From the NCBI RefSeq assembly GCF_008692195.1, contig NZ_RXOM01000004.1, positions 1 through 64,000 of the forward strand: a stretch of DNA of 64,000 nucleotides, written 5' to 3'. This stretch comes from Salegentibacter sp. R32 (GTDB lineage Bacteria > Bacteroidota > Bacteroidia > Flavobacteriales > Flavobacteriaceae). Made by a program: the position numbers and the translations under genes. Shown one piece after another: positions 1 through 64,000 of this stretch. The notes under the pieces were generated by a model. The model saw nothing but the letters and a program-made list of their open reading frames with translations, made no database searches and was not told the origin of the DNA. Within the stretch, counting starts at the first letter, position 1, and the number at the start of each line of letters is the position of its first letter.

Positions 1-235
1 TAAAGGCTGAGCTGTTCCCGGTCTTGTCCTTGTTGATATTCCATACCTTAAAGATAAACATACCAAAGATCATATCCTGAAAAATGATCGGTAAAGATGG
101 CATGGTTTTGAGACAGTCTGACGGTCTTGTATAACAATCAGTTGTGGGTTGGTTAAAAACTAAGATAGCTAAAATTACCGACTTTTATGTTTGCTCGGTT
201 GTGTCCGCAGGACACAAAGCCGTAATTGCGGAAAT
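1..235. other. Left-edge region without a confident gene
   Basis: On the minus strand a frame is open from about position 170 to the window edge. A possible start at about 102 would give a peptide beginning MPSLPIIFQDMIFGMFIFKV, so a gene could continue beyond the edge, but I recognise no family. A perfect short palindrome (GTGTCC GCA GGACAC) lies near 199-213. The right part overlaps a degenerate attC-like arm described separately. I see nothing else here. Confidence 0.3.
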
Positions 236-250
236 AAGTTGTTGTACACA
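150..250 (-). repeat. Degenerate attC-like site after first cassette gene
   Basis: Immediately after the stop of the 256-822 gene the minus strand reads ACTGTGTACAACAACTT, then TTTCCGCAATTACGGC. This matches the way the second paralogue ends (ACTGGCACAACATCGG). A weak complementary arm (GTCGGTAATTTTAGC and onward) lies near 150-183, so an imperfect hairpin can be drawn. The far arm lacks a clear GTTGTAC core, so this copy is either decayed or not a true site. Confidence 0.35.
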
Positions 251-255
251 GTTTT

Positions 256-822
256 TTATTCTATTATTTCAATCGCTCCGAATTTTTTGTCAATCGGTTT
301 AATTGATTTGTTCTTTTTTTCAATTATATATTCAGTTGTAAAAACGTCTTCTGTTAATTCCGCTAAATCTTTTCTTTTCAAGTTGAGTACGTTGTTAGTG
401 AGTTCATATTTTCCTTGAAAAGTACAATTGTAATCTGCACTATACAAAGTTGCTCCAAAAGTTCCGTTTTCATACAATCTTAATAATCCGCTTTTTGGCG
501 TTGATTCAATTTCAATTCTTCCAGAAAGTGTTTTTTTAGTCCAGAATTTTTCATTTTCCAAATCATTTTGAAAGTAAAAGAGAATTCCAATAGACAATAC
601 TATTAATAAAGGAATGAAGTCAAATTTTTGTTTATTTTTCCACAATTTGATTAAATCAATAATCGTTATAATTAAAAAAGATAATATTAAAAGTCCACCA
701 AATAACACATAGTTAGCAAGAGCCACAAATCCACCACAATAATCTCCAATTGGAAGAAATCGGTAGAGTAAAAATCCACCAATTAAAACTAATATTACAT
801 ATTTAAAAATGCGTTTTCTCAA
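256..822 (-). CDS. Small integral membrane protein, cassette-type (paralogue A)
   Basis: A 188-residue protein of unknown function. The first 110 residues hold about three hydrophobic segments: residues 8-25, one around GGLLILSFLIITIIDLIK, and one after the KFDFIP motif. A soluble C-terminal domain follows, with a YNCTFQGKYEL strand motif that suggests a small beta-rich lipocalin-like fold (inference). It is clearly homologous to the neighbouring 942-1523 gene: both share GDYC, GGL, IIDL, KFDFIPL and KFWT. The only in-frame start next to the conserved junction is TTG at 822, directly after GTTGTACACAAT. Both genes are on the same strand and are separated by an attC-like hairpin, so it reads as a gene cassette. 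Confidence 0.6.
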   Translation of the reverse strand: MRKRIFKYVILVLIGGFLLYRFLPIGDYCGGFVALANYVLFGGLLILSFLIITIIDLIKLWKNKQKFDFIPLLIVLSIGILFYFQNDLENEKFWTKKTLSGRIEIESTPKSGLLRLYENGTFGATLYSADYNCTFQGKYELTNNVLNLKRKDLAELTEDVFTTEYIIEKKNKSIKPIDKKFGAIEIIE

Positions 823-828
823 ATTGTG

Positions 829-958
829 TACAACGGCCCTGGCTATGGCAAGTGCGGGATTTTAGAACCGAATCTTTGTCCGCCAGACCGAATGTTATTT
901 AGTTGTAATATCTTCATTTTTAAGCAGTCAACCCGCATTTGCTATAGCCGATGTTGTG
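829..958 (-). repeat. attC-like imperfect inverted repeat between two cassettes
   Basis: On the minus strand the left arm is CACAAC then GGCTATAGCAAATGCGGG. The right arm is CCCGCACTTGCCATAGCC, then GTTGTAC. The two 18-base arms match at 16 positions and the differences are transitions. About 70 bases separate the arms, and the whole is about 127 bases, within the known attC size range. The left arm overlaps the last codons of the 942-1523 gene, and the right end abuts the start of the 256-822 gene, as integron attC sites do. The core GTTGTAC departs from the classic GTTRRRY. Confidence 0.55.
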
Positions 959-1523
959 CCAGTTTTTTTATTTTTACTTTTTCAATTCCTGATTTCAGAG
1001 GAATTAAAAGACTATCTGATTTCTGAATTTCATATTTGTTAGTAAAGACATTATCTGTCTCTTTTTCTAAGTCGTCTCGTTCAAGTTGTAGTATATTGTC
1101 TTGAATGGAATATCGTCCCGAATAAGTGCAACTCCAGTCCACATAAGATGTCCGAACGCTGAAAGTTTGATTTGAATAGAGCACTATTTGAGCAGCTCTA
1201 AGATCTCCAACTTCTACGTTCCCAACCAACTCCATGTCAGTCCAAAATTTATCTTTCTCATTGTCCAACAACAGTGAATTACCGATTAAGAAAACTGTAA
1301 GAATTGCAAGAGGTATAAAGTCAAACTTTCGTTTTTTCTTGAATGTCTTGACTAAATCGATAATAAGGAAAATCACAAATGAGATTAAAAAAAGTCCGCC
1401 CATTAAAACGAATGAAAGAGCTTCCACTAGTCCAGAGCAATAGTCTCCAAATGGAAAATTCTGATAAAAAGTCAGAATTGTCAACACAGTTAAAAGTCCA
1501 TATTTAATTACTCTGTACGTCAT
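942..1523 (-). CDS. Small integral membrane protein, cassette-type (paralogue B)
   Basis: A 193-residue paralogue of the 256-822 product, with the same order: N-terminal hydrophobic segment, GDYCSG, a second membrane segment GGLFLISFVIFLIIDLVK, the KFDFIPL motif, a third segment, then a soluble domain with DWSCTYSGRYSI. The start is ATG at 1523, preceded by GTTGTACCCAATTTGAAAA, nearly identical to the junction upstream of the other copy. The last residues (AQHRL) are encoded inside the attC-like arm. No function is recognised. The membrane N-terminus and small beta domain could suit an envelope or immunity role, but this is not shown. Confidence 0.6.
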   Translation of the reverse strand: MTYRVIKYGLLTVLTILTFYQNFPFGDYCSGLVEALSFVLMGGLFLISFVIFLIIDLVKTFKKKRKFDFIPLAILTVFLIGNSLLLDNEKDKFWTDMELVGNVEVGDLRAAQIVLYSNQTFSVRTSYVDWSCTYSGRYSIQDNILQLERDDLEKETDNVFTNKYEIQKSDSLLIPLKSGIEKVKIKKLAQHRL

Positions 1524-1547
1524 TTTTCAAATTGGGTACAACATGCG

Positions 1548-1569
1548 AATAAATGCAATTGCATTTATT
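1548..1569. repeat. 22-bp perfect palindrome upstream of cassette
   Basis: AATAAATGC AATT GCATTTATT reads the same on both strands. It lies between the decayed recombinase and the first cassette junction (GTTGTACCC), where an attI or promoter would be expected in an integron. Confidence 0.4.
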
Positions 1570-1578
1570 TACAATTTA

Positions 1579-1857
1579 TCATTTATCCAAATATAAGGAA
1601 TCTAAAGGATTTTTTATTTTTTTAAATGTTGATTGGCCACATGGGTATAAATTTCAGTGGTTTTGGTCGTTTTATGACCCAAAAGCTGCTAGGATGTACC
1701 TTCAACCCACACCATCCTCCAATAAATGCGTCGCAAAACTGTGGCGTAACATATGAAGGGCTAACCCGTTGAACGATTCCGGCACGGGAAGCCGAGCGTT
1801 TTACAATGGCGGAAACACTGGCCTCACTGTAAGGGTTACCCTTCCGACCTTCAAAAA
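1579..1857 (-). pseudogene. Decayed C-terminal part of a tyrosine recombinase (integrase)
   Basis: Reading the minus strand across three frame disruptions gives pieces typical of a XerC/D- or IntI-type integrase: FEGRKGNPYSEASVSAIVKR, then RAGIVQRVSP, HMLRHSFATHLLEDGVG, RYI, QLLGHKTTKTTEIYTHV and a tail ending NPLDSLYLDK. The catalytic box II residues (HMLRH), the GH pair and the final tyrosine (IYTHV) are all readable. Frames shift near 1757 (one extra base), near 1702 (one base lost) and near 1690 (a stop or small indel). The N-terminal half is absent. The NPLD tail resembles the SPLD ending of many integron-type integrases. It lies directly upstream of the cassette-like genes in the same orientation. 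Confidence 0.75.
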
Positions 1858-1882
1858 GTGTCTAGCTATTTTAGGACTAGAC
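1853..1882 (-). terminator. Rho-independent terminator of the SufR-like gene
   Basis: A GTCTAG...CTAGAC hairpin (1860-1882) lies just after the stop at 1900 and is followed on the minus strand by ACTTTTTG. The opposite strand has an A/T run on the other side, so it may work in both directions. Confidence 0.5.
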
Positions 1883-1899
1883 AAAAAAAATAGATTAGA

Positions 1900-2532
1900 T
1901 TACCCCTTTTCAATTTTATAAGCACAACGCCGCGCGCCCGATAAAATATGGTTCACCCTTTTTATCTGTATTTCCTTTCCCAACACTGTTTGAAAAGTAT
2001 GAAGCTCTGCTTTGCAAAAGCCTTGGCAGGTTTTCGCCGCCGAGCAAATGGGGCAATGGTTTTCAGTTAATAAAAAGCTACCATCATCGTTCTTTTCATA
2101 ATTCGCCATATAACCTTCCCTCGACCTAATTTCAGCCAATTTTTTAACGCGCTCCTCCAACGTATCGTCCTTTTTAATCACCTGCTGGTATTTTTCAATA
2201 TTATCTTCCCCCGCAGCACTAATAATTTCATCAAGTGCTTCTTCTCCTAAATTTTGCCTGATTTTCTCAATTAGTTTTACCGTTAAACCCGAATGCGTAT
2301 CAGGAAACTTGTTATGTCCTTGTTCAGTAAGTGACCATATTTGTTGCGGGCGTCCCCTTCCTTTCGACCGGCTTTCAGATTTTACAAAACCTTCGTTTGC
2401 TAATTTAAGCAACTGAAACCTAGCGCCTTCCGTAGTGACGTTCAGTTCTTTTGCTATTTCTTTAATAGTTTGCTCGCCCTTATTTTTTAGTATCCAAATC
2501 GCTCTTTCATTCTCAGAAACTATATTATTCAT
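1900..2532 (-). CDS. SufR-like winged-helix regulator with C-terminal Cys cluster
   Basis: About 210 residues. The N-terminal winged helix (residues 5-75) contains TIKEIAKELNVTTEGARFQL and a GRGRPQQIW wing. The C-terminal part holds NHCPICSAAKTC, FCKAEL and a late GARRCAY cysteine, the layout of SufR/DeoR-type proteins that bind an iron-sulfur cluster through about four cysteines. By analogy it would sense Fe-S or redox status. The upstream TTG at 2541 also fits the frame, but ATG at 2532 (MNNIVSENER) is the more likely start. It is divergent from a superoxide dismutase 88 bases away with a palindrome between them, so control of that gene and of itself is a reasonable inference. Confidence 0.75.
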   Translation of the reverse strand: MNNIVSENERAIWILKNKGEQTIKEIAKELNVTTEGARFQLLKLANEGFVKSESRSKGRGRPQQIWSLTEQGHNKFPDTHSGLTVKLIEKIRQNLGEEALDEIISAAGEDNIEKYQQVIKKDDTLEERVKKLAEIRSREGYMANYEKNDDGSFLLTENHCPICSAAKTCQGFCKAELHTFQTVLGKEIQIKRVNHILSGARRCAYKIEKG

Positions 2533-2549
2533 AATAAACAAAGTATTTA

Positions 2550-2580
2550 TTTGGTTTATTAAACAAAATTAGTATATTTG
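2550..2580 (+). promoter_or_regulatory. sodA promoter with operator-like palindrome
   Basis: TTTG at 2550-2553 and TATATTTG at 2573-2580 are separated by 19 bases, a full match to the Bacteroidetes -33/-7 consensus. The spacer contains the palindrome GTTTATTAAAC (2554-2564). A TAATTTTG box for the opposite direction lies at 2571-2564 on the minus strand. A repressor bound at the palindrome would cover both promoters. Confidence 0.6.
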
Positions 2581-2619
2581 TGGTGTAAATAAAAGTTTAA
2601 TTTTTAAATCTACAAGATT

Positions 2620-3216
2620 ATGAGTTATAAATTGCCAGAATTACCGTACAAATATGAGGCGCTAGCCCCTCACATTGATGCTAAAACCATGGAAATCCAC
2701 CATTCTAAGCATCATCAAGGATATACCAATAAATTAAATGCCGCTTTAGAAGAAGCCGGAATTGCAGATGAACATTTAGAAAGCCTTTTTAGTAAAGTTT
2801 CTCAACTTTCTGCTGGTATTCGTAACAATGGCGGTGGTTATTACAACCATAGTTTATTTTGGACTATCTTAAGCCCAAATGGAGGCGGACAGCCAAGTGG
2901 AGAATTAGTTACTTTTGGTTCAATTGAAGCTTTTAAAGAAGCTTTTAATAACGCTGCTGCCACCCGTTTTGGTTCAGGATGGGCTTGGTTAATTGTAGAT
3001 GAAAACAACAAATTAAAAGTGACTTCTACGCCTAATCAAGACAATCCGTTAATGGATGTAGCCGATGACCAAGGAACACCAGTTTTAGGCTTAGATGTTT
3101 GGGAACACGCGTATTACTTAAATTACCAGAACAAGCGTCCGGAATATATCAATGCTTTTTGGAGCGTTATTAATTGGGACGAAGTAGAAAAACGCTATTT
3201 AGCGGCTAAAAAGTAA
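2620..3216 (+). CDS. sodA: Superoxide dismutase, Mn-type Fe/Mn family
   Basis: 198 residues, the usual length; converts superoxide to peroxide and oxygen in the cytoplasm. The metal-binding signatures are present in order: HHSKHHQGY (His near 27), [10 protein letters not shown] (second His), then [11 protein letters not shown] with the Asp and third His. The glycine run before NHSLFW and the TPNQDNPL glutamine fit the manganese form better than the iron form. No signal peptide. A strong Bacteroidetes promoter lies upstream and a terminator hairpin follows. The divergent Fe-S type regulator is its probable controller. Confidence 0.93.
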
Positions 3217-3231
3217 TTTCTTCCACCCCAT

Positions 3232-3282
3232 GCTAAACCCGGTCATAACCTACTAAAGCCGTCCGGGTTTAGCTCTTTTATT
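3232..3282 (+). terminator. Terminator after sodA
   Basis: Perfect 11-bp arms GCTAAACCCGG (3232-3242) and CCGGGTTTAGC (3263-3273), followed by TCTTTTATTATTTG. Confidence 0.7.
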
Positions 3283-3362
3283 ATTTGTATGAACCTGTCT
3301 TGGGGAACAATTGTTTCTTCAACGGTCAGTCCTATGCTTTTTTCAAACTAAACTATATAGCA

Positions 3363-4454
3363 ATGCAACATAATCAAATAAAGTTTAAAATTGCGGTCCT
3401 TATGTTTTTAGGAGGGTTTTTGTTCTCTTGTAATACAGAAGGAGAAAGCCAGCAGGCGCAGCAAGTACCGCAATATCCGGTGTTAAAGGTCACTACAGAA
3501 CCTACGACTTTGCAGCGAAAATATCCTGCTATCATTCAAGGGGAGGAAGACATTGAAATACGTCCTAAAATTCAAGGTTATATTCAAAAGATTTATGTAG
3601 AAGAAGGAGCGCGTGTAAAAAAAGGCGATCCGCTTTTTAAAATCAATGCCCCGCAATATGCCGAGATGGTAAGAGCTGCGCAATCTGCCGTTCAAAACGC
3701 AGAAATTAAAGTGCGTAAAACCGAACCTTTGGTAGAAGACGAAATTGTAAATGCTTATGAGCTGGATGCGGCCAAATTGGATTTGGAAGCTAAAAAAGCA
3801 GCTTTAGCGCAAGCTCAGGCAGATTTAAGTTATACCTTTATCAAAAGTCCGGTAGAAGGCGTGGTAGGTGCCATTCCTTATCGTACAGGAAGTTTGGTGA
3901 GTCCACAAGGTGTTACTCCGCTTACCGTGGTTTCCAATATTGAAAATGTAAAAGTGTATTTTTCGATGGATGAAAAAGAATATTTTGATTTCTACACGAC
4001 TTACAAAGGGGAGACCGTTACCGAAAAATTAAAGGAATTTCCTAATGTGAAACTTCAATTACCTAATGGAAGTATTCTTCAAGAAGAAGGAACTATTACA
4101 GCAATAGGCGGATTGTTGAACCAACAAACTGGGTCGGCCAGAATTACGGCGGTGTTTCCCAATAAAGACCAAAAGATAAGAAGTGGAGGAAGCGGAAAAA
4201 TCATTATTCCGCAATCAGTTTCTTCCGCTATTCTTATTCCGCAAAAATCTACTTTCGAAATCCAGGATAGGCGAATGGTTTACAAAGTGAAAGAAAATAG
4301 GGTGTTTACTACACAGATAGAAACCATGCCTACCACGATTGAAAACGATTTTGTGGTGACGGAAGGTCTTTCGCCGGGCGATTTGATTGTTTATGAAGGA
4401 GCAGGAAGCTTAAGGGACAGTTTACAAATAAACCCTAAAACCATTACCCGGTAA
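3363..4454 (+). CDS. RND efflux periplasmic adaptor lipoprotein (HlyD/AcrA family)
   Basis: About 363 residues. The start is placed at ATG 3363, where a lipoprotein signal begins (hydrophobic IAVLMFLGGFLFSCN with the acceptor Cys). An upstream in-frame ATG at 3285 would add 26 residues before the signal and is unlikely. The barrel-sandwich halves (IRPKIQGYIQKIYVEEGARV and SPVEGVVGAIPYRTGSLV) flank an alpha-helical hairpin, followed by a beta-barrel and membrane-proximal domain. It links the inner-membrane pump to the outer-membrane channel of the three-gene operon. Substrate unknown; multidrug export is the family norm. Confidence 0.9.
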   Translation: MQHNQIKFKIAVLMFLGGFLFSCNTEGESQQAQQVPQYPVLKVTTEPTTLQRKYPAIIQGEEDIEIRPKIQGYIQKIYVEEGARVKKGDPLFKINAPQYAEMVRAAQSAVQNAEIKVRKTEPLVEDEIVNAYELDAAKLDLEAKKAALAQAQADLSYTFIKSPVEGVVGAIPYRTGSLVSPQGVTPLTVVSNIENVKVYFSMDEKEYFDFYTTYKGETVTEKLKEFPNVKLQLPNGSILQEEGTITAIGGLLNQQTGSARITAVFPNKDQKIRSGGSGKIIIPQSVSSAILIPQKSTFEIQDRRMVYKVKENRVFTTQIETMPTTIENDFVVTEGLSPGDLIVYEGAGSLRDSLQINPKTITR

Positions 4455-4535
4455 ATTTAAAAACATATAAGTGTTTGGTTTATATATTCTTAAACATGTA
4501 TCCCTGACATCATATTGCCTTAACTGAAAAGAATT

Positions 4536-7500
4536 ATGCTAAAAAGTTTTATAAGTAAACCAGTATTATCCACGGTGATTTCTATTATCATCGTTATTCT
4601 GGGATTGCTCGGGTTATTTACCTTGCCTATTTCCCAGTATCCCGATATTGCCCCGCCTACCGTAGAAGTAACGGCTTCTTACCAAGGAGCCAATGCCGAT
4701 GTGGTACGAAACAGCGTTCTTATTCCCTTGGAAGAACAAATCAACGGTGTAGAGAATATGCAGTATATGACTTCTACTGCCGGTAATGACGGTAGCGCTA
4801 CCATCACCATTTATTTTGATTTGGGTACCGATCCCGACCTGGCGGCCATGAATGTTCAGAATCGCGTCAACAAAGCCAATAGTTTATTGCCTGAAGAAGT
4901 GATTCGTGCAGGAGTATCTACCAGTAAGAAACAAAGTAGTTTGGTCTATATTTTTAGTATTTATAGTACAAAAGATAATTATGACCAGAACTTTTTGCAG
5001 AATTATGTAAACCTGAATATTCTGCCTAAGTTGAAACGGGTGAATGGAATTGGAGATGCCTTTATTTATGGTGCCCGTGATTATTCCATGCGAATTTGGC
5101 TCAAGCCAGATGTAATGGCTTCTTACGGATTAGTACCGAATGATGTTATCGCTAAATTAAAGCAGCAAAATATTGAAGCCGCTCCCGGAAAGTTTGGAGT
5201 AAATAGCAATCAGGCTTTTCAATATACCATCAAATATAAAGGACGTTTAAAGACCGCAGAAGAATTTGGAAATATTATTATCCGAGCCAGTAAAAGTGGC
5301 GATATTCTTCGTTTAGATGATGTTGCCAAAGTAGAATTAGGAGCCCTTAGTTACGGCAGTAGTACAAAAACCCAAGGTTATCCCAGTACATCGGTGGCGG
5401 TTAGCCAGACAGCAGGTTCTAATGCGTACGATTTGATTAATGAATGTCAGGAAATCATTAAGGAAAGCGCTAAAAATTTTCCTTCAGGAATTGAATATTC
5501 CCCCTTCTTAAATGCCAATGAGTTTTTAAATGCTTCTATTGAAAAAGTAGAACACACGCTTATTGAAGCCTTCATCTTGGTATTTATCGTTGTGTTTATT
5601 TTCTTACAGGATTTTCGTTCTACCTTAATCCCGGCCATATCTGTGCCCGTAGCCATTGTAGGTACGTTTTTCTTCCTGAAAATTTTCGGTTTTACCATCA
5701 ACCTACTTACTTTATTTGCTTTAGTACTGGCTATTGGTATTGTGGTAGATGATGCCATTGTGGTGGTAGAAGCTGTCCACGCTAAGTTGGACCAAGGCTC
5801 TAAATCTGCCAGAAAAGCGACTTTACACGCGATGAGTGAAATTAGCAGTGCTATTATTTCCATTACACTCGTGATGGCAGCAGTATTTGTGCCTGTTTCA
5901 TTTATCGGCGGTTCTACGGGGGTTTTTTATAAGCAGTTTGGTTTAACATTAGCCATAGCCATTGTGATTTCAGCCATCAACGCGCTTACTTTAAGTCCCG
6001 CGCTTTGTGCACTTTTCTTAAAACCCCATAGCGAAGAACACAAAAACAAAAACCTTTTACAACGTTTCTATGCTGGTTTTAATACCGCCTTTCACGCGGT
6101 TACCCAAAAATACCTGAAAGGCGTCCGTTTTCTGTTACGAAGAAAATGGCTAGCGTTGGGTAGTATTGTTGCCTTCTCCGTATTGTCTTGGTTCTTAATT
6201 AAAAACACGCCTACCGGATTTGTTCCGGCAGAAGATAGTCGGGCTATTTTTGGTAATATCATTTTACCGCCTTCTTCCTCTTTAGAACGTACTGAGGCGA
6301 TTACCGATGAGGTAGATAGTATTATCCGTACCATCCCTGAAGTAGAAACTTCTACGCGAATGGCCGGGCAAGACTTGATTAGTGGAGCAGGAGGTTCTTA
6401 CGGAGCGTTTTTTATTCGACTAAAAGATTGGGAAGAACGAGATGGAGAAGGACAAGGAATAGAAAGTGTAGTAAACAAACTGTTTTATAAAACTTCAGGA
6501 ATCAAAGGAGCCAATATTATTTTCTTTGCTGCTCCTACTTTACAAGGTTTTGGAAATACCAATGGTTTTGAATTTAACTTGCAGGACCGTACCGCAAATG
6601 ATATGGATGAGTTTAGTGGTGTGGTGCAAAACTATCTGGGAGCTATTAATCAACGTCCAGAGATTCTTTACGCCACTACTTCTTTCAATAATAATTTTCC
6701 GCAGTATGAACTTGAAGTAGATATCGCTAAATGCGAAATGGTAGGAATTTCACCCGATAACGTACTTGGGGTGATGCAGGGATATTACGGAGGAATTTAT
6801 GCTTCAGATTTTAATCGCTTCAACAAGCAATATCGGGTAATGGTACAATCGGAACCTGTTTTTAGAGGAAAACCGGAAGACTTGCACGCGGTAATGGTAA
6901 AAACAGGAAGTGGTGAAATGACGCCGATTACCCAGTTTGTCACCTTGAAAAAGGTGTATGGTTCAGAATTTATCAGGAGGTTTAACCTGTACACTTCGGC
7001 CAATGTGACTGGCGTTCCTGCTCCGGGTTATAGCTCGGGAGATGCTGTAAAAGCCATACAAGAAGTAGCCGATGAAAATCTTTCCAATCAATTTGGATAT
7101 GAATTTGCAGGATTAAGCCGGGAAGAGGTGAATAGTGGTAGCCAGACAGTATACATTTTCATTTTGTGTTTAGTATTCGTTTATTTTCTGTTAGCCGCAC
7201 AATATGAAAGCTATATCTTGCCTTTCTCTGTCTTGCTCCCCTTACCCATAGGACTTTCCGGTGCTTTCCTGTTTGCCAAACTATTTGGGATAGATAACAA
7301 CATCTTCCTACAAATAAGTTTGATTATGCTTATCGGGTTACTGGCGAAAAACTCCATACTTATTGTTGAGTTTGCCCTGATGCACAGAAAAAGTGGACAA
7401 AGCTTGTTTACATCTGCAGTAGAAGGAGCTAAAGCTAGGTTACGTCCTATTTTAATGACCTCTTTTGCCTTTATTTTTGGTTTAGTGCCATTAATGTTGG

Positions 7501-7661
7501 CTACCGGAGCTGGTGCCGTGAGTAACCGCTCCATTGGGACTGCTGCCGTAGGGGGAATGTTAATAGGAACCTTATTCGGAATATTTGTGATTCCCGCTTT
7601 ATTTATGTTGTTCCAATCTTTACAAGAAAGGTTCAGTGGGGGTCAAAATGAAAAACATTAA
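4536..7661 (+). CDS. RND multidrug efflux permease (AcrB/HAE1 family)
   Basis: 1041 residues, full family length, with twelve predicted membrane helices and two large periplasmic loops. The N-terminus (ISKPVLSTVISIIIVILGL) and the QYPDIAPPTVEV stretch are diagnostic. The proton-relay aspartate pair is present in the fourth helix (AIGIVVDDAIVVVEA), and the lysine partner lies in IGLLAKNSILIVEFA. It is the proton-driven inner-membrane pump of the operon, 81 bases after the adaptor and overlapping the outer-membrane gene. No defect seen. Confidence 0.95.
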   Translation: MLKSFISKPVLSTVISIIIVILGLLGLFTLPISQYPDIAPPTVEVTASYQGANADVVRNSVLIPLEEQINGVENMQYMTSTAGNDGSATITIYFDLGTDPDLAAMNVQNRVNKANSLLPEEVIRAGVSTSKKQSSLVYIFSIYSTKDNYDQNFLQNYVNLNILPKLKRVNGIGDAFIYGARDYSMRIWLKPDVMASYGLVPNDVIAKLKQQNIEAAPGKFGVNSNQAFQYTIKYKGRLKTAEEFGNIIIRASKSGDILRLDDVAKVELGALSYGSSTKTQGYPSTSVAVSQTAGSNAYDLINECQEIIKESAKNFPSGIEYSPFLNANEFLNASIEKVEHTLIEAFILVFIVVFIFLQDFRSTLIPAISVPVAIVGTFFFLKIFGFTINLLTLFALVLAIGIVVDDAIVVVEAVHAKLDQGSKSARKATLHAMSEISSAIISITLVMAAVFVPVSFIGGSTGVFYKQFGLTLAIAIVISAINALTLSPALCALFLKPHSEEHKNKNLLQRFYAGFNTAFHAVTQKYLKGVRFLLRRKWLALGSIVAFSVLSWFLIKNTPTGFVPAEDSRAIFGNIILPPSSSLERTEAITDEVDSIIRTIPEVETSTRMAGQDLISGAGGSYGAFFIRLKDWEERDGEGQGIESVVNKLFYKTSGIKGANIIFFAAPTLQGFGNTNGFEFNLQDRTANDMDEFSGVVQNYLGAINQRPEILYATTSFNNNFPQYELEVDIAKCEMVGISPDNVLGVMQGYYGGIYASDFNRFNKQYRVMVQSEPVFRGKPEDLHAVMVKTGSGEMTPITQFVTLKKVYGSEFIRRFNLYTSANVTGVPAPGYSSGDAVKAIQEVADENLSNQFGYEFAGLSREEVNSGSQTVYIFILCLVFVYFLLAAQYESYILPFSVLLPLPIGLSGAFLFAKLFGIDNNIFLQISLIMLIGLLAKNSILIVEFALMHRKSGQSLFTSAVEGAKARLRPILMTSFAFIFGLVPLMLATGAGAVSNRSIGTAAVGGMLIGTLFGIFVIPALFMLFQSLQERFSGGQNEKH

Positions 7662-9093
7662 TAATAACATGAAAATGAAACGATATACTCTTTTCATATA
7701 TGTCATTGGAGTCGCTTTGCTGATGGGTTCTTGCAAAGTTACCAAAGAATACGAACAGCCCGAAGCCGAAACGGATGGGCTGTATCGTACCGATGACCAA
7801 AAGATAGAAAATAAGGATACGTCAACAAGTGCACCTGAATTGCCTTGGAATACTTTTTTCCCGGATGATTTGTTACAGCAGCACATAGAAGAAGCGCTGA
7901 GCAATAATTATGACCTTAAAATAGCCATTCAGCGGATGAGTAGTGCGTCTGCTATGCTGGAGCAAAGTAAAAAGGCTTTCTTGCCCAGCTTACAAGGATA
8001 TGCTTCCGTTTCCAGGTCCCGATTAGCTTATCCCCAAGGATTTGGTTTCGTGAAAGACGTGACCCAATACGATTTGGGAATATCTACCTCTTGGGAAGCT
8101 GATATTTGGGGCAAGCTAAGCAGCGCTAAGCGAGCACGACTTGCCGGGCTATTGCAAACCGAAGCTTCCCAAAAAGCCATCAAGTCTGCTTTAATTGCCA
8201 ATGTGGCCATTAACTATTATCAGCTCATAGCTTTAGACGAACAGTTGGAAATACTAAAAGAAACAGCAAGTAACCGAAAAGATTATGTTACCACCATGAA
8301 GAAGCTTAAAAACTCCAATGTGGTTGACGGTTCGGCTGTGGTACAAAGTGAAGCCAACCAATACGTCGCAGAACTTGCCATTCCTGATATAGAACGGCAA
8401 ATTCGAGAGACCGAAAATGCCCTTTCTGTCCTGTTGGGAAGAAAGCCGGGTCCTGTAGAAAGAAAAGCTTTTGAGGAGTTGCGAAAAGATACAGAAATAG
8501 CTTTTGCCTTAGGTGTGCCGGCCGATTTAATGGCCAACCGTCCTAATGTGATTCAAGCAGAATTGGCTTATCGTAGTGCTTTCGAACTTACAAATGTGGC
8601 CAGAACGCAATTTTATCCTTCCTTGAGTATTACGGGAGGTGCAGGTTTTTCAAGTTTTGAATGGGATGACCTTTTTACCGAAAACATAGGTCTGTTTGGC
8701 AATATTGCTGCCGGTTTAGTGCAGCCAATTTTTAATAAAGGAATTAATAAAGCCAATTTGAAAACTGCGGAAGCACAGCAACAAATCGCTTTGTACGATT
8801 TTCAACATACCCTTTTGGAAGCCGGAAAAGAAGTTTCTGATGCATTGTTTGCTTATCAGACCGCCAGTAGTAAAACAGAGACCAGGGAGCTTCAGTTAGA
8901 GGCGCTTCATAAATCGGTTGAATATACCAAGAAGCTTTTGCAATATAATTCGCAAACCAATTATACTGATGTGCTTACTTCTGAACAGAATTTACTGGCA
9001 GCAGAAGTAGGGAATATCAATGACATCTTAGAGCGTAAAATAGCATTGGTTAACCTTTACAAAGCATTGGGAGGCGGATGGAGTGAGGAATAA
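7648..9093 (+). CDS. TolC-like outer-membrane efflux lipoprotein (OprM/NodT family)
   Basis: About 480 residues with two outer-membrane efflux repeats. A lipoprotein signal (IGVALLMGSCK) is followed by the typical PELPWNTFFPDDLLQQHIEEALSNN segment. ATG 7648 overlaps the permease stop by 14 bases, which suits translational coupling. ATG 7669 is an equally possible start, and GTG 7636 is less likely. Helical, glutamine-rich coiled coils and the NLLAAEVGNINDILERKIALVNLYKALGGGW end are standard. It completes the tripartite pump. Confidence 0.9.
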   Translation: MKNINNNMKMKRYTLFIYVIGVALLMGSCKVTKEYEQPEAETDGLYRTDDQKIENKDTSTSAPELPWNTFFPDDLLQQHIEEALSNNYDLKIAIQRMSSASAMLEQSKKAFLPSLQGYASVSRSRLAYPQGFGFVKDVTQYDLGISTSWEADIWGKLSSAKRARLAGLLQTEASQKAIKSALIANVAINYYQLIALDEQLEILKETASNRKDYVTTMKKLKNSNVVDGSAVVQSEANQYVAELAIPDIERQIRETENALSVLLGRKPGPVERKAFEELRKDTEIAFALGVPADLMANRPNVIQAELAYRSAFELTNVARTQFYPSLSITGGAGFSSFEWDDLFTENIGLFGNIAAGLVQPIFNKGINKANLKTAEAQQQIALYDFQHTLLEAGKEVSDALFAYQTASSKTETRELQLEALHKSVEYTKKLLQYNSQTNYTDVLTSEQNLLAAEVGNINDILERKIALVNLYKALGGGWSEE

Positions 9094-9114
9094 GAAAAAT
9101 TAGTTTATAGGATT

Positions 9115-10073
9115 ATGCAGAATGCTTCCCCTGAAATTACTTTAGTTAACGATACCACCTTTAAAATAGAGCCGTCTGACTCTATTTTAAAGGCTTCGTT
9201 AAAAAAAGGCGTCCCCTTTTGCTGTGAATGTGGAGGAAGGGCAAGGTGCTCTACATGTCGGTTTTTAGTGTTAGAAGGAGAGGAAAACCTTTCTGAGATT
9301 AATTCCGCAGAGCGAAAGCTAAGAACACATATTCATCTGCCGGAAAATGTGCGCTTGGCCTGCCAGACCTATGTGAAAAAAGGTGAAGTAGAAATAAAAC
9401 GGATTATGAATGATGAAAGTGATTACCCTTTATACCTGAGAAATAAACTCATTAAAAATGAAAATATTGGAAAAGAATTGCGGTTAAGCCTGCTATTTCT
9501 GGATATACGTAATTTCACTCCTTTTGTAGAACAACACTTGGCTTTTGATGTCATCCATATTATACGCAAACTGTTTTTCAGTTTTGAAAAAATTATTGAG
9601 TATTACGATGGGAAAATTATCGAAACGGTTGGTGACGGTTTGTATGCTGCCTTTGGGTTTGACAAACCACCAAAGCCAGTGCCATCGCTATTGTAAATTG
9701 TGGTTATGCGATGCTTGAAGAACTCCGTAATTTAAATCAGAATTATTTTCAAAAATATTTTAATGAAGAACTAGAAATAGGTATTGGCGCTCATCTGGGA
9801 AAAGTCGCTACCGGAGATTTACTGTTAGGAAATCATCCCCATCAAATCGTAATGGGCTATGCTGTAAATGTAGCTTCGAGAATACAGAACCTTACCAAAA
9901 AATTCAATAATAACTTTATTGTTTCAGAAGATGTTTATCTGCTGTTAGATCATCCACCTTCTGCCACTAGTGCCACCAGTAAATTGAAAGGAGTACAGTC
10001 ACCTTATACACTTTACCTCATAGGGGAAAGTTTTAATTATATGAAAAAGAAAAATCAACAGACCGATGGATGA
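9115..10073 (+). pseudogene. Ferredoxin-domain class III adenylate/guanylate cyclase, split by a frameshift
   Basis: The first frame (9115-9696) holds an N-terminal [2Fe-2S] domain (CECGGRARCSTC, later LACQTY) and the first half of a class III cyclase: LFLDIRNFTPF with the first metal Asp, and ETVGDGLYAAFG with the second. It stops at 9696. The second half continues in the -1 frame from about 9663 (KASAIAIVNCGYAMLEEL) through IGIGAHLGKVATGDL and GYAVNVASRIQ to 10073. One missing base near 9663 explains the break. The Asn and Arg of the NVASR motif are kept, but the usual Asp before it is Tyr. It may be a true loss, a sequencing error or recoding. It lies 22 bases after the efflux operon and overlaps the next gene by 8 bases. 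Confidence 0.75.
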
Positions 10074-10572
10074 ACCTATCAGAAATAAAGTAGCATTAGC
10101 CAAGATTGAAGAATTGAACTTGTTGGATTACCAGCCACCATATGAATTTGTGGAATTTGACATTGTCCCTCTTTTGTGTGAAGGACTTATTTTGAAAGAA
10201 AAGCCTTTTAAAGCTGAAATCAATAAAATCGATTGGTCTTTTTATGAAGATAAAGCAGTTTATGTAACATGTAAAAATGACGCTATTGTTCCGCAATGGG
10301 CTTATATGGTAATTGCTGAAAAATTAAAAGATAGAGCCATCTATGTTTCTTTCGGTGCAAAAGACAAGCTAAAACTCAAGTTGTGGGAGAAAAACATACT
10401 CGAAGCAGATTTTTCAGTTTATCAAGATAAGAAAGTGACACTAAAAGCATCAATGGAAGTACCTGAAACCATTTATATGTCAGTAACTACCGTTCTCATA
10501 AATGTAGTGAAAACCTTGATGTATGGAGAACCTGGACTACCCAAAGTAATTTATAAAAAGAAAGAACTATGA
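10066..10572 (+). CDS. DUF2480 family protein
   Basis: 168 residues, a Bacteroidetes-restricted family of unknown function. Recognised from the early VEFDIVPLLCEGLILKEKPF segment, the IDWSFYEDKAVYVTCKNDAI stretch, and the VPQWAYMVIAEKL motif. No signal peptide, so cytoplasmic. It overlaps the cyclase end by 8 bases and the next gene by 4 bases, so it belongs to the same transcript. Confidence 0.8.
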   Translation: MDEPIRNKVALAKIEELNLLDYQPPYEFVEFDIVPLLCEGLILKEKPFKAEINKIDWSFYEDKAVYVTCKNDAIVPQWAYMVIAEKLKDRAIYVSFGAKDKLKLKLWEKNILEADFSVYQDKKVTLKASMEVPETIYMSVTTVLINVVKTLMYGEPGLPKVIYKKKEL

Positions 10573-11120
10573 AGATTTTGATTTTTAACGGAACTATAAG
10601 TAAAACTAACGATACCTCTGAGCAAATCGTGAGTTATTTAAAAAGCCATCTTTCTAATATGGGGGTGGAAGTAGTTACTTTTAATCTTGCTGAGAATACG
10701 ATTCCCTTCTTCAATAATCATTTGGAATCAAATCCCAAAGAAGTAGAAGAGATGGTAGCTCTGTTCCGCAGTTGTGATAAACATATCTGGCTTACGCCTC
10801 TGTATCACGGCGGAATGGTAGGCGCCATGAAAAACTGCTTAGATTGGCTTATCCTTAGCGCGAAAGAAGATGCTCCTTACCTTACCCAAAAAGTAGTAGG
10901 CCTTATTTGTTGGGCCTACGGCGGTAATGCCGCTACCGGAATAGATGCCTTGCGTACCGTGGTTGCCAATCTGCGTGCTTGGACCTTACCTTACAGTATT
11001 CCTGTAGTACGGGAAGATTTGTATGAAAAAGAAAGTGGAACCTTTTCAGTTAATTATGAAGAAAAATTTCAGCGCTTAAACAATTTGTTGATGGAAGTGC
11101 ATTTACCTGAACAATCATGA
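10569..11120 (+). CDS. NADPH-dependent FMN reductase family flavoprotein
   Basis: 183 residues with a flavodoxin-like fold. The N-terminal strand and phosphate loop (ILIFNGTISKTNDTSEQIVSYL), the TPLYHGGMVGAMKNCLDWL flavin-contact motif and a late GGNAATGIDALR segment fit PF03358 reductases (ArsH/azoreductase type). It would reduce flavins or quinone-like substrates with NAD(P)H in the cytoplasm. It overlaps both neighbours by 4 bases, which indicates translational coupling. Substrate unknown. Confidence 0.8.
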   Translation: MKILIFNGTISKTNDTSEQIVSYLKSHLSNMGVEVVTFNLAENTIPFFNNHLESNPKEVEEMVALFRSCDKHIWLTPLYHGGMVGAMKNCLDWLILSAKEDAPYLTQKVVGLICWAYGGNAATGIDALRTVVANLRAWTLPYSIPVVREDLYEKESGTFSVNYEEKFQRLNNLLMEVHLPEQS

Positions 11121-11593
11121 CTAATGAAGAGATAACGGTTTTCCTATATTCTTATATTGAAGAAGTTATTCTGTACCCTAGTTTGGGCACTTTGCCCTAT
11201 ACTATCATTATTCATGCTTCCCATGAAGTGCCATCAAAACACCGCTTTCAACAAAATATTTCTCATTACGTAGCTTTTTATACTTGGGACGACTTTAACC
11301 AAGGAGATTTGTTAGATTTTCTTTCCAATACAAGGGAAGCGCAAAAAATGGATGAACTTCATAAGAAAATATATGTGGAAAAAATGAGCGAAAAACTTCA
11401 AAACCCTACAGAATATAAGCTTTGGTTATCTAAACAAGTAGCTTTAGCGATAGGAATGATGAGCGGTTTTTTGAGTGATAAATTTAAAATAAAGATGACC
11501 AACCCGATAGAAACCGAAATGTTGGAAGAGGAGCAGTTGCTTACCAATAAACAAGGTTTAAGTTTGAATACTGTAATTTGTCTAAAAAGTTAG
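11117..11593 (+). CDS. Conserved hypothetical protein
   Basis: 158 residues, not recognised. Read-through overlap (ATGA) with the flavin reductase makes it the last gene of the 3363-11593 operon. The middle part (YVAFYTWDDFNQGDLLDFLSN, then AQKMDELHKKIYVEKMSEKL) and an AIGMMSGFLSDKFKIK segment resemble the cores of nitroreductase-like proteins (weak inference). No signal peptide or membrane helix. Confidence 0.55.
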   Translation: MTNEEITVFLYSYIEEVILYPSLGTLPYTIIIHASHEVPSKHRFQQNISHYVAFYTWDDFNQGDLLDFLSNTREAQKMDELHKKIYVEKMSEKLQNPTEYKLWLSKQVALAIGMMSGFLSDKFKIKMTNPIETEMLEEEQLLTNKQGLSLNTVICLKS

Positions 11594-11851
11594 TTGCATA
11601 CGTATTTTTATAATTTTTGAATTCTCGTCATTCCGTGCTTGAAACGGAACCTCATATAGTTTTGAAAATCATAGCTTATGAGGCCATTCTTTTAATCAAC
11701 CCTTCCGCTTTAGCTTACCCTGAGTAAAATCGAAGGGCTCAAGGTTACAAAGCAAGTGACGTTATGAATAGGCTATGAGTAATTAAGAAATGAGTTGCTG
11801 TTTTTTCATAGAACAAACAAATTTATAATTTGAATTTCTTAATTTTGCTTT
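11594..11851. repeat. Intergenic region with repeat fragment
   Basis: Contains an imperfect palindrome at 11627-11653 (CGTCATTCC..GGAACCTCA arms), the same family as the copies at 17024, 38360 and 63112, then an AT-rich stretch that should hold the AraC promoter. No gene seen. Confidence 0.5.
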
Positions 11852-12748
11852 ATGAAAAATAAAGAAGAACGTTCCGTTTCCGCATTTAATAGTGAATTAA
11901 AACTGAAGGGCTTTAATGTCTTTAAAATAGACAAAGACAGCCACGCTACTAAAGTTTATAGCCGTAAAGATTTTTATAAAATCTGTCTTACCACGGGAAA
12001 AAGTAGGATTCATTACGCCGATCGCAGTTATAACCACGAAGGAACAGTTTTGTTTTTTGGTAATCCGCACATCCCTTATTCTTGGGAAACATTATCTACC
12101 ACCTATGTAGGCTATACCTGTTTATTTTCAGAAGAATTTTTAATGACTTCTAACCGCTCAGAAAGTTTACAACAATCTCCTTTATTTAAATTAGATGGAA
12201 CACCGGTTTTAAAAATTTCTGAAGCACAACGACAATTCCTGAATACCATTTTTCAAAAAATGATGGAGGAGCAAAAAACCGATTACAGTTATAAGGATGA
12301 CCTGATTAGAAATTACATCAACCTCATTATTCACGAGGCCTTAAAAATTGAACCTTCCCATAATTTTTACAAACAGCATAATGCGCTAAGCAGACTTAAT
12401 TCGGTCTTTTTAGAATTGTTGGAGCGTCAATTTCCCATTGAAGGAGTAGATAAACCCTTGAAATTAAGAACCGCTAAAGATTATGCCAAGCAGTTGGCTG
12501 TTCATGTGAATTACCTTAATCGTGCTGTAAAAGAAGTCACGGGGCATTCTACCACCACACAAATCAACAATAGAATTGTTAACGAAGCCAAAGCACTCTT
12601 GCTTCATACTGATTGGAATATTAGCGACATTGCTTATTCGCTTGGTTTCGACTACCCAACTTACTTTAATAATTTCTTCAAAAAAATAACTGGAACTAAT
12701 CCCGGAACTTTCAGAACTTCTCAGTCCACATCCAAGATAGTACTTTAA
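11852..12748 (+). CDS. AraC-family transcriptional regulator
   Basis: 298 residues. The N-terminal cupin-like sensing domain (about 1-150, with GTVLFFGNPHIPYSWE) is followed by a C-terminal double helix-turn-helix: AKQLAVHVNYLNRAVKEVTG and NISDIAYSLGFDYPTYFNNFFKKITGTNPGTFR. It lies 330 bases upstream of the oxidoreductase/cupin operon in the same direction. By analogy with AraC regulators next to aldehyde-reductase genes it probably activates that operon, but no operator was identified. Confidence 0.85.
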   Translation: MKNKEERSVSAFNSELKLKGFNVFKIDKDSHATKVYSRKDFYKICLTTGKSRIHYADRSYNHEGTVLFFGNPHIPYSWETLSTTYVGYTCLFSEEFLMTSNRSESLQQSPLFKLDGTPVLKISEAQRQFLNTIFQKMMEEQKTDYSYKDDLIRNYINLIIHEALKIEPSHNFYKQHNALSRLNSVFLELLERQFPIEGVDKPLKLRTAKDYAKQLAVHVNYLNRAVKEVTGHSTTTQINNRIVNEAKALLLHTDWNISDIAYSLGFDYPTYFNNFFKKITGTNPGTFRTSQSTSKIVL

Positions 12749-13078
12749 ATATTCAGCCTATTGAAATTAGTTATTAAGAATTTCAAATATTATTTTTAAT
12801 TTCTTTCAATGAAAGATTGAAATGTTTCCTCTTCTTTAAAATTGAAAACTTTAATAGAGCTAACATCTGAGTTTTAGATTCTATTGGTTTGATTTATAAA
12901 AAGTTAAAAATATTTATTTTAACATAAAATTATGTTTATTTAACTAATCGTTTAAGATTAATGATTGAAAATCTTAAGTTTTGATTTGAAATTTGTTATA
13001 GCTTTATTCTTCTTCTGAACTAATTTTGTATAAGAATTTGAAAACAGAGAAAGAGATTATAAATTAAAACGCTAAACA
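12749..13078 (+). promoter_or_regulatory. AT-rich leader with a possible promoter for the detoxification operon
   Basis: 330 bases without a gene. TAATTTTG at 13021-13028 fits the Bacteroidetes -7 element. A TTTG lies about 25 bases upstream, longer than the usual 19-21, so the assignment is tentative. No terminator for the AraC gene is obvious. Confidence 0.35.
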
Positions 13079-13633
13079 ATGACAAAAACCAACCTAAGAA
13101 ATTCAACTTTATTTTTATGGCTAATATGTATAAGTGTTCTTTTTAGTTGTAAAGAAAATACATCAACCAAGACGAGTGAAAACGAATCAGTTCAAACTTC
13201 AGAAGCAGAAAAAGAAGCAACCGCAGCTCATTCAGAAAAAACTGAGTTAGATTTTATTTTTCCAAAAGGGAATAAAGGTCCGGATAAAAACTTCACTGGG
13301 AATGCTTTTAATGCAGGTCTGGTAGCTCCAGATTCTACGTACACTACTGCAGTGGGAAATGTATATTTTGAACCAGGCGGAAGAAGTAACTGGCACACGC
13401 ATCCAGGCGGACAAATTTTAATCATTACCGATGGGGTAGGATACCACCAAATTGAAGGTCAGCCAAAAGAAATCATGAAAAAAGGAGACGTGATTAAATG
13501 TCCACCAAATACAAGACACTGGCACGGAGCAAGTGAAGATACCGGCGTACAGCAAATGTATATTGTCCCCAATACAGAAAAAGGAATTGTTAACTGGATG
13601 GAAGCCGTTTCAGACGAAGTATACAATCAATAG
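13079..13633 (+). CDS. Secreted cupin lipoprotein
   Basis: 184 residues. A lipoprotein signal peptide (LFLWLICISVLFSCK), a charged low-complexity linker, then a cupin domain with the two metal motifs: WHTHPGGQILIITDG and the later HWHGASED. Ending in NWMEAVSDEVYNQ, it parallels the cytoplasmic cupin at 14891-15289 and resembles Mn-dependent cupins annotated as hydroxynitrile-lyase-like. It is probably periplasmic and membrane-anchored. It is the first gene of the operon; substrate unknown. Confidence 0.8.
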   Translation: MTKTNLRNSTLFLWLICISVLFSCKENTSTKTSENESVQTSEAEKEATAAHSEKTELDFIFPKGNKGPDKNFTGNAFNAGLVAPDSTYTTAVGNVYFEPGGRSNWHTHPGGQILIITDGVGYHQIEGQPKEIMKKGDVIKCPPNTRHWHGASEDTGVQQMYIVPNTEKGIVNWMEAVSDEVYNQ

Positions 13634-13660
13634 AAAAGCAAACTTTTTAATTCAATTAAG

Positions 13661-14863
13661 ATGAAAAATAATAATTCAAGAAGGAAATTCCTTCAGCAGT
13701 CAGCCATGGCAGGAGCTGCGGTAGTGGCAAGTCCGTTGAATACATTTTCAGCAACTAATAGTGAAATTATAGGAGAGGTAGAAGCGGGGACCTTAGATGT
13801 GACAAAAAATATTAAAACAAAAGGCTATGCTGCTACCGATGAATCAGGAAAATTAAGCCCTTGGGAATTTGAAAGAAGACCTGTAGGAGATGATGATATT
13901 CTCATCGATATTAAATTTGCCAGCATTTGTCATTCAGATATTCACCAAGAAAAAGGACACTGGGGAGAACAACAATATCCGCAAGTTCCCGGTCATGAAA
14001 TCGTGGGAGTTGTGGCAGCTGTAGGTAAAAACGTTACCAAATTTAAAGTTGGAGATCGAGCCGGAGTGGGTTGTATGGTAGATAGCTGTATGGAGTGTAA
14101 TACTTGTAAAGCCGGGGAAGAACAGTTCTGTGAACGAGGGCAGACAAAGTTTACGTATGGTAACCAAAAAGAAGATTCTCCTACAGGAATAACTCAAGGA
14201 GGCTATTCTAACAAAATTGTAGTAAGAGATCATTTTGCAGTGCGTATTCCTGATCACATTACTTTTGAAGAAGCAGCGCCACTTTTATGCGCCGGAATTA
14301 CTACCTATTCTCCTCTAATGAGAGCACAATTTAAAATTGGAGATAAAGTTGGTGTCGCAGGAATTGGAGGTTTAGGACACTTAGCTATTAAAATTGCGGT
14401 TTCTAAAGGAGCTAAGGTTTATGCATTTACCACTTCAGAAGATAAGGTTGAAGACATCAGATCTTGGGGTGTAGAAGAAGTGATTGTTGTAGATGATGAG
14501 TTCAAAAATATGCAAGCTTACAACAAGACACTTGATTATATGATTTCTACCATTCCTTACCAGTTCAACGTGACTCCTTATGTAATGTGCTTAAAACCTG
14601 GAGGAACCTTCACGTTTGTTGGGATGCCAGAAAAGTCAGAGATCACTTTGAATAACCTGATGTTAGCATTTGCGCGTGTGAATTTCAATTCTTCATTAAT
14701 AGGAGGAATTCCAGAAACTCAGGAAGTTGTAAATTACTGTGCAGACAACGGCATTAGACCTTCCATAGAGATCATTAATGCTGAAGAGATCAACGAAGCT
14801 TGGGATAAAGTGGTGAATAAAGAAGCAAGGTATCGTTACGTGATCGACGCGGCTACTTTCTAA
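13661..14863 (+). CDS. Zinc NAD(P)-dependent alcohol dehydrogenase with a Tat signal
   Basis: 400 residues. The mature part is a YahK/cinnamyl-alcohol-dehydrogenase type enzyme: catalytic Cys and His in CHSDIHQEKGHWG, GHEIVGVV, the four-cysteine structural zinc site (CMECNTCKAGEEQFC) and the nucleotide fold GIGGLGHLAIKIA. It would reduce aldehydes to alcohols. Unusually, it begins with a twin-arginine signal (NNSRRKFLQQSAMAGAAVVA), suggesting export of the folded enzyme to the periplasm, where an NAD(P)H supply is not expected. It sits between two cupins in the operon. Confidence 0.88.
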   Translation: MKNNNSRRKFLQQSAMAGAAVVASPLNTFSATNSEIIGEVEAGTLDVTKNIKTKGYAATDESGKLSPWEFERRPVGDDDILIDIKFASICHSDIHQEKGHWGEQQYPQVPGHEIVGVVAAVGKNVTKFKVGDRAGVGCMVDSCMECNTCKAGEEQFCERGQTKFTYGNQKEDSPTGITQGGYSNKIVVRDHFAVRIPDHITFEEAAPLLCAGITTYSPLMRAQFKIGDKVGVAGIGGLGHLAIKIAVSKGAKVYAFTTSEDKVEDIRSWGVEEVIVVDDEFKNMQAYNKTLDYMISTIPYQFNVTPYVMCLKPGGTFTFVGMPEKSEITLNNLMLAFARVNFNSSLIGGIPETQEVVNYCADNGIRPSIEIINAEEINEAWDKVVNKEARYRYVIDAATF

Positions 14864-14890
14864 AAGCTTAAAAGTAAAAAATAAAATGTT

Positions 14891-15289
14891 ATGGATATTA
14901 CGAAGAATAAAACAATTGATTCTGTAAAAGGACCAGAAGATTATTTTACCGGAAGAGTACGAATAGACCCTTTATTCGGTCAAAAAGAAAATATAACCAA
15001 AGGAGCAGGAGCTTTAGTGACTTTTGAAGCCGGAGCAAGAACAGCTTGGCATACACATCCTGCCGGTCAAACCTTAATCATCACTTCCGGTGCCGGATGG
15101 GTACAACGAGAAGGCGGTCCAATAGAAGAAGTGGGGCCTGGAGATGTTGTTTGGTTTCCGCCAGAAGAAAAACACTGGCACGGCGCTTCTCCCAATAAAG
15201 CGATGAGCCATATTGCCATTCAAGAAGAAAAAGGTGGCGAAGTAGTAGAATGGATGGAGAAGGTAAGCGATGAGCAATATTCAAAATAA
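14891..15289 (+). CDS. Hydroxynitrile-lyase-like cupin
   Basis: 132 residues, no signal peptide. It follows the manganese cupin pattern of bacterial hydroxynitrile lyases closely: [68 protein letters not shown] and [10 protein letters not shown]. His residues of both cupin motifs are kept. The physiological role of this family is not settled; in this operon it probably acts on an aldehyde-derived or similar electrophile (inference). Confidence 0.82.
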
Positions 15290-15304
15290 AATAGAGCGAG
15301 CATA

Positions 15305-15868
15305 ATGAGTGAAACTGAAAATATTTTCGATCGATTAAAAGCCAATGAACAAATCCCGATGGACGACCCCGATTATGGGGAGATTCGGGATGCGGTGGAG
15401 GAAGTGATGGAGTTGAACTTAAAATTGAATAATGCCAAAAGTTTAGCTGAAGCTCGTAAATATTTAAGTGAAATTATCGGAACCCCAGTAGATGAAACCA
15501 CTACAGTTTTCACTCCGTTTTATACCAATGTAGGTAAACACATCACTTTAGGTAAAAATGTATTTATCAATCACGCTTGTAGTTTTCTGGATTTAGGCGG
15601 AATTGAAATTGAAGACAACGTGATGATTGGCCCGCGGGTAAACATTTCTTCAGAAAATCACCCTACAGAAATCGGAAAAAGAAACACGATGGTTCCACTG
15701 AAGGTGACCATTAAAAAAGGAGCTTGGCTAGGCGCAAATGTAACTGTGTTACCGGGAGTAACTATTGGTGAAAATTCAGTAGTGGCGGCTGGAGCTTTGG
15801 TCAATAAAAATGTAGAACCAAATACGGTAGTAGCAGGAGTTCCCGCTAAGAAAGTTAAAGAGTTATAA
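15305..15868 (+). CDS. Maltose/galactoside O-acetyltransferase family protein (copy 1)
   Basis: 187 residues with an N-terminal helical domain, then left-handed beta-helix hexapeptide repeats. The acceptor segment TPFYTNVGKHITLGKNVFINH and SSENHP with the catalytic His are typical of maa/lacA acetyltransferases. C-terminal coils GVTIGENSVVAAGALVNK and VVAGVPAKKVKEL close the helix. A paralogue lies at 18171-18770 in the same cluster. Confidence 0.85.
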   Translation: MSETENIFDRLKANEQIPMDDPDYGEIRDAVEEVMELNLKLNNAKSLAEARKYLSEIIGTPVDETTTVFTPFYTNVGKHITLGKNVFINHACSFLDLGGIEIEDNVMIGPRVNISSENHPTEIGKRNTMVPLKVTIKKGAWLGANVTVLPGVTIGENSVVAAGALVNKNVEPNTVVAGVPAKKVKEL

Positions 15869-15879
15869 ATTAAAGAAAT

Positions 15880-16245
15880 ATGAGCTTAACAAGCAAAGAA
15901 ATAAAAACAATAGCAGCAGCAGACGATTTTCATATCGCGCCTTTTCGTTCCGATGGAAAAACCTACGGAACACTTACCTGGATTTGGTCTGTAGAAGTTG
16001 AGGGGCAATTATTTGTAAGAGCTTACAACGGAACCAATTCACGTTGGTACCAATCAGCTTTAAATCAAAAAGCCGGAAAAATTAAAGTAGCAGGTATCGA
16101 AAAAGATGTTGAATTTGAACCAATTAAAGGTGGAGAAATCAATGAAAAGATCGATGAAGCTTATAGAGAAAAGTATGGAAGTAGCTCCTATTTAGGTTCA
16201 ATGATAAACGATAGGGCAAAAGCGGCGACGGTTCAGGTAAAATAA
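15880..16245 (+). CDS. DUF2255 family protein
   Basis: 121 residues, cytoplasmic. Recognised from ADDFHIAPFRSDGKTYGT, the WIWSVEVEGQLFVRAYNG core and the SRWYQSALNQKAGKI segment, which resemble a flavin-reductase-like split barrel. Often found in oxidoreductase/AKR clusters like this one. It overlaps the next gene by one base. Function unknown. Confidence 0.75.
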   Translation: MSLTSKEIKTIAAADDFHIAPFRSDGKTYGTLTWIWSVEVEGQLFVRAYNGTNSRWYQSALNQKAGKIKVAGIEKDVEFEPIKGGEINEKIDEAYREKYGSSSYLGSMINDRAKAATVQVK

Positions 16246-16715
16246 TGAAGAACTTAAAAACCTATAGAATTTTATCGATTTTCGTGTTTTTAGGGATATT
16301 TTTTTCCACTTCAGGAATTGCTCAAAACAAAAATGAAAAGCAAAAAATGTTATCAAATATGAGATTGAAAATAACCATAGGAGAAAACGAGCTGATGGCG
16401 ACATTGTACGATAATGCCACGGCAAAAGATCTTATTGCGCAGTTGCCATTAAAGATAGAACTGGAAGATTACGCGAGTAACGAAAAGATTTTTTACCCAA
16501 AACCAAAGCTTTCCACGCAAGGTGCTCCGGCGGGATATGATCCTTCAGCAGGAGATATTACCTATTATTCGCCTTGGGGAGATATCGCGATTTTCTACAA
16601 AGATTTTAAATACAGTAGCGGATTGGTGAGCGTTGGAAAAATTGACGAAGCCGATGTAAAACATTTAAAATTCTCCGGAAATAAAGAGGCCAAATTCGAA
16701 TTGGTGGAAGAATAA
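16245..16715 (+). CDS. Exported cyclophilin-like domain protein
   Basis: 156 residues. An N-terminal signal peptide (SIFVFLGIFFSTSGIAQ) precedes a cyclophilin-like (Cyclophil_like2) domain: MRLKITIGENELMATLYDN, DLIAQLPLKIELEDYA, and DITYYSPWGDIAIFYKDF. This fold lacks known prolyl isomerase activity and recurs in aldo/keto reductase operons. Probably periplasmic. It is start-stop coupled to the preceding gene. Confidence 0.75.
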   Translation: MKNLKTYRILSIFVFLGIFFSTSGIAQNKNEKQKMLSNMRLKITIGENELMATLYDNATAKDLIAQLPLKIELEDYASNEKIFYPKPKLSTQGAPAGYDPSAGDITYYSPWGDIAIFYKDFKYSSGLVSVGKIDEADVKHLKFSGNKEAKFELVEE

Positions 16716-16748
16716 TTTCCGCAGAAAAAGATTGAAAAGAAAACGAAA

Positions 16749-16982
16749 ATGCCACATATACATTTAAAAATAGCAGCGGGACAATCGGAAGAAAACAAGC
16801 AAAAACTAGCCGATTTGTTTACCAGAGTAATTACTGAAAATACCGAGAATCTCGACGAAGCGGTTTCTGTAGCCATTGAAGATATTCCAAAAGAAGATTG
16901 GAAAGATGCGGTTTACGATAAAGAGATCAAACCCAATATCGAAGCGCTTTACAAAAAGCCGGGCTATTCGTTTGATGAGTAA
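16749..16982 (+). CDS. 4-oxalocrotonate tautomerase family protein
   Basis: 77 residues. The catalytic Pro follows the initiator Met (MPHIHLKIAAGQSEENKQ), and VSVAIEDIPKEDW is the usual second motif; the length suits the PptA/4-OT family. It would catalyse keto-enol isomerisation of a small substrate. It lies 33 bases after the cyclophilin-like gene and is followed by a palindromic repeat. Confidence 0.85.
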   Translation: MPHIHLKIAAGQSEENKQKLADLFTRVITENTENLDEAVSVAIEDIPKEDWKDAVYDKEIKPNIEALYKKPGYSFDE

Positions 16983-17023
16983 GTAGCATTAAAAATTGAA
17001 TACTTGTAATAGCTATGAAGTGT

Positions 17024-17131
17024 CGTCACCCTGAACTTGATTCAGGGTCTCATCACAATAGTTTGTTTTTCAAATATAGTGTGAGATTCCGGATCAAGCC
17101 CGCCTCGCCGGCTGGCAGGTCCGGAATGACG
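17024..17131. repeat. Long dispersed inverted repeat carrying a nested palindrome
   Basis: Left arm CGTCACCCTGAACTTGATTC... and right arm TGAGATTCCGGATCAAG...CCGGAATGACG pair imperfectly over about 28 bases. A GC-rich CGCCTCGCCGGCTGGCAGG block interrupts the right arm. The element at 63112-63220 has the same layout. Confidence 0.6.
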
Positions 17132-17199
17132 GAGCTCAAGAATTAGTACATATTACAGATAATTAAAAATAGAAATAAGTTTAACCAAAAAAGAAGATT

Positions 17200-18051
17200 A
17201 TGATTTTAGAAGAAAAATTCACTTTAAATAACGGAGTAGCAATACCAAAATTAGCTTTAGGAACTTGGATGGTCGATAACGACGATGTGAGTGAAGCTGT
17301 ACAAGAAGCGATAAAATTAGGCTACCGCCATATCGATACGGCGCAAGCCTATCAAAATGAAGAAGGCGTTGGTAAAGGAATAAAAGCAAGCGGAATCGAC
17401 CGTAAAGAATTATTCATCACCACTAAATTGGCTGCTGAAGAAAAAACTTACGACGACGCTAAAAAAGCAATCAACGAGTCGTTCAAAAAATTAGATGTAG
17501 ATTATATCGATCTAATGATCATTCACAGTCCGCAACCTTGGAATGATTTCCGTGGCGGGAATTATGACGAAGGAAACTTAGAAGCTTGGAAAGCTTTAGA
17601 AGAGTTTTATGAAGCCGGAAAAATCAAAGCTATCGGGCTATCAAATTTTGAACAGTCTGATATCGAAAACATCCTAAACAACGGTCACGTAAAACCAGCG
17701 GTAAACCAGATTTTGGTTCATATTGGTAAAACGCCAAGCGAATTAATCGAGTTTGCTCAGAAAAACGACATCTTAACCGAAGGATATTCTCCACTTGGTC
17801 ACGGTGTGTTGATGGATCACGAGACCGTGAAAGAGATGGCAGATAAATATAACGTAAGTGTTGCGCAGTTAGCAATTCGTTACAGCCTGCAATTAGGCGT
17901 GTTGCCATTGCCAAAAACCACAAAATCAAAGCATATGCTAAACAACGCAGATGTAGATTTTGAGATTTCTGAAGAAGATATGACAACCTTGAAAAATGTT
18001 GAAGAGATCAAAGATTACGGCGATGCAAATCAAATGCCTGTATTTCAATAA
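17200..18051 (+). CDS. Aldo/keto reductase
   Basis: 283 residues, a full (beta/alpha)8 reductase of the DkgA/B type. The active-site residues are visible: GYRHIDTAQAYQNEEGVGKG (Asp and Tyr), TTKLAAEEKTYDDAKKA (Lys), and MIIHSPQPWN (His). KAIGLSNFEQSDIENIL and the LPLPKTTKSKHMLNN cofactor loop indicate NADPH preference. It would reduce aldehydes or dicarbonyls in the cytoplasm. A terminator follows. Confidence 0.92.
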   Translation: MILEEKFTLNNGVAIPKLALGTWMVDNDDVSEAVQEAIKLGYRHIDTAQAYQNEEGVGKGIKASGIDRKELFITTKLAAEEKTYDDAKKAINESFKKLDVDYIDLMIIHSPQPWNDFRGGNYDEGNLEAWKALEEFYEAGKIKAIGLSNFEQSDIENILNNGHVKPAVNQILVHIGKTPSELIEFAQKNDILTEGYSPLGHGVLMDHETVKEMADKYNVSVAQLAIRYSLQLGVLPLPKTTKSKHMLNNADVDFEISEEDMTTLKNVEEIKDYGDANQMPVFQ

Positions 18052-18081
18052 GATTAAACTGAATAGTTTTTATTGAAACAA

Positions 18082-18127
18082 AACCTCTCCGGAGCTCACT
18101 TTACAGAATTACGGAGAGGTTTTTTTA
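18082..18127 (+). terminator. Terminator after the aldo/keto reductase
   Basis: Perfect arms AACCTCTCCG (18082-18091) and CGGAGAGGT(T) (18112-18121) run directly into a T tract. Confidence 0.8.
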
Positions 18128-18170
18128 TGCTGAAAATTATTCAGCTGCTGAAATAGATAATTTCTGAAAA

Positions 18171-18770
18171 ATGAAAAATAACACAGAACATAAACCTGCT
18201 GAAGATCGCGATGCAATCATCAAAACCTTGAGAGATCAAGAAAGCGTTTGGATGAGCGATCCCGATATGCCAAGATTAGCTGAAGTTGCGAGCGAAGCGT
18301 TCAAAGTTTTAAAAGACTTCAACCTAGAATATGATCTTGAAAAAGGCAGAGCACTTTTTGGCGAATTGATTGGGAAAGATTTAGATGAAACCACCACGGT
18401 TTATCCGCCATTTTACACCAATTATGGCAAGAATATTTCTTTAGGAAAAGGCGTATTCATCAATCACGATTGCTCGATGCTCGACTTAGGCGGAATCGAA
18501 ATTGAAGATGAAGTAATGATCGGCCCGCGAGTGAGTATCACTTCAGAAAATCATCCCATTTCACCTAAAGATCGCAAAACTTTTGTTCCGGGAAAAGTGA
18601 CGATCAAGAAAAATGCGTGGATCGGTTCTAACGTAAATATTTTACCGGGCGTAACTATCGGTGAACATTCGGTTGTAGCTGTAGGAGCGGTGGTGAGCAA
18701 AGATGTACCGCCACGGACATTAGTTGGCGGAATTCCGGCGAAGGAATTGAAAAAATTAGAAGATTATTAA
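18171..18770 (+). CDS. Maltose/galactoside O-acetyltransferase family protein (copy 2)
   Basis: 199 residues, close paralogue of 15305-15868. Both share DETTTV, PFYTN, GKNISLGK-type, FINH, LDLGGIEIED, MIGPRV, SENHP and PGVTIGE blocks in the same order. A distinct N-terminal helix starts with EHKPAEDRDAIIKTLRDQ. Acetylates an unknown hydroxyl acceptor from acetyl-CoA. It lies after the terminator, so it may be transcribed separately from the first copy. Confidence 0.85.
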   Translation: MKNNTEHKPAEDRDAIIKTLRDQESVWMSDPDMPRLAEVASEAFKVLKDFNLEYDLEKGRALFGELIGKDLDETTTVYPPFYTNYGKNISLGKGVFINHDCSMLDLGGIEIEDEVMIGPRVSITSENHPISPKDRKTFVPGKVTIKKNAWIGSNVNILPGVTIGEHSVVAVGAVVSKDVPPRTLVGGIPAKELKKLEDY

Positions 18771-18816
18771 AAGCATATAATAATTTTTATTTTTAATGCT
18801 TTTATAAAATCAAAAT

Positions 18817-19533
18817 ATGGCAAAAATATTTATTACAGGTTCTAGTGATGGATTAGGATTTTTAACAGCTGAAGCTTTAATTCTGCAAAATCATAAGGTA
18901 TTTGTTCACGCAAGAAATGAAAGACGGGCAAAGGACTTAGCTGAAAACCTTCCCGGTACTGAAGATATCTTTATTGCGGAACTTAGTGATTTAGAACAAG
19001 TAAAAAAGTTGGCCGATAAAGTAAATAGTAAGGGGAAATTTGATGCCATTATTCACAATGCAGGAATTTTTTCTGGAGAGCATTTGTTTACGGTGAATGT
19101 GTTGGCACCTTATGTGTTAACTGCAAAAATAGAAAATCCTAACCGACTTATATATTTGAGTTCTACGATGCATAACGGTGGATGTGCTTTGAAAAGTGAT
19201 GCAGCTATCTCAGATGTGAATTATTCAGACTCTAAACTTCAGCTTACGATGTTGATGAGGTATGTTTCTAAAAAGTTTAAAGGAATTTACGTAAATGCAG
19301 TTAACCCCGGTTGGGTTCCTACAAAAATGGGAGGTGCAGGAGCTCCAGACAATTTACAGCAAGGCTACAAAACGCAGGTTTGGTTAGCAACAAGTGAAGA
19401 TAGCGAGGCAAAAGTAAGCGGTAAATATTTTTATCATCAACGTCGACAAGAACCACACTCGAATTGTTATGATACCGAAGCACAAGAACAATTGATTTCA
19501 ATTTGTGAAAAACTAAGTGGTGTTGAGCTTTAA
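18817..19533 (+). CDS. Short-chain dehydrogenase/reductase
   Basis: 238 residues. Nucleotide-binding GSSDGLGFLTAEAL near the N-terminus, HNAGIF for the NNAG motif, and LSSTMHNGG. The usual YxxxK catalytic pair is not clean: the region reads NYSDSKLQLTML, where YSDSK supplies Tyr and Lys. VNAVNPGWVPTKMGG is the typical post-catalytic segment. Cytoplasmic NAD(P)H oxidoreductase, substrate unknown. Confidence 0.85.
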   Translation: MAKIFITGSSDGLGFLTAEALILQNHKVFVHARNERRAKDLAENLPGTEDIFIAELSDLEQVKKLADKVNSKGKFDAIIHNAGIFSGEHLFTVNVLAPYVLTAKIENPNRLIYLSSTMHNGGCALKSDAAISDVNYSDSKLQLTMLMRYVSKKFKGIYVNAVNPGWVPTKMGGAGAPDNLQQGYKTQVWLATSEDSEAKVSGKYFYHQRRQEPHSNCYDTEAQEQLISICEKLSGVEL

Positions 19534-19598
19534 TAAAATTGAAGTCAAAAACCCAGAAAGGAAAATTATATTTAAAATAACTAAAAAGAAAGATTGAT

Positions 19599-20255
19599 AT
19601 GAAAGTTTTAATTATTGGAGCACACGGAAAAGTTGGACAACGAATTTCCAAAGCGATGAGTGCTGCAGAAGATGTTGAACCTACGGCGTTCATTAGAAAA
19701 GAGGAGCAAAAGCCACTTTTTGAAGAGATGGGCGTTGGTACGGTTGTAGAAAGTTTAGAAAATACGCCTGAAGCTATTGGCGAAGTGATCAAAAACTACG
19801 ATGCTGTGGTATTCACGGCAGGATCTGGTGGAAAAACCGGTCACGATAAAACAATGGAAATTGATTTAGACGGCGCGATCAAGTCGATTAATCAGGCTGA
19901 AAAACACGGCGTAAAGCGTTTTGTAATGGTAGGCGCTTCGCACAGTGACGATCGCTCGTATTGGGGAAAAGTAGACGGAATGAAACCGTATTACACTGCA
20001 AAACATTATGCTGATTTAGAGCTGAAAAGAAGTTCGTTAGATTATACGATTTTACGTCCCGTTCTTTTAACCGATGACGATGAAGCCGGAAAAGTCTTAA
20101 TGACCGAAAACCCGGATGAAGTAGGATCTGAAATTCCACGTCAGGCCGTTGCTGAAACAGTTCTAACCGTGCTAAAAGATTCAAAAACCTACGGAAAAGT
20201 GATTGAAATGAGTAAAGGTGATGATGAAATGGCTGAAGCTTTAGAGAAGTTGTAG
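19599..20255 (+). CDS. NAD(P)-binding oxidoreductase, atypical SDR (YwnB-like)
   Basis: 218 residues. Rossmann motif GAHGKVGQRISKAM, VVFTAGSGGKTG, VKRFVMVGASHSDD, then YYTAKHYADLELKRSSLDYTILRP carrying the YxxxK-like pair. The family includes flavin-reductase and NmrA-like redox sensors. Last gene of the detoxification run, with a terminator 30 bases downstream. Confidence 0.85.
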   Translation: MKVLIIGAHGKVGQRISKAMSAAEDVEPTAFIRKEEQKPLFEEMGVGTVVESLENTPEAIGEVIKNYDAVVFTAGSGGKTGHDKTMEIDLDGAIKSINQAEKHGVKRFVMVGASHSDDRSYWGKVDGMKPYYTAKHYADLELKRSSLDYTILRPVLLTDDDEAGKVLMTENPDEVGSEIPRQAVAETVLTVLKDSKTYGKVIEMSKGDDEMAEALEKL

Positions 20256-20284
20256 GAAAAAACTAATTTTACTTGATATTTATA

Positions 20285-20322
20285 AAGACCATTTGGCTAA
20301 ATCCAGCAGATGGTCTTTTTTT
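20285..20322 (+). terminator. Terminator closing the detoxification operon
   Basis: Arms AAGACCAT (20285-20292) and ATGGTCTT (20310-20317), followed by a T tract. Confidence 0.75.
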
Positions 20323-20352
20323 ATGAATATAATTCTCAAACTATTATTCTTA

Positions 20353-20385
20353 GCCTTTCATCGACATTAAATTTCAATCTATCGA
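20353..20385 (+). promoter_or_regulatory. Predicted LytTR direct-repeat pair upstream of H-NOX
   Basis: GCCTTTCATCGA (20353) and TCAATCTATCGA (20374) are 21 bases apart, two helical turns, as LytTR regulators require. Similar repeats occur at 26406/26427 and 26610/26632 around the LytTR gene of this cluster. Confidence 0.5.
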
Positions 20386-20487
20386 AATCTATTCAAAGGA
20401 GAGCATAATATGTAGATTTTTGAAGGATGAAGATAGAACTTCTATTCAAATAACTGAATTATAAATCAACTTTTTAAAAGGTTAGCT

Positions 20488-21099
20488 ATGAAAGGAATTG
20501 TATTTACTGAGTTTTTAGAAATGGTTGAAGAAAAATTTGGCATAGAAAACGTAGACCATATCATAAATTATTCAAGCCTTCCCTCAAAAGGATGTTATAC
20601 TGCAGTGGGTACTTACAATTTTGTAGAGATGCAACAACTTCTATTTCACTTAAGTAGAGTAACCAACATCTCTGTTAACGATTTAATTTACAACTATGGC
20701 CTTTACTTTTTTAAAACCTTAACAACCCAACATCCTTATATTTTTCAACACTATAATTCTGCTATAGATTTAGTCGCTTCTATAGAAGACCACATTCATG
20801 TTCACGTAAAAAAAATATATCCAGATGCAGAGCTTCCCTCCTTCAAGATTATAGATAAATCTTCAAAAAACTTAAGTTTAATATATAAATCAGAGCGATG
20901 TATGTATATGTTTGCAAAAGCATTAATGGAAAAAACATTTGAATATTACCAAGAAAATGTCGAAATTAATTTTGAACTCTTAAATGAAAAAGGTTCAGAA
21001 GTTAAGTTTTTAATAACATCATATGGAGGAGTTATCAAAGAAAGTAGAAATATTGGAGAGAGCTTTACAGCGAGAAAAAAATGCCCGGCGAAAAGCTGA
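20488..21099 (+). CDS. H-NOX (haem-nitric oxide binding) sensor
   Basis: 203 residues, full H-NOX length. The proximal haem ligand falls at His102 in DHIHVHVKKIYPDAELPSF. The propionate-binding YxSxR motif is present as YKSER (residues 133-137). Five residues after the Arg, where oxygen-binding H-NOX proteins carry a Tyr, a Phe is found, so a nitric oxide rather than oxygen sensor is likely (inference from my alignment). Cytoplasmic. The last 77 bases overlap the start of the following kinase gene, its expected partner. Predicted LytTR repeats lie about 100 bases upstream. Confidence 0.93.
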   Translation: MKGIVFTEFLEMVEEKFGIENVDHIINYSSLPSKGCYTAVGTYNFVEMQQLLFHLSRVTNISVNDLIYNYGLYFFKTLTTQHPYIFQHYNSAIDLVASIEDHIHVHVKKIYPDAELPSFKIIDKSSKNLSLIYKSERCMYMFAKALMEKTFEYYQENVEINFELLNEKGSEVKFLITSYGGVIKESRNIGESFTARKKCPAKS

Positions 21100-23392
21100 A
21101 GCTATTCTAGAAGAAAAATCTACAGAACTATATCAACTTTCAGAGGCTTTAAAAACCTCTAACCAAAAACTTTCTAAACTACTTAAAGAAAAAACCACAC
21201 AGTTAGAAGGTGTCTTTACCAATATTATAGATGCATACGTAGTCATAGATATTCATGGTTATGTATTAAATATGAATGAAGCCGCCAAACAGCTTTTAGG
21301 TTTTGACCATGAAAAAGAAAATATAAACTTAGTAGAACTGGTAAAATCAGAATATAAGTCTTATAGCAAAGATGCTTTTAAAAAATTATATCAACAAGGT
21401 ACTTTTTCTAATTATAAAGTAAAAATCCTAACTAAAAGCAAAAAAGAAAAAACCGTACAAATTAATGCCAGTATAATCTACGATGATAATGGAAACCCTA
21501 TAGCCGCCCAAGGGATAGCAAGAGACATTACCAATGAAAATTTACTAAAAACCCAATTAGAAGAACAAAAAAGGCAATTAGAAATCATCATGGATAATTC
21601 GCCTATTGGGATTAGCCTTTCAAAAACCGGTCAAGAAGGATTATTAATCGCCAATAAAAGACTCGCAAAATTACTAGGCTACACGCAAGAAGAACTAAAC
21701 AATTTAGACCCGCGGGAAATCACCCATCCTGAAGATAAAGAATGGTCTTTAAAATACTTGAAAAAATTACTCGAAGGAAAAATAGACCACTATTCCGTAG
21801 AGAAAAGGTATATCAAAAAAAATGGGGATGTTATCTGGGTAAAAACTTCAGCGGCGGCCGTTAAAGATGCTAAAAAAGAACATTTCTATACCGTAGCCAC
21901 CTTTGAAGATATTTCTAAAGAAAAAGAAGCTCTCGAAAAATTAAAAGAGTCAGAAAATAGGTTAGCGGCTCTTATTGTTAATCTACAAACAGGAATTCTT
22001 CTAGAAGATGAAGACCGAAATATCCTACTTACCAATACCCGTTTTTGTAATATGTTTGGTATTGAAGCTCTACCAGAAGCATTAGTGGGAATGGATTGTA
22101 CCAATGCTGCGGAAGAAAATAAAGTTTACTTCAAAAATGAAGAAGAGTTTGTAAATAGAATAGACGAATTACTTCAGCAGAAAAAAACAGCACTCAACGA
22201 TACTCTTTTCCTAAAAGATGGAAGGGTTTTCGAGAGAAGCTACATTCCTATTTATCATCAAAAAAATTACAAAGGCCATTTATGGAGCTATACCGATGTA
22301 ACCATACAGAAAAAATACAGGGAAAGCTTAAAAGCCCAAAAAGAAAAGTATAGCAGTATTATTGCCCACATGAACTTAGGTTTATTAGAAAATGATATAG
22401 AAGACAAAATAGTATTTTCTAACCAGACTTTTTCTAAAATGAGTGGTTACTCCCAAGAAGAACTTTTGGGCAAAAGAGCTATCGATTTATTCCTAACAAA
22501 AAAATCTTCTCAAGACTATTTCACCAGGGTTGAAAATAGAGACCCTAACACAGCCGATTCTTATGAGCTTCAGATTAAAAATAAACAAGGGGAAAAACGT
22601 TATTGGTTAATTAGTACAGCACCTAATTATGACGTTAAGGGCGATAAAATTGGTTCAGTTGGTATTCACCTAGACATCACCCAAATAAAAGAATTAGAAA
22701 AACAAAAAGAGCAACTGCTTAACAATCTAGAAAAACAAAATGAACAACTTAATGAATATGCTCATATTGTTTCTCACGATTTAAAATCTCCATTACGAAA
22801 TATTTCGGCCCTATTAAGTTGGACTAAAGAAGACTTTCAGAATAAGTTGGGAGAAGAAAGTTTAACCAACCTTGACCTTATGCAGAATAAGGTTGAAAAA
22901 ATGGACCATCTTATCGAGAACATCCTAAAATATTCCAGTATAGAAAGTGATATATTGACTGAAGAGAATATAAACTTGAACGAACTCATCAACACCATTC
23001 GGGAAATGATTTATATTCCTGAACATATTATGGTACAAGCTACCGGTAAGCTCCCCACAATAAGGGCAGATAAAACCCGAATACAGCAGCTATTTCAAAA
23101 TCTTATTGGTAATGCTGTCAATTATATAGACAAAGAGAAAGGACTTATAGAAATTAGCCATTCAGAAAATAATACACATCACATATTTTCTATAAAAGAT
23201 AACGGGATAGGCATTGCAAAAGAACATCACGAAAAGATTTTCAAAATTTTCAATTCGCTAGGGAACCACGAAAAATCTACAGGAATAGGCTTAAGTATCG
23301 TCAAAAAAATAGTCGATCTATACAAAGGCAAAATTTGGTTAGAAAGTGAAGTAGGTGAAGGCACTACTTTCTATTTCAGCATAAAAAAATAA
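21023..23392 (+). CDS. Multi-PAS soluble histidine kinase, H-NOX partner
   Basis: 789 residues, no membrane segment. An N-terminal coiled coil (1-60) precedes four PAS domains at roughly 60-170, 187-300, 313-425 and 445-560. A second coiled coil leads to HisKA with the phosphorylated His585 in AHIVSHDLKSPLRN. The ATPase has NLIGNAVNY, KDNGIGIA and STGIGLSIVKKIV. The start overlaps H-NOX by 77 bases, strong coupling. No receiver domain is attached. The kinase core is closely similar to the kinase at 24528-25559, including AH(I/M)VSHDLKSPLRNI and the GIGLSIVKKI end, so one arose by duplication. Confidence 0.92.
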   Translation: MEELSKKVEILERALQREKNARRKAEAILEEKSTELYQLSEALKTSNQKLSKLLKEKTTQLEGVFTNIIDAYVVIDIHGYVLNMNEAAKQLLGFDHEKENINLVELVKSEYKSYSKDAFKKLYQQGTFSNYKVKILTKSKKEKTVQINASIIYDDNGNPIAAQGIARDITNENLLKTQLEEQKRQLEIIMDNSPIGISLSKTGQEGLLIANKRLAKLLGYTQEELNNLDPREITHPEDKEWSLKYLKKLLEGKIDHYSVEKRYIKKNGDVIWVKTSAAAVKDAKKEHFYTVATFEDISKEKEALEKLKESENRLAALIVNLQTGILLEDEDRNILLTNTRFCNMFGIEALPEALVGMDCTNAAEENKVYFKNEEEFVNRIDELLQQKKTALNDTLFLKDGRVFERSYIPIYHQKNYKGHLWSYTDVTIQKKYRESLKAQKEKYSSIIAHMNLGLLENDIEDKIVFSNQTFSKMSGYSQEELLGKRAIDLFLTKKSSQDYFTRVENRDPNTADSYELQIKNKQGEKRYWLISTAPNYDVKGDKIGSVGIHLDITQIKELEKQKEQLLNNLEKQNEQLNEYAHIVSHDLKSPLRNISALLSWTKEDFQNKLGEESLTNLDLMQNKVEKMDHLIENILKYSSIESDILTEENINLNELINTIREMIYIPEHIMVQATGKLPTIRADKTRIQQLFQNLIGNAVNYIDKEKGLIEISHSENNTHHIFSIKDNGIGIAKEHHEKIFKIFNSLGNHEKSTGIGLSIVKKIVDLYKGKIWLESEVGEGTTFYFSIKK

Positions 23393-23397
23393 AGAAA

Positions 23398-24528
23398 ATG
23401 AAAGTTGTTCAAGCATACAAACAAAATAATACTTGGAACTATACCCAACCAAAAGTCAAACTGAATAATCCTTTGGTGTTGGTTTTTGCTGAAAGAACTT
23501 TACTCGAACAAGAAAAAATATTAAAAAATATTAGAGAAGAATTTCCTTATGAGCATATTATTTTCAGTTCTACTGCCGGAGAGATTATTGGTGACCAAGT
23601 ATTAGAAAATTCCATCGCTGTTACAGCAATAGAATTTGAAAAGAGCTCTTTCATTATAAAAAAAGCCAATCTTTTTGATTTTGATAAAGACTCCTATTTC
23701 ATCGGAAAAAATTTAATAGAACAATTACCTCTAGAAAATCTCAAACATTTATTTGTAATTTCTGAAGGGAGTTTTGTTAACGGTAGTAAACTCATTGAAG
23801 GCATAGAAAGCAAGCTTCCAAGTGATGTGAAAATTACCGGTGGCATCTGTGGCGACAACGATAAATTTGAAAAAACCTTGGTATCCTTTCAAACAGACCC
23901 TACAGAAGGAGAAATTGTAATTATTGGGTTTTATGGGGAAAGTTTAGAATTTTCTTATGCCAGTTGCGGAGGTTGGGTTCCTTTTGGCCCAGAAAGAGTC
24001 ATCACCAAATCTGACGGTAGTATTCTTTATGAAATAGACGGAATTCCAGCATTGGACATCTATTCTAAATACTTAGGAGAAAAAGCCTTAGAACTGCCAC
24101 AATCTGCATTGCTTTTTCCTTTAAATGTACAAGCGAGAGGAAAAGCCCAGCCCGTAGTAAGAACCATTTTAAATATAGACCAAGAAAACAAATCTATGAT
24201 TTTTGCGGGCGATGTTCCTCAAAATTCAAGAGTACAGCTTATGATGGCTTCAGTAGATGCCATTGTTCAAGGAGCTGCAGACGCTGCTACAGCAGCCATG
24301 AAAAACAGAGAAAAAAATCCTGAAGTAGCCTTTTTAGTAAGCTGTATTGGTAGAAAAATGATGATGAACCAACGTACGGAAGAAGAAGTAGAAGAAGTTT
24401 TAGAAATAATAGGAAACAATTCCGTAGCTTCAGGCTTTTATTCCTACGGAGAAATTGCACCCTTCAGCCAAGAAAAAAGTTGTGAGCTACATAACCAAAC
24501 CATGACCCTAACCTTAATTAGTGAATAA
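23398..24528 (+). CDS. FIST domain protein, NosP-type haem/NO sensor candidate
   Basis: 376 residues with a FIST_N domain (about 20-215: LVFAERTLLEQEKILKNI, SSTAGEIIGD, GGICGDND) and a FIST_C domain (about 220-370: LDIYSKYLGE, FAGDVPQNSRVQLM, VASGFYSYGEIAPF). FIST proteins next to histidine kinases have been shown in several bacteria to bind haem and respond to nitric oxide (NosP). It begins 5 bases after one kinase and overlaps the next by one base. Whether this copy binds haem cannot be told from sequence. Confidence 0.88.
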   Translation: MKVVQAYKQNNTWNYTQPKVKLNNPLVLVFAERTLLEQEKILKNIREEFPYEHIIFSSTAGEIIGDQVLENSIAVTAIEFEKSSFIIKKANLFDFDKDSYFIGKNLIEQLPLENLKHLFVISEGSFVNGSKLIEGIESKLPSDVKITGGICGDNDKFEKTLVSFQTDPTEGEIVIIGFYGESLEFSYASCGGWVPFGPERVITKSDGSILYEIDGIPALDIYSKYLGEKALELPQSALLFPLNVQARGKAQPVVRTILNIDQENKSMIFAGDVPQNSRVQLMMASVDAIVQGAADAATAAMKNREKNPEVAFLVSCIGRKMMMNQRTEEEVEEVLEIIGNNSVASGFYSYGEIAPFSQEKSCELHNQTMTLTLISE

Positions 24529-25559
24529 TGAGTACGCTATTAGAAAGACAAATACGAAAGCTTTTACCAGAAGATTTAGCGAACGATAAAAAGTTAAAAC
24601 CTTTTTTAGAAGCTGTAAAAAGTTCTTACAATAACCAAGAAGAGCAGTTTAACATGCTCCAACGGGCCATGCGAATAAGCTCTGAAGAATTGTTTGTAGC
24701 CAACCAAAAATTAAGTGAAGAAAGTAATGCACAGCAGGAGATTCTAGACAGTTTAAAATTGGTCATCAAATCTTTACAGCTAAAAGCTCCCGAAAAAAAT
24801 GAGAATTTAGATGTAATAGAACTTGCCAATTACTTAAAAGAACAAAGTGAAGAACTGAATAATGTTAGGGAAGAACAAGAAAATTTATTACAAAACCTTG
24901 AACATAAAAATGAAATCCTTTCTAATTATGCACACATGGTTTCTCACGATTTAAAATCGCCCTTGCGTAATATAAATACTTTACTTCATTTTATTTTAGA
25001 AGAAAAACCTGAACTTGCCAACGAATGTAAAGAATATATAAATTTAATTTCAAATAATTTAGAGAAAATGGATGCCTTAATTAATGGCATTTTAAATTAT
25101 TCAACCTTAGACAAAGAGCGACTTGGTAAAGAAGTTATTGATTTAAACGTACTCCTAAATCAACTTACAGAAGTAATTTATATCCCTAATCATATAGAGC
25201 TTCAGGTTCCAAAAAATTTCCCCACTATTTATGGAGATACGATTAGGATTCAGCAAATTTTTCAGAATATCTTACAAAATGCAATTAACAGCATAGAAAA
25301 AGAAAAGGGATTCATTAAAATCGACTTCAAAGACCGGGAAAGCTTTTGGGAGTTTTCCATTGAAGATAACGGCTTTGGGATCCCCCAACATCAATTTGAA
25401 AAAATATTCAGGATTTTTGAAAAAATAGATAACGACCAGCAAGCCACAGGGATTGGCCTATCCATCGTTAAAAAAATTATAGATTTCTATGACGGTAAAA
25501 TCTGGTTAGAGAGTGAAATAGATAAAGGAACTACTTTTTATTTTACCTTACCCAAATAA
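24528..25559 (+). CDS. Soluble histidine kinase, FIST partner
   Basis: 343 residues without a sensor domain of its own. The first 130 residues are charged helices, probably a coiled-coil interface for the FIST protein. His140 lies in AHMVSHDLKSPLRN, with N box NILQNAINSI, EDNGFGIPQ and ATGIGLSIVKKIIDF. Start overlaps the FIST stop (TAATG). The core resembles the H-NOX partner kinase. A short AT-rich hairpin (25602-25621) follows. Confidence 0.92.
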   Translation: MSTLLERQIRKLLPEDLANDKKLKPFLEAVKSSYNNQEEQFNMLQRAMRISSEELFVANQKLSEESNAQQEILDSLKLVIKSLQLKAPEKNENLDVIELANYLKEQSEELNNVREEQENLLQNLEHKNEILSNYAHMVSHDLKSPLRNINTLLHFILEEKPELANECKEYINLISNNLEKMDALINGILNYSTLDKERLGKEVIDLNVLLNQLTEVIYIPNHIELQVPKNFPTIYGDTIRIQQIFQNILQNAINSIEKEKGFIKIDFKDRESFWEFSIEDNGFGIPQHQFEKIFRIFEKIDNDQQATGIGLSIVKKIIDFYDGKIWLESEIDKGTTFYFTLPK

Positions 25560-25584
25560 AATTCTTATTTTAGGGATATAAATA

Positions 25585-25651
25585 ACCATTCTTGAAAAAA
25601 AAATCCTTTCTTTTAAGGATTCTTAATTATTCAAGCTATACCATTATCCTA
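25585..25651 (+). promoter_or_regulatory. Possible LytTR half-sites upstream of the response regulator
   Basis: ACCATTCTTGAA (25585) and ACCATTATCCTA (25640) resemble the ACCATTCATCGA repeats elsewhere in the cluster but are 55 bases apart, so they do not form a standard pair. The AAGGATT hairpin lies between them. Confidence 0.3.
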
Positions 25652-25664
25652 AACTAAGAACTCT

Positions 25665-26378
25665 ATGAAATGTATAATTGTAGATGACGAAGAAATGGCG
25701 AGAGCTATTATCGAGCAGTTTGTTAACAATAATCCAGAACTAACACTTGAAGCTCAATTTCCTAATGCCATTCAAGCTATAAAATACCTTAATCAAAATC
25801 AAGTAGATTTAATTTTGCTGGATATTCATATGCCAGATTTTACAGGTTTCGATTTAATAGAAACCCTAAAAGAACCTCCAAAAATTATTTTAACTACATC
25901 CGATAGAAATTTTGCCTTACAAGCTTTTGAATATGAATTTATCGTAGATTATTTGGTAAAACCCATTACTGAAGAAAGGTTTAATAAAGCCGTAACCAAA
26001 GCAGCTTCTTTTTTAACTACTTCCTTAGCGTCTTCAACAAGTACAAAAAGTGAAAAAGATGCTCCCGAAAAAGAAATGTATGTAAACATAGACCGAAGAC
26101 TGGTAAAAATAGAATTTTCTACCATCAACGTGATCGAAGCTAAAGGCGACTATATTTTCATTAAAACCACTGGAAAGAATTACACCGTTCATTCAACATT
26201 AAAGAAAATTGAAGACAAGCTTCCCAACAACATTTTTTTAAAAGTACACCGGTCTTACATTATTAATATAAAAAAGATTGTAGATATAGAAGATAATAGC
26301 GTTTTAATAGAAAAAGATGTCATTCCTGTAAGCAGGTCTAACCGCCCAGAGTTAATGAAAAGGCTTAATCTATTATAA
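25665..26378 (+). CDS. LytTR-family response regulator
   Basis: 237 residues. Receiver domain (1-115) with the acidic pair IVDDEE, phosphorylation site Asp53 in LILLDIHMPD, the switch Thr in LTTSDRN and Lys in YLVKPI. A serine/threonine-rich linker leads to a LytTR DNA-binding domain (about 140-237: VNIDRRLVKIEFSTINVIEA, TVHSTLKKIEDKL, FLKVHRSYIIN). It is the only response regulator of the cluster, so both kinases may phosphorylate it (inference). Confidence 0.92.
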   Translation: MKCIIVDDEEMARAIIEQFVNNNPELTLEAQFPNAIQAIKYLNQNQVDLILLDIHMPDFTGFDLIETLKEPPKIILTTSDRNFALQAFEYEFIVDYLVKPITEERFNKAVTKAASFLTTSLASSTSTKSEKDAPEKEMYVNIDRRLVKIEFSTINVIEAKGDYIFIKTTGKNYTVHSTLKKIEDKLPNNIFLKVHRSYIINIKKIVDIEDNSVLIEKDVIPVSRSNRPELMKRLNLL

Positions 26379-26405
26379 AGATTATATTTTTAACTTCAAT
26401 AAATC

Positions 26406-26438
26406 ACCATCTAACGAGTAAAAGTTACCATTCATCGA
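26406..26438 (+). promoter_or_regulatory. Predicted LytTR direct-repeat pair
   Basis: ACCATCTAACGA (26406) and ACCATTCATCGA (26427) are exactly 21 bases apart. A weaker ACCATCTTTGAA follows at 26466. They lie after the response regulator stop, upstream of the terminator at 26520. Confidence 0.5.
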
Positions 26439-26519
26439 AAAACTTTAGAAACAACGTTTTAAATTACCATCTTTGAAGTGAGGTTAAGTAATTTTATTTC
26501 ATAAGTTTTTATTGGTTTT

Positions 26520-26556
26520 AAGGCCGGGAGTTTTTCTTCCGGCCTTAATGTTTTAT
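26520..26556 (+). terminator. Terminator of the NO-sensor cluster
   Basis: Perfect arms AAGGCCGG (26520-26527) and CCGGCCTT (26539-26546), followed by AATGTTTTAT. Confidence 0.65.
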
Positions 26557-26609
26557 ATAAACTCGCTTCTTTCGATTCTTTTCTTCTTTCAGTTTAAAGA
26601 AACAGACTT

Positions 26610-26662
26610 ACCATTCGTCTATCTTTCCCAATACCCTAATCGAATAGATTGCCAATCATTGC
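26610..26662 (+). promoter_or_regulatory. Predicted LytTR repeats upstream of the secreted protein
   Basis: ACCATTCGTCTA (26610), TACCCTAATCGA (26632) and GCCAATCATTGC (26651) lie 40-95 bases before the ATG at 26703. The first two are 22 bases apart. The match to the ACCATTCATCGA repeats suggests control by the adjacent LytTR regulator. Confidence 0.45.
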
Positions 26663-26702
26663 GTATCTAAAATAAATTTGTTCAAACAAAAATCTTTTTA
26701 TT

Positions 26703-29129
26703 ATGAAAATAGTCTTACACGCATTTCTGTTTTTGTTTATACAATTTTGTTTCGCTCAAAATTATAACTTTTTAGGAGCTTATACTTCAGATGGAACACC
26801 ACTGTACTTAGAGCCAGTTAACGATGTTATTAGTTATGCCACCATGGATATAATTAATAATGCCGTTCCAGAAGGTTATCCCGTACCCGATTACAACCCA
26901 CATTACATCTCATCAGGTTACGATACCGATGTTATCTTAGATGAAGCAGCCGATGTGTGGGTAACTTTTGTACAAGAAGGTGCAGGCTATAAAAACGTAT
27001 TAGGTTTTTATACTTACGATATTAACAATCCCTTTACTTCTGTCCCATCACCATCAGACATTACTATCATTTTTCCTAATGTTTCTGCAAGTGGTTCAGG
27101 TGGCGGACTTGTAAAAGGAAATAAAGTAAAAATAGGCACTTTTCCAGCTAATACCGGAATTGGCTGGGTTTTGTTGGCCAATGGCTGGAAAGATGCTACA
27201 ACTTCGGTAACCGCTGGGAACTGGCAATTATATTCCAATCCGGATTTTAACCCGGAAGCCGATGCGAATTTACGTCATCATAACATCTTATTGGCAGACC
27301 CTGATAATGAGCGAATCATTTTAGGTTTTGAAGATATAAGGAGAGATTATTCTTCTTGTGATAACGATTTTAATGATGCTTTGTTTTACGTAAGCGCTAA
27401 TCCTTATTCAGCTTTAAGAACCACTAATTATGCAGATGTGGAAAGCGCTACAGATGTGAGTTCTGCCAACTTAGGAGGATTGGAAAGTAATGGAAGTTTA
27501 GCACAGTTAATTGCAAAAAGAAACTTTAACCGGGTAAAAACCAATTCATTTGCCCACAAGAAAAATTTGCAGAACAAATTCCAGAAGAATTTAATGGCGA
27601 GAAGTGCTACTTCTGGAGTAAACGTAGGAGGGATTTTCCCTACCAGCGGAATGTTTGGCAGTGAACAATCTTATGAATCCAGTCCAACTGATTTATTAGC
27701 CATCACCAATGCAACTGAAGTTTTTGCTGTAGATTATTATGAAGAAAATAACCGCATAGCGGCAGCTTTAGCTACAAAAACCACGGGAGAAGTGTACAAT
27801 CACTCCAAAATGATTTGCGACCGATTAAATGGTTCATCCTTAAAAGATATTAGAACAGTAACTATTCAAAATCACGAAATGGTGATGCTTAAGATTGAAA
27901 GGGCTAATGGACAGGTGGAACATGCGATTTTATTTTCGGTAGCCGATAACGCCAACAATTACGAGTTGCACAGTTACTGGAATATCTTTCAATATCCATC
28001 AGTAGATTTTTCTAACTTTCAAATTTGGGGTTCATCTATGGGGCAAGTAAGTCATATTATAAATCATATTTTAGATGAATTAAATGCAACAAAACCTGTC
28101 ACCAGTTCAGCAGCTTTAGACAGAATTCCTTCAGTTTTTGTAAAAAAAGGATTTTACAAGAATGGAACTATTCAATTAGAAATTGTAAATAAAACTGGAG
28201 ACGCTAACCTTCAAATTGCAGGAAATAGCCGGGAAACCGAATTAGCTTCAGAAACTAGCTTCAACCAAAATGTTGCACTTTCAGGAAATTATGAAGAAGA
28301 AATTACGCTTACTACGGGAGGATTATTTGATATGGGATTAACTTTACTAGGGAGTAGTTCACCGCAAGCAGATGCTGTTTATTTAGCCGATGGCCCTTGG
28401 GGGTTAGATTATAATGAAGCTGAAACAACTATTAATAACTTTCAAATTTTAACATCATCCCTCATAAATGAAGATAATTATTCAGTTGAAAGAAATCCTT
28501 TGGTATCGGGAAGTATTCTAGGAACAGCCAATTTGTTCAGAACCATTTTACCGGGCGAATTAACTTTTGATGCTTCTGTTTATGAGTCTTTAGCATTTTC
28601 CATCTCCAATAACCTGCCTGTAGAAGTGGTGTTGGTAACAGAAAACTTAGTAGATTGGAATAACCGCTTTAAATTTCAATTGCCGGTAAATGCACAAGCA
28701 ACAGCTTATCAAATTAATTTGAGTGATTTTCAGAATGCTAATGGAGAATCTTTAAATGAATTTCAATTAAAAAGTATTGTTTTTTCAGTACAAGGAAACT
28801 ATCAGGATTTTCAGGATTTTAGTGTGGGTATTTCAGATGTTCAATTTACAACTGAAAGCTTATCGGCACAGGTTTACCAAAATGTAACCGCCTCTTTTTA
28901 CGCCTACCCCAATCCTGTAAAAGAAAACCTTAATATGGTATTTCCTCACCCTATGGAGAAAGCAAACCTTCAATTGTTCGATATGTTGGGAAGAAAAGTT
29001 TTTGAGCATTCGTTTAGTACAAAAGATAATCAAGCTCAGGTGAATTTATCTCAATTAAAAAGAGGAGTTTATCAAGCTTTAATAATACATGAAAAAGAGA
29101 AATTCTCTTGCCGACTTGTTATGGAGTAA
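26703..29129 (+). CDS. Type IX secreted DUF4114-domain protein
   Basis: 808 residues. A Sec signal peptide (IVLHAFLFLFIQFCFAQ) is followed by a domain ending in GFEDIRRDYSSCDNDFNDALFYV, the DUF4114 calcium-site-like signature. A central region of unknown fold contains a GGLFDMGLTLLGS motif. The C-terminus is a type A T9SS sorting domain: YAYPNPVKENLNM, LQLFDMLGRKV, LKRGVYQALI. It should be exported through the outer membrane and be surface-bound or released; adhesin or matrix roles are typical but unproven. LytTR-like repeats lie upstream and a terminator downstream. Confidence 0.88.
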   Translation: MKIVLHAFLFLFIQFCFAQNYNFLGAYTSDGTPLYLEPVNDVISYATMDIINNAVPEGYPVPDYNPHYISSGYDTDVILDEAADVWVTFVQEGAGYKNVLGFYTYDINNPFTSVPSPSDITIIFPNVSASGSGGGLVKGNKVKIGTFPANTGIGWVLLANGWKDATTSVTAGNWQLYSNPDFNPEADANLRHHNILLADPDNERIILGFEDIRRDYSSCDNDFNDALFYVSANPYSALRTTNYADVESATDVSSANLGGLESNGSLAQLIAKRNFNRVKTNSFAHKKNLQNKFQKNLMARSATSGVNVGGIFPTSGMFGSEQSYESSPTDLLAITNATEVFAVDYYEENNRIAAALATKTTGEVYNHSKMICDRLNGSSLKDIRTVTIQNHEMVMLKIERANGQVEHAILFSVADNANNYELHSYWNIFQYPSVDFSNFQIWGSSMGQVSHIINHILDELNATKPVTSSAALDRIPSVFVKKGFYKNGTIQLEIVNKTGDANLQIAGNSRETELASETSFNQNVALSGNYEEEITLTTGGLFDMGLTLLGSSSPQADAVYLADGPWGLDYNEAETTINNFQILTSSLINEDNYSVERNPLVSGSILGTANLFRTILPGELTFDASVYESLAFSISNNLPVEVVLVTENLVDWNNRFKFQLPVNAQATAYQINLSDFQNANGESLNEFQLKSIVFSVQGNYQDFQDFSVGISDVQFTTESLSAQVYQNVTASFYAYPNPVKENLNMVFPHPMEKANLQLFDMLGRKVFEHSFSTKDNQAQVNLSQLKRGVYQALIIHEKEKFSCRLVME

Positions 29130-29153
29130 TTTGAATTGGTTGGTTTTTGGGAG

Positions 29154-29190
29154 AAGGTCGAAAGTGAAAAACTTTCGGCCTTTTCTTTTT
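29154..29190 (+). terminator. Terminator after the T9SS protein
   Basis: Arms AAGGTCGAAAGT (29154-29165) and ACTTTCGGCCTT (29171-29182), then TTCTTTTT. Confidence 0.75.
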
Positions 29191-29375
29191 CAGACCTCGC
29201 AGGTTTTTGCAACCGGTAAGGTCTATTTTCTTACAAGCATATTGGGGCATTTAGTGAATTTTCATAGAAAATTTGTATCGAAATGCTATCAAAATGAAAT
29301 TCGCCTTAAATACGTTGAGTCATAATTGAAAAGCAACCTTTAGCAGTTTTTTGCATCTACTAATAAACAAACACC

Positions 29376-29816
29376 ATGAAAAACTTAATTTTCTTAGCTC
29401 TTGCTTGTTTATTCATCTCTTGCGATTCCGATGATGATAACAATAACGATACAAATCTTGTTACTTACGATTGCGACCAAGAAGTAGTAATTAGTAATGA
29501 ACAATTTCAAAACGCAACAACTTCTGATGTTGGTTTTGTCGATTATTCATTTGTAGACGGCTGTTTAGAACTTTCTTATTCTTCAAGTGGTTGTGATGGT
29601 TCTACTTGGACTGTAGAATTAATCGATTCCGGCAATGTGATGGAATCTGCCCCACCTCAACGAAATATTAGAATGGTGCTTGACAATCAAGAAGCTTGTT
29701 TGGCGGTTATTGGAAAAGAAACTTCCTTTGATATTTCCAGTTTACGAGTAGAAGGTTCTGATGAGGTGATTCTTCATTTAGAGAATTTTGATGAAGATAT
29801 TTTATATGAATATTAA
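29376..29816 (+). CDS. Small lipoprotein of unknown function
   Basis: 146 residues. Lipoprotein signal LIFLALACLFISCDS followed by an acidic DDDNNNDT linker, usual for Flavobacteriaceae. The mature part has paired cysteines (TYDCDQEVVIS, DGCLELSYSSSGCDG) and an acidic end. No family recognised. Its neighbour downstream is a broken lipoprotein gene on the other strand. Confidence 0.7.
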   Translation: MKNLIFLALACLFISCDSDDDNNNDTNLVTYDCDQEVVISNEQFQNATTSDVGFVDYSFVDGCLELSYSSSGCDGSTWTVELIDSGNVMESAPPQRNIRMVLDNQEACLAVIGKETSFDISSLRVEGSDEVILHLENFDEDILYEY

Positions 29817-29957
29817 TTTCAGTTCGAGACTTTAAATTCAAATGAAATTTTTGCGAAATTCATACTTAAGCATGAGTCGAGAACTTACGTTTAAATATAG
29901 GTTTCGACTCTACTCAACCTGATAAGTTGTAGTGAATTCATGTTATTTCTATTGATT

Positions 29958-30238
29958 TTACTCTATTTTTTGAATTTCCAAGCACAACCTAAGTAAGTTA
30001 GAATTGATAGAATAATCACCGGTTCCACATTCCGAATATTTAGTAGATGAGAAACTTCCATTTATCTGTAAAGTTCATAAGGATCTTCTGTAACTATCCA
30101 ATCTCCTGAACCATCGCCTGGATCGTAATAAACTTCAATTAGCTCCCATTTTCCTACTAAAACAGAGCTCTGATTTTTGTTGAATTATCGTCATCATTAT
30201 TACATCCCAATAGTAGGATAGAAAACAAGATGAAAATT
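29958..30238 (-). pseudogene. Broken lipocalin-like lipoprotein gene
   Basis: Minus-strand pieces in shifted frames spell IFILFSILLLGCNNDDDNST (lipoprotein signal), KWELIEVYYDPGDGSGDWIV followed by TEDPYEL, and INGSFSSTKYSECGTGDYSI then NSNLLRLCLEIQKIE and a stop. KWELIEV and the later DGSF/GDYSI layout are typical of small lipocalin-like lipoproteins in this group. At least two frame breaks and loss of the start codon show it is no longer expressed. The rest of 29817-30272 shows nothing. Confidence 0.65.
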
Positions 30239-30272
30239 TAACAAAAAGGTTGCGCCCAGTGTGAAAATTTAG

Positions 30273-31097
30273 TTACCAGCTTCCTCCGGCGCCACCGCCG
30301 CCAAAACCGCCTCCGCCGAAGCCACCACCAAAGCCTCCGCCACCAAAACCACCGCCGCTGCTTCCTCCAAAACCTCCGGAAGAACCACCACCAAACATTC
30401 CGCGACCAAGACTACTTAAAATAATGGCGTCAAAAAGTGTATCAGCACCACCTCTACGGCCGCCACGACCACCGCCGCCACCATTATTCTTTTTGATGAT
30501 AGAAATGATGATCACAATAAAAATAATGAAGACCACAATAATAGGAAACGGATTAAAACCAACACCTCGGTTGCCTTGCTTAGCTTCAAAAGTGCCATTC
30601 ATTACTTGCATAATTGCAGTAGTTCCTTTATCTAAACCTTGATAATAACTTCCTCTTCTAAATTCCGGTAAGATTATTTGATCAATGATGGTTTTGCTTT
30701 TAGCATCGGTCATATATTCTTCCACACCATAACCCGTTGTGATCCAAATTTTACGATCGTTTTTAGCCAGTAAAATTAAAAAACCATTGTCTTTGCCCGC
30801 TTGTCCAATCCCCCATTTTTGTGCCCAATCTGCGGCATAAGTTCCAATATATTCTCCGTTCAAGCTAGGAATGGTTGCGATTACAATTTGGGTTGAAGTT
30901 GTGTCTGCGTAACGCACTAACTTTTGCGTTAATGCATTTTTTTCAGCAGTACTTAAAACATTCGCGTCATCGTAAACGCTGGTTTCTTTTGAAGGTTTAT
31001 CGGGAATGTTAAGTTGAGCGAAACCTAAGGTTCCGGTCAATAGAAATAAAATTCCGAATAAAAATTTTTTGCTGAATACAAAGGTGAAGTGTGGCAT
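30273..31097 (-). CDS. TPM-domain membrane protein with glycine-rich tail (YgcG-like)
   Basis: 274 residues. Signal peptide (FLFGILFLLTGTLGFAQ), TPM domain (about 25-165: DDANVLSTAEKNALTQKLVRY, IVIATIPSLNGE, ADWAQKWGIGQAGKDNGFLILLAK), one membrane helix (FPIIVVFIIFIVIIISIIKK), then a Gly/Phe/Ser-rich tail ending GGAGGSW. TPM proteins are linked to membrane-protein turnover or repair. It overlaps the next TPM gene by one base and forms an operon with lemA. Confidence 0.88.
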   Translation of the reverse strand: MPHFTFVFSKKFLFGILFLLTGTLGFAQLNIPDKPSKETSVYDDANVLSTAEKNALTQKLVRYADTTSTQIVIATIPSLNGEYIGTYAADWAQKWGIGQAGKDNGFLILLAKNDRKIWITTGYGVEEYMTDAKSKTIIDQIILPEFRRGSYYQGLDKGTTAIMQVMNGTFEAKQGNRGVGFNPFPIIVVFIIFIVIIISIIKKNNGGGGGRGGRRGGADTLFDAIILSSLGRGMFGGGSSGGFGGSSGGGFGGGGFGGGFGGGGFGGGGAGGSW

Positions 31098-31528
31098 TAT
31101 CCTCTAGATATTTCGTCTGAAAGTTCGTTGATGTCGTCTTGTTGATAAGGAAAGTGATGTTTTAACTGTTCACCGGCTTTTAAAATTCCATCTACCAAAC
31201 CTTGTTTAAAATTTCCTTTTCTAAAATGGTCTTGCATTACATTTTTAGTGCTTTCCCAAAAATCATCAGGTACTTTTCTATCGATGCCTTTATCACCCAT
31301 AATGTAAAATTGATGGTCTTCAATGGCAAGGTAAATAAGTACACCGTTTTCGAGTTTGGTGTTATCCATTTTTAACTCGTGAAAAACAGCTTTAGCTCTC
31401 TCAAAAAGTTCGGTTGGGCATTTGTTTTCGATATGCACACGAATTTCTCCTGAAGTATTTTTTTCTGAAGTTCGAATTGCAGCTACAATTTCTTCTTCAT
31501 CTTTTGCTGAAATAAATTCTTTAGCCAT
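31097..31528 (-). CDS. TPM-domain protein
   Basis: 143 residues, a TPM domain with no signal peptide or Gly tail: AIRTSEKNTSGEIRVHIE, LENGVLIYLAIEDHQFYIMG, GIDRKVPDDFWE and FKQGLVDGILKAGEQL. It appears cytosolic or peripheral. Start-stop coupled to the larger TPM protein and downstream of lemA, the standard LemA-TPM-TPM order of Bacteroidetes. Confidence 0.85.
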   Translation of the reverse strand: MAKEFISAKDEEEIVAAIRTSEKNTSGEIRVHIENKCPTELFERAKAVFHELKMDNTKLENGVLIYLAIEDHQFYIMGDKGIDRKVPDDFWESTKNVMQDHFRKGNFKQGLVDGILKAGEQLKHHFPYQQDDINELSDEISRG

Positions 31529-31623
31529 TTTCTTAAAGTTTTTAGTAGTGAATCATCATCAAGCTGTCTTGAGTCCTTCATTTAAATTTCAGGATAAACT
31601 AAAGTCGAAAAGTTTAAATAAAT

Positions 31624-31680
31624 ACGTCTCGACTCCGCTCGACGTGGCAAAAGTAAAGTGCCCCTTGGGGATTTAGGGGC
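31624..31680 (-). terminator. Hairpins after lemA: repeat copy and terminator
   Basis: GCCCCT (31660-31665) and AGGGGC (31675-31680) form a hairpin just after the lemA stop, followed on the minus strand by ACTTTACTTTT. Next to it, 31624-31645 is an ACGTCTCGA...TCGACGT palindrome of the TCGAG-CGGAG-TCGA repeat family also found at 45568 and 48126. Confidence 0.5.
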
Positions 31681-31681
31681 T

Positions 31682-32272
31682 TTAAAATTCTACCGTTGGA
31701 GCATTTTCTGCTCCTTCCTGAGCTTCAAAAGGTGTCATTCTCTCAAAACCGAACATTCCTGCAAAAATATTATTTGGGAATTTTCTAATATACGTATTGT
31801 ACTCACGAACAGCATCATTAAAGCGATTACGCTCTACGTTAATTCTGTTTTCAGTTCCTTCTAACTGTGATTGCAAATTCCTGAAATTTTGTGTTGCCGT
31901 TAATTGTGGGTAACGTTCCACACTTACCATTAATTTTGAAAGTGCAGAAGATAAGCCGCTTTGTGCTTGTTGAAACTTTTGCAGTGATTCATTATTCAAA
32001 TTATCGGCATTAATATTTACTGAAGTCGCTTTAGCCCGAGCTTCAATTACTCCGGTTAAAGTTTCTTGCTCAAAATCGGCTACACCTTTTACGGTATTTA
32101 CCAAATTCGGAATTAAATCGGTTCTACGTTGGTAAGCACTTTCTACATTGGCCCAAGAAGCTTTTACATTTTCTTCTAATTCTACAGCAGTATTGTTTAC
32201 TCCTGCGGTAAGGCTATAACCAATAATACCTAAGACTACAATTATAATTACGGGGATTAACCACTTTTTCAT
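31682..32272 (-). CDS. lemA: LemA family protein
   Basis: 196 residues. One N-terminal membrane anchor (WLIPVIIIVVLGIIGYSL), then the all-helical LemA domain: NVKASWANVESAYQRRTDLI, PNLVNTVKGVADFEQETL, RYPQLTATQNFRNLQSQLEG and NRFNDAVREYNTYIRKFPNN. Mostly faces the periplasm. It works with TPM proteins in an unresolved envelope role. First gene of the lemA-TPM-TPM operon. Confidence 0.92.
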   Translation of the reverse strand: MKKWLIPVIIIVVLGIIGYSLTAGVNNTAVELEENVKASWANVESAYQRRTDLIPNLVNTVKGVADFEQETLTGVIEARAKATSVNINADNLNNESLQKFQQAQSGLSSALSKLMVSVERYPQLTATQNFRNLQSQLEGTENRINVERNRFNDAVREYNTYIRKFPNNIFAGMFGFERMTPFEAQEGAENAPTVEF

Positions 32273-32282
32273 TGTTTATTGT

Positions 32283-32612
32283 TTAAAGTTGATTTTTTAT
32301 GTTGATTAATTCAGATTTTATATGCTCTAATTTACGAATAATCTCAAAGTTGTTCAGCGTTTCTACCTTTTCTTCTTTTAGATGAGTTTTCGCTCCTTCT
32401 AAGGTAAAACCGCGCTCTTTTACCAAATGATAAATCAACTCCAGATTTTTAATGTCTTCTTTGGTAAATTTTCGGTTTCCCTTAGCATTTTTCTTCGGCT
32501 GAATCACATCAAATTCCTTCTCCCAAAACCGAATAAGCGAAGCATTCACCTTAAAGGCTTTGGCAACTTCACCAATGCTATAATAAAGTTTGTCGGGGAG
32601 GTTTACGTGCAT
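32283..32612 (-). CDS. MerR-family transcriptional regulator
   Basis: 109 residues. MerR helix-turn-helix: YYSIGEVAKAFKVNASLIRFWEKEF, DVIQPKKNAKGNRKFTKEDI, then the LIYHLVKERGFTLEGAKTHL helix. No ligand domain beyond a short coiled coil. It overlaps the upstream peptidase gene by one base and sits 10 bases before lemA, an arrangement common in this family. Confidence 0.88.
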   Translation of the reverse strand: MHVNLPDKLYYSIGEVAKAFKVNASLIRFWEKEFDVIQPKKNAKGNRKFTKEDIKNLELIYHLVKERGFTLEGAKTHLKEEKVETLNNFEIIRKLEHIKSELINIKNQL

Positions 32613-33586
32613 TAATCTAACGATTGATTTTCAAGTGCAGACTGGTTCAGCATAATATCATATTCATCAGCAGTAAGATCACCGTGGTAAAAGTTAATTG
32701 GATTTACCACTTTACCGTTTTTGTGCACTTCGTAATGTAAATGCGGCGCGGTTGATAAACCGGTGCTTCCTACTTCAGCAATAATTTCTCCACGCTTTAC
32801 TTTTTGGCCTCTTCTTACTTTAAAATCGCTTAGATGTGCATAATAAGTTTCGTAGCCAAAGCCATGATCTAGCACAATTAAATTCCCAAATCCGGTAGTT
32901 CGTTTTGCTTTTTTTACCACAGCATCTCCGGTAGCGTAAACCAATGAGCCGGTGGGTGCGCTAAAGTCCATTCCGTTGTGCATTTTTCGGTACTTTAAGA
33001 TCGGGTGCATTCGCATTCCATAACCTGAAGCCATGCGCTTTAAATTTTCATTTTTTACAGGCTGAATAGCGGGAATGGCCGTTAATAATTTTTCCTTTTC
33101 TTCGGCTAAACTTGCAATTTCATCTAGCGATTTCGATTGTACCACAATTTGTTTTTGCAACACATCTAAACGTTTACTGGTTTCCATAATCAACTTAGAA
33201 TTATCGTAACCTTCTAAATCTTTGTAGCGGTTAATCCCACCAAAACCGGCTTTCCGTTGCTCTTCCGGGATTGGGTTTGCTTCAAAATAAACCCGGTAAA
33301 TGTTATTATCCCTATTTTGTACTTCAGCTAAAACTTTTTGCGCTTGCGTCATCTTTTTGTTGAGCACTTCGTATTGCAATTCCATATTTTGCAATTCACG
33401 CTTCATCGCTTTTTCTTTAGGTGTTTCTATTTGCGGCAAGTTTAAATACACCAATAATAATAAGAAACCGGCCAAAAAAGAAGCCGTGACACCCAATAAC
33501 GCATAACCCAACCTTCTACCTTTCTTCCGCTCTATTTTTCGATAAGAAAGCGTTTCGCTATCGTAATAATATTTAACCTTCGACAT
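32612..33586 (-). CDS. M23-family metallopeptidase
   Basis: 324 residues. N-terminal membrane anchor (GYALLGVTASFLAGFLLLLVYL), a long coiled coil (about 60-180), then an M23 LytM domain with both zinc motifs: MHNGMDFSAPTG (HxxxD) and APHLHYEVHKNG (HxH). VYATGDAVVKKAKR and YYAHLSDFKVRRGQKVKRGE fit active endopeptidases. It cleaves or helps cleave peptidoglycan cross-links in the periplasm. It is divergent from alaS. Confidence 0.92.
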   Translation of the reverse strand: MSKVKYYYDSETLSYRKIERKKGRRLGYALLGVTASFLAGFLLLLVYLNLPQIETPKEKAMKRELQNMELQYEVLNKKMTQAQKVLAEVQNRDNNIYRVYFEANPIPEEQRKAGFGGINRYKDLEGYDNSKLIMETSKRLDVLQKQIVVQSKSLDEIASLAEEKEKLLTAIPAIQPVKNENLKRMASGYGMRMHPILKYRKMHNGMDFSAPTGSLVYATGDAVVKKAKRTTGFGNLIVLDHGFGYETYYAHLSDFKVRRGQKVKRGEIIAEVGSTGLSTAPHLHYEVHKNGKVVNPINFYHGDLTADEYDIMLNQSALENQSLD

Positions 33587-33618
33587 TGTCTTAAATTATG
33601 CTATTTTTGCCTTCAAAA

Positions 33619-33638
33619 ATTAAGCGGTTTCGCTTAAT
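33619..33638. promoter_or_regulatory. Perfect palindrome in the M23/alaS divergent promoter region
   Basis: ATTAAGCG GTTT CGCTTAAT, 8-bp arms with a 4-base loop, inside the 121-base divergent gap. It may be an operator or a leader hairpin; no T tract follows. Confidence 0.4.
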
Positions 33639-33707
33639 AAGACGAACAAAGATAAAAATTGTTTCACTAGTAACATAATTTAACGTTTCAGCTACAAAAA
33701 ATCGTGT

Positions 33708-36338
33708 ATGAAAGCTAACGAAATACGCAGCAAATTTTTAGAGTTTTTTGAATCTAAAAAACATCAGATTGTTCCTTCGGCGCCAATGGTCATCAAAGAC
33801 GATCCTACCTTGATGTTTACCAACGCAGGGATGAATCAGTTTAAAGAATATTTCTTAGGCAATGCCACGCCAAAAAATACCAGAGCAACCGATACTCAAA
33901 AATGTTTGCGTGTTAGCGGAAAACACAACGATTTAGAAGAAGTAGGGAAAGATACTTACCACCACACGATGTTCGAGATGTTGGGGAACTGGAGTTTTGG
34001 CGATTACTTTAAAAAAGAAGCGATTGCTTGGGCTTGGGAATTACTAACCGAAGTCTTTAAAATTAATCCTGAAATTCTTTACGTGACCATTTTTGAAGGC
34101 GATGAAGAAGATGGTATTGGTAAAGATGAAGAAGCCTATAATTTCTGGAAAGAGATCGTACCGGAAGAACGTATTTTACTAGGAAACAAAAAAGATAACT
34201 TCTGGGAGATGGGCGATCAAGGACCTTGCGGACCTGCTTCTGAAATTCATATCGATATTCGATCTGAAGAAGAAAAAGCCAAGATGTCAGGAAAAGAACT
34301 CGTGAACCAAGATCACCCGCAAGTAGTAGAGATCTGGAACTTGGTTTTTATTCAATTCAATCGAAAGGCAGACGGTTCTTTGGTAGAATTGCCAAATAAA
34401 CACATAGATACCGGGATGGGCTTTGAGCGTTTGTGTATGGTATTGCAAGATGTGAAATCGAACTATGATACCGATGTTTTTACGCCGATTATTCGTGAAA
34501 TACAAACCATTACTAACTCTTCTTATGGTAAATCTGAAGAGATCGATATCGCCATTCGAGTAATTGCAGATCACGTTCGTGCGGTTGCTTTTGCGATTGC
34601 TGACGGACAGTTACCGAGCAATAACGGAGCCGGTTATGTGATTCGTAGAATTTTACGTCGTGCGATTCGTTATGGTTTTACGTTCTTAGATCAAAAAGAA
34701 CCTTTTATCTATAAATTGGTGGCGACGTTAAGTCAGCAAATGGGAGCGGCTTTCCCAGAATTAAAAAAGCAGAAAAATCTATGTGAAAATGTGATTAAAG
34801 AAGAAGAAAATTCATTCTTAAAAACATTAGATCAAGGATTAGTGTTGTTAGATCAAATCATTGAAAATATTGAAAAAAGAGACCTGCCTGCCGGCAGGCA
34901 GGTCTCCGGTAAAAAAGCTTTTGAACTTTACGACACTTTTGGTTTCCCGATCGATTTAACAGCGCTAATTTTAAATGAGCGCGGTTTTAAGTTGAATGAA
35001 ACTGAATTTGAAGAAGAACTGCAAAAACAAAAAGAGCGTTCGCGTTCTGCGGCGCAAACCAAAGCTGAAGATTGGCAAATTTTACGTGAAGATGATGAGG
35101 AAGAATTTATTGGTTACGATAGCTTAGAAGCGCAAGTAAATATCACTAAATTCAGAAAAGTTGAAAGTAAAAAAGACGGTACGTTGTACCAATTGGTTTT
35201 CAATTTAACGCCATTTTATCCCGAAGGAGGTGGGCAAGTTGGTGATAAAGGTTATTTAGAAAGCAGCAATGGCAACGTAACTTACATTGTTGATACTAAA
35301 AAAGAGAATAATCAGATTATTCATATTGCTAAAAACCTTCCCGAGAATTTAGACGGAAGTTTTAAAGCAGTTGTTGATGCAAAACAACGTGCAAGATCGG
35401 CTTCAAACCACTCGGCTACGCATTTATTACATCAAGCCTTACGAAGCATTTTAGGGACGCACGTCGAGCAAAAAGGATCGATGGTACATAGTGGTTATTT
35501 ACGTTTTGATTTCTCCCATTTTAGTAAAGTTTCTGCGGAAGAATTAAAGCAAGTAGAAAACTTTGTGAATGCGAGAATTCGAGAAAACCTACCATTAGAA
35601 GAAAACCGAAAAATAGCTTATGCTGAAGCGATCGAACAAGGAGCAATTGCTTTATTTGGAGAAAAATATGGCGATGCGGTAAGAACGATTCGTTTTGGAG
35701 ATTCGATGGAATTATGTGGCGGAACGCACGTAAAGAATACTTCAGAAATCTGGCATTTTAAAATTATTTCTGAAGGAGCGGTAGCTTCGGGAGTTCGAAG
35801 AATTGAAGCGATTACCGGCGATGCTGCGAAAGATTTCTTAACGCAACAAAGTGAAAACTTTAATCAGATCAAAGCTTTGTTTAAAAACGCTAAAGATCCG
35901 ATTAAAGCGGTAAACGATTTACAGGAAGAAAATTCAGCCTTAAAAAAGGAAATTGAAACTTTACTAAAAGAAAAAGCGAAAAACGTAAAAGGCGATCTAA
36001 AAAATGAATTGACTGAAATTAACGGAGTTCAGTTCTTAGCTAAGCAAGTAGATTTAGATGGTGGTGCGTTGAAAGATTTATCGTTTCAGTTAGGTGGTGA
36101 AGTAGAAAATCTATTTTTACTCCTCGGTTCTGCTAACAACGGTAAAGCCATTCTTTCTTGTTATATCTCTAAAGATCTAGCGGAAGAAAAAGGTTTAAAC
36201 GCCGGGCAAATTGTTCGTGAATTAGGAAAACATATTCAAGGCGGCGGCGGCGGACAAGCATTTTTTGCTACTGCAGGAGGTAAAAATCCTGACGGAATTG
36301 ACAAAGCTTTAGAAGAAGGGAAAAAGTTTGTTAGTTAA
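33708..36338 (+). CDS. alaS: Alanine-tRNA ligase
   Basis: 876 residues. Charges tRNA-Ala with alanine. Catalytic core (1-270) with the N-terminal [34 protein letters not shown] and [13 protein letters not shown]. The editing domain has the zinc residues of [14 protein letters not shown] and later CGGTHV, followed by a C-terminal oligomerisation domain ending in [20 protein letters not shown]. At about residue 391 the peptide [11 protein letters not shown] is encoded by a 28-bp perfect palindrome, an in-frame repeat insertion in a surface linker between NIEK and [13 protein letters not shown]. All core motifs remain intact, so the protein should work. Confidence 0.97.
34879..34906. repeat. 28-bp palindrome inserted in alaS
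   Basis: GAGACCTGCCTGCC then GGCAGGCAGGTCTC is perfectly self-complementary. The CCTGCCTGCC/GGCAGGCAGG core recurs at 42814-42837 and 50755-50774, and with variation at 17099-17119 and 63187-63206. Confidence 0.85.
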
Positions 36339-36657
36339 TGAGTTGATGAGGTTTTTAAAATCCGTCAACTAGTCAAACTGAGCTTGTCGAAGAATAGTAA
36401 AAGCTTCCCTCCTTCAAAAGGAGGGATGTCAAAACTTGTTTTTGGCAGGGTAGTTAAATAACAGAATGCGATCCCGGATCAAGTCTGGGATGACGTTAGC
36501 TTAAATACCTAAGTTTTTGTCATGCTGAACTTGATTCAGCATCTTATTATCATTGTGATTTTTAGATTGTTACGCTGAGCCTTTCGACACCGCCCAAGAC
36601 AGCCTCGTCGAAGTGATTCAATTTCGATTTCAGCTTCAATTTCAACTTTAAAAATTT
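36339..36657. repeat. Repeat-filled intergenic region after alaS
   Basis: About 320 bases without a gene. Includes CTGAGCTTGTCGAAG (about 36380), a hairpin CCCTCCTT/AAGGAGGG (36406-36425), a GATCCCGGATCAAG-type piece (36471-36496), CATGCTGAACTTGATTCAGCA (36520-36540), and a CGCTGAGCCTTTCGAC...CGTCGAAG repeat (36573-36615). A GAGTTGATGAG just after the stop resembles the inverted-repeat end at 45886. Confidence 0.6.
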
Positions 36658-37605
36658 ATGAAACTCCAAACCCAAATCAAAATTCAAAAAAAACAACCAC
36701 AAATAGACTATTCGTCTAAAGTATTGTTGTTGGGTTCTTGTTTTGCTGAGAATATAGGGGAGAAATTTGCGTACTATCAATTTCAGCAGTTGCAAAACCC
36801 GTTAGGGATTTTGTTTCATCCGTTTGCCATTGAACTTTTTTTGCAGCGTGTGGTTCAGCATCAGGAATATACGGTAAAAGATATTTTTCAGCATCAGGAA
36901 ATCTATAGTTGTTTTGAGGCACATTCAAGAATGAATGCCTTGTCGGAAGCAGAAATTTTACAGCATCTCAATTCAGCTTTAACAGAAACCTTTCAATTTT
37001 TAAAAGAAACTTCCCACGTCATAATTACTTTAGGAACTTCTTGGGTTTATAAACACTTGGAGCAAGATAAATATGTAGCGAATTGTCATAAAATTCCGCA
37101 GAAAAATTTCAATAAAGAGCTTTCTTCTGTAGAAGAAATCGAAAAGAGTTTGCAAAATATGATCAATTATATTCAGCAGCTCAATAAAAGTTGTGAGTTT
37201 ATTTTTACGGTTTCTCCGGTTCGTCACGCTAAAGATGGTTATGTAGAAAACACAAGAAGTAAATCTCATTTACTTACGGCGCTTCATCAAATTGTAGAAA
37301 AAGAAAATCAGCTTCATTATTTCCCTTCATACGAGTTGATGATGGATGAGTTGCGCGATTACCGCTTTTATGCAGAAGATCTTTTGCACCCTAACCAAAT
37401 GGCGATCGATTATATTTGGGAACGTTTTCAGGAAACTTGGTTGGCAGAAGAATGCTTAGCGACGATGAAAAAAGTCCAGCAAATTCGACAAGGCTTGGCG
37501 CATCGGCCTTTCAACCCAAATTCTGCAGCACATCAAAAATTTAAGCAAAAACTTCAACAGCAAATAGCGCAGCTTCAACAGCAATTTCCGTTTATGAGGT
37601 TTTAA
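36658..37605 (+). CDS. GSCFA domain protein
   Basis: 315 residues, no signal peptide. The name-giving motif appears as LLLGSCFAENIGEKFAYYQF, followed by NPLGILFHPFAIELFLQR, TLGTSWVYKHLEQDKYVANCH and TVSPVRHAKDGYVENTRSK. A late DLLHPNQMAIDYIWERF provides the Asp-x-x-His of an SGNH/GDSL-like hydrolase fold. Substrate unknown. The neighbouring alaS is a frequent genomic partner in Bacteroidetes. Confidence 0.85.
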   Translation: MKLQTQIKIQKKQPQIDYSSKVLLLGSCFAENIGEKFAYYQFQQLQNPLGILFHPFAIELFLQRVVQHQEYTVKDIFQHQEIYSCFEAHSRMNALSEAEILQHLNSALTETFQFLKETSHVIITLGTSWVYKHLEQDKYVANCHKIPQKNFNKELSSVEEIEKSLQNMINYIQQLNKSCEFIFTVSPVRHAKDGYVENTRSKSHLLTALHQIVEKENQLHYFPSYELMMDELRDYRFYAEDLLHPNQMAIDYIWERFQETWLAEECLATMKKVQQIRQGLAHRPFNPNSAAHQKFKQKLQQQIAQLQQQFPFMRF

Positions 37606-37691
37606 TTTTTGAAATCACGAAAACTGTTAATCTAATTTCAAAATTGATGCAGCCGATGTACTTTCTCGTAAATTAGAAACAAATTTTTAAG

Positions 37692-38306
37692 ATGAGAAAG
37701 TTTTTACTAGGAGTTATTGTAGCATTAATTTGCTTTTGGGGATACCAATATGTAAAAGATCAATTTCAAGAAAAAGAAGATCTGCAACAAGCTTCTAATT
37801 TAATTGAGCAAGAAATAAAAAATGTAAGTAAACTAGTAGTTTCTGAAGGGAGTTATGCAAAAGTTTACAATTACGAGAACACCGAGAGTTTTGTGTTTAA
37901 ATTTCTTTCAGCTCGAAAAAAAGCTTTAGTCGTTGTAAATGCGAAAGCGAATGTAAGTTACGATTTGCGGGAAATGAAATACGAGGTCGATGCAGAAAAG
38001 AAACTGTTGAAAATTACGCAAATCCCGGAGCCGGAACTTAATATTAATCCCGATATCAAATATTACGATGTCACGCAAGATTACCTCAATCAATTTGAGG
38101 CGAAAGATTACAATAAAATAAAAAGCAGAATTCAAACCGATCTAGAAAAGCAGATCAAGAATTCTGTCTTAATGAAAAACGCTGAAAACCGACTCATTTC
38201 TGAATTGCAAAAACTTTTTGTACTCACCAATTCAATGGGGTGGACGCTGCAATACAATCAGCAAAACCTAAATTCTTCTGAAGAATTTCAAGAGTTAAAA
38301 CTGTAG
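37692..38306 (+). CDS. DUF4230 family membrane-anchored protein
   Basis: 204 residues. One N-terminal hydrophobic helix (FLLGVIVALICFWGYQYV), then the DUF4230 domain: NVSKLVVSEGSYAKVYNYEN, KKALVVVNAKANVSYDLREM, ITQIPEPELNINPDIKYYDV. Likely exported and anchored in the inner membrane. Unknown function, widespread in Bacteroidetes. Confidence 0.82.
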   Translation: MRKFLLGVIVALICFWGYQYVKDQFQEKEDLQQASNLIEQEIKNVSKLVVSEGSYAKVYNYENTESFVFKFLSARKKALVVVNAKANVSYDLREMKYEVDAEKKLLKITQIPEPELNINPDIKYYDVTQDYLNQFEAKDYNKIKSRIQTDLEKQIKNSVLMKNAENRLISELQKLFVLTNSMGWTLQYNQQNLNSSEEFQELKL

Positions 38307-38317
38307 CTTTTGATTGT

Positions 38318-38390
38318 CACACTGATCGGAGTCGAAGTGTTTTACGCGAAAAACATTCCCGTCATTCCGGGCTTGACCCGGAATCTCATC
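38318..38390. repeat. Two palindromic repeats upstream of the TetR gene
   Basis: CACTGATCGGAGTCGAAGTG (38321-38340) and a CGTCATTCCGGG/CCCGGAATCTCA hairpin (38360-38390) belong to the dispersed families. The rest of the 224-base gap shows only the presumed promoter of the regulator. Confidence 0.55.
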
Positions 38391-38530
38391 CGGTTAAGAA
38401 AAGACTTTGATTTAGAATCAAGAAAATTCAAAATAATCCTTCAGTCCAGATTAACTTTTCTAACAGCGAAGCGGTCTATGTGCTTACTTCTTTTTCCACA
38501 AAAAATTAAAAACACTATCTTGCCGTTTCT

Positions 38531-39103
38531 ATGAAATTAACCCGCCGAAAATTAGAAATTGTTTCAACCGCGGCTAAACTCTTTAGAAAAAAAGGATATA
38601 ATTCTGTTTCTATGCGAGATTTGGCGCAAGCTTTAGATATAAAAGCGGCAAGTTTGTACAACCATATTAGCTCGAAACAAGAGATTTTAGCGATCATCAT
38701 TTTAGAAGTAGCAGAAAATTTTACCGAGCATATCAATACCGTTTTTCCGGAGTCTATCAATTCTGTCGAAAAATTAGAATCGGTTATCGAAAATCATATT
38801 CAGATCACGGTTGAAAAGACCGATGCGCTCGCTTGTTTAAATAACGATTGGATGCATTTAGAACAATCAGATCTAGAAAGTTATTTGGTCATGCGAAACG
38901 CATACGAAGCTAAAATGAGAAGTATTATCGAGCAGGGTATTCAGCAAAAACAGCTTCAAGATCGTAATGTAGATCTGGTTTTATTCTCGTTGTTATCGAC
39001 CTTAAGAACACTTCATTTGTGGTATTCAAAAAACAAAGAAACCTCTCCGCAGCTTATGTTTGAAGAGATGAAGCAAAATTTACTTCACGGTATTATTCGG
39101 TAA
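38531..39103 (+). CDS. TetR-family regulator of the phenylacetate cluster (PaaR-like)
   Basis: 190 residues. N-terminal TetR helix-turn-helix: IVSTAAKLFRKKGYNSVSMR, DLAQALDIKAASLYNHISSK. The C-terminal ligand domain (50-190) is typical of regulators next to paa genes, which release DNA on binding an acyl-CoA such as phenylacetyl-CoA (family knowledge). It lies 73 bases upstream of paaE in the same direction. A perfect inverted repeat of TetR type overlaps the paaE promoter. Confidence 0.85.
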   Translation: MKLTRRKLEIVSTAAKLFRKKGYNSVSMRDLAQALDIKAASLYNHISSKQEILAIIILEVAENFTEHINTVFPESINSVEKLESVIENHIQITVEKTDALACLNNDWMHLEQSDLESYLVMRNAYEAKMRSIIEQGIQQKQLQDRNVDLVLFSLLSTLRTLHLWYSKNKETSPQLMFEEMKQNLLHGIIR

Positions 39104-39123
39104 ACCGGCTTTAACATTCCTCA

Positions 39124-39155
39124 TTTGGATTTTAAACTAACAATCGTTAGTTTTG
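39124..39155 (+). promoter_or_regulatory. paaE promoter with overlapping TetR operator
   Basis: TTTG at 39124-39127, a 20-base spacer, and TAGTTTTG at 39148-39155 fit the Bacteroidetes promoter. The palindrome AAACTAAC AATC GTTAGTTT (39134-39153) covers the spacer and the -7 box. A half-site-like AACTAACGATTG recurs inside paaE at about 39220. Confidence 0.65.
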
Positions 39156-39176
39156 TTAGGTGGCAAAAATGAATGA

Positions 39177-40250
39177 ATGGCAAAATTTCACGACATAACT
39201 GTAAAAAACGTTTATAAAGAAACTAACGATTGCACGGTTATCGAATTTGATGTTCCAGAAAATTTAAAAGAAGATTTTAAATATAGTCAGGGACAACATT
39301 TAACCTTAAAAAAAGATTTTAGCGGCGAAGATGTAAGACGTTCTTATTCTTTATGTTCAAGTCCTGTAGAAAATAAATGGCGCGTTGCGGTAAAGAAAAT
39401 ACCAACCGGTAAATTTTCCACCTTCGTAAATGAAGAATTGCAAGCAGGTGATCATTTAGAAGTAATGGTGCCGAGTGGTAAATTTGGGGTTGAAGTTTCT
39501 TCTGAAGTGGCAAAAAACTATATCGTTTTCGCGGCAGGAAGCGGAATTACGCCAATCATCTCCATGATCAAAACGCATTTGACGATGGAGCCTGAAAGTA
39601 AATTTCAGCTTTTTTACCTCAATAAAAATGCAAAATCGATCATTTTTAAAGAAGAATTAGAACAACTCCGGAACAAATATTTTGGTCGTTTCGAGATTTT
39701 CTATTTCCTAACGCGTGAGCAACGTGATATTCCTTTGTTTAACGGAAGGTTTGATGAAGAGAAAATTCAGCAGCTTACCAAAAGTTTGATTGATGTAGAT
39801 TCGGTAGATGAATGTTTTGTCTGCGGTCCCGAACAGATGATTTTCTTATTGAGAGATGAACTAGAAAAAGACGGACTTTCAAAAGAAAAAATTCATTACG
39901 AGCTATTTGTCACCGGTATTTCAGAAGAAGATAAAAAGCGAGCAGCGCAAGCCATAGAACATAAATTTGATGGAACCGAAGTGACTATTCTTGACGGAGG
40001 GAAAGAGTTTCATTTCGGGATGACAGACGATTACGACAATGTACTCGATGCGGCTTTGGGAGCAGGAGCAGATTTACCTTTTGCTTGTAAAGGCGGGGTT
40101 TGCAGTACGTGTAAATGTAAAGTGTTGGAAGGTAGTGTAGAGATGAAAATTAATTATGCGTTAGAAGACGATGAGGTAGCTAACAATTTTGTGTTGAGCT
40201 GTCAGTCGGTACCAACTTCAGAAAAGCTGGTGGTCGACTTTGACGTTTAA
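39177..40250 (+). CDS. paaE: Phenylacetyl-CoA epoxidase reductase subunit PaaE
   Basis: 357 residues, usual length. An FAD-binding barrel (EDVRRSYSLCSSPVENKWRV), NAD domain (VFAAGSGITPIISMIKTHL) and a C-terminal plant-type ferredoxin with CKGGVCSTCKCKVLEG and a later LSCQS for the [2Fe-2S] cluster. It passes electrons from NAD(P)H to the PaaABC monooxygenase. The downstream gap of 186 bases to paaA is long, so a second promoter is possible. Confidence 0.95.
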   Translation: MAKFHDITVKNVYKETNDCTVIEFDVPENLKEDFKYSQGQHLTLKKDFSGEDVRRSYSLCSSPVENKWRVAVKKIPTGKFSTFVNEELQAGDHLEVMVPSGKFGVEVSSEVAKNYIVFAAGSGITPIISMIKTHLTMEPESKFQLFYLNKNAKSIIFKEELEQLRNKYFGRFEIFYFLTREQRDIPLFNGRFDEEKIQQLTKSLIDVDSVDECFVCGPEQMIFLLRDELEKDGLSKEKIHYELFVTGISEEDKKRAAQAIEHKFDGTEVTILDGGKEFHFGMTDDYDNVLDAALGAGADLPFACKGGVCSTCKCKVLEGSVEMKINYALEDDEVANNFVLSCQSVPTSEKLVVDFDV

Positions 40251-40436
40251 TTTATATGTAGATAGAAATCTGAATTTAGAAACTTTAAATTAACTTTAAG
40301 TCTTTTATTTTCAGGAGTATAATTTTTATCTTTAAGAAAGTAGAGTTTTAATAGAAGTAGCATTTGAGTGTGAGACTACTATTTGTGAATACTTATGGCT
40401 GAAAAGCTGAAAAGCTGTAAGCTAAAAACTAAGATT

Positions 40437-41393
40437 ATGAGTGAGCAAGAAGTAAAGAATTTAGAAGAAATATTTGAAGCGAAAATCGCTAGAGATGAAA
40501 AGATAGAGCCTAAAGACTGGATGCCCGAGAAGTATAGAAAAACGCATATTCGTCAAATTTCTCAGCATGCGCATTCAGAAATTGTGGGTATGTTGCCGGA
40601 AGGTAACTGGATCACACGCGCGCCTTCTTTAAGAAGAAAAGTAGCGCTATTGGCAAAAGTTCAAGATGAAGCTGGTCACGGTTTATACCTGTATAGCGCT
40701 TGTGAAACTTTAGGGATTTCTCGAGAAGAACTATATGAGCAATTGCATTCGGGGAAAGCAAAATATTCAAGTATTTTTAATTATCCAACCGTAACTTGGG
40801 CAGATATGGGAGCCATTGGTTGGTTGGTAGATGGCGCAGCGATCATCAATCAAGTGCCATTATGCAATACTTCTTTTGGACCTTATGCTCGCGCGATGGT
40901 AAGAGTTTGTAAAGAAGAAAGTTTTCATCAACGTCAAGGTTACGAGATCATGCTCACGCTTTGCCGCGGAACTGAAGAGCAAAAACAAATGGCACAAGAT
41001 GCGTTAAACCGTTGGTGGTGGCCAAGTTTAATGATGTTTGGTCCAACAGATGCAGAATCTACTCATACTGAACAGTCGATGAAATGGAAGCTGAAGCGGA
41101 AAACCAACGATGAATTACGTCAGCAATTTATCGATCAAACCGTTCCGCAAGCTGAAATTTTAGGATTGACCATTCCAGATGAAGATTTAAAGTGGAATGA
41201 AGAAACCGGTCAATACGACTTCGGGAAAATTAACTGGAATGAATTTTGGCAAGTGGTAAAAGGTCACGGTCCTTGCAATAAAGAACGTTTGCAAACTCGT
41301 GTAGATGCTTGGGAGAATGGAGAATGGGTTCGCGATGCGGCTATGGCGTATTCGGAAAAGCAAACCGCTAAAAAAGTTCAAAAAGCAAGCTAA
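40437..41393 (+). CDS. paaA: Phenylacetyl-CoA epoxidase catalytic subunit PaaA
   Basis: 318 residues from ATG 40437 ([13 protein letters not shown]). The ATG at 40395 would add a low-complexity [10 protein letters not shown] leader and is unlikely. Ferritin-like di-iron protein with [11 protein letters not shown]-type ligands ([18 protein letters not shown]) and the earlier [20 protein letters not shown]. It epoxidises the aromatic ring of phenylacetyl-CoA with oxygen. Confidence 0.96.
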
Positions 41394-41420
41394 AGAAAAG
41401 AATTTGAAAATGAAGATCGT

Positions 41421-41516
41421 CAGATTGAGCGGAGCCGAAGGGTCTTCATTCAATTTGAAATATTTTAAATAACCAAATCAAATCGTCATGCTGAACTTGA
41501 TTCAGCATTTCACACG
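41421..41516. repeat. Repeats between paaA and paaB
   Basis: AGATTGAGCGGAGCCGAAGG (41421-41440) and CATGCTGAACTTGATTCAGCA (41488-41508) belong to the dispersed palindromic families. The remainder of the 233-base gap is AT-rich. Confidence 0.5.
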
Positions 41517-41626
41517 ATTAGGATTTTAATAAGTTTAGTTTAAACTGAAAAAATAGAAAATAAAATTAGTGAGTATAGCAAGATCGATTTACTCATCGCT
41601 AACCACTCACTACTAATTACAATATC

Positions 41627-41920
41627 ATGTCAGACAAGAAAAAAAACTGGCCGCTTTGGGAGGTTTTCGTAAGAAGTAAAAACGGACTAGAACACCGTCA
41701 TTTTGGGAGTTTACACGCTGCCGATGAAGAAATGGCACTAGAAAATGCACGCGATGTTTACACCAGAAGAAGTGAAGGCGTTAGCATTTGGGTAGTAGAG
41801 TCAAAACATATCAAAGCTTCAAATCCCGATGAAAACGGAGAAATGTTCGAGCCGGCGGCAGATAAAGTTTATCGTCATCCAACATTTTACGATTTACCCG
41901 ATGAGGTAAAACACATGTAA
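41627..41920 (+). CDS. paaB: Phenylacetyl-CoA epoxidase subunit PaaB
   Basis: 97 residues, usual length. NWPLWEVFVRSKNGLEHRHF, GSLHAADEEMALENARDVYT and RRSEGVSIWVVES are the family's conserved segments. Structural subunit that bridges PaaAC heterodimers. A solo palindrome (ATTCCTGTATAAGTGGGAAT) follows the stop. Confidence 0.95.
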   Translation: MSDKKKNWPLWEVFVRSKNGLEHRHFGSLHAADEEMALENARDVYTRRSEGVSIWVVESKHIKASNPDENGEMFEPAADKVYRHPTFYDLPDEVKHM

Positions 41921-41995
41921 ATTCCTGTATAAGTGGGAATCTCTAAAACTATTTCAGTAAAAAATGAAGTAGTTTTTCAACTAAAATAAAATTCA

Positions 41996-42751
41996 ATGAA
42001 TAAAGATAGTTTAATAAAATATATTCTTGGGATTGCCGATAATTCGCTCATTCTCGGTCAACGTTTGGGTGAGTTAACCGGTCACGGCCCAACCTTGGAA
42101 GTAGATATTGCGATGACGAATATTTCCCTCGATTTATTCGGTCAAGTGCGTAGCTATTTTCAATACGCGGCTCAACTTTCTGAAGAAGATAAAACCGAAG
42201 ACGATTTTGCATTTTTACGAACCGAGCGAGAATATGTAAATGTATTGTTGGTAGAACAACCAAATCGTGATTTTGGGTATACGATCGCACGTCAATTTTT
42301 GTTCGATCATTTTCATTTTTTATTGCTGAATGAAATGCAAAACAGCAAAGATGAAACCTTGGTAGCCATCGCGAAGAAAAGTTTAAAAGAGGTAAGCTAT
42401 CACAGAAGATTTTCTTCAGATTGGGTGAAGCGTTTGGGTGACGGAACCGAAGAAAGTAAACGAAAAATTCAATTAGCTATTAACGATCTGTGGCGATTCA
42501 CTGAAGAGCTTTTTCAAAAAACCGATGCCGATCTAGAAGCGATAAAAGCAGGGATTGGTGTAGAAACTGATAGGATAAAAGCAAAATACCTAGAAAACGT
42601 GTCAGCAGTTTTAGAAGAAGCCACTTTGCAAAAACCGGAATTAGAATTTTTTCAGGAAGGCGGCAAAAAAGGGATTCACTCAGAACATATGGGCTATTTG
42701 CTGAGCGATATGCAATATATGCAACGCACCTATCCCGGGATGAAGTGGTAA
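41996..42751 (+). CDS. paaC: Phenylacetyl-CoA epoxidase structural subunit PaaC
   Basis: 251 residues. Ferritin-like partner of PaaA: YILGIADNSLILGQRLGELT, GHGPTLEVDIAMTNISLDLF, ANDLWRFTEEL-type segment NDLWRFTEELFQ, and the ending GYLLSDMQYMQRTYPGMKW. Lacks a functional di-iron site in known homologues and stabilises the complex. Confidence 0.95.
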   Translation: MNKDSLIKYILGIADNSLILGQRLGELTGHGPTLEVDIAMTNISLDLFGQVRSYFQYAAQLSEEDKTEDDFAFLRTEREYVNVLLVEQPNRDFGYTIARQFLFDHFHFLLLNEMQNSKDETLVAIAKKSLKEVSYHRRFSSDWVKRLGDGTEESKRKIQLAINDLWRFTEELFQKTDADLEAIKAGIGVETDRIKAKYLENVSAVLEEATLQKPELEFFQEGGKKGIHSEHMGYLLSDMQYMQRTYPGMKW

Positions 42752-42905
42752 ATTCCTGCGCAGGCATGAATCTCTTTTTACACGGAGTAGATTCAAACTG
42801 AAGACGTCACACTGAGCCTGCCTGCCGGCAGGCAGGCTTGTCGAAGTATTAGAATTTTGAAAAGTTCATCATGCTGAACTCGATTCAGCATCACATCTTA
42901 AATGG
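42752..42905. repeat. Nested palindromic repeats between paaC and paaD
   Basis: Contains TTCCTGCGCAGGCATGAATC (42753-42772), a CACTGAG...CTTGTCGAAG repeat interrupted by CCTGCCTGCC/GGCAGGCAGG (42814-42837), and CATGCTGAACTCGATTCAGC (42870-42889). The interruption shows one repeat inserted into another. Confidence 0.65.
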
Positions 42906-42919
42906 AAACCAAATAAAAA

Positions 42920-43420
42920 ATGATCGAAGAAAAAGTACATATTTCAGCAGAATTAGAACCGATACTCAAGCAAGTTTCGGATCCTGAAATTCCTGTGCTG
43001 TCGATCATCGATTTGGGAGTCGTTCGTTCCGCAGAATTCAACAACGGAATTGCCGAAGTAAAAATTACCCCAACTTATAGTGGTTGTCCGGCAATGGATG
43101 TAATTGGCGACGATATTAAAGCCGCTCTTTTAGAAGCCGGTTACGAGGCGAAAGTCGATTTAATTTTATCGCCCGCTTGGTCAACCGATTGGATTACCGA
43201 GGAGGGAAGACAAGCTTTAGAAGATTACGGCATTGCGGCTCCTTTAGAAGCCAGCGCCGATAAAAAAGCCTTGCTGGGAGAAACTCAAGTCGTAAAATGC
43301 ACCAATTGTAAATCTAAAAATACACAAATGGTAAGTCAGTTTGGTTCCACAGCGTGTAAAGCCTTGTTTAAGTGTAACGATTGCCAAGAACCGTTTGACT
43401 ATTTTAAATGTTTAATATAA
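42920..43420 (+). CDS. paaD: Phenylacetate degradation protein PaaD
   Basis: 166 residues. DUF59/MIP18 domain (EPILKQVSDPEIPVLSIIDL, TPTYSGCPAMDVIGDDI) followed by a C-terminal zinc ribbon with CTNCKSKNT and KCNDCQEPF. Needed for iron-sulfur or di-iron maturation of the epoxidase in known systems. Confidence 0.93.
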   Translation: MIEEKVHISAELEPILKQVSDPEIPVLSIIDLGVVRSAEFNNGIAEVKITPTYSGCPAMDVIGDDIKAALLEAGYEAKVDLILSPAWSTDWITEEGRQALEDYGIAAPLEASADKKALLGETQVVKCTNCKSKNTQMVSQFGSTACKALFKCNDCQEPFDYFKCLI

Positions 43421-43421
43421 T

Positions 43422-43446
43422 TCCTGCGTAGGCAGGAATCTTTTTA
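43422..43446. repeat. Solo TTCCTGC palindrome between paaD and paaG
   Basis: ATTCCTGCGTAGGCAGGAAT followed by CTTTTT. Same family as the ends of the GIY-YIG unit at 51588 and 51966; it could also act as a weak terminator. Confidence 0.6.
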
Positions 43447-43455
43447 TAAAAGAAA

Positions 43456-44238
43456 ATGAGCAAAAGCATTCAAGTTGAAATAAAAGATCAAGTAGCCAAA
43501 ATAAGCCTTAACCGACCAGAAGTTTTCAATAGCTTTAATCGAGAAATGGCTTTCTCGCTTCAAGACGAATTGAAAAGTTGCGCATCGAATAAAGAAGTAC
43601 GCGCCATTTTATTAACCGGAAATGGTAAAGCCTTTTGCGCCGGTCAAGATTTAAAAGAAGTCACCGATCCGGAGTTAAATCCCGGTTTCAAATCTATTCT
43701 AGAAGAGCATTACAATCCCATTATTCAGCTAATAAGAAGAATTGAAAAACCAATTGTGGCAGCCGTTAATGGAGTTGCAGCTGGAGCCGGAGCTAATATT
43801 GCTTTAGCTTGCGATATTGTCGTTGCTTCAGAACACGCGGCATTTATTCAGGCTTTTAGTAAGATAGGATTAATTCCCGATAGTGCAGGTACTTTCTTTT
43901 TACCGCGATTGATCGGTTTTCAAAAAGCATCAGCCTTAGCGATGTTAGGCGATAAAGTTTCTGCGGAAGAAGCCGAACGCTTAGGGATGATCTACAACTA
44001 TTTTTCAGCAGAATCTTTCGAAGAAGAAACCTGGAAAATAGCAGCGCAATTAGCTAAAATGCCAACCAAAGCTTTGGCCTTAACCAAAGAAGCACTCAAT
44101 CAATCATTAACCAATAATTTGGAAGAGCAATTAGCATTAGAATCTAAAAATCAGATCGAAGCCGCTTCCACAGCAGATTACAAAGAAGGCGTAAATGCTT
44201 TCATCGAAAAAAGAAAACCAAATTTTAAAGGAGAATAG
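43456..44238 (+). CDS. paaG: Epoxyphenylacetyl-CoA isomerase PaaG
   Basis: 260 residues, crotonase fold. GNGKAFCAGQDLKEVTDP, the oxyanion-hole segment AAVNGVAAGAGANIALACDI and GLIPDSAGTFFLPRLIG with the catalytic Asp are PaaG-type features. It converts ring-1,2-epoxyphenylacetyl-CoA to the oxepin. The stop codon sits at the edge of an inverted repeat that brackets the next gene. Confidence 0.9.
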   Translation: MSKSIQVEIKDQVAKISLNRPEVFNSFNREMAFSLQDELKSCASNKEVRAILLTGNGKAFCAGQDLKEVTDPELNPGFKSILEEHYNPIIQLIRRIEKPIVAAVNGVAAGAGANIALACDIVVASEHAAFIQAFSKIGLIPDSAGTFFLPRLIGFQKASALAMLGDKVSAEEAERLGMIYNYFSAESFEEETWKIAAQLAKMPTKALALTKEALNQSLTNNLEEQLALESKNQIEAASTADYKEGVNAFIEKRKPNFKGE

Positions 44239-44684
44239 ATTAACGATTATAGAATTTTGATTTTAGATTGTTGTTATGAGTTAAGTGAAATAAGAAATTA
44301 TGAAACCTATTGAATTAGAAGATAGACTCATTCAGTTTGCTATAGATACAATTATATTCTGTAAAACAATTGAAAAAAGTTTTGCTGGAGATTATTTATC
44401 TAAGCAGTTAATTAGATCTGCGAGTGCTTCCGCGTTAAATTATGGTGAAGCTAGAAGTGCCGAGTCTACTCGTGATTTCCTTCATAAAATGAAAATTTGC
44501 TTAAAAGAACTTAGAGAATGCTTGATCAATCTAAAAATTCAAAAGGGAGCAAAACTAGTCTCAAATGTAGAAAGTATTGATAAATTATTAAAAGAGAATA
44601 ATGAGCTTATTTCCATTTTTGTGATTAGTGTAAAAACATCAACTTCTAAACTAAATGCAAAAAAATAATCAAAAATCGTTAATC
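44238..44684 (+). mobile_element. One-gene unit with terminal inverted repeats (four-helix-bundle gene)
   Basis: GATTAACGATT (44238-44248) and AATCGTTAATC (44674-44684) are perfect 11-bp inverted repeats. Inside them TTTTGATT (44255-44262) pairs with AATCAAAA (44667-44674). They enclose only the 44300-44668 gene, between paaG and paaH. Confidence 0.6.
44300..44668 (+). CDS. Four-helix-bundle protein (23S rRNA intervening-sequence family)
   Basis: 122 residues, all helical: LEDRLIQFAIDTIIFCKTIE, QLIRSASASALNYGEARSAE, DFLHKMKICLKELRECLINL. The basic RSA..ALNYGEA segment is the family signature. Such proteins form pentamers and are often found as extra genes in rRNA or gene gaps with unknown function. 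Unrelated to phenylacetate metabolism; the inverted repeats around it suggest insertion. Confidence 0.85.
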   Translation: MKPIELEDRLIQFAIDTIIFCKTIEKSFAGDYLSKQLIRSASASALNYGEARSAESTRDFLHKMKICLKELRECLINLKIQKGAKLVSNVESIDKLLKENNELISIFVISVKTSTSKLNAKK

Positions 44685-44710
44685 CTCAATCTTATAAATC
44701 ACAAATCAAT

Positions 44711-45874
44711 ATGACCATCGGAATTATAGGTAGCGGAACAATGGGAAGTGGAATTGCACAAGTAGCAGCCACCGCCGGTTGTTTAGTGAAAGTTTACGAT
44801 ACCAATCAAGAAGCTTTAGCAAAAAGCGAAGCGAAACTCAATAAAGTTTTACTACGTCTTATCGAAAAAGAACGAATCGACGAAGCTGAAAAAAACAGAA
44901 TTCAAGGAAATATCAGTTATGTAAATTCAATTCAAGAGTTAGCCGATGCCGATTTAACCATCGAAGCGATTATTGAAAATCTCGATATCAAACAAAAAGT
45001 ATTTCGTGAGTTAGAAGCTTGTCAAAAAGAAGATTCCATTATCGCTTCCAATACCAGTTCGTTATCGATCGCTTCGATAGCTTCCGCTTTGCAGCATCCA
45101 GAGCGTGTGATCGGAATTCATTTTTTCAATCCGGCGCCATTAATGCCGTTGGTAGAAATTATTCCGGCCGTGCAAACTTCCGAGGCGGTCAAAGAAAAAG
45201 TCGTTCAAATTATAGCCGATTGGAAAAAAGTGGGTGTGCTTGCCAAAGATACGCCGGGTTTCATCGTGAATCGCGTCGCAAGACCATTTTACGGAGAAGC
45301 TTTAAGAATTTACGAAGAAGGAAAAGCCGATATCCCAACCATAGATCAAGCACTAAAAGAACTCGGCGGTTTTCGGATGGGACCATTCGAGTTGATGGAT
45401 TTTATAGGCCACGATGTAAATTACACTGTAACCGAAACGGTGTTTAAAGAATTTTACTACGACCCGCGCTACAAACCCTCTTTTACTCAGAAACGTTTAA
45501 AAGAAGCCGGTTACTTAGGTCGCAAAACCGGAAAAGGATTTTATGAATATAAAGATGGGAAGCCTGTCACTTCGAGCGGAGTCGAGAAGTCTGGCAATTC
45601 AAAGCTTTCACAACAAATTCTCGATCGCATTTTAGTGATGCTTATCAACGAAGCCGCAGACGCATTATTTTTAAATATCGCAACTGCAAAAGATATCGAC
45701 CTAGCGATGACCAAAGGCGTAAATTACCCAAAAGGATTGTTAGCCTGGGCCAACGAAAAAGGAATCGATTGGTGCGTTCAAAAAATAGATGAACTCTATC
45801 AAGAATACCACGAAGATCGTTACCGTTGCAGCCCATTATTAAGAAAAATGGCACGTGAAGGTAATAGGTTTTAG
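44711..45874 (+). CDS. paaH: 3-hydroxyacyl-CoA dehydrogenase PaaH
   Basis: 387 residues. NAD fold GIIGSGTMGSGIAQVAATAG, SNTSSLSIASIAS, the catalytic His segment GIHFFNPAPLMPLVEII, and DTPGFIVNRVARPFYGEAL. The C-terminal domain holds RILVMLINEAADALF and TKGVNYPKGLLAWANEKGID. Oxidises 3-hydroxyadipyl-CoA. Residues about 286-296 (PVTSSGVEKSG) are encoded by a TTCGAGCGGAGTCGAGAA palindrome, an in-frame repeat insertion in the interdomain linker. Confidence 0.94.
   Translation: MTIGIIGSGTMGSGIAQVAATAGCLVKVYDTNQEALAKSEAKLNKVLLRLIEKERIDEAEKNRIQGNISYVNSIQELADADLTIEAIIENLDIKQKVFRELEACQKEDSIIASNTSSLSIASIASALQHPERVIGIHFFNPAPLMPLVEIIPAVQTSEAVKEKVVQIIADWKKVGVLAKDTPGFIVNRVARPFYGEALRIYEEGKADIPTIDQALKELGGFRMGPFELMDFIGHDVNYTVTETVFKEFYYDPRYKPSFTQKRLKEAGYLGRKTGKGFYEYKDGKPVTSSGVEKSGNSKLSQQILDRILVMLINEAADALFLNIATAKDIDLAMTKGVNYPKGLLAWANEKGIDWCVQKIDELYQEYHEDRYRCSPLLRKMAREGNRF
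45568..45590. repeat. TCGAG-type palindrome inserted in paaH
   Basis: CACTTCGAGCGGAGTCGAG then AAGT. The same repeat occurs between genes at 48126-48151 and in variant form at 31624-31645, 38321-38340 and 41421-41440. Confidence 0.75.
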
Positions 45875-45875
45875 T

Positions 45876-46311
45876 GAGTCTTTGAGTTGATGAGTAATGA
45901 GAATAAAATTACAACTATGAGTAAATATCATTTCAAATTCGAAGAATTAACAATGTATCAAAAAGCCTTGGATTTTGGAGATTTGGTTTACGATCAGATT
46001 AATGATTTTCCAAAAGAAGAAACTTATCGTTTAGCTTCTCAATTCATTCGTGCCGCAGACTCAATAGCTTTAAATATTGCTGAAGGCTCATCAAGTACAT
46101 ATCCTAACTTTAATAGATATTTACAGATGGCTTGGGATAGTGCTCACGAATGTGTTGTATGTAGTACGAAAGCAGTAAGGAGAAATTTTATTTCCAAAGA
46201 AAAGGATGAGAAAAACAGACAAAAAATAACAGAAATTTCGAAAATGCTCACTTCATATAAAAATTATTTGAAAAAGAGAATGGATGAAAAGTAACTCAAA
46301 AACTAATCAAC
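45876..46311 (+). mobile_element. One-gene unit with imperfect inverted ends (second four-helix-bundle gene)
   Basis: Left end GTGAGTCTTTGAGTTGATGA and right end AACTCAAAAACTAATCAACT followed by AACTAACTCA pair over about 27 bases with roughly 20 matches. The right end lies within the start region of paaI. Confidence 0.5.
45917..46294 (+). CDS. Four-helix-bundle protein (23S rRNA intervening-sequence family)
   Basis: About 125 residues from ATG 45917 (MSKYHFKFEEL); ATG 45887 is a less likely upstream start. The family signature FIRAADSIALNIAEGSSSTY is clear, preceded by MYQKALDFGDLVYDQIND. Divergent in sequence from the copy at 44300-44668. It overlaps the longest paaI frame by 11 bases. Confidence 0.85.
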   Translation: MSKYHFKFEELTMYQKALDFGDLVYDQINDFPKEETYRLASQFIRAADSIALNIAEGSSSTYPNFNRYLQMAWDSAHECVVCSTKAVRRNFISKEKDEKNRQKITEISKMLTSYKNYLKKRMDEK

Positions 46312-46718
46312 TAACTAACTCAGAGACAATCCCTAAAAAGATGCTTTCCCTCGACGCTTTTAGTCAATGGCTCGGTATCGAAATTGTTGAGGTTCGCGAA
46401 GGCTATTGCAAGGTAAAAATGACGGTCAGAAAAGAAATGCTCAATAGCATGAAAAAAGCACACGGTGGCATCACGTACTCACTGGCAGATACCGCGTTTG
46501 GCTTTGCTACAAATACCTACGGCAATAAAGCCGTTTCTATCGAAACTTCGATCAATCACGTTGAAGCACTCGAAGAAGGCGATGTGATTGTGGCAGAATC
46601 AGACGTGAAAAGTCAAAAAAATAAACTAGGTTTTTACATTGTCGAGGTCAAAAAAGAAGATCAATTAGTCGCACTTTTTAAAGGCGTTACCTATAAAACG
46701 AGTGCAAAATGGGAATAA
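46284..46718 (+). CDS. paaI: Hotdog thioesterase PaaI
   Basis: 144 residues from ATG 46284, or 125 from ATG 46341 (MLSLDAFSQWLGIEI). Hotdog fold with KKAHGGITYSLADTAFGFAT, the catalytic Asp region, and VSIETSINHVEALEEGDVIV. It hydrolyses dead-end hydroxyphenylacetyl-CoA thioesters. Residues 1-18 (KSNSKTNQLTNSETIPKK) are encoded by the inverted end of the preceding inserted unit, so the original start has probably been displaced. Confidence 0.9.
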   Translation: MKSNSKTNQLTNSETIPKKMLSLDAFSQWLGIEIVEVREGYCKVKMTVRKEMLNSMKKAHGGITYSLADTAFGFATNTYGNKAVSIETSINHVEALEEGDVIVAESDVKSQKNKLGFYIVEVKKEDQLVALFKGVTYKTSAKWE

Positions 46719-46762
46719 ACAAATGCAACACTCAATTTGCTGAAGTGTAATTTTAAAATAAT

Positions 46763-46867
46763 AAGGGCGCAACCCTAGCGGGTCGGGCTATTCGCTATAT
46801 CTTTTTTGTTGTCATGCTGAGCTTGTCGAAGCACAACAAAAAAGGATGCCGCTGCTATCCCTTGCGC
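46763..46867 (+). repeat. Structured intergenic repeat, copy 1
   Basis: Ends GCGCAA (46767-46772) and TTGCGC (46862-46867) pair. Inside are GCGGGTCGGGCTA on the left and GCTGCTATCCC on the right, then paired CTTTTTTGTTG/CAACAAAAAAG arms. The apex carries CATGCTGAGCTTGTCGAAGC, a member of another repeat family. Confidence 0.65.
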
Positions 46868-46890
46868 AAAAACATAAAAAGAAGAGAGAA

Positions 46891-48102
46891 ATGAATACAT
46901 ATATTATAGACGGAATCAGAACTCCTATCGGAAATTATAAAGGAACTTTATCTCCTGTAAGAACCGACGATTTAGGAGCTTTGGTCATCAAAGAAATCGT
47001 CAAAAGAAATCCGAATATTCCTAAAGAAGCTTACGACGATGTAATTATAGGTTGTGCCAATCAAGCGGGAGAAGATAATAGAAACGTCGCTAGAATGTGT
47101 TCTTTGTTGGCAGGTTTGCCACATTCTGTTCCAGGAGAAACGGTGAATCGACTTTGCAGTAGCGGACTTTCAGCCATTATTCACGCCAATCGTGCGATCA
47201 AAGCCGGTGACGGAGATTTGTTTATCTCTGGTGGAGTAGAACATATGACGCGTGGTCCTTACGCGATCGCTAAACCTTCAAGTGCTTTTGGGAACGATGC
47301 AAAAATGTACGATACCAGTTTTGGTTGGCGTTTTGTTAATCCGAAAATGCACGAAATGTACGGCACCGATGGGATGGGGATGACCGCAGAAAACCTCGTC
47401 GATAAATATAAAATTTCAAGAGAAGATCAGGATGCTTTTGCGTATTGGAGTCAGATGAAAGCGACCAAAGCCCAAGAAAATGGTCGCTTGGCAAAAGAAA
47501 TCGTAACGGTAGAAATTCCGCAACGAAAAAAAGACCCAATTCAGTTCAGTAACGATGAATTTATCAAACCTACTACTTCCAAAGAAATTTTAGCAAAATT
47601 ACGTCCTGCCTTTCGTAAAGAAGGTGGTAGCGTAACCGCAGGAAATTCTTCAGGATTAAATGATGGCGCAGCAGCAACGATTGTGGCTTCAGAAAAAGCG
47701 GTAGAAAAATACGGTCTAAAACCGATGGCAAAAATAGTAAGTTCTGCTGTGGTTGGAGTAGAACCAAGAATTATGGGCATTGGTCCCGTGCAAGCTTCCA
47801 ACAAAGCACTAGAAAAAGCAGGCTTAACGATGGATGATATGGATGTGATCGAACTTAACGAAGCTTTCGCAGCGCAAGCCTTAGCTTGTATTCGCGAATG
47901 GGGTTTAAAAGACGACGATCCAAGGTTAAACCCAAATGGTGGAGCAATCGCGATCGGGCATCCGCTAGGAGTTACCGGAACAAGATTAGCACATTCAGCA
48001 GCTTTAGAATTACAATTAACAGGTAAAAAATACGCTTTAGTCACGATGTGCGTGGGCGTTGGCCAAGGTTATGCAGCAGTCATTGAAAATGTTTCTGCTT
48101 AG
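46891..48102 (+). CDS. paaJ: 3-oxoadipyl-CoA/3-oxo-5,6-dehydrosuberyl-CoA thiolase
   Basis: 403 residues from ATG 46891 (MNTYIIDGIRTPIGNYKG); an upstream ATG at 46846 lies in the repeat and is not the start. Nucleophilic Cys in GETVNRLCSSGLSAI, then NEAFAAQALACIREWG, NPNGGAIAIGHPLGVTG and the second active Cys in VTMCVGVGQGY. Cleaves the final ring-fission products to acetyl-CoA and succinyl-CoA. Confidence 0.94.
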   Translation: MNTYIIDGIRTPIGNYKGTLSPVRTDDLGALVIKEIVKRNPNIPKEAYDDVIIGCANQAGEDNRNVARMCSLLAGLPHSVPGETVNRLCSSGLSAIIHANRAIKAGDGDLFISGGVEHMTRGPYAIAKPSSAFGNDAKMYDTSFGWRFVNPKMHEMYGTDGMGMTAENLVDKYKISREDQDAFAYWSQMKATKAQENGRLAKEIVTVEIPQRKKDPIQFSNDEFIKPTTSKEILAKLRPAFRKEGGSVTAGNSSGLNDGAAATIVASEKAVEKYGLKPMAKIVSSAVVGVEPRIMGIGPVQASNKALEKAGLTMDDMDVIELNEAFAAQALACIREWGLKDDDPRLNPNGGAIAIGHPLGVTGTRLAHSAALELQLTGKKYALVTMCVGVGQGYAAVIENVSA

Positions 48103-48125
48103 TTAAGGATTTTGAAGTTCATTAT

Positions 48126-48151
48126 GTCACCTCGAGCGGAGTCGAGAGGTC
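48126..48151. repeat. TCGAG-type palindrome between paaJ and paaZ
   Basis: CACCTCGAGCGGAGTCGAGA then GGTC; intergenic copy of the repeat that interrupts paaH. Confidence 0.65.
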
Positions 48152-48172
48152 AACAATAAAACATTAGAAAGA

Positions 48173-50689
48173 ATGCAAAAAACACAACACTATATTTTAG
48201 GCCAATGGGTCGACGGTCAGGGAGAAGGAACTCCGATTCTAGATTCGGTAAGCGGAGAACATTTTACCAACGTGACCACAGAAGGAATTGATGCTCCTGA
48301 AGTGCTTCAGTACGGAAGAGTAAAAGGAGAAGCGCTTCGAAAAATGACTTTCCAAGAACGTGGTAATATGTTGAAGAAGTTGGCATTTCATCTACAAAAA
48401 CATAAACGTTCTTTTTATGAAATAAGTTACCGAAGTGGTTGTACCAAAATTGATAGTTGGATCGATATTGAAGGTGGTTTTGGAAATCTTTTTGCCAATG
48501 CTTCGCTTCGTAAATTATTCCCCAACCAACCTTTTGATGTAGAAGGGGAACCGATCGATCTTTCACGTGGCGGTAAATTTATGGCGCATCATATTTTGGT
48601 GCCTAAAAATGGAGTTGCTGTTCATATCAACGCATTCAATTTCCCGGTTTGGGGAATGTTAGAAAAATGTGCGGTCAATTGGATGGCAGGAATGCCGGCA
48701 GTCGTATTACCTGCACCGCAAAGTGCCTATTTAACAGAAGCGGTCGTGAAAGTAATCATTGCTTCCGGAATTTTACCGGAAGGCGCTTTACAACTCATTA
48801 GCGGAACCAAAAAAGATATTTTCGATACCGTAGAATCTCAAGATGTGGTGACTTTTACGGGTTCTGCAGCAACAGGTCGAAAATTAAAAACGCATCCACG
48901 ACTAATTGAAGAATCCGTACCTTTTACGATGGAAGCCGATTCTCTTAACGCTTGTATTTTAGGTGAAGATGCTGTTCCCGGAACGCCAGAATTCAACCTT
49001 TTTATCAAAGAAGTTCGAAATGAAATGACGGTAAAGTGCGGACAAAAATGTACCGCCATCCGTAGAATTATCGTTCCTGAAAATTTAGTGGAAGACGTTC
49101 AAATCGCTTTAGGGCAAGCACTCGATAAAGTTACCTATGGTGATCCTCGCTTAAAAGAGGTGAGAATGGGAACCTTGATCGATAAAAAACAAGTAGAAAG
49201 CGTTAAAAACCAAGTACAAGAAATAACCAAAACGGCAAATATTGTCTATGGAGATTTTGAAGGCGGTAAAGCGGTAGGAGCCGATTTTGAAAAAGGTGCT
49301 TTCATTAAACCTATTTTACTTCGAGAGGATGATCCTTTCAGCAATGAAGCAGCGCATATCACCGAGGCTTTTGGTCCGGTAAGTACGATTATGCCGTATA
49401 AAGATTTAAATGAAGCGATCGAGCTTTCTCGAAAAGGAAAAGGTTCTTTAGTAAGTTCTATCGTAACGAATGATAATAAAATTGCAGTGGAATATACCGT
49501 AAAAGCTGCCACGCATCACGGTCGTATTTTAGTATTAAATCGTGAAAGCGCAAAGCAAAGTACCGGTCACGGTTCGCCGTTACCAAATCTTATTCACGGT
49601 GGTCCGGGACGTGCCGGTGGCGGAGAAGAAATGGGTGGTAAACGCGGTATCAAACATTATATGCAGCGTTGTGCGATTCAAGGATCGCCAACGACTATTA
49701 GTGAAATTACAGGAATTTATCAACCCAATGCAGATTATAAAGAAGCTGAAAAACATCCTTTTGCGTATCATTGGGAGGATATTCAACCGGGAATGTCGTT
49801 ACAAACGCATAACCGAACGCTTACCGATACCGATATTATCAACTTCGGAAATTTAACCTGGGATCATTTCTATGCGCATACCGATATTACTTCGTTAGAA
49901 GGAAGCATTTTCGAGCAGAGAACCGCGCACGGATATTTTATCATTTCGGCAGCGGCAGGATTATTTGTCTATCCAAATAAAGGTCCGGTAGCGGCAAATT
50001 ATGGTTTAGAAGAGATTAGATTTTTGCGTCCGCTATATCATAACGATACGATCAATGTTCGATTAACGTGTAAGCAAAAAGTAGATCGTGATCAAAAAGG
50101 AAAAGAATTACCAAGCGGGATCGTAAAATGGTACGTCGAAGTTTTTGATGTAAATGCTACGGAAGAAGAGGAGAAGCTAGTGGCAATTGCTACTATTTTA
50201 ACGATGGTGCAGAAAAAGCAAACCACGTTTACAGAAATTACCGATGCTATTTTTGAAAAAGCCTTGAATAGTTTAACGGAAGAAACTCAACCGGCTTGGG
50301 GAATCATGACACCACAACATATGGTGGAGCATTTGGAAGATAGCTACCGAATTGCTGCCGGAGAAATACAGGATTTTGAAATTGCTACTCCGGAAGATAA
50401 ATTGGAAATGGTACAAGAAACTTTATGGAATTATCAACCGATGCCTAAGAATTTCAATTTCCCATTTTATAAAGAAGGTGAATTATTTAAGTTGAAACAC
50501 GAAGATCTAGCAACTGCAAAACAAAAATTGAAAGAAGCCAAAGCGCAATACGAGAATTACTTTCAGGAACATCCGGAAGCAATTACGAAAAATGCCGTGT
50601 TTGGCGAGCTGAACAAATTCGAATGGAAGTTATTGCACAGAAAGCATATTAATCACCATTTCGATCAGTTTGGATTATTAGAAAAGTAA
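48173..50689 (+). CDS. paaZ: Ring-opening enzyme PaaZ with an extra C-terminal DUF1569/DinB-like domain
   Basis: 838 residues, about 155 longer than the usual 680. Aldehyde dehydrogenase domain (1-515) with Glu in TMEADSLNA and nucleophilic Cys in VKCGQKCTAIRR. MaoC-type hydratase domain (about 535-680) with NLTWDHFYAHTDITSLEGSI. It opens the oxepin ring and oxidises the aldehyde. The added domain (about 685-838: WGIMTPQHMVEHLEDSYRIA ... FEWKLLHRKHINHHFDQFG) resembles DinB/DUF1569 proteins with an H-x3-H-type motif. No stop separates the domains, so it is a true three-part fusion. Confidence 0.93.
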   Translation: MQKTQHYILGQWVDGQGEGTPILDSVSGEHFTNVTTEGIDAPEVLQYGRVKGEALRKMTFQERGNMLKKLAFHLQKHKRSFYEISYRSGCTKIDSWIDIEGGFGNLFANASLRKLFPNQPFDVEGEPIDLSRGGKFMAHHILVPKNGVAVHINAFNFPVWGMLEKCAVNWMAGMPAVVLPAPQSAYLTEAVVKVIIASGILPEGALQLISGTKKDIFDTVESQDVVTFTGSAATGRKLKTHPRLIEESVPFTMEADSLNACILGEDAVPGTPEFNLFIKEVRNEMTVKCGQKCTAIRRIIVPENLVEDVQIALGQALDKVTYGDPRLKEVRMGTLIDKKQVESVKNQVQEITKTANIVYGDFEGGKAVGADFEKGAFIKPILLREDDPFSNEAAHITEAFGPVSTIMPYKDLNEAIELSRKGKGSLVSSIVTNDNKIAVEYTVKAATHHGRILVLNRESAKQSTGHGSPLPNLIHGGPGRAGGGEEMGGKRGIKHYMQRCAIQGSPTTISEITGIYQPNADYKEAEKHPFAYHWEDIQPGMSLQTHNRTLTDTDIINFGNLTWDHFYAHTDITSLEGSIFEQRTAHGYFIISAAAGLFVYPNKGPVAANYGLEEIRFLRPLYHNDTINVRLTCKQKVDRDQKGKELPSGIVKWYVEVFDVNATEEEEKLVAIATILTMVQKKQTTFTEITDAIFEKALNSLTEETQPAWGIMTPQHMVEHLEDSYRIAAGEIQDFEIATPEDKLEMVQETLWNYQPMPKNFNFPFYKEGELFKLKHEDLATAKQKLKEAKAQYENYFQEHPEAITKNAVFGELNKFEWKLLHRKHINHHFDQFGLLEK

Positions 50690-50690
50690 A

Positions 50691-50799
50691 TGTGTTAGGG
50701 ATAGCAGTGAAAATCCCGCAGACTTGCGATAGCAAGTTGAGGAATTGAAACGAACCTGCCTGCCGGCAGGCAGGTAGCCCGACCCGCAGGGAAACACCA
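50691..50799 (-). repeat. Structured intergenic repeat, copy 2
   Basis: Reverse orientation of copy 1. On the minus strand GTGTT and AACAC pair at the ends, with GCGGGTCGGGCTA on one side and CACTGCTATCCCT on the other. The centre is replaced by a CCTGCCTGCC/GGCAGGCAGG palindrome and an ACTTGCTATCGCAAGT hairpin. Confidence 0.65.
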
Positions 50800-50826
50800 A
50801 AAAATATAAATACAAAAAGCGATTTT

Positions 50827-51585
50827 ATGAGTACAGAAGAAGCATACGTAAAAAAGCATATTGAAAATAATGTAGCCACGATCGAGTTTTTTCATCCGGC
50901 GCATAACAGTTTACCGGGAAAAATCTTGGCGCAATTAGCCGATACGATTACAGAAGTTGGTCAAAATGATGAGGTTTTAGTGATCATCTTAAAATCTGGC
51001 GGAAACCGTACATTTTGCGCCGGAGCAAGTTTTACAGAACTCATTTCGATCAATGATGAGCAAACGGGAGAAAAATTCTTTATGGGCTTTGCCAACGTGA
51101 TCAATGCGATGCGTAAATGTCCGAAATTTATTATTGGTCGCGTACAAGGTAAAACCGTTGGCGGCGGCGTAGGTTTGGCATCGGCAATGGATTATTGTAT
51201 GGCCACCAAATTTGCAGCGATCAAATTAAGCGAATTGAATATTGGTATTGGTCCGTTTGTAGTCGGTCCGGCAGTAGAGCGTAAATTAGGCGTCAGCGGA
51301 ATGTCGCAAATCGCAATTGATGCGAATTCATTCTATTCCCCAGAATGGGCGCAACAAAAAGGCTTATACGCACAAGTTTACGATACTACAGAAGAATTAG
51401 ATGAAGCGATTGAAGCCTTTGCCAAAAATTTATGTAGCTACAATCCGGAAGCCGTTAAAGAAATGAAACAAATGTTTTGGCGCGGAACCGAAGATTGGGA
51501 TGAATTGCTTAACGAACGCGCAAAAATTAGCGGGCGATTGGTTTTAAGTGAGTTCACGAAAAAGAAGTTGGAGAAGTATAAATAA
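50827..51585 (+). CDS. Enoyl-CoA hydratase/isomerase family protein (PaaF-like)
   Basis: 252 residues, crotonase fold: FFHPAHNSLPGKILAQL, GGNRTFCAGASFTELISI, GRVQGKTVGGGVGLASAMDY and LSELNIGIGPFVVGPAVERK. Its place in the operon fits the 2,3-dehydroadipyl-CoA hydratase step (PaaF), but the sequence alone does not distinguish this from other crotonases. Confidence 0.85.
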   Translation: MSTEEAYVKKHIENNVATIEFFHPAHNSLPGKILAQLADTITEVGQNDEVLVIILKSGGNRTFCAGASFTELISINDEQTGEKFFMGFANVINAMRKCPKFIIGRVQGKTVGGGVGLASAMDYCMATKFAAIKLSELNIGIGPFVVGPAVERKLGVSGMSQIAIDANSFYSPEWAQQKGLYAQVYDTTEELDEAIEAFAKNLCSYNPEAVKEMKQMFWRGTEDWDELLNERAKISGRLVLSEFTKKKLEKYK

Positions 51586-51587
51586 AT

Positions 51588-51986
51588 TTCCTGCGCAGGC
51601 AGGAATCTCTTTGATCTTGATTTTAAATGAATGAAGTTTGGTACATCTATATTATGACAAACAAACCAAATGGCGTTTTGTATATTGGTGTTACCGATAA
51701 TTTAGAAGAAAGAGTAAAAGAGCATAAATTGAAAATTTATTCTAAATCATTTACTGCAAGATACAATTGTGATAAGCTTGCTTATCTAGAGGAAATTGAA
51801 GATGGAGCAGAAGCAACTAAGCGAGAAAAGCAATTTAAAAAGTGGAAAAGAGATTGGAAAATTAAATTAATTGAAGAAATGAATCCTAATTGGATTGATA
51901 TTTCAGAAAATTGGAATCTAGATTATAAAAAATCTATATTAAGAGAATAAAGTTAAACGATAATAAGATTCCTGCCTCCGCAGGAA
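51588..51986 (+). mobile_element. One-gene unit with inverted repeat ends (GIY-YIG nuclease)
   Basis: The 21-base left end (51588-51608, TTCCTGCGCAGGCAGGAATC + T) and the reverse complement of the right end (51966-51986, TTCCTGCGGAGGCAGGAATC + T) match at 20 of 21 positions. Only the nuclease gene lies between. Solo copies of this palindrome occur at 42753, 43422 and 58454, and a weaker one at 41922. Confidence 0.65.
51627..51950 (+). CDS. Stand-alone GIY-YIG nuclease family protein
   Basis: 107 residues. YIYIMTNKPNGVLYIGVTDN gives the GIY/YIG core (IYI ... YIG), with LEERVKEHKLK providing the Arg, and TKREKQFKKWKRDWK the Glu helix. A widespread single-domain family (UPF0213-like) of unknown target. 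Its placement between two paa genes, flanked by inverted repeats with solo relatives nearby, suggests a link with those repeats. Confidence 0.9.
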   Translation: MNEVWYIYIMTNKPNGVLYIGVTDNLEERVKEHKLKIYSKSFTARYNCDKLAYLEEIEDGAEATKREKQFKKWKRDWKIKLIEEMNPNWIDISENWNLDYKKSILRE

Positions 51987-51994
51987 TAGTACAA

Positions 51995-52591
51995 ATGATC
52001 TATTCATTCAAAAACCACATCCCCGTCATTCACGAAAGCAGTTTTGTGCATCCGTTGGCGGCAGTAACCGGTAACGTGATTATTGGGAAAGACTGTTATA
52101 TTGGTCCGGGAGCGGCAATTCGTGGCGATTGGGGAGAAATAATTTTAGAAGATGGCGTTAATGTACAAGAAAATTGTACCGTTCATATGTTCCCCGGCAA
52201 AAGTATTGTGCTCAAAAAAGGAGCGCACGTAGGTCACGGAGCTATTATTCACGGCGCAAATTTAGGCGAAAACTGCTTGATCGGGATGAATTCAGTGATT
52301 ATGGATGATGCTGAAGTTGGTGATGAATCTATCGTCGGTGCGATGGCATTTGTAAAAGCAGAAACCAAAATTCCAAAGAGAAGTCTGGTCGTTGGCAATC
52401 CTGCAAAAATTATTAAAGAAGTCTCTGATGAAATGATTGCCTGGAAAACATCAGGAACAAAACTCTATCAACGTTTACCGGCAGATTGTTACGAAAGTTT
52501 ACGCGAGGTTGAACCTTTACGAGAAATTCCTAAAGATCGTCCCGAACAAGAGAATTTTTACCAAACCTTAAACGAGTTTAGGGAAAAATAA
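51995..52591 (+). CDS. paaY: PaaY hexapeptide thioesterase / gamma carbonic anhydrase-like protein
   Basis: 198 residues, left-handed beta helix: VTGNVIIGKDCYIGPGAAIR, GDWGEIILEDGVNVQENCTV, then metal His residues in VHMFPGKS, HVGHGAIIHGANLG. C-terminal helix VVGNPAKIIKEVSDEMIAWK. PaaY proteins are thioesterases that rescue CoA from dead-end products. Confidence 0.9.
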   Translation: MIYSFKNHIPVIHESSFVHPLAAVTGNVIIGKDCYIGPGAAIRGDWGEIILEDGVNVQENCTVHMFPGKSIVLKKGAHVGHGAIIHGANLGENCLIGMNSVIMDDAEVGDESIVGAMAFVKAETKIPKRSLVVGNPAKIIKEVSDEMIAWKTSGTKLYQRLPADCYESLREVEPLREIPKDRPEQENFYQTLNEFREK

Positions 52592-52634
52592 GATTAAATT
52601 TGAAGAGCAATTTCCAAAAAAGGAATATTCAGTA

Positions 52635-53942
52635 ATGAAAGAAATTGAAATTAAACTCCCCAAGATGGGAGAAAGTATAGAAGAAGGAACGATAATTAGC
52701 TGGTCGGTTGCGGTAGGAGATGAAGTAGAGCAAGACCAAACCATTCTTGAAGTAGCTACCGATAAAGTAGATTCTGAAGTTCCGGCGCCGGCAACAGGAA
52801 CGATCACTCAGCTTTTAGTCGAGCCCGATCAAGTGGTGAAAGTCGGGCAGGTAATTGCCAAGATGCAAGCAGGCGAAGTAAAAGCTTCTAAAGAAAAACC
52901 GACTCCTTCAGCATCAAAAGATGGAGCAAAAGAAACTTCTCAAAAACCGGCTCCGAAAGTACCTAAAAAGCAAACTGCTTCAACTTCGAATTCATCAAGT
53001 TATACGTTGAATGCAAATCAAAATACATTTTTTTCACCTTTAGTGGTGAGTATTGCCAAGCAACATCACATTAGTTTTGAAGAGTTGGCAAGAATCCCGG
53101 CAACAGGAAATGACGGTCGATTACGAAAAAGCGATATTTTTAAATACATAGAAGAAGGTCGTTCGGCACAATTTGCACAACCTGTTCCCGAATCTTCAGG
53201 GTTTCAAGTGCCTAATTTAAAATTAGATAAAGGAAAAGGTAAAATTGTCGAGATGGATCGTATGCGCCAAATGATTGCCGATCATATGGTGTTTTCAAAA
53301 CATACTTCGCCACACGTAACCGCTTACGTAGAAGCCGATCTAACAGATATGGTGAATTGGCGTAATGCGAATAAAAAGGCTTTTCAGGAGAAGTACGGAG
53401 AAAAACTTACGTTCACGCCACTTTTTGTTGAAGCAGTAGCAAAAGCGGTAAAAGATTTCCCGATGATCAATGTTTCGGTCGATGGGAAAAGTATCATTGT
53501 AAAAGAGAATATCAATATCGGAATGGCAACGGCTTTACCTAGCGGAAATTTAATTGTTCCCGTGGTGAAAAATGCCGATCATAAAGACTTGAAAACGATC
53601 GCTGCGGAAGTAAATGCGCTGGCCGAAAAAGCACGAAATAATAAATTAAAACACGACGAAACCAGCGGAAGTACCTTCACTATTTCTAATGTAGGAACTT
53701 TTGGAAGTTTGATGGGAACACCCATTATTAATCAGCCGGAAGTCGCTATTCTCGCTACGGGAATTATCAAGAAACGAGCAGAAGTGATGGAGTATGAAGA
53801 TGGCGATAAAATTGAGATCAGACAAATGATGTATTTATCGTTATCGTTCGATCACCGTGTTGTCGATGGTTTTTTGGGCGGAAGTTTCTTAAGAAGAGTC
53901 GCCGATTATTTTGAAGATTTTGATGTTGAAAAGACTTTTTGA
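52635..53942 (+). CDS. 2-oxo acid dehydrogenase E2 component (dihydrolipoyl acyltransferase)
   Basis: 435 residues: one lipoyl domain (LEVATDKVDSEVPAPATGTI with the lipoylated Lys), a peripheral-subunit-binding domain (FFSPLVVSIAKQHHISFEEL, GNDGRLRKSDIFKYI) and a catalytic domain ending SLSFDHRVVDGFLGGSFLRR with the HxxxD motif. It transfers an acyl group to CoA. It lies 43 bases after paaY. Branched-chain, pyruvate or arylpyruvate specificity cannot be told from the sequence. Confidence 0.93.
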   Translation: MKEIEIKLPKMGESIEEGTIISWSVAVGDEVEQDQTILEVATDKVDSEVPAPATGTITQLLVEPDQVVKVGQVIAKMQAGEVKASKEKPTPSASKDGAKETSQKPAPKVPKKQTASTSNSSSYTLNANQNTFFSPLVVSIAKQHHISFEELARIPATGNDGRLRKSDIFKYIEEGRSAQFAQPVPESSGFQVPNLKLDKGKGKIVEMDRMRQMIADHMVFSKHTSPHVTAYVEADLTDMVNWRNANKKAFQEKYGEKLTFTPLFVEAVAKAVKDFPMINVSVDGKSIIVKENINIGMATALPSGNLIVPVVKNADHKDLKTIAAEVNALAEKARNNKLKHDETSGSTFTISNVGTFGSLMGTPIINQPEVAILATGIIKKRAEVMEYEDGDKIEIRQMMYLSLSFDHRVVDGFLGGSFLRRVADYFEDFDVEKTF

Positions 53943-53981
53943 TCCATAACATTTAAAAAATAGAAATATTAAAGAAATTTG

Positions 53982-54459
53982 TTTCACGCAAAGTCCACAA
54001 AGAAATATAGACGCTAAGAACGCAAAGTACCAAGATGACAGAAAATGAAATTTCATATAAAGTAATTGGAATCGCACTTCAATTACATAGAAATTTAGGC
54101 CCAGGTCTATTGGAATCATCTTATGAATGTGCTTTGAAATATGACTTGGAACAAGCAGGTTTAACAGTAGAACAACAAGTCCCTATGCCATTTATTTACA
54201 AAGATATAAAAATGAATGTTGGTTATAGGTTAGATTTGGTTGTTGAAAACAAATTGATTCTTGAAATTAAATCATTAGAAAATCTTGCTCCTGTTCATTA
54301 TGCACAGCTTTTAACTTATTTAAAACTATCAAATAAAAAATTAGGATTATTAATAAACTTCAATACAAAAATTCTCAAAAACGGTATTCATCGAATAGTA
54401 AATAACTTATAAATATTCTTTGCGAGTTTTGCGAAAAACTTTGCGCACATTGCGTGAAA
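53982..54459 (+). mobile_element. One-gene unit with inverted ends (GxxExxY protein)
   Basis: TTTCACGCAA (53982-53991) and TTGCGTGAAA (54450-54459) are perfect inverted repeats. Further CGCAAAG/CTTTGCG pieces occur on both flanks. Only the GxxExxY gene is enclosed, between the E2 and E1 genes. Confidence 0.55.
54035..54412 (+). CDS. GxxExxY protein
   Basis: 125 residues. The name-giving motif appears as GPGLLESSYECALKYDLEQA, followed by PFIYKDIKMNVGYRLDLVVE and NKLILEIKSLENLAPVHYAQ; the D..(V/I)E..(I/L)EIK pattern is that of a PD-(D/E)XK nuclease fold. Function unknown; the family is found as isolated genes in CGCAAAG-repeat-rich gaps. Confidence 0.9.
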   Translation: MTENEISYKVIGIALQLHRNLGPGLLESSYECALKYDLEQAGLTVEQQVPMPFIYKDIKMNVGYRLDLVVENKLILEIKSLENLAPVHYAQLLTYLKLSNKKLGLLINFNTKILKNGIHRIVNNL

Positions 54460-54474
54460 TCAGAAAATTAATCT

Positions 54475-56589
54475 ATGAAAATAACTAAAGATATTCTCAA
54501 AAAAGCATTTTCAACACTTTGTACAGCTAAGGCGATGACCGAGTTATACGAAGAGAACTTTAAGGTAGTTTCTAAATATGTACACGCAACCTCGCGCGGC
54601 CACGAAGTCATTCAAACCGCAGTGGGGATGCAGTTGTTACCGCAAGATTATGTATTTCCGTATTACCGAGACGATTCCATTTTATTATCGATCGGGATGG
54701 AACCCAAAGATTTGATGTTGCAGTTGTTTGCCAAAAAAGACGATCCTTTTTCCGGTGGAAGAACCTATTATTCGCATCCAAGTTTGCGGGATGACGATAA
54801 ACCTAAAGTTCCGCATCAAAGTTCAGCCACAGGAATGCAGGCTATCCCGGCTACGGGAGTCGCGATGGGAATGCATTACCGCGAAAACGGTAATCTCTTC
54901 GAGGAAGACGAGAAATATGGGTTTTTAGCAAATCCATCAAACAATAAAGGTAAAGATTCCCGTCTACACGGGAATATGCCGGTCGTGGTTTGCTCACTCG
55001 GTGACGCTTGTGTAACCGAAGGAGAAGTGGCAGAAGCTTTTCAAATGGCGGTGTTGAAGAAATTACCTATTCTGTACGTCGTGCAAGATAATGGTTGGGA
55101 TATTTCTGCGAACGAGAAAGAAACCCGAGCACAAAATGCTGCCGAATATGCTAGAGGCTTTAATGGTTTAGAAGCAATTTCGATTGACGGAACCAATTTT
55201 GAAGAAAGTTACAGCACGGTCAAAAATGCGATTGAAACAATTCGGGAAGAACGAAGACCAATGCTTATTCACGCAAAAGTTCCGTTATTAAATCATCATA
55301 CTTCAGGAGTTCGAATGGAATTTTATCGCGACGATTTAGAAGAAGCAAAAACGCGCGATCCTTTTCCGAAGATGAAAAAATATTTAGCTGAAAATGGCTT
55401 TTCCGAAGATGAATTGGAAGCCATTGAAGCTTTGGCTCGTGTGAAAGTGAAAGAAGATTATGCTGAAGCTGAAAAAGCCGAAGACCCTTCACCGAAAGAT
55501 TTATTTACACACGATTTTGCACCCACAACGATTACCGAAGAAAAAGGAGAACGTTCTCCGGAAGGTGGCGAAAAAGTAGTGATGGTCGATTGTGCGTTAC
55601 ACGCCATTGAAGAGATTATGTACGACGATAAAACCAGCTTGTTATACGGTCAAGATGTGGGTGGTCGTTTGGGTGGCGTTTTTCGTGAAGCCGCAACTTT
55701 AGCTCAAAAATTTGGTGATAACCGAGTTTTTAATACGCCTATTCAAGAAGCATTTATTATTGGTTCAACGGTTGGGATGAGTGCCGTTGGTTTAAAGCCG
55801 ATTGTTGAAGTTCAGTTTGCCGATTATATTTGGCCGGGACTCAATCAATTATTTACCGAAGTAAGTAGAAGTTGCTATTTGTCGAACGGTAAGTGGCCGG
55901 TTTCGATGGTCTTGCGAGTGCCGATTGGTGCTTACGGTAGTGGTGGTCCTTATCATTCTTCTTCGGTAGAAAGTGTGGTGACCAATATTCGCGGACTTAA
56001 AATTGCGTATCCAAGCAACGGAGCCGATTTAAAAGGATTATTGAAAGCTGCTTATCACGATCCGAATCCGGTGGTGATTTTTGAACATAAAGGTTTGTAT
56101 TGGAGTAAAGTTCCCGGTACTAAAGGAGCAACGTCTATTGAGCCTGCAGAAGATTACGTATTGCCATTTGGGAAAGCTTGGGTTTTACAAGAAATCTGGA
56201 AGCAAGAAGAAAAAGAAACCATTTCTATTGTGACTTACGGAATGGGCGTGCATTGGGCAATGAACGCTTCTGAAGAATTAGGAATGCAAGACCAAATTGA
56301 AGTGATCGATCTACGAACACTTGCTCCGCTCGATGAAGAAACTATAATGAAATCGGTAAAGAAATGTGGTAAATGTTTAGTCGTGACAGAAGAACCTTCC
56401 AACAACACGTTTGCCAGAGCACTTTCCGGGAAAATTCAGGAAGAATGTTTTAAATATTTAGACGCTCCGGTCATGACAATCGGTTCAGAAAATATGCCGG
56501 CAATTCCGTTAAACTCTACATTAGAAGAAACCATGATTCCTTCAACAGCAAAAGTGAAAAAGAAAATTGAAGAGCTGTTAAATTATTGA
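54475..56589 (+). CDS. 2-oxo acid dehydrogenase E1, fused alpha and beta subunits
   Basis: 704 residues. Alpha half (1-330) with the thiamine diphosphate motif CSLGDACVTEGEVAEAFQMA ... VVQDNGW. Beta half (370-704) with YGQDVGGRLGGVFREAATLA, TPIQEAFIIGSTVGMSAVGL, VEVQFADYIWPG and IDLRTLAPLDEETI. Works with the E2 encoded upstream and an E3 not present here. Co-location with the paa genes suggests an arylpyruvate or branched-chain oxoacid substrate. Confidence 0.92.
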   Translation: MKITKDILKKAFSTLCTAKAMTELYEENFKVVSKYVHATSRGHEVIQTAVGMQLLPQDYVFPYYRDDSILLSIGMEPKDLMLQLFAKKDDPFSGGRTYYSHPSLRDDDKPKVPHQSSATGMQAIPATGVAMGMHYRENGNLFEEDEKYGFLANPSNNKGKDSRLHGNMPVVVCSLGDACVTEGEVAEAFQMAVLKKLPILYVVQDNGWDISANEKETRAQNAAEYARGFNGLEAISIDGTNFEESYSTVKNAIETIREERRPMLIHAKVPLLNHHTSGVRMEFYRDDLEEAKTRDPFPKMKKYLAENGFSEDELEAIEALARVKVKEDYAEAEKAEDPSPKDLFTHDFAPTTITEEKGERSPEGGEKVVMVDCALHAIEEIMYDDKTSLLYGQDVGGRLGGVFREAATLAQKFGDNRVFNTPIQEAFIIGSTVGMSAVGLKPIVEVQFADYIWPGLNQLFTEVSRSCYLSNGKWPVSMVLRVPIGAYGSGGPYHSSSVESVVTNIRGLKIAYPSNGADLKGLLKAAYHDPNPVVIFEHKGLYWSKVPGTKGATSIEPAEDYVLPFGKAWVLQEIWKQEEKETISIVTYGMGVHWAMNASEELGMQDQIEVIDLRTLAPLDEETIMKSVKKCGKCLVVTEEPSNNTFARALSGKIQEECFKYLDAPVMTIGSENMPAIPLNSTLEETMIPSTAKVKKKIEELLNY

Positions 56590-56597
56590 TTTGTCTT

Positions 56598-56633
56598 AAA
56601 CCTGACCTTGCAAAAGTTAGGTCAGGTTTTTTA
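56598..56633. terminator. Bidirectional terminator between E1 and the reductase
   Basis: Perfect arms AAACCTGACCT (56598-56608) and AGGTCAGGTTT (56619-56629) with T tract. It lies between convergent genes and serves both. Confidence 0.8.
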
Positions 56634-56637
56634 ATTT

Positions 56638-57780
56638 TTAAAACGGAAGTTTTAATTTTTTCTTCACTTCCGCATAAAAGTTTTTAGGATAAGTGCTATC
56701 GCCCATAAAAATATTGGTCATATATTCTGCAGCTCTCCGTCCGTGTTTTTTCAGTAAAATGTTTCGTAATTTTTTCTGACCATAGAACAATTTGGCCAAT
56801 TTTGTTCCTGTTTCCAATTCAGGAAGTAGCTTTTCATTTAGTTTTTGGAGATATAATTCTTTAGCGTGTTTTACGTCTAATTTACTCTCAACTATAGCTT
56901 GAGCTGCCATCATTCCACTGGCGATTGCATTTGAAATCCCTTCAGCAGTAATAGGGTCTGCAAAGCCAGCCGCATCCCCTGTAAGAAAAACATTCTTTTT
57001 TACAAAACCGTCTTTTCGTGGAGAAGTTGGAATTATAAATCCGTGTGCTTCTTCGTGAAGAACTTCTTCAATACCTAAGTTTTTTAAATAAGTTTGATAA
57101 TCTGCTTTTAGGTTGAGTTTTTTTTTGGTTTTCATAAAACTTCCTACTCCTACTGATAGATGATTAGCTTTAGGAAAACACCATCCATATCCGTGTGGCA
57201 CGATATCAATATCAAACCTGGCCGATCCAGCCAATTTCTTAAAAGTCTCGTCACTCACGGTGATTTCATATTCCAAAGCTGGAGACATGGTTCGGGTTTC
57301 TCCCCATCCGGCCAACTTTGCCGTGGCGCTCAATGCTCCATCGGCGGCGATAATAAATTTAGCATTAATGTTTCCTCGGGAAGTTTCTATTTGTGTATAA
57401 TTTTCATTGAAAACCAAATTTTCAACTTTAGCATTTTGAAATAATTCAACACCTTTTGCTTGTGCTTCTTTCACGATAAGATGATCAAACTGATCACGCA
57501 TTACCATGCTAATAATGGGTTTTTCCCGTTTTGTGTTGAAGGATAGATTTTTATCGAATAAAATATTTACCTCATCAAATTTAATGTCGATAGCTTCTTC
57601 TACCGAAAAAGGCATATTTCTTAACCCACGATAGACAAAACCTCCTCCACAAGTTTTGTAACGAGGTAGCGTCTCTTTTTCAATAAGTATGGTTTTTAAT
57701 CCATTTTTTGTCAATTCGTAGGCGGCAGAAGCACCGGAAGGGCCACTTCCTATCACAGCAACGTCAAATATATTTTCCAT
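56638..57780 (-). CDS. Geranylgeranyl-reductase-family FAD oxidoreductase
   Basis: 380 residues. FAD motif AVIGSGPSGASAAYELTKNG, then PRYKTCGGGFVYRG, the second FAD contact FLTGDAAGFADPITAEGISN, and a helical C-terminus ending ADSTYPKNFYAEVKKKLKLP-like. The family reduces isoprenoid double bonds or acts in membrane-lipid or menaquinone chemistry. Substrate unknown. Confidence 0.88.
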   Translation of the reverse strand: MENIFDVAVIGSGPSGASAAYELTKNGLKTILIEKETLPRYKTCGGGFVYRGLRNMPFSVEEAIDIKFDEVNILFDKNLSFNTKREKPIISMVMRDQFDHLIVKEAQAKGVELFQNAKVENLVFNENYTQIETSRGNINAKFIIAADGALSATAKLAGWGETRTMSPALEYEITVSDETFKKLAGSARFDIDIVPHGYGWCFPKANHLSVGVGSFMKTKKKLNLKADYQTYLKNLGIEEVLHEEAHGFIIPTSPRKDGFVKKNVFLTGDAAGFADPITAEGISNAIASGMMAAQAIVESKLDVKHAKELYLQKLNEKLLPELETGTKLAKLFYGQKKLRNILLKKHGRRAAEYMTNIFMGDSTYPKNFYAEVKKKLKLPF

Positions 57781-57814
57781 GGTTAATTATATCACGGGCT
57801 AAAAATAGTATAAA

Positions 57815-57846
57815 AAAATAGCCTTGGGAAATCCAAGGCTATTTTT
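57815..57846. terminator. Terminator after the DUF4136 gene
   Basis: AAATAGCCTTGG and CCAAGGCTATTT arms with a 5-base loop, followed by A/T runs on both sides. Confidence 0.75.
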
Positions 57847-57862
57847 AGTTCGCGTAAATTTT

Positions 57863-58402
57863 CTATTTCTTTTCACTTCCCGGTGGGTAGCGTTCTATAA
57901 TTTTTTGAACCATTTCATTAATACGTTCAATTTTATCATCCATATCCATCGTTAGCGCTCCCGTTCCCATTCCTTGCCAAACCAATTCCATCGATTCAGC
58001 ATCAATTAAGTCAATATACAAAGTACCTTCTGTAGTTCTTGAAACGGTGTTGTAACCATTACCCCAGTACCAAGGGTTCCAGCCCCAGCCGTAACCCCAA
58101 CCAAAGTTATTTTGGTAGATGTTTACATTCTCTTTGGTTTTGGTGAAAATACTCACTAACAAATCAGGGTTTTCAGATTTGGTAAATCCTTTGGCAGTCA
58201 TTTCCGACTCAATCGCACGTAAAATTCTTTTTTTGTCTAAATCGGATACATCTGCTTTATCAATGCCCGGCTTGTAAAATGCAAAACTTTGGTATTTATT
58301 AAAGTTTGCTTCACGATCGTAGTCTGAAGCTACTCGTACCGAACTACATGAAGTTAGCACAAGTAAAAAGGCTAACGGGGCTAAAAAGTTTTTTATTTTC
58401 AT
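57863..58402 (-). CDS. DUF4136 lipoprotein
   Basis: About 179 residues. The start at 58402 (MKIKNFLAPLAFLLVLTSCS) gives a clean lipoprotein signal. A longer frame from 58453 would read into a repeat (KKRLARARPNALKQF) and is rejected. DUF4136 features: ASDYDREANFNKYQSFAFYK, KRILRAIESEMTAKGFTKSE, NPDLLVSIFTKTKENVNIYQ, and the YGWGWNPWYWGNGY stretch. Envelope protein of unknown function. Confidence 0.85.
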   Translation of the reverse strand: MKIKNFLAPLAFLLVLTSCSSVRVASDYDREANFNKYQSFAFYKPGIDKADVSDLDKKRILRAIESEMTAKGFTKSENPDLLVSIFTKTKENVNIYQNNFGWGYGWGWNPWYWGNGYNTVSRTTEGTLYIDLIDAESMELVWQGMGTGALTMDMDDKIERINEMVQKIIERYPPGSEKK

Positions 58403-58416
58403 AACAAATTGTTTTA

Positions 58417-58535
58417 GGGCGTTCGGGCGGGCTCTCGCGAGTCGCTTTTTCAAATTCCTGTGTAGACAGGAATCTCAATAGAGCTTCAACAATTAGCTTG
58501 TTTTGAGCGTAGTCGAAAAGCTCCATCCCTAACGC
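58417..58535 (+). repeat. Structured intergenic repeat, copy 3
   Basis: GCGTT (58419-58423) pairs with AACGC (58531-58535). CGGGCGGGCT and CATCCCT sit inside as in copies 1 and 2. It contains a nested ATTCCTGTGTAGACAGGAAT palindrome (58455-58474). Confidence 0.6.
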
Positions 58536-58539
58536 AGGG

Positions 58540-60558
58540 TTAACTTAGCAAGCTCGGGTCTACTTTGTTGGGCAGAGTTACTTTTAAATTAGGCTCATTA
58601 TCCATCGCTCGTTTAATAGCAAAAATGGCTTCATCATTTCTAGCCCAAGATCTTCTGGAAATTCCGTTATTAACATCCCAAAAAAGCATTGACTCTAAGC
58701 GTCTTGCAGCATCTTTACTACCATCAAGAAGCATGCCAAAACCACCGTTAATCACTTCTCCCCAGCCAACGCCGCCGCCGTTGTGAATACTTACCCAAGT
58801 TGCGCCTCTAAAGCTATCACCAATAACATTTTGTATCGCCATATCTGCGGTAAATCGACTACCATCGTAAATATTAGAAGTTTCACGATAAGGAGAATCT
58901 GTTCCAGAAACATCGTGATGATCTCTACCTAATACTACCGGACCTATTTTACCGGCTTCAATCGCTTCGTTAAAAGCCTTGGCAATTTTAATTCTTCCTT
59001 CAGCATCTGCATATAAAATTCGTGCTTGAGACCCTACAACAAGTTTATTTTCTTGCGCACCTTTGATCCAAGTGATATTATCCTGCATTTGCTGCTGAAT
59101 TTCTTCCGGAGCGTCTTTTTTCAATTCTTCTAGAACCGAAGTTGCAATTTCATCGGTTTTCAATAAATCTTCAGCTTTCCCTGAAGTACAAACCCATCGA
59201 AATGGCCCAAAACCATAATCGAAACACATTGGTCCCATGATGTCTTGTACATAACTTGGATAGGCCCATCTCCCGGCCTCTTCCCCAAGGGAAGAGGAGC
59301 TGACTAATTCTCCTTTTTTATTTTTATAAATTTTTGCTCCGGCGCGAGAGGCTTCTAGTAAGAACGCATTTCCGTAGTCAAAAAAGTAAGTTCCTTTAGC
59401 GGTATGTTTGTTGATCGCATCTGCTTGTCGTTTTAAACTGCGCTGCACTTCTTTTTTAAATTGCTCAGGATTATTGGCCATCATTTCATTAGCTTCTTCA
59501 TAAGAAAGACCAACCGGATAATAACCACCCGCCCACGGATTGTGCAATGAGGTTTGATCGCTACCTAAATCGATATGCAGATTTTCTTCATCAAACTTTT
59601 CCCAAACGTCAACGATATTTCCGGCATAGGCGATCGAAATGGTTTCTTTATCTTCTTGTGCTTTTCGTACTCGAATCACTAATTCATCTACATTTTCAAT
59701 AACCTCTTTCACCCAACCTTGTGAATGTCTTGTTTGGGTAGCTTTTGGGTTAACTTCTGCACAAACCGTTACACAACCGGCAATATCACCGGCTTTAGGT
59801 TGCGCGCCACTCATCCCTCCAAGTCCGGAAGTAACAAAAAGTCCGCCTTTAGGTTCTTTTTTTATTTTTCTAAATCCGTTAAGAACAGTGATCGTAGTTC
59901 CGTGAACAATTCCCTGCGGACCGATATACATATAGCTTCCCGCAGTCATTTGTCCGTATTGCGTAACGCCAAGCGCGTTGAATTTTTCCCAATCGTCGGG
60001 TTGCGAATAATTTGGGATCATCATTCCGTTGGTAACGACTACTCTTGGCGCATCTTTATGGGAAGGAAATAATCCCATCGGGTGACCGCTGTACATCGCA
60101 AGCGTTTGCTCATCGGTCATCTCGGCTAAATATTTCATCGTTAATAAATACTGTGCCCAGTTTTGAAAAACCGCTCCGTTGCCTCCATAAGTAATCAATT
60201 CATGCGGATGCTGAGCCACCGCATAATCCAAGTTATTTTGAATCATTAGCATAATGGCTTTCGCCTGTTGACTTGCTCCCGGATATTCATCGATAGGACG
60301 TGCATACATTTTGTAATCGGGACGAAAGCGATACATATAAATTCTTCCATAGGTTTCTAACTCTTCTTTAAACTCAGGAAGTAATGTAGCGTGGTGTTGA
60401 GGTTCAAAATAGCGTAATGCATTTTGCAAGGCTAATTTCTTTTCATCTTTCGATAAGATTTCTTTTCGCTTTGGCGCATGATTTATAGTGGTATCGTATT
60501 CTTTTTTGGGAGGTAATTCGTTGGGAATTCCTTGTAATATGGTTTGTTTGAAATTCAT
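58540..60558 (-). CDS. hutU: Urocanate hydratase
   Basis: 672 residues, near the length of the Bacteroidetes type. It converts urocanate to imidazolone propionate in histidine degradation using bound NAD. VTSGLGGMSGAQPKAGDIAG, VQDIMGPMCFDYGFGPFRWV followed by CTSG, and DHHDVSGTDSPYRETSNI are conserved. Residues about 411-427 (GELVSSSSLGEEAGRWA) are encoded by a CCTCTTCCC/GGGAAGAGG hairpin repeat inserted just before YPSYVQD. No other hut gene lies in the window. A heptamer tandem repeat precedes the start. Confidence 0.95.
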   Translation of the reverse strand: MNFKQTILQGIPNELPPKKEYDTTINHAPKRKEILSKDEKKLALQNALRYFEPQHHATLLPEFKEELETYGRIYMYRFRPDYKMYARPIDEYPGASQQAKAIMLMIQNNLDYAVAQHPHELITYGGNGAVFQNWAQYLLTMKYLAEMTDEQTLAMYSGHPMGLFPSHKDAPRVVVTNGMMIPNYSQPDDWEKFNALGVTQYGQMTAGSYMYIGPQGIVHGTTITVLNGFRKIKKEPKGGLFVTSGLGGMSGAQPKAGDIAGCVTVCAEVNPKATQTRHSQGWVKEVIENVDELVIRVRKAQEDKETISIAYAGNIVDVWEKFDEENLHIDLGSDQTSLHNPWAGGYYPVGLSYEEANEMMANNPEQFKKEVQRSLKRQADAINKHTAKGTYFFDYGNAFLLEASRAGAKIYKNKKGELVSSSSLGEEAGRWAYPSYVQDIMGPMCFDYGFGPFRWVCTSGKAEDLLKTDEIATSVLEELKKDAPEEIQQQMQDNITWIKGAQENKLVVGSQARILYADAEGRIKIAKAFNEAIEAGKIGPVVLGRDHHDVSGTDSPYRETSNIYDGSRFTADMAIQNVIGDSFRGATWVSIHNGGGVGWGEVINGGFGMLLDGSKDAARRLESMLFWDVNNGISRRSWARNDEAIFAIKRAMDNEPNLKVTLPNKVDPSLLS
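59266..59312. repeat. Hairpin repeat inserted in hutU
   Basis: Arms CCTCTTCCC (59277-59285) and GGGAAGAGG (59289-59297) with flanking CCCATCTCCCGG and AGCTGA. It sits inside the hutU frame without breaking it, in a loop where family members I know have no such sequence. Confidence 0.65.
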
Positions 60559-60567
60559 AACTTATTT

Positions 60568-60616
60568 TTCAGTGTTCAGTGTTCAGTGTTCAGTGTTCAG
60601 TGTTCAGTGTTCAGTG
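60568..60616 (+). repeat. Seven tandem copies of TTCAGTG
   Basis: 49 bases, exactly seven perfect 7-bp units, between the hutU start (60558) and the end of the four-helix-bundle gene; the last unit overlaps the codons at its 3' end. Located in the hutU 5' region, so copy-number change could alter spacing. Confidence 0.9.
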
Positions 60617-60985
60617 AGATGATTTTACGCCAAATTTGTGCGGATTTTGAATCATATAATTGATGAGTTTTCCTACTTTTTCACTTCGCTGGGTTAACTC
60701 TTGGTAAAGATTTTCATTAATATAATTACAGCGAAAGGCAAACTCTATCCAAACTTGTGTTTCTGCATTTTCTGCATCACAATCGGTTAATTTGCTTTTA
60801 AAATGTCTAGGATAGGGACGTTTACGATAGGCTTCAGCTAAATTTGCAGTAACACTTCTAGAAGATCTTCTTACTTGATCGGTTAATGAGTAAATTTCTT
60901 CTTTGGGAAATTTCTTAGATACATTAAAAACCTTCATAGCAAGTTCTATGGATTTTTGATAGGCTAATAAATCTTGAAATTTCAT
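60611..60985 (-). CDS. Four-helix-bundle protein (23S rRNA intervening-sequence family)
   Basis: 124 residues, third family member in the window. LLAYQKSIELAMKVFNVSKK, SLTDQVRRSSRSVTANLAEA (signature), and NAETQVWIEFAFRCNYINEN. It lies between the heptamer repeat and an AGTCTGC/GCAGACT inverted repeat (61008-61040), without the clear terminal pairs of the two paa copies. Function unknown. Confidence 0.85.
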   Translation of the reverse strand: MKFQDLLAYQKSIELAMKVFNVSKKFPKEEIYSLTDQVRRSSRSVTANLAEAYRKRPYPRHFKSKLTDCDAENAETQVWIEFAFRCNYINENLYQELTQRSEKVGKLINYMIQNPHKFGVKSSH

Positions 60986-61007
60986 CTATCCTTAATTTTA
61001 AATGTTA

Positions 61008-61040
61008 AGTCTGCAAACTGTTTACTGCGAACTGCAGACT
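61008..61040. repeat. AGTCTGC/GCAGACT inverted repeat
   Basis: Perfect 7-bp arms around AAACTGTTTACTGCGAAC. It overlaps the end of the small gene at 61039. It may be a boundary of the four-helix-bundle unit. Confidence 0.4.
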
Positions 61041-61191
61041 ATTCAGTTTTTTTATCATATCCGTAAGGGCAATGTCTGCAACCGCTTTTGCAACAATAGC
61101 CACGCTTTAAATGATATTGTTCGGTGAAACAGCGATAACCCTCCGGGGTTAAGTAATAATCTCCTTCTTCTATGGGAATGCGTTTACTCAT
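61039..61191 (-). CDS. DUF5522 small Cys-rich protein
   Basis: 50 residues: MSKRIPIEEGDYYLTPEGYR, then CFTEQYHLKRGYCCKSGC, then RHCPYGYDKKTE. The LKRGYCCKSGCRHCPYG core with four cysteines is the DUF5522 signature and probably binds a metal. Start ATG at 61191 and stop at 61039. Conserved in Bacteroidetes, function unknown. Confidence 0.85.
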   Translation of the reverse strand: MSKRIPIEEGDYYLTPEGYRCFTEQYHLKRGYCCKSGCRHCPYGYDKKTE

Positions 61192-61289
61192 AATTATTCC
61201 CAAAAATAAGGATTAAATTTTGGAAATTTTAAAATAAACAAGCTTCTGGATTGTTTAAATTTTAATTTTGTTGTTTAATATTAGAAGGA

Positions 61290-62201
61290 ATGAATTTCAG
61301 CAAAATTCAGAAAATAAAAAATCCGTTTCTAAATTCCCAAGCAAAACTTTACATCAAACGTGAAGATTTGCTTCATCCTTTTGTTTCCGGGAATAAATTT
61401 AGAAAGTTGAAATACAATTTGCTGAAAGCAAAAGAAGAAAAGAAAACTTCTATTGTTACTTTTGGCGGAGCGTTTTCAAATCATATTTCAGCTACCGCCG
61501 CGGCGTGTAAAGAGCAAGGTTTTAAAAGTGTCGGGATTATCCGCGGGGAAGAATTAGGTGAAAATCTTGAAAAAACTCTAGGAGGAAATCCTACCCTAAA
61601 ATTTGCCCATGATTGCGGAATGAAATTTAAATTTATTTCAAGAACTGCTTACCGAGAAAAAAACAGTACTGATTTTTTAGCTTCAATTGAAAAAGAGTTT
61701 CCCGATAGTTTTATTGTTCCAGAAGGTGGTACTAATGATTTAGCCGTAAAAGGCTGTGAAGAAATTTTAACTAAAGAAGATACACAATTCGATATTATTT
61801 GCTGCCCAGTGGGAACCGGTGGGACTATTTCCGGTCTAATAAATTCTTCAAAAGAGCATCAAACAATTTATGGCTTTCCGGCATTAAAAGGTGATTTTTT
61901 GAAAAAAGAAATCGATAAATTTGCCAAAAAAAATAACTATCAATTAATAATAGATTATCATTTTGGCGGTTATGCTAAAGTAAATGTGGAGTTAATTGAA
62001 TTTATTAATAAGTTTAAGCAAGAAAATAACATTCCGTTAGACCCGATTTATACCGGAAAAATGGTATATGGGATTTTCGATATGTTGAAGAAAGAAAAAT
62101 TAAATAATAAAAAAATACTGTTGATTCACACCGGAGGACTACAAGGAATCGAAGGGATGAATAAACGATTAGCAAAGAAAAACTTACCTTTAATTAAGTG
62201 A
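61290..62201 (+). CDS. ACC deaminase / D-cysteine desulfhydrase family PLP enzyme
   Basis: 303 residues. PLP lysine in KREDLLHPFVSGNKFRKLKY, TFGGAFSNHISATAAACKEQ, and the phosphate loop CCPVGTGGTISGLINSS. Tryptophan-synthase-beta fold type II. D-cysteine desulfhydrase activity is more common than ACC deaminase in this family. The stop codon overlaps the start of the next gene (TGATG). Confidence 0.88.
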   Translation: MNFSKIQKIKNPFLNSQAKLYIKREDLLHPFVSGNKFRKLKYNLLKAKEEKKTSIVTFGGAFSNHISATAAACKEQGFKSVGIIRGEELGENLEKTLGGNPTLKFAHDCGMKFKFISRTAYREKNSTDFLASIEKEFPDSFIVPEGGTNDLAVKGCEEILTKEDTQFDIICCPVGTGGTISGLINSSKEHQTIYGFPALKGDFLKKEIDKFAKKNNYQLIIDYHFGGYAKVNVELIEFINKFKQENNIPLDPIYTGKMVYGIFDMLKKEKLNNKKILLIHTGGLQGIEGMNKRLAKKNLPLIK

Positions 62202-63076
62202 TGAAACTAAAATTAGTAACAAGTATTGTGATAGTGGCGTTGGTGCTTTCTGCGTGTGGTGGTGCAAAGAAGAAAGTAAACGGCTATAATAAACGAAAAG
62301 GAGCGGCAAATACAGAAGTGGTAGAACCTCCAAAACCTCCTAAAACAAAAGCTCCCAAAAAAGTAACTGAAGAAAAAGTTGAGGAAATTAATGAAACCGA
62401 GAAATCAAGAGAGAATAATACGCCGGTTTTTAAAGATAATGTAGAACGCTACGTTTATAATTTTGCAGACATTGCTAAAGATGAAATGAAGCTTTATGGC
62501 ATTCCTGCAAGTATTACTTTGGCACAAGGGGTTTTAGAGTCAAATGCAGGACAAGGTGAATTAACGGTGAAGTCTAACAATCATTTTGGTATAAAATGTA
62601 ATGGCTGGCAAGGTGAGAAAGTATATCACGATGATGACGCATTGGATGAATGTTTCAGAAAATATAACAATCCAAAATACTCATTTCGGGATCATTCACT
62701 TTTCTTAACCGATAGAAGAAGATACGCCTCCTTATTCGAGTTGAATCGGGACGATTATGAAGCTTGGGCTTACGGCTTAAAATCTGCCGGTTATGCTACC
62801 GATCCCAAATATCCTGCTAAATTAATAAGTATTATCGAGCGTTACGAGCTTTACAAATACGATGATGAAGTTTTAGGAAATGGAAACCGAAAAGGAAAAG
62901 CTAAAAATAAAGTAAAAGTAGATTATACCAGTATTCGCTATACCGTAAAAAAAGGCGATACTTTGTATAGTATTTCCAAACAATATGGATTGAGTATAGA
63001 AGAATTAAAAAAGCTTAATAATTTAAAATCAAATAATCTTGCTATAGGGCAAAAGCTTTATGTGAAGTCCTTATAA
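62201..63076 (+). CDS. Glucosaminidase lipoprotein with LysM domain
   Basis: 291 residues. Lipoprotein signal (LVTSIVIVALVLSACGG), a Pro/Lys-rich linker, glucosaminidase domain (about 85-225: YGIPASITLAQGVLESNAGQ, NNHFGIKCNGWQGEKVYHDD, FRDHSLFLTDRRRYASLF, with the catalytic Glu in LESNAG) and a C-terminal LysM (YTVKKGDTLYSISKQYGLSI). Cleaves peptidoglycan glycan strands; outer-membrane anchored. Confidence 0.93.
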   Translation: MKLKLVTSIVIVALVLSACGGAKKKVNGYNKRKGAANTEVVEPPKPPKTKAPKKVTEEKVEEINETEKSRENNTPVFKDNVERYVYNFADIAKDEMKLYGIPASITLAQGVLESNAGQGELTVKSNNHFGIKCNGWQGEKVYHDDDALDECFRKYNNPKYSFRDHSLFLTDRRRYASLFELNRDDYEAWAYGLKSAGYATDPKYPAKLISIIERYELYKYDDEVLGNGNRKGKAKNKVKVDYTSIRYTVKKGDTLYSISKQYGLSIEELKKLNNLKSNNLAIGQKLYVKSL

Positions 63077-63111
63077 AAATATGATTATTCGTAATAAATC
63101 ATAAAATGCTT

Positions 63112-63220
63112 CGTCACGCTAAACTTGATTCAGGGTCTCATCCTAAAGGTTTTACTTTTTATTTCTTTATGAGATTCCAGATCAAGCCCGCCTGCCGGAC
63201 AGGCAGATACGGAAAGACGA
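63112..63220. repeat. Long dispersed inverted repeat, second copy
   Basis: CGTCACGCTAAACTTGATTC...GGTCTCA left arm and TGAGATTCCAGATCAAG... ACGGAAAGACG right arm. The right arm is again split by a GC-rich palindrome CGCCTGCCGGACAGGCAG. Same layout as 17024-17131. Confidence 0.65.
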
Positions 63221-63259
63221 AAATATCTTACGGATATTCAAATTACAAAAATACAATTT

Positions 63260-64000
63260 ATGATATACCAAAGAAGCAGTCAACTTTTTCAAGAAGCAAA
63301 AAAATACATTCCTGGTGGAGTAAATTCGCCTGTTCGTGCCTTTAGCGCAGTTGGAGGAGAGCCACTTTTTATTAAAGAAGCCAAAGGAGCGTATTTGTAT
63401 GATGAAGACGGCAATAAACTCATCGATTACATCAACTCTTGGGGGCCAATGATCTTAGGTCACGCTCACGAGCCGGTAATCAATGCGGTCATTGAAAAAA
63501 CGAAAAAAGGAACTTCTTTTGGAACACCCACCGAAATCGAAACTGAAATCGCTAAACTAGCGGTTTCGATGGTGCCCAATATCGATAAAATTAGAATGGT
63601 AAACAGCGGTACAGAAGCTTGTATGAGCGCGGTGCGCTTGGCAAGAGGTTTTACTAAAAAAGATAAGATCATCAAATTTGCCGGTTGTTATCACGGGCAT
63701 AGCGATTCATTTTTAATACAAGCGGGTAGTGGAGCCGTTACTTTTGGAACGCCTAATAGTCCCGGTGTAACTAAAGGAACCGCGCAAGATACTTTATTGG
63801 CGCAATACAATAATTTACTTTCTGTTGAAGAGTTGGTAAAAGCCAATCAAGGAGAAATTGCTTGTGTTATTTTAGAACCGGTTGCGGGAAATATGGGTTG
63901 TATTCCACCACAAAAAGGATTTTTAGAAGGTTTACGTAAACTTTGTGATGAAAATGATATCCTTTTAATTTTTGATGAAGTAATGACCGGTTTTCGCTTA
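63260..64000 (+). CDS. hemL: Glutamate-1-semialdehyde 2,1-aminomutase (partial, runs off the right edge)
   Basis: The first 247 residues are present from ATG 63260. [76 protein letters not shown] and [12 protein letters not shown] are all conserved. The PLP lysine lies beyond the edge. It makes 5-aminolevulinate for haem, cobalamin and related tetrapyrroles. Confidence 0.95.

Follow-up and report, generated by a model that had tools for sequence, protein, structure and literature searches.

A paired H-NOX and FIST operon in Salegentibacter sp. R32, the probable sensor half of a two-input LytTR phosphorelay

The window analysed here is a stretch of 64,000 nucleotides from Salegentibacter sp. 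R32 (contig NZ_RXOM01000004.1). Five of its genes, called as mechanical open reading frames, follow one another on the + strand from 20488 to 26378: an H-NOX sensor, a kinase with four PAS domains, a FIST protein, a second kinase and a LytTR regulator (Table 1). The gene set, order and overlaps given by an initial annotation are borne out by the reading frames and by Pfam. Each sensor gene lies directly 5' of its own soluble kinase gene, the H-NOX gene overlapping kinase 1 by 77 bases and the FIST gene overlapping kinase 2 by 1 base, and the regulator gene, with both receiver and LytTR domains by Pfam, comes 3' of the kinases, its start 105 bases past the end of the second. None of the five proteins is transmembrane-like (maximum 19-residue hydropathy 0.63-1.36). 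A single transcript, also part of that annotation, fits the spacing and the hairpin terminator at 26518-26548, and we keep it as a prediction. The naming of TAGATTTTTG as a putative -7 element follows the consensus TAnnTTTG, which we take to be that of this element. A sigma-70 scan gave 29 sites against 26.7 expected, a null result to be expected for a group that uses other promoters.

Table 1. Features of the operon and its flanks, numbered from the first base of the window
Feature	Position	Strand	Basis
LytTR-type direct-repeat box 5' of H-NOX operon	20353..20387	+	31.8 bits, refined matrix
Putative -7 promoter element TAGATTTTTG	20413..20422	+	read from sequence
H-NOX sensor, 203 aa	20488..21099	+	PF07700, 1.9e-35
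Soluble histidine kinase 1, four PAS domains	21023..23392	+	Pfam: 4 PAS stretches, HisKA, HATPase_c
FIST protein (NosP-like), 376 aa	23398..24528	+	PF08495 1.8e-45, PF10442 5.7e-37
Soluble histidine kinase 2, coiled FIST-kinase-type N-terminus and HisKA/HATPase core	24528..25559	+	Pfam; cross-locus comparison
105-base gap, site of Hpt gene in relatives	25560..25664	+	locus comparison
LytTR response regulator (copy A)	25665..26378	+	PF00072 2.4e-18, PF04397 9e-21
Second LytTR-type box, directly 3' of LytTR gene, weak	26406..26440	+	12.6 bits matrix 1, <8 matrix 2
Putative small RNA gene, conserved core 26484-26515, hairpin terminator 26518-26548	26474..26550 (about)	+	aligned copies, terminator scan
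LytTR-type box, one extra spacer base, 5' of secreted-protein gene	26610..26645	+	15.1 bits with one spacer base skipped
Secreted protein, DUF4114 and T9SS sorting tail, predicted target	26703..29129	+	PF13448, PF18962, TIGR04183

The HNOB domain is near full length in the H-NOX protein (122.6 bits against a cut-off of 25.5, model positions 1-162 of 163), and the haem features that had been read as intact are so, with H102 and the motif Y133-x-S135-x-R137 invariant across 14 aligned H-NOX sequences. The nearest solved relatives are 6bde and 6bdd, at 195 and 192 bits; 6BDD is the H-NOX of Kordia algicida (PMC7356049), for which the available passages present the sensor structure alone, with no pathway description. 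NO is presumably the ligand of this sensor. The FIST protein carries both FIST and FIST_C domains by Pfam, and is filed as NosP-like rather than as NosP because it scores 64.5 bits with the NCBIfam NosP model NF041558, below the curated cut-off of 450; it is a candidate for NO sensing. Do both sensors, then, respond to the same gas? We give a little less than an even chance to the alternative that the ligand of the FIST protein is not NO, and that the two sensors together read NO and one further ligand. The missed cut-off speaks for this alternative, as do a structure search that found no solved relative of the FIST protein and the sole invariant histidine, H365, whose stretch is common to FIST proteins encoded away from H-NOX. 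However, the gene lies 5' of a kinase that, in the cross-locus comparison, is like other FIST-linked kinases at its N-terminus, and a NosP gene before a kinase gene is the arrangement of the NosP systems covered in the available parts of PMC12570481.

Both kinases are without receiver domains. Their cores had been described as near-identical, a claim that fails on alignment, where they share 51% identity over 236 residues. In a quick tree that carries long-branch warnings, the kinase 2 cores cluster with the kinase 1 cores, apart from the kinases of FIST genes elsewhere, and kinase 2 reaches 91.7 bits with near_NosP_CTERM (the NahK/ErcS-type NosP-linked kinase), below the curated cut-off of 400. 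Kinase 2 would seem to be a chimera, its N-terminus of the FIST-kinase kind and its core of the H-NOX-kinase kind, and this build supports convergence of the two inputs. The NosP/NahK, NosP/NosK/NosR and NosP/VpsS systems resemble the present one in having a FIST protein before a kinase that is without a sensor domain, but here FIST and H-NOX share one operon, the kinase core is of the H-NOX-kinase type and the NosP cut-off is missed.

A co-occurrence survey covered 299 sampled genomes of the same family, Flavobacteriaceae. H-NOX was present in 105 and FIST_C in 85; the two occurred together in 66, against 29.8 expected (Fisher p 6e-22), while 39 genomes had H-NOX without FIST_C. In 57 of the 66 the two genes share a strand and are no more than 8 kb from each other; in the other 9 they are apart. 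The unit first noted in the window, with two different sensor families, their own kinases and a LytTR regulator, is conserved in the Flavobacteriaceae. The initial annotation knew of no described system that joins both sensors to a LytTR output in Bacteroidetes, and the literature searched likewise yielded no description of a dual-sensor H-NOX/FIST/LytTR unit. A survey of H-NOX genome neighbourhoods does note that, in its group 1, FIST genes occur close to H-NOX (PMC8738867); the parts of it available, section 10 and a figure legend, make no mention of Bacteroidetes, LytTR or Hpt and propose no circuit.

The window operon contains neither a REC nor an Hpt gene. In the 57 H-NOX+FIST loci, by comparison, a lone REC gene lies 5' of H-NOX in 55 and an Hpt gene 3' of the kinases in 54, and the other H-NOX loci examined have REC in 41 of 45 and Hpt in 38 of 45. 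(Those 45 remain from 50 loci not adjacent to FIST after G293, G276, G079, G066 and G112 were left out; two secondary H-NOX matches were also left out of the locus counts, and L062, with H-NOX by Pfam and the gene not recovered, was scored as without REC and without Hpt.) The window locus is a conserved operon of the Flavobacteriaceae in reduced form. On contig 19 of the same genome, REC (231 bits), Hpt (140 bits) and a further regulator, LytTR', adjoin each other. The reduced operon recurs in Mesonia oceanica, with REC-Hpt-LytTR' intact 16 kb away on the same contig, and two other Mesonia have the full operon. The likely origin of the split is that the operon was duplicated in one Mesonia branch and each copy then lost genes that the other kept. 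Foldseek pairs the Hpt model (pLDDT 96) with Hpt domains of known structure (3myf, TM 0.75; 7c1i, TM 0.77) at E-values of 0.016 or worse, and H55 is invariant in 15 sequences; the Pfam Hpt model gives 17.8 bits on one member (cut-off 24.6) and no match on another. The relay Hpt is present without H-NOX in 17 of 116 genomes, so other inputs to the relay exist.

Direct phosphorylation of the LytTR protein by the kinases had been proposed for this locus. Because REC and Hpt stand in the relatives' operon and on a second contig here, the route from kinases to REC, Hpt and LytTR is likelier than direct transfer, and the direct route as sole model was rejected on the same relay genes. Direct transfer keeps some probability, since the window operon itself has neither of the two. 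A shortened pathway peculiar to this branch, in which both kinases phosphorylate LytTR copy A and REC-Hpt-LytTR' serves elsewhere, seems to us unlikely. Such a pathway would suit a reduced operon kept in two species under purifying selection, and also the changes L19F and C20V that set copy A apart from 87 canonical sequences (four long LytTR rows having been dropped before comparison), since these fall in the first helix of the receiver, a region near the usual partner docking. However, C20 is altered in copy B as well, and REC, Hpt and LytTR' are intact in both genomes. As for simple decay of the window operon, the absence of two genes kept in nearly all relatives would fit it, but we give it hardly any credence: the frames are open in two species, the repeat boxes described below are retained, and the five operon genes and the secreted-protein gene are under purifying selection, with dN/dS of 0.06-0.12 against M. 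oceanica.

In this genome and in relatives, a 35-bp LytTR-type direct repeat lies 5' of the operon, of the T9SS-sorted secreted-protein gene and of an exopolysaccharide locus. Mesonia adds a further place, 5' of the conserved gene for a putative small RNA. A spaced pattern tried earlier on LytTR sites had found nothing useful. The box 5' of H-NOX still scores 28.9 bits with a matrix trained only on the secreted-protein promoters of other genomes; in 100 single-base shuffles of the window, which preserve base composition only, the mean maximum was 6.1 and the largest value 20.9 bits, to which the contig 19 boxes, at 21-23 bits, are close. The box 5' of the secreted-protein gene is below threshold without the skipped spacer base, and with it exceeds the largest of 300 such shuffles, 3.4 bits. 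The weak box 3' of the LytTR gene has a counterpart at the matching place in M. oceanica (9.1 and 6.9 bits). Matches to the secreted-protein-promoter matrix were found at 72 of 95 operon starts, 25 of 46 STAS genes, 19 of 37 glycosyltransferase genes and 16 of the 1778 remaining genes, a background from which classes c22, c55, c56, c37, c59, c44 and c18 were separated after the table was seen; matches totalled 252, against 0-1 for each of 20 column-permuted matrices. In named-organism loci, 53 of 72 operon starts have a box (best 80 of 498). Within the window's own genome, the polysaccharide locus on contig 33 has boxes, and a pattern built from known sites, hence partly circular, gave 5 of 7 regulon matches against 2 for the reversed control. 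The 64 kb window by itself was rejected as proof of the polysaccharide link, as synteny with M. oceanica stops at 29823 and the polysaccharide locus is on contig 33. The same secreted-protein cluster recurs in 37 of 117 loci.

The locus is probably the sensor half of a two-input phosphorelay that feeds a LytTR switch for surface polysaccharide and a secreted protein. By analogy with the described pairs H-NOX/HnoK and NosP/kinase, kinase 1 would answer to H-NOX and kinase 2 to the FIST protein, both sensors being proteins distinct from their kinases. The two kinases would then hand phosphate to the lone REC, which would pass it to Hpt and on to the LytTR regulators, the order and direction of flow being predicted; in the window genome REC and Hpt would act from the other contig, beside the second LytTR. 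Phosphorylated LytTR is expected to bind the repeat pairs, spaced 21 bases apart, and to drive, presumably by activation rather than repression, its own operons, the T9SS-sorted surface protein, the exopolysaccharide locus and, in Mesonia, the small RNA. Surface polysaccharide and adhesion would in this way be reset by NO, with H-NOX and perhaps FIST as its sensors.

Known NO pathways share parts of this design. In the HnoX-HnoK-HnoB/C/D pathway of Shewanella oneidensis and Vibrio cholerae a stand-alone H-NOX likewise accompanies a soluble kinase, and both biofilm and the activity of the kinase are under NO control (PMC8846402 and PMC8738867, in the parts available); its outputs, however, act on c-di-GMP enzymes, whereas here there are a lone receiver, an Hpt protein and a DNA-binding LytTR regulator. 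In Vibrio, H-NOX/HqsK and NosP/VpsS signal to LuxU and then LuxO, so that separate NO sensors join one relay via an Hpt, according to the available parts of PMC6769237 and PMC8738867. That quorum relay is similar in that NO sensors feed an Hpt, but it uses hybrid kinases and a LuxO output where the present system keeps REC apart from the kinases and ends in LytTR, with an RNA of unrelated sequence. A wider reading, which we hold only tentatively, is of a c-di-GMP-independent NO circuit of the Flavobacteriaceae. Two sensors and two kinases, the second a FIST-docking N-terminus on a copy of the H-NOX kinase core, would share one REC-Hpt-LytTR relay over exopolysaccharide, the T9SS surface protein and the relay's own production, to which Mesonia would add tandem small RNAs convergent with Vibrio LuxO-Qrr; in one Mesonia branch, operon duplication and complementary losses would have left a sensor half and a relay half that depend on each other and, in M. 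oceanica, stand on either side of the polysaccharide locus. Described NO-biofilm signalling, in the portions of the literature available, mostly involves c-di-GMP enzymes or the Vibrio quorum relay, and the predicted gas-to-biofilm design is without description in the literature searched. If true, the circuit would lead from NO to surface polysaccharide by way of gene expression, in a major marine, algae-associated bacterial group, and would offer a regulon of testable binding site, a natural experiment in a relay split over two operons, a chimeric kinase that suggests how a relay already in place can take on a new sensor, and a candidate small RNA besides.

Qrr small RNAs lie downstream of the Vibrio LuxO relay, and the putative RNA shares with them multiple copies, a 5' box (here of LytTR type) and a terminator, a comparison of how the two may work only. 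The core is near-identical in nine copies, each with its own terminator, and two species (L227, L228) have three copies in tandem. The 91.2 bits that the RNA model gives at 26475-26556 follow from its construction, the window copy being among its training sequences; run with L158-L177 left out, the model confines the RNA to Mesonia among 181 sources, bar one weak match in L295 (E 0.0045), with still weaker matches outside Mesonia in L071, L106, L083, L091, L236 and L305 (E 0.075-0.69). An Rfam search of 20000-30500 found no match. A duplex search for targets at 118 gene starts gave best values of -24.6 and -24.2 kcal/mol, not significant beside shuffled-RNA minima that averaged -21.4 and went down to -25.2 kcal/mol. 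These target duplexes, no stronger than shuffles, and the narrow distribution of an RNA known here from sequence would agree with a mere leader or leftover terminator that is no regulator. We nevertheless regard that as rather unlikely, given the near-identical tandem copies with terminators of their own, and changes in T-run length among them that would shift any reading frame. Expression of the RNA is predicted. Short box-driven units with terminators also occur at seven places outside Mesonia (L068, L073, L096, L101, L123, L135 and L295), and their sequences are unlike that of the Mesonia RNA.

The H-NOX gene of the window operon overlaps that of the soluble histidine kinase behind it (kinase 1) by 77 bases, the FIST gene overlaps that of the next soluble histidine kinase (kinase 2) by one base, and the two kinase cores are 51% identical over 236 residues. 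The aligned window H-NOX retains the haem features H102 and YxSxR, and its closest solved structure is 6bde/6bdd; an excerpt of PMC7356049 gives 6BDD as the Kordia algicida H-NOX. Both FIST domains are present in the FIST protein, which scores 64.5 bits where the NosP cut-off is 450, and had no match in a search of solved structures.

On balance, we favor a scheme in which H-NOX, and possibly also FIST, would sense NO and set the two kinases, both of which would converge on a lone receiver (REC), a phosphotransfer protein (Hpt) and the LytTR regulator. The LytTR output, which NO could either raise or lower, would comprise surface polysaccharide, a T9SS-sorted protein and the system's own genes, joined in Mesonia by a putative small RNA. 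In S. oneidensis and V. cholerae, the kinase is inhibited by NO-bound H-NOX, according to passages of PMC8846402 and PMC7108781, while NosP is described as an inhibitor in some systems and an activator in others in parts of PMC8846402, PMC8738867 and PMC12570481. Searches of the open-licence literature, which leaves out most subscription papers, turned up no description of an H-NOX/FIST/Hpt/LytTR operon; the nearest statement is a FIST entry in a survey of H-NOX neighbourhoods (PMC8738867).

Among 299 sampled Flavobacteriaceae genomes, H-NOX is present in 105, FIST_C in 85 and both in 66, and in 57 of these 66 the two genes adjoin on one strand, H-NOX coming first in 56. Spacing between adjoining genes clusters near 1.9, 2.3, 2.7 and 3.1 kb, and the length classes of kinase 1 match these spacing classes (from the shortest class up, they hold 11, 24, 37, 27 and 1 proteins, with one fragment besides). 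Four members were tested, of roughly 403, 530, 658 and 788 residues, and their PAS stretches are consistent with one, two, three and four PAS domains, respectively. In the REC-H-NOX-kinase operons, these kinase 1 length classes correspond to one to four PAS domains, once perhaps five. Across a sample of the phylum (345 genomes, H-NOX in 26 and FIST_C in 81), tables counted by eye gave both genes in 18 genomes and adjacency in 11, namely 10 of 12 within Flavobacteriaceae versus 1 of 6 outside. In genomes G037, G038, G042, G054, G066, G069, G078, G101, G154, G225, G247 and G261, which mostly lack H-NOX (G066 is the one with it), FIST genes of lower score sit near each other in groups of two to four. 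A different arrangement is seen in locus L062 (genome G253), where FIST directly precedes H-NOX; a kinase of 1156 aa lies nearby, while Hpt and LytTR are absent.

In the 116 fetched loci, whose genes were called mechanically and later recounted, a lone receiver lies directly 5' of H-NOX in 55 of the 57 H-NOX+FIST loci, with Hpt (54/57) and LytTR (52/57) no more than seven genes downstream. Considering that REC, Hpt and LytTR are also frequent in the 45 H-NOX loci examined that have no adjoining FIST (41, 38 and 39, respectively), FIST and kinase 2 behave as an optional cassette within a REC-H-NOX-kinase-Hpt-LytTR operon. By Pfam score alone the Hpt proteins fall below cut-off; their predicted identity as Hpt rests on an invariant H55 within a VHKLKHK-like motif, a confident all-helical model (pLDDT 96) and matches of that model to Hpt domains in structure comparison. 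A tandem second LytTR gene is found in loci L145, L123 and L127, and L145 also has a second Hpt; these are independent duplications of the relay output.

The N-terminus of kinase 2 matches both the kinases that accompany FIST genes outside such operons (the elsewhere kinases; 16 proteins, median 20 bits) and its in-operon relatives (53 proteins, median 72 bits). Its core scores close to kinase 1, with medians of 231 and 219 bits, and unlike the elsewhere kinases at 62 bits. A quick tree of 78 cores, which carries a long-branch warning and does not recover kinase 1 as one clean group, has a 99% branch that separates 13 of the 14 elsewhere kinases from the cores of kinases 1 and 2. Judged from these comparisons, the simplest reading is that kinase 2 is a chimera plugging the FIST sensor into the H-NOX relay.

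Neither REC nor Hpt is present in the window operon; REC, Hpt and a second LytTR (LytTR') lie side by side on contig 19 of the same genome. Among the best 80 of 498 named relatives, 45 have the full order, 20 the FIST-less order, and only Mesonia oceanica a reduced operon like that of the window; two other Mesonia (L227 and L228) have the full operon. The H-NOX proteins of the window and M. oceanica share 84% identity, so the window probably derives from a Mesonia relative. Between the two, the five operon genes and the secreted-protein gene have dN/dS values of 0.06-0.12. In M. oceanica the sensor operon is followed on one contig by the secreted-protein gene, then a polysaccharide locus and finally REC-Hpt-LytTR'. 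Our preferred account of the split is duplication with complementary loss, of which the LytTR tree falls short of proof: in this 93-row tree, the two LytTR copies of the window genome (67% identical) fall inside one supported four-row set, not paired.

Promoters of the secreted-protein genes share a 35-base element resembling ACCATTCGTCTACACTnAAnnnnnCAnCnAnCGAAA, whose halves repeat at 21 bases, the usual half-site spacing of LytTR sites; downstream is what we take to be a Bacteroidetes-type -7 element. A matrix built from 35 of the 37 promoters, a training set without that of the window, gave 252 matches above 18 bits in 2.25 Mb, versus 0 in one shuffle and 0-1 with 20 column-permuted matrices. 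Boxes precede 72 of 95 operon-start REC genes, 25 of 46 STAS, 19 of 37 glycosyltransferase and 7 of 46 flippase genes, and 16 of the 1778 remaining genes once seven small classes with matches are set apart. The polysaccharide locus encodes a TPR/outer-membrane protein, STAS, flippase, GT4 glycosyltransferase and GH5-like proteins; it is intact on contig 33 of the window genome, with boxes before STAS, GT4 and one response-regulator gene. Near the H-NOX operon in loci L128, L131, L140 and L153, the usual polysaccharide locus is replaced by genes for a PgaC-like glycosyltransferase, a sugar-nucleotide dehydrogenase and an HlyD-like export protein.

Features of the window and of related loci
Feature	Location	Strand	Remark
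H-NOX, kinase 1 (four PAS), FIST, kinase 2, LytTR regulator	window 20488-26378	all +	gene calls and domain search
LytTR-type box	window 20353		31.8 bits
LytTR-type box	window 26406		weak
LytTR-type box	window 26610		matches only after one-base spacer change
Putative small RNA	window 26474-26550		core 26484-26515, 13-pair terminator 26518-26548
Putative small RNA	L193 11002-11085	-	
Putative small RNA	L226 14986-15066		
Putative small RNA	L227 15255-15335, 15489-15570, 15702-15785		three tandem copies
Putative small RNA	L228 12799-12881, 13011-13093, 13224-13306		three tandem copies
918-aa gene	L319 (contig 33) 1446-4202		beside polysaccharide locus

The putative small RNA family consists of a conserved stretch 3' of Mesonia LytTR genes, with one copy in the window, one in M. 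oceanica, three in tandem in each of L227 and L228, and one behind the LytTR' gene of contig 19. The copies examined have LytTR-type boxes upstream, whose strength varies, and the terminator stem keeps its pairing through two-sided changes at five pairs. Variation in a T-run moves any reading frame out of register and so speaks against a peptide. In the 181 sources searched, matches beyond Mesonia were all weak. Target prediction found none; pairing with the start region of the 918-aa gene (-24.2 kcal/mol, rank 2 of 118) was not beyond that of shuffled RNA. In loci L068, L073, L096, L101, L123, L135 and L295, LytTR-type boxes are followed by short terminator-ended units that have no clear ORF and are unlike the Mesonia RNA.
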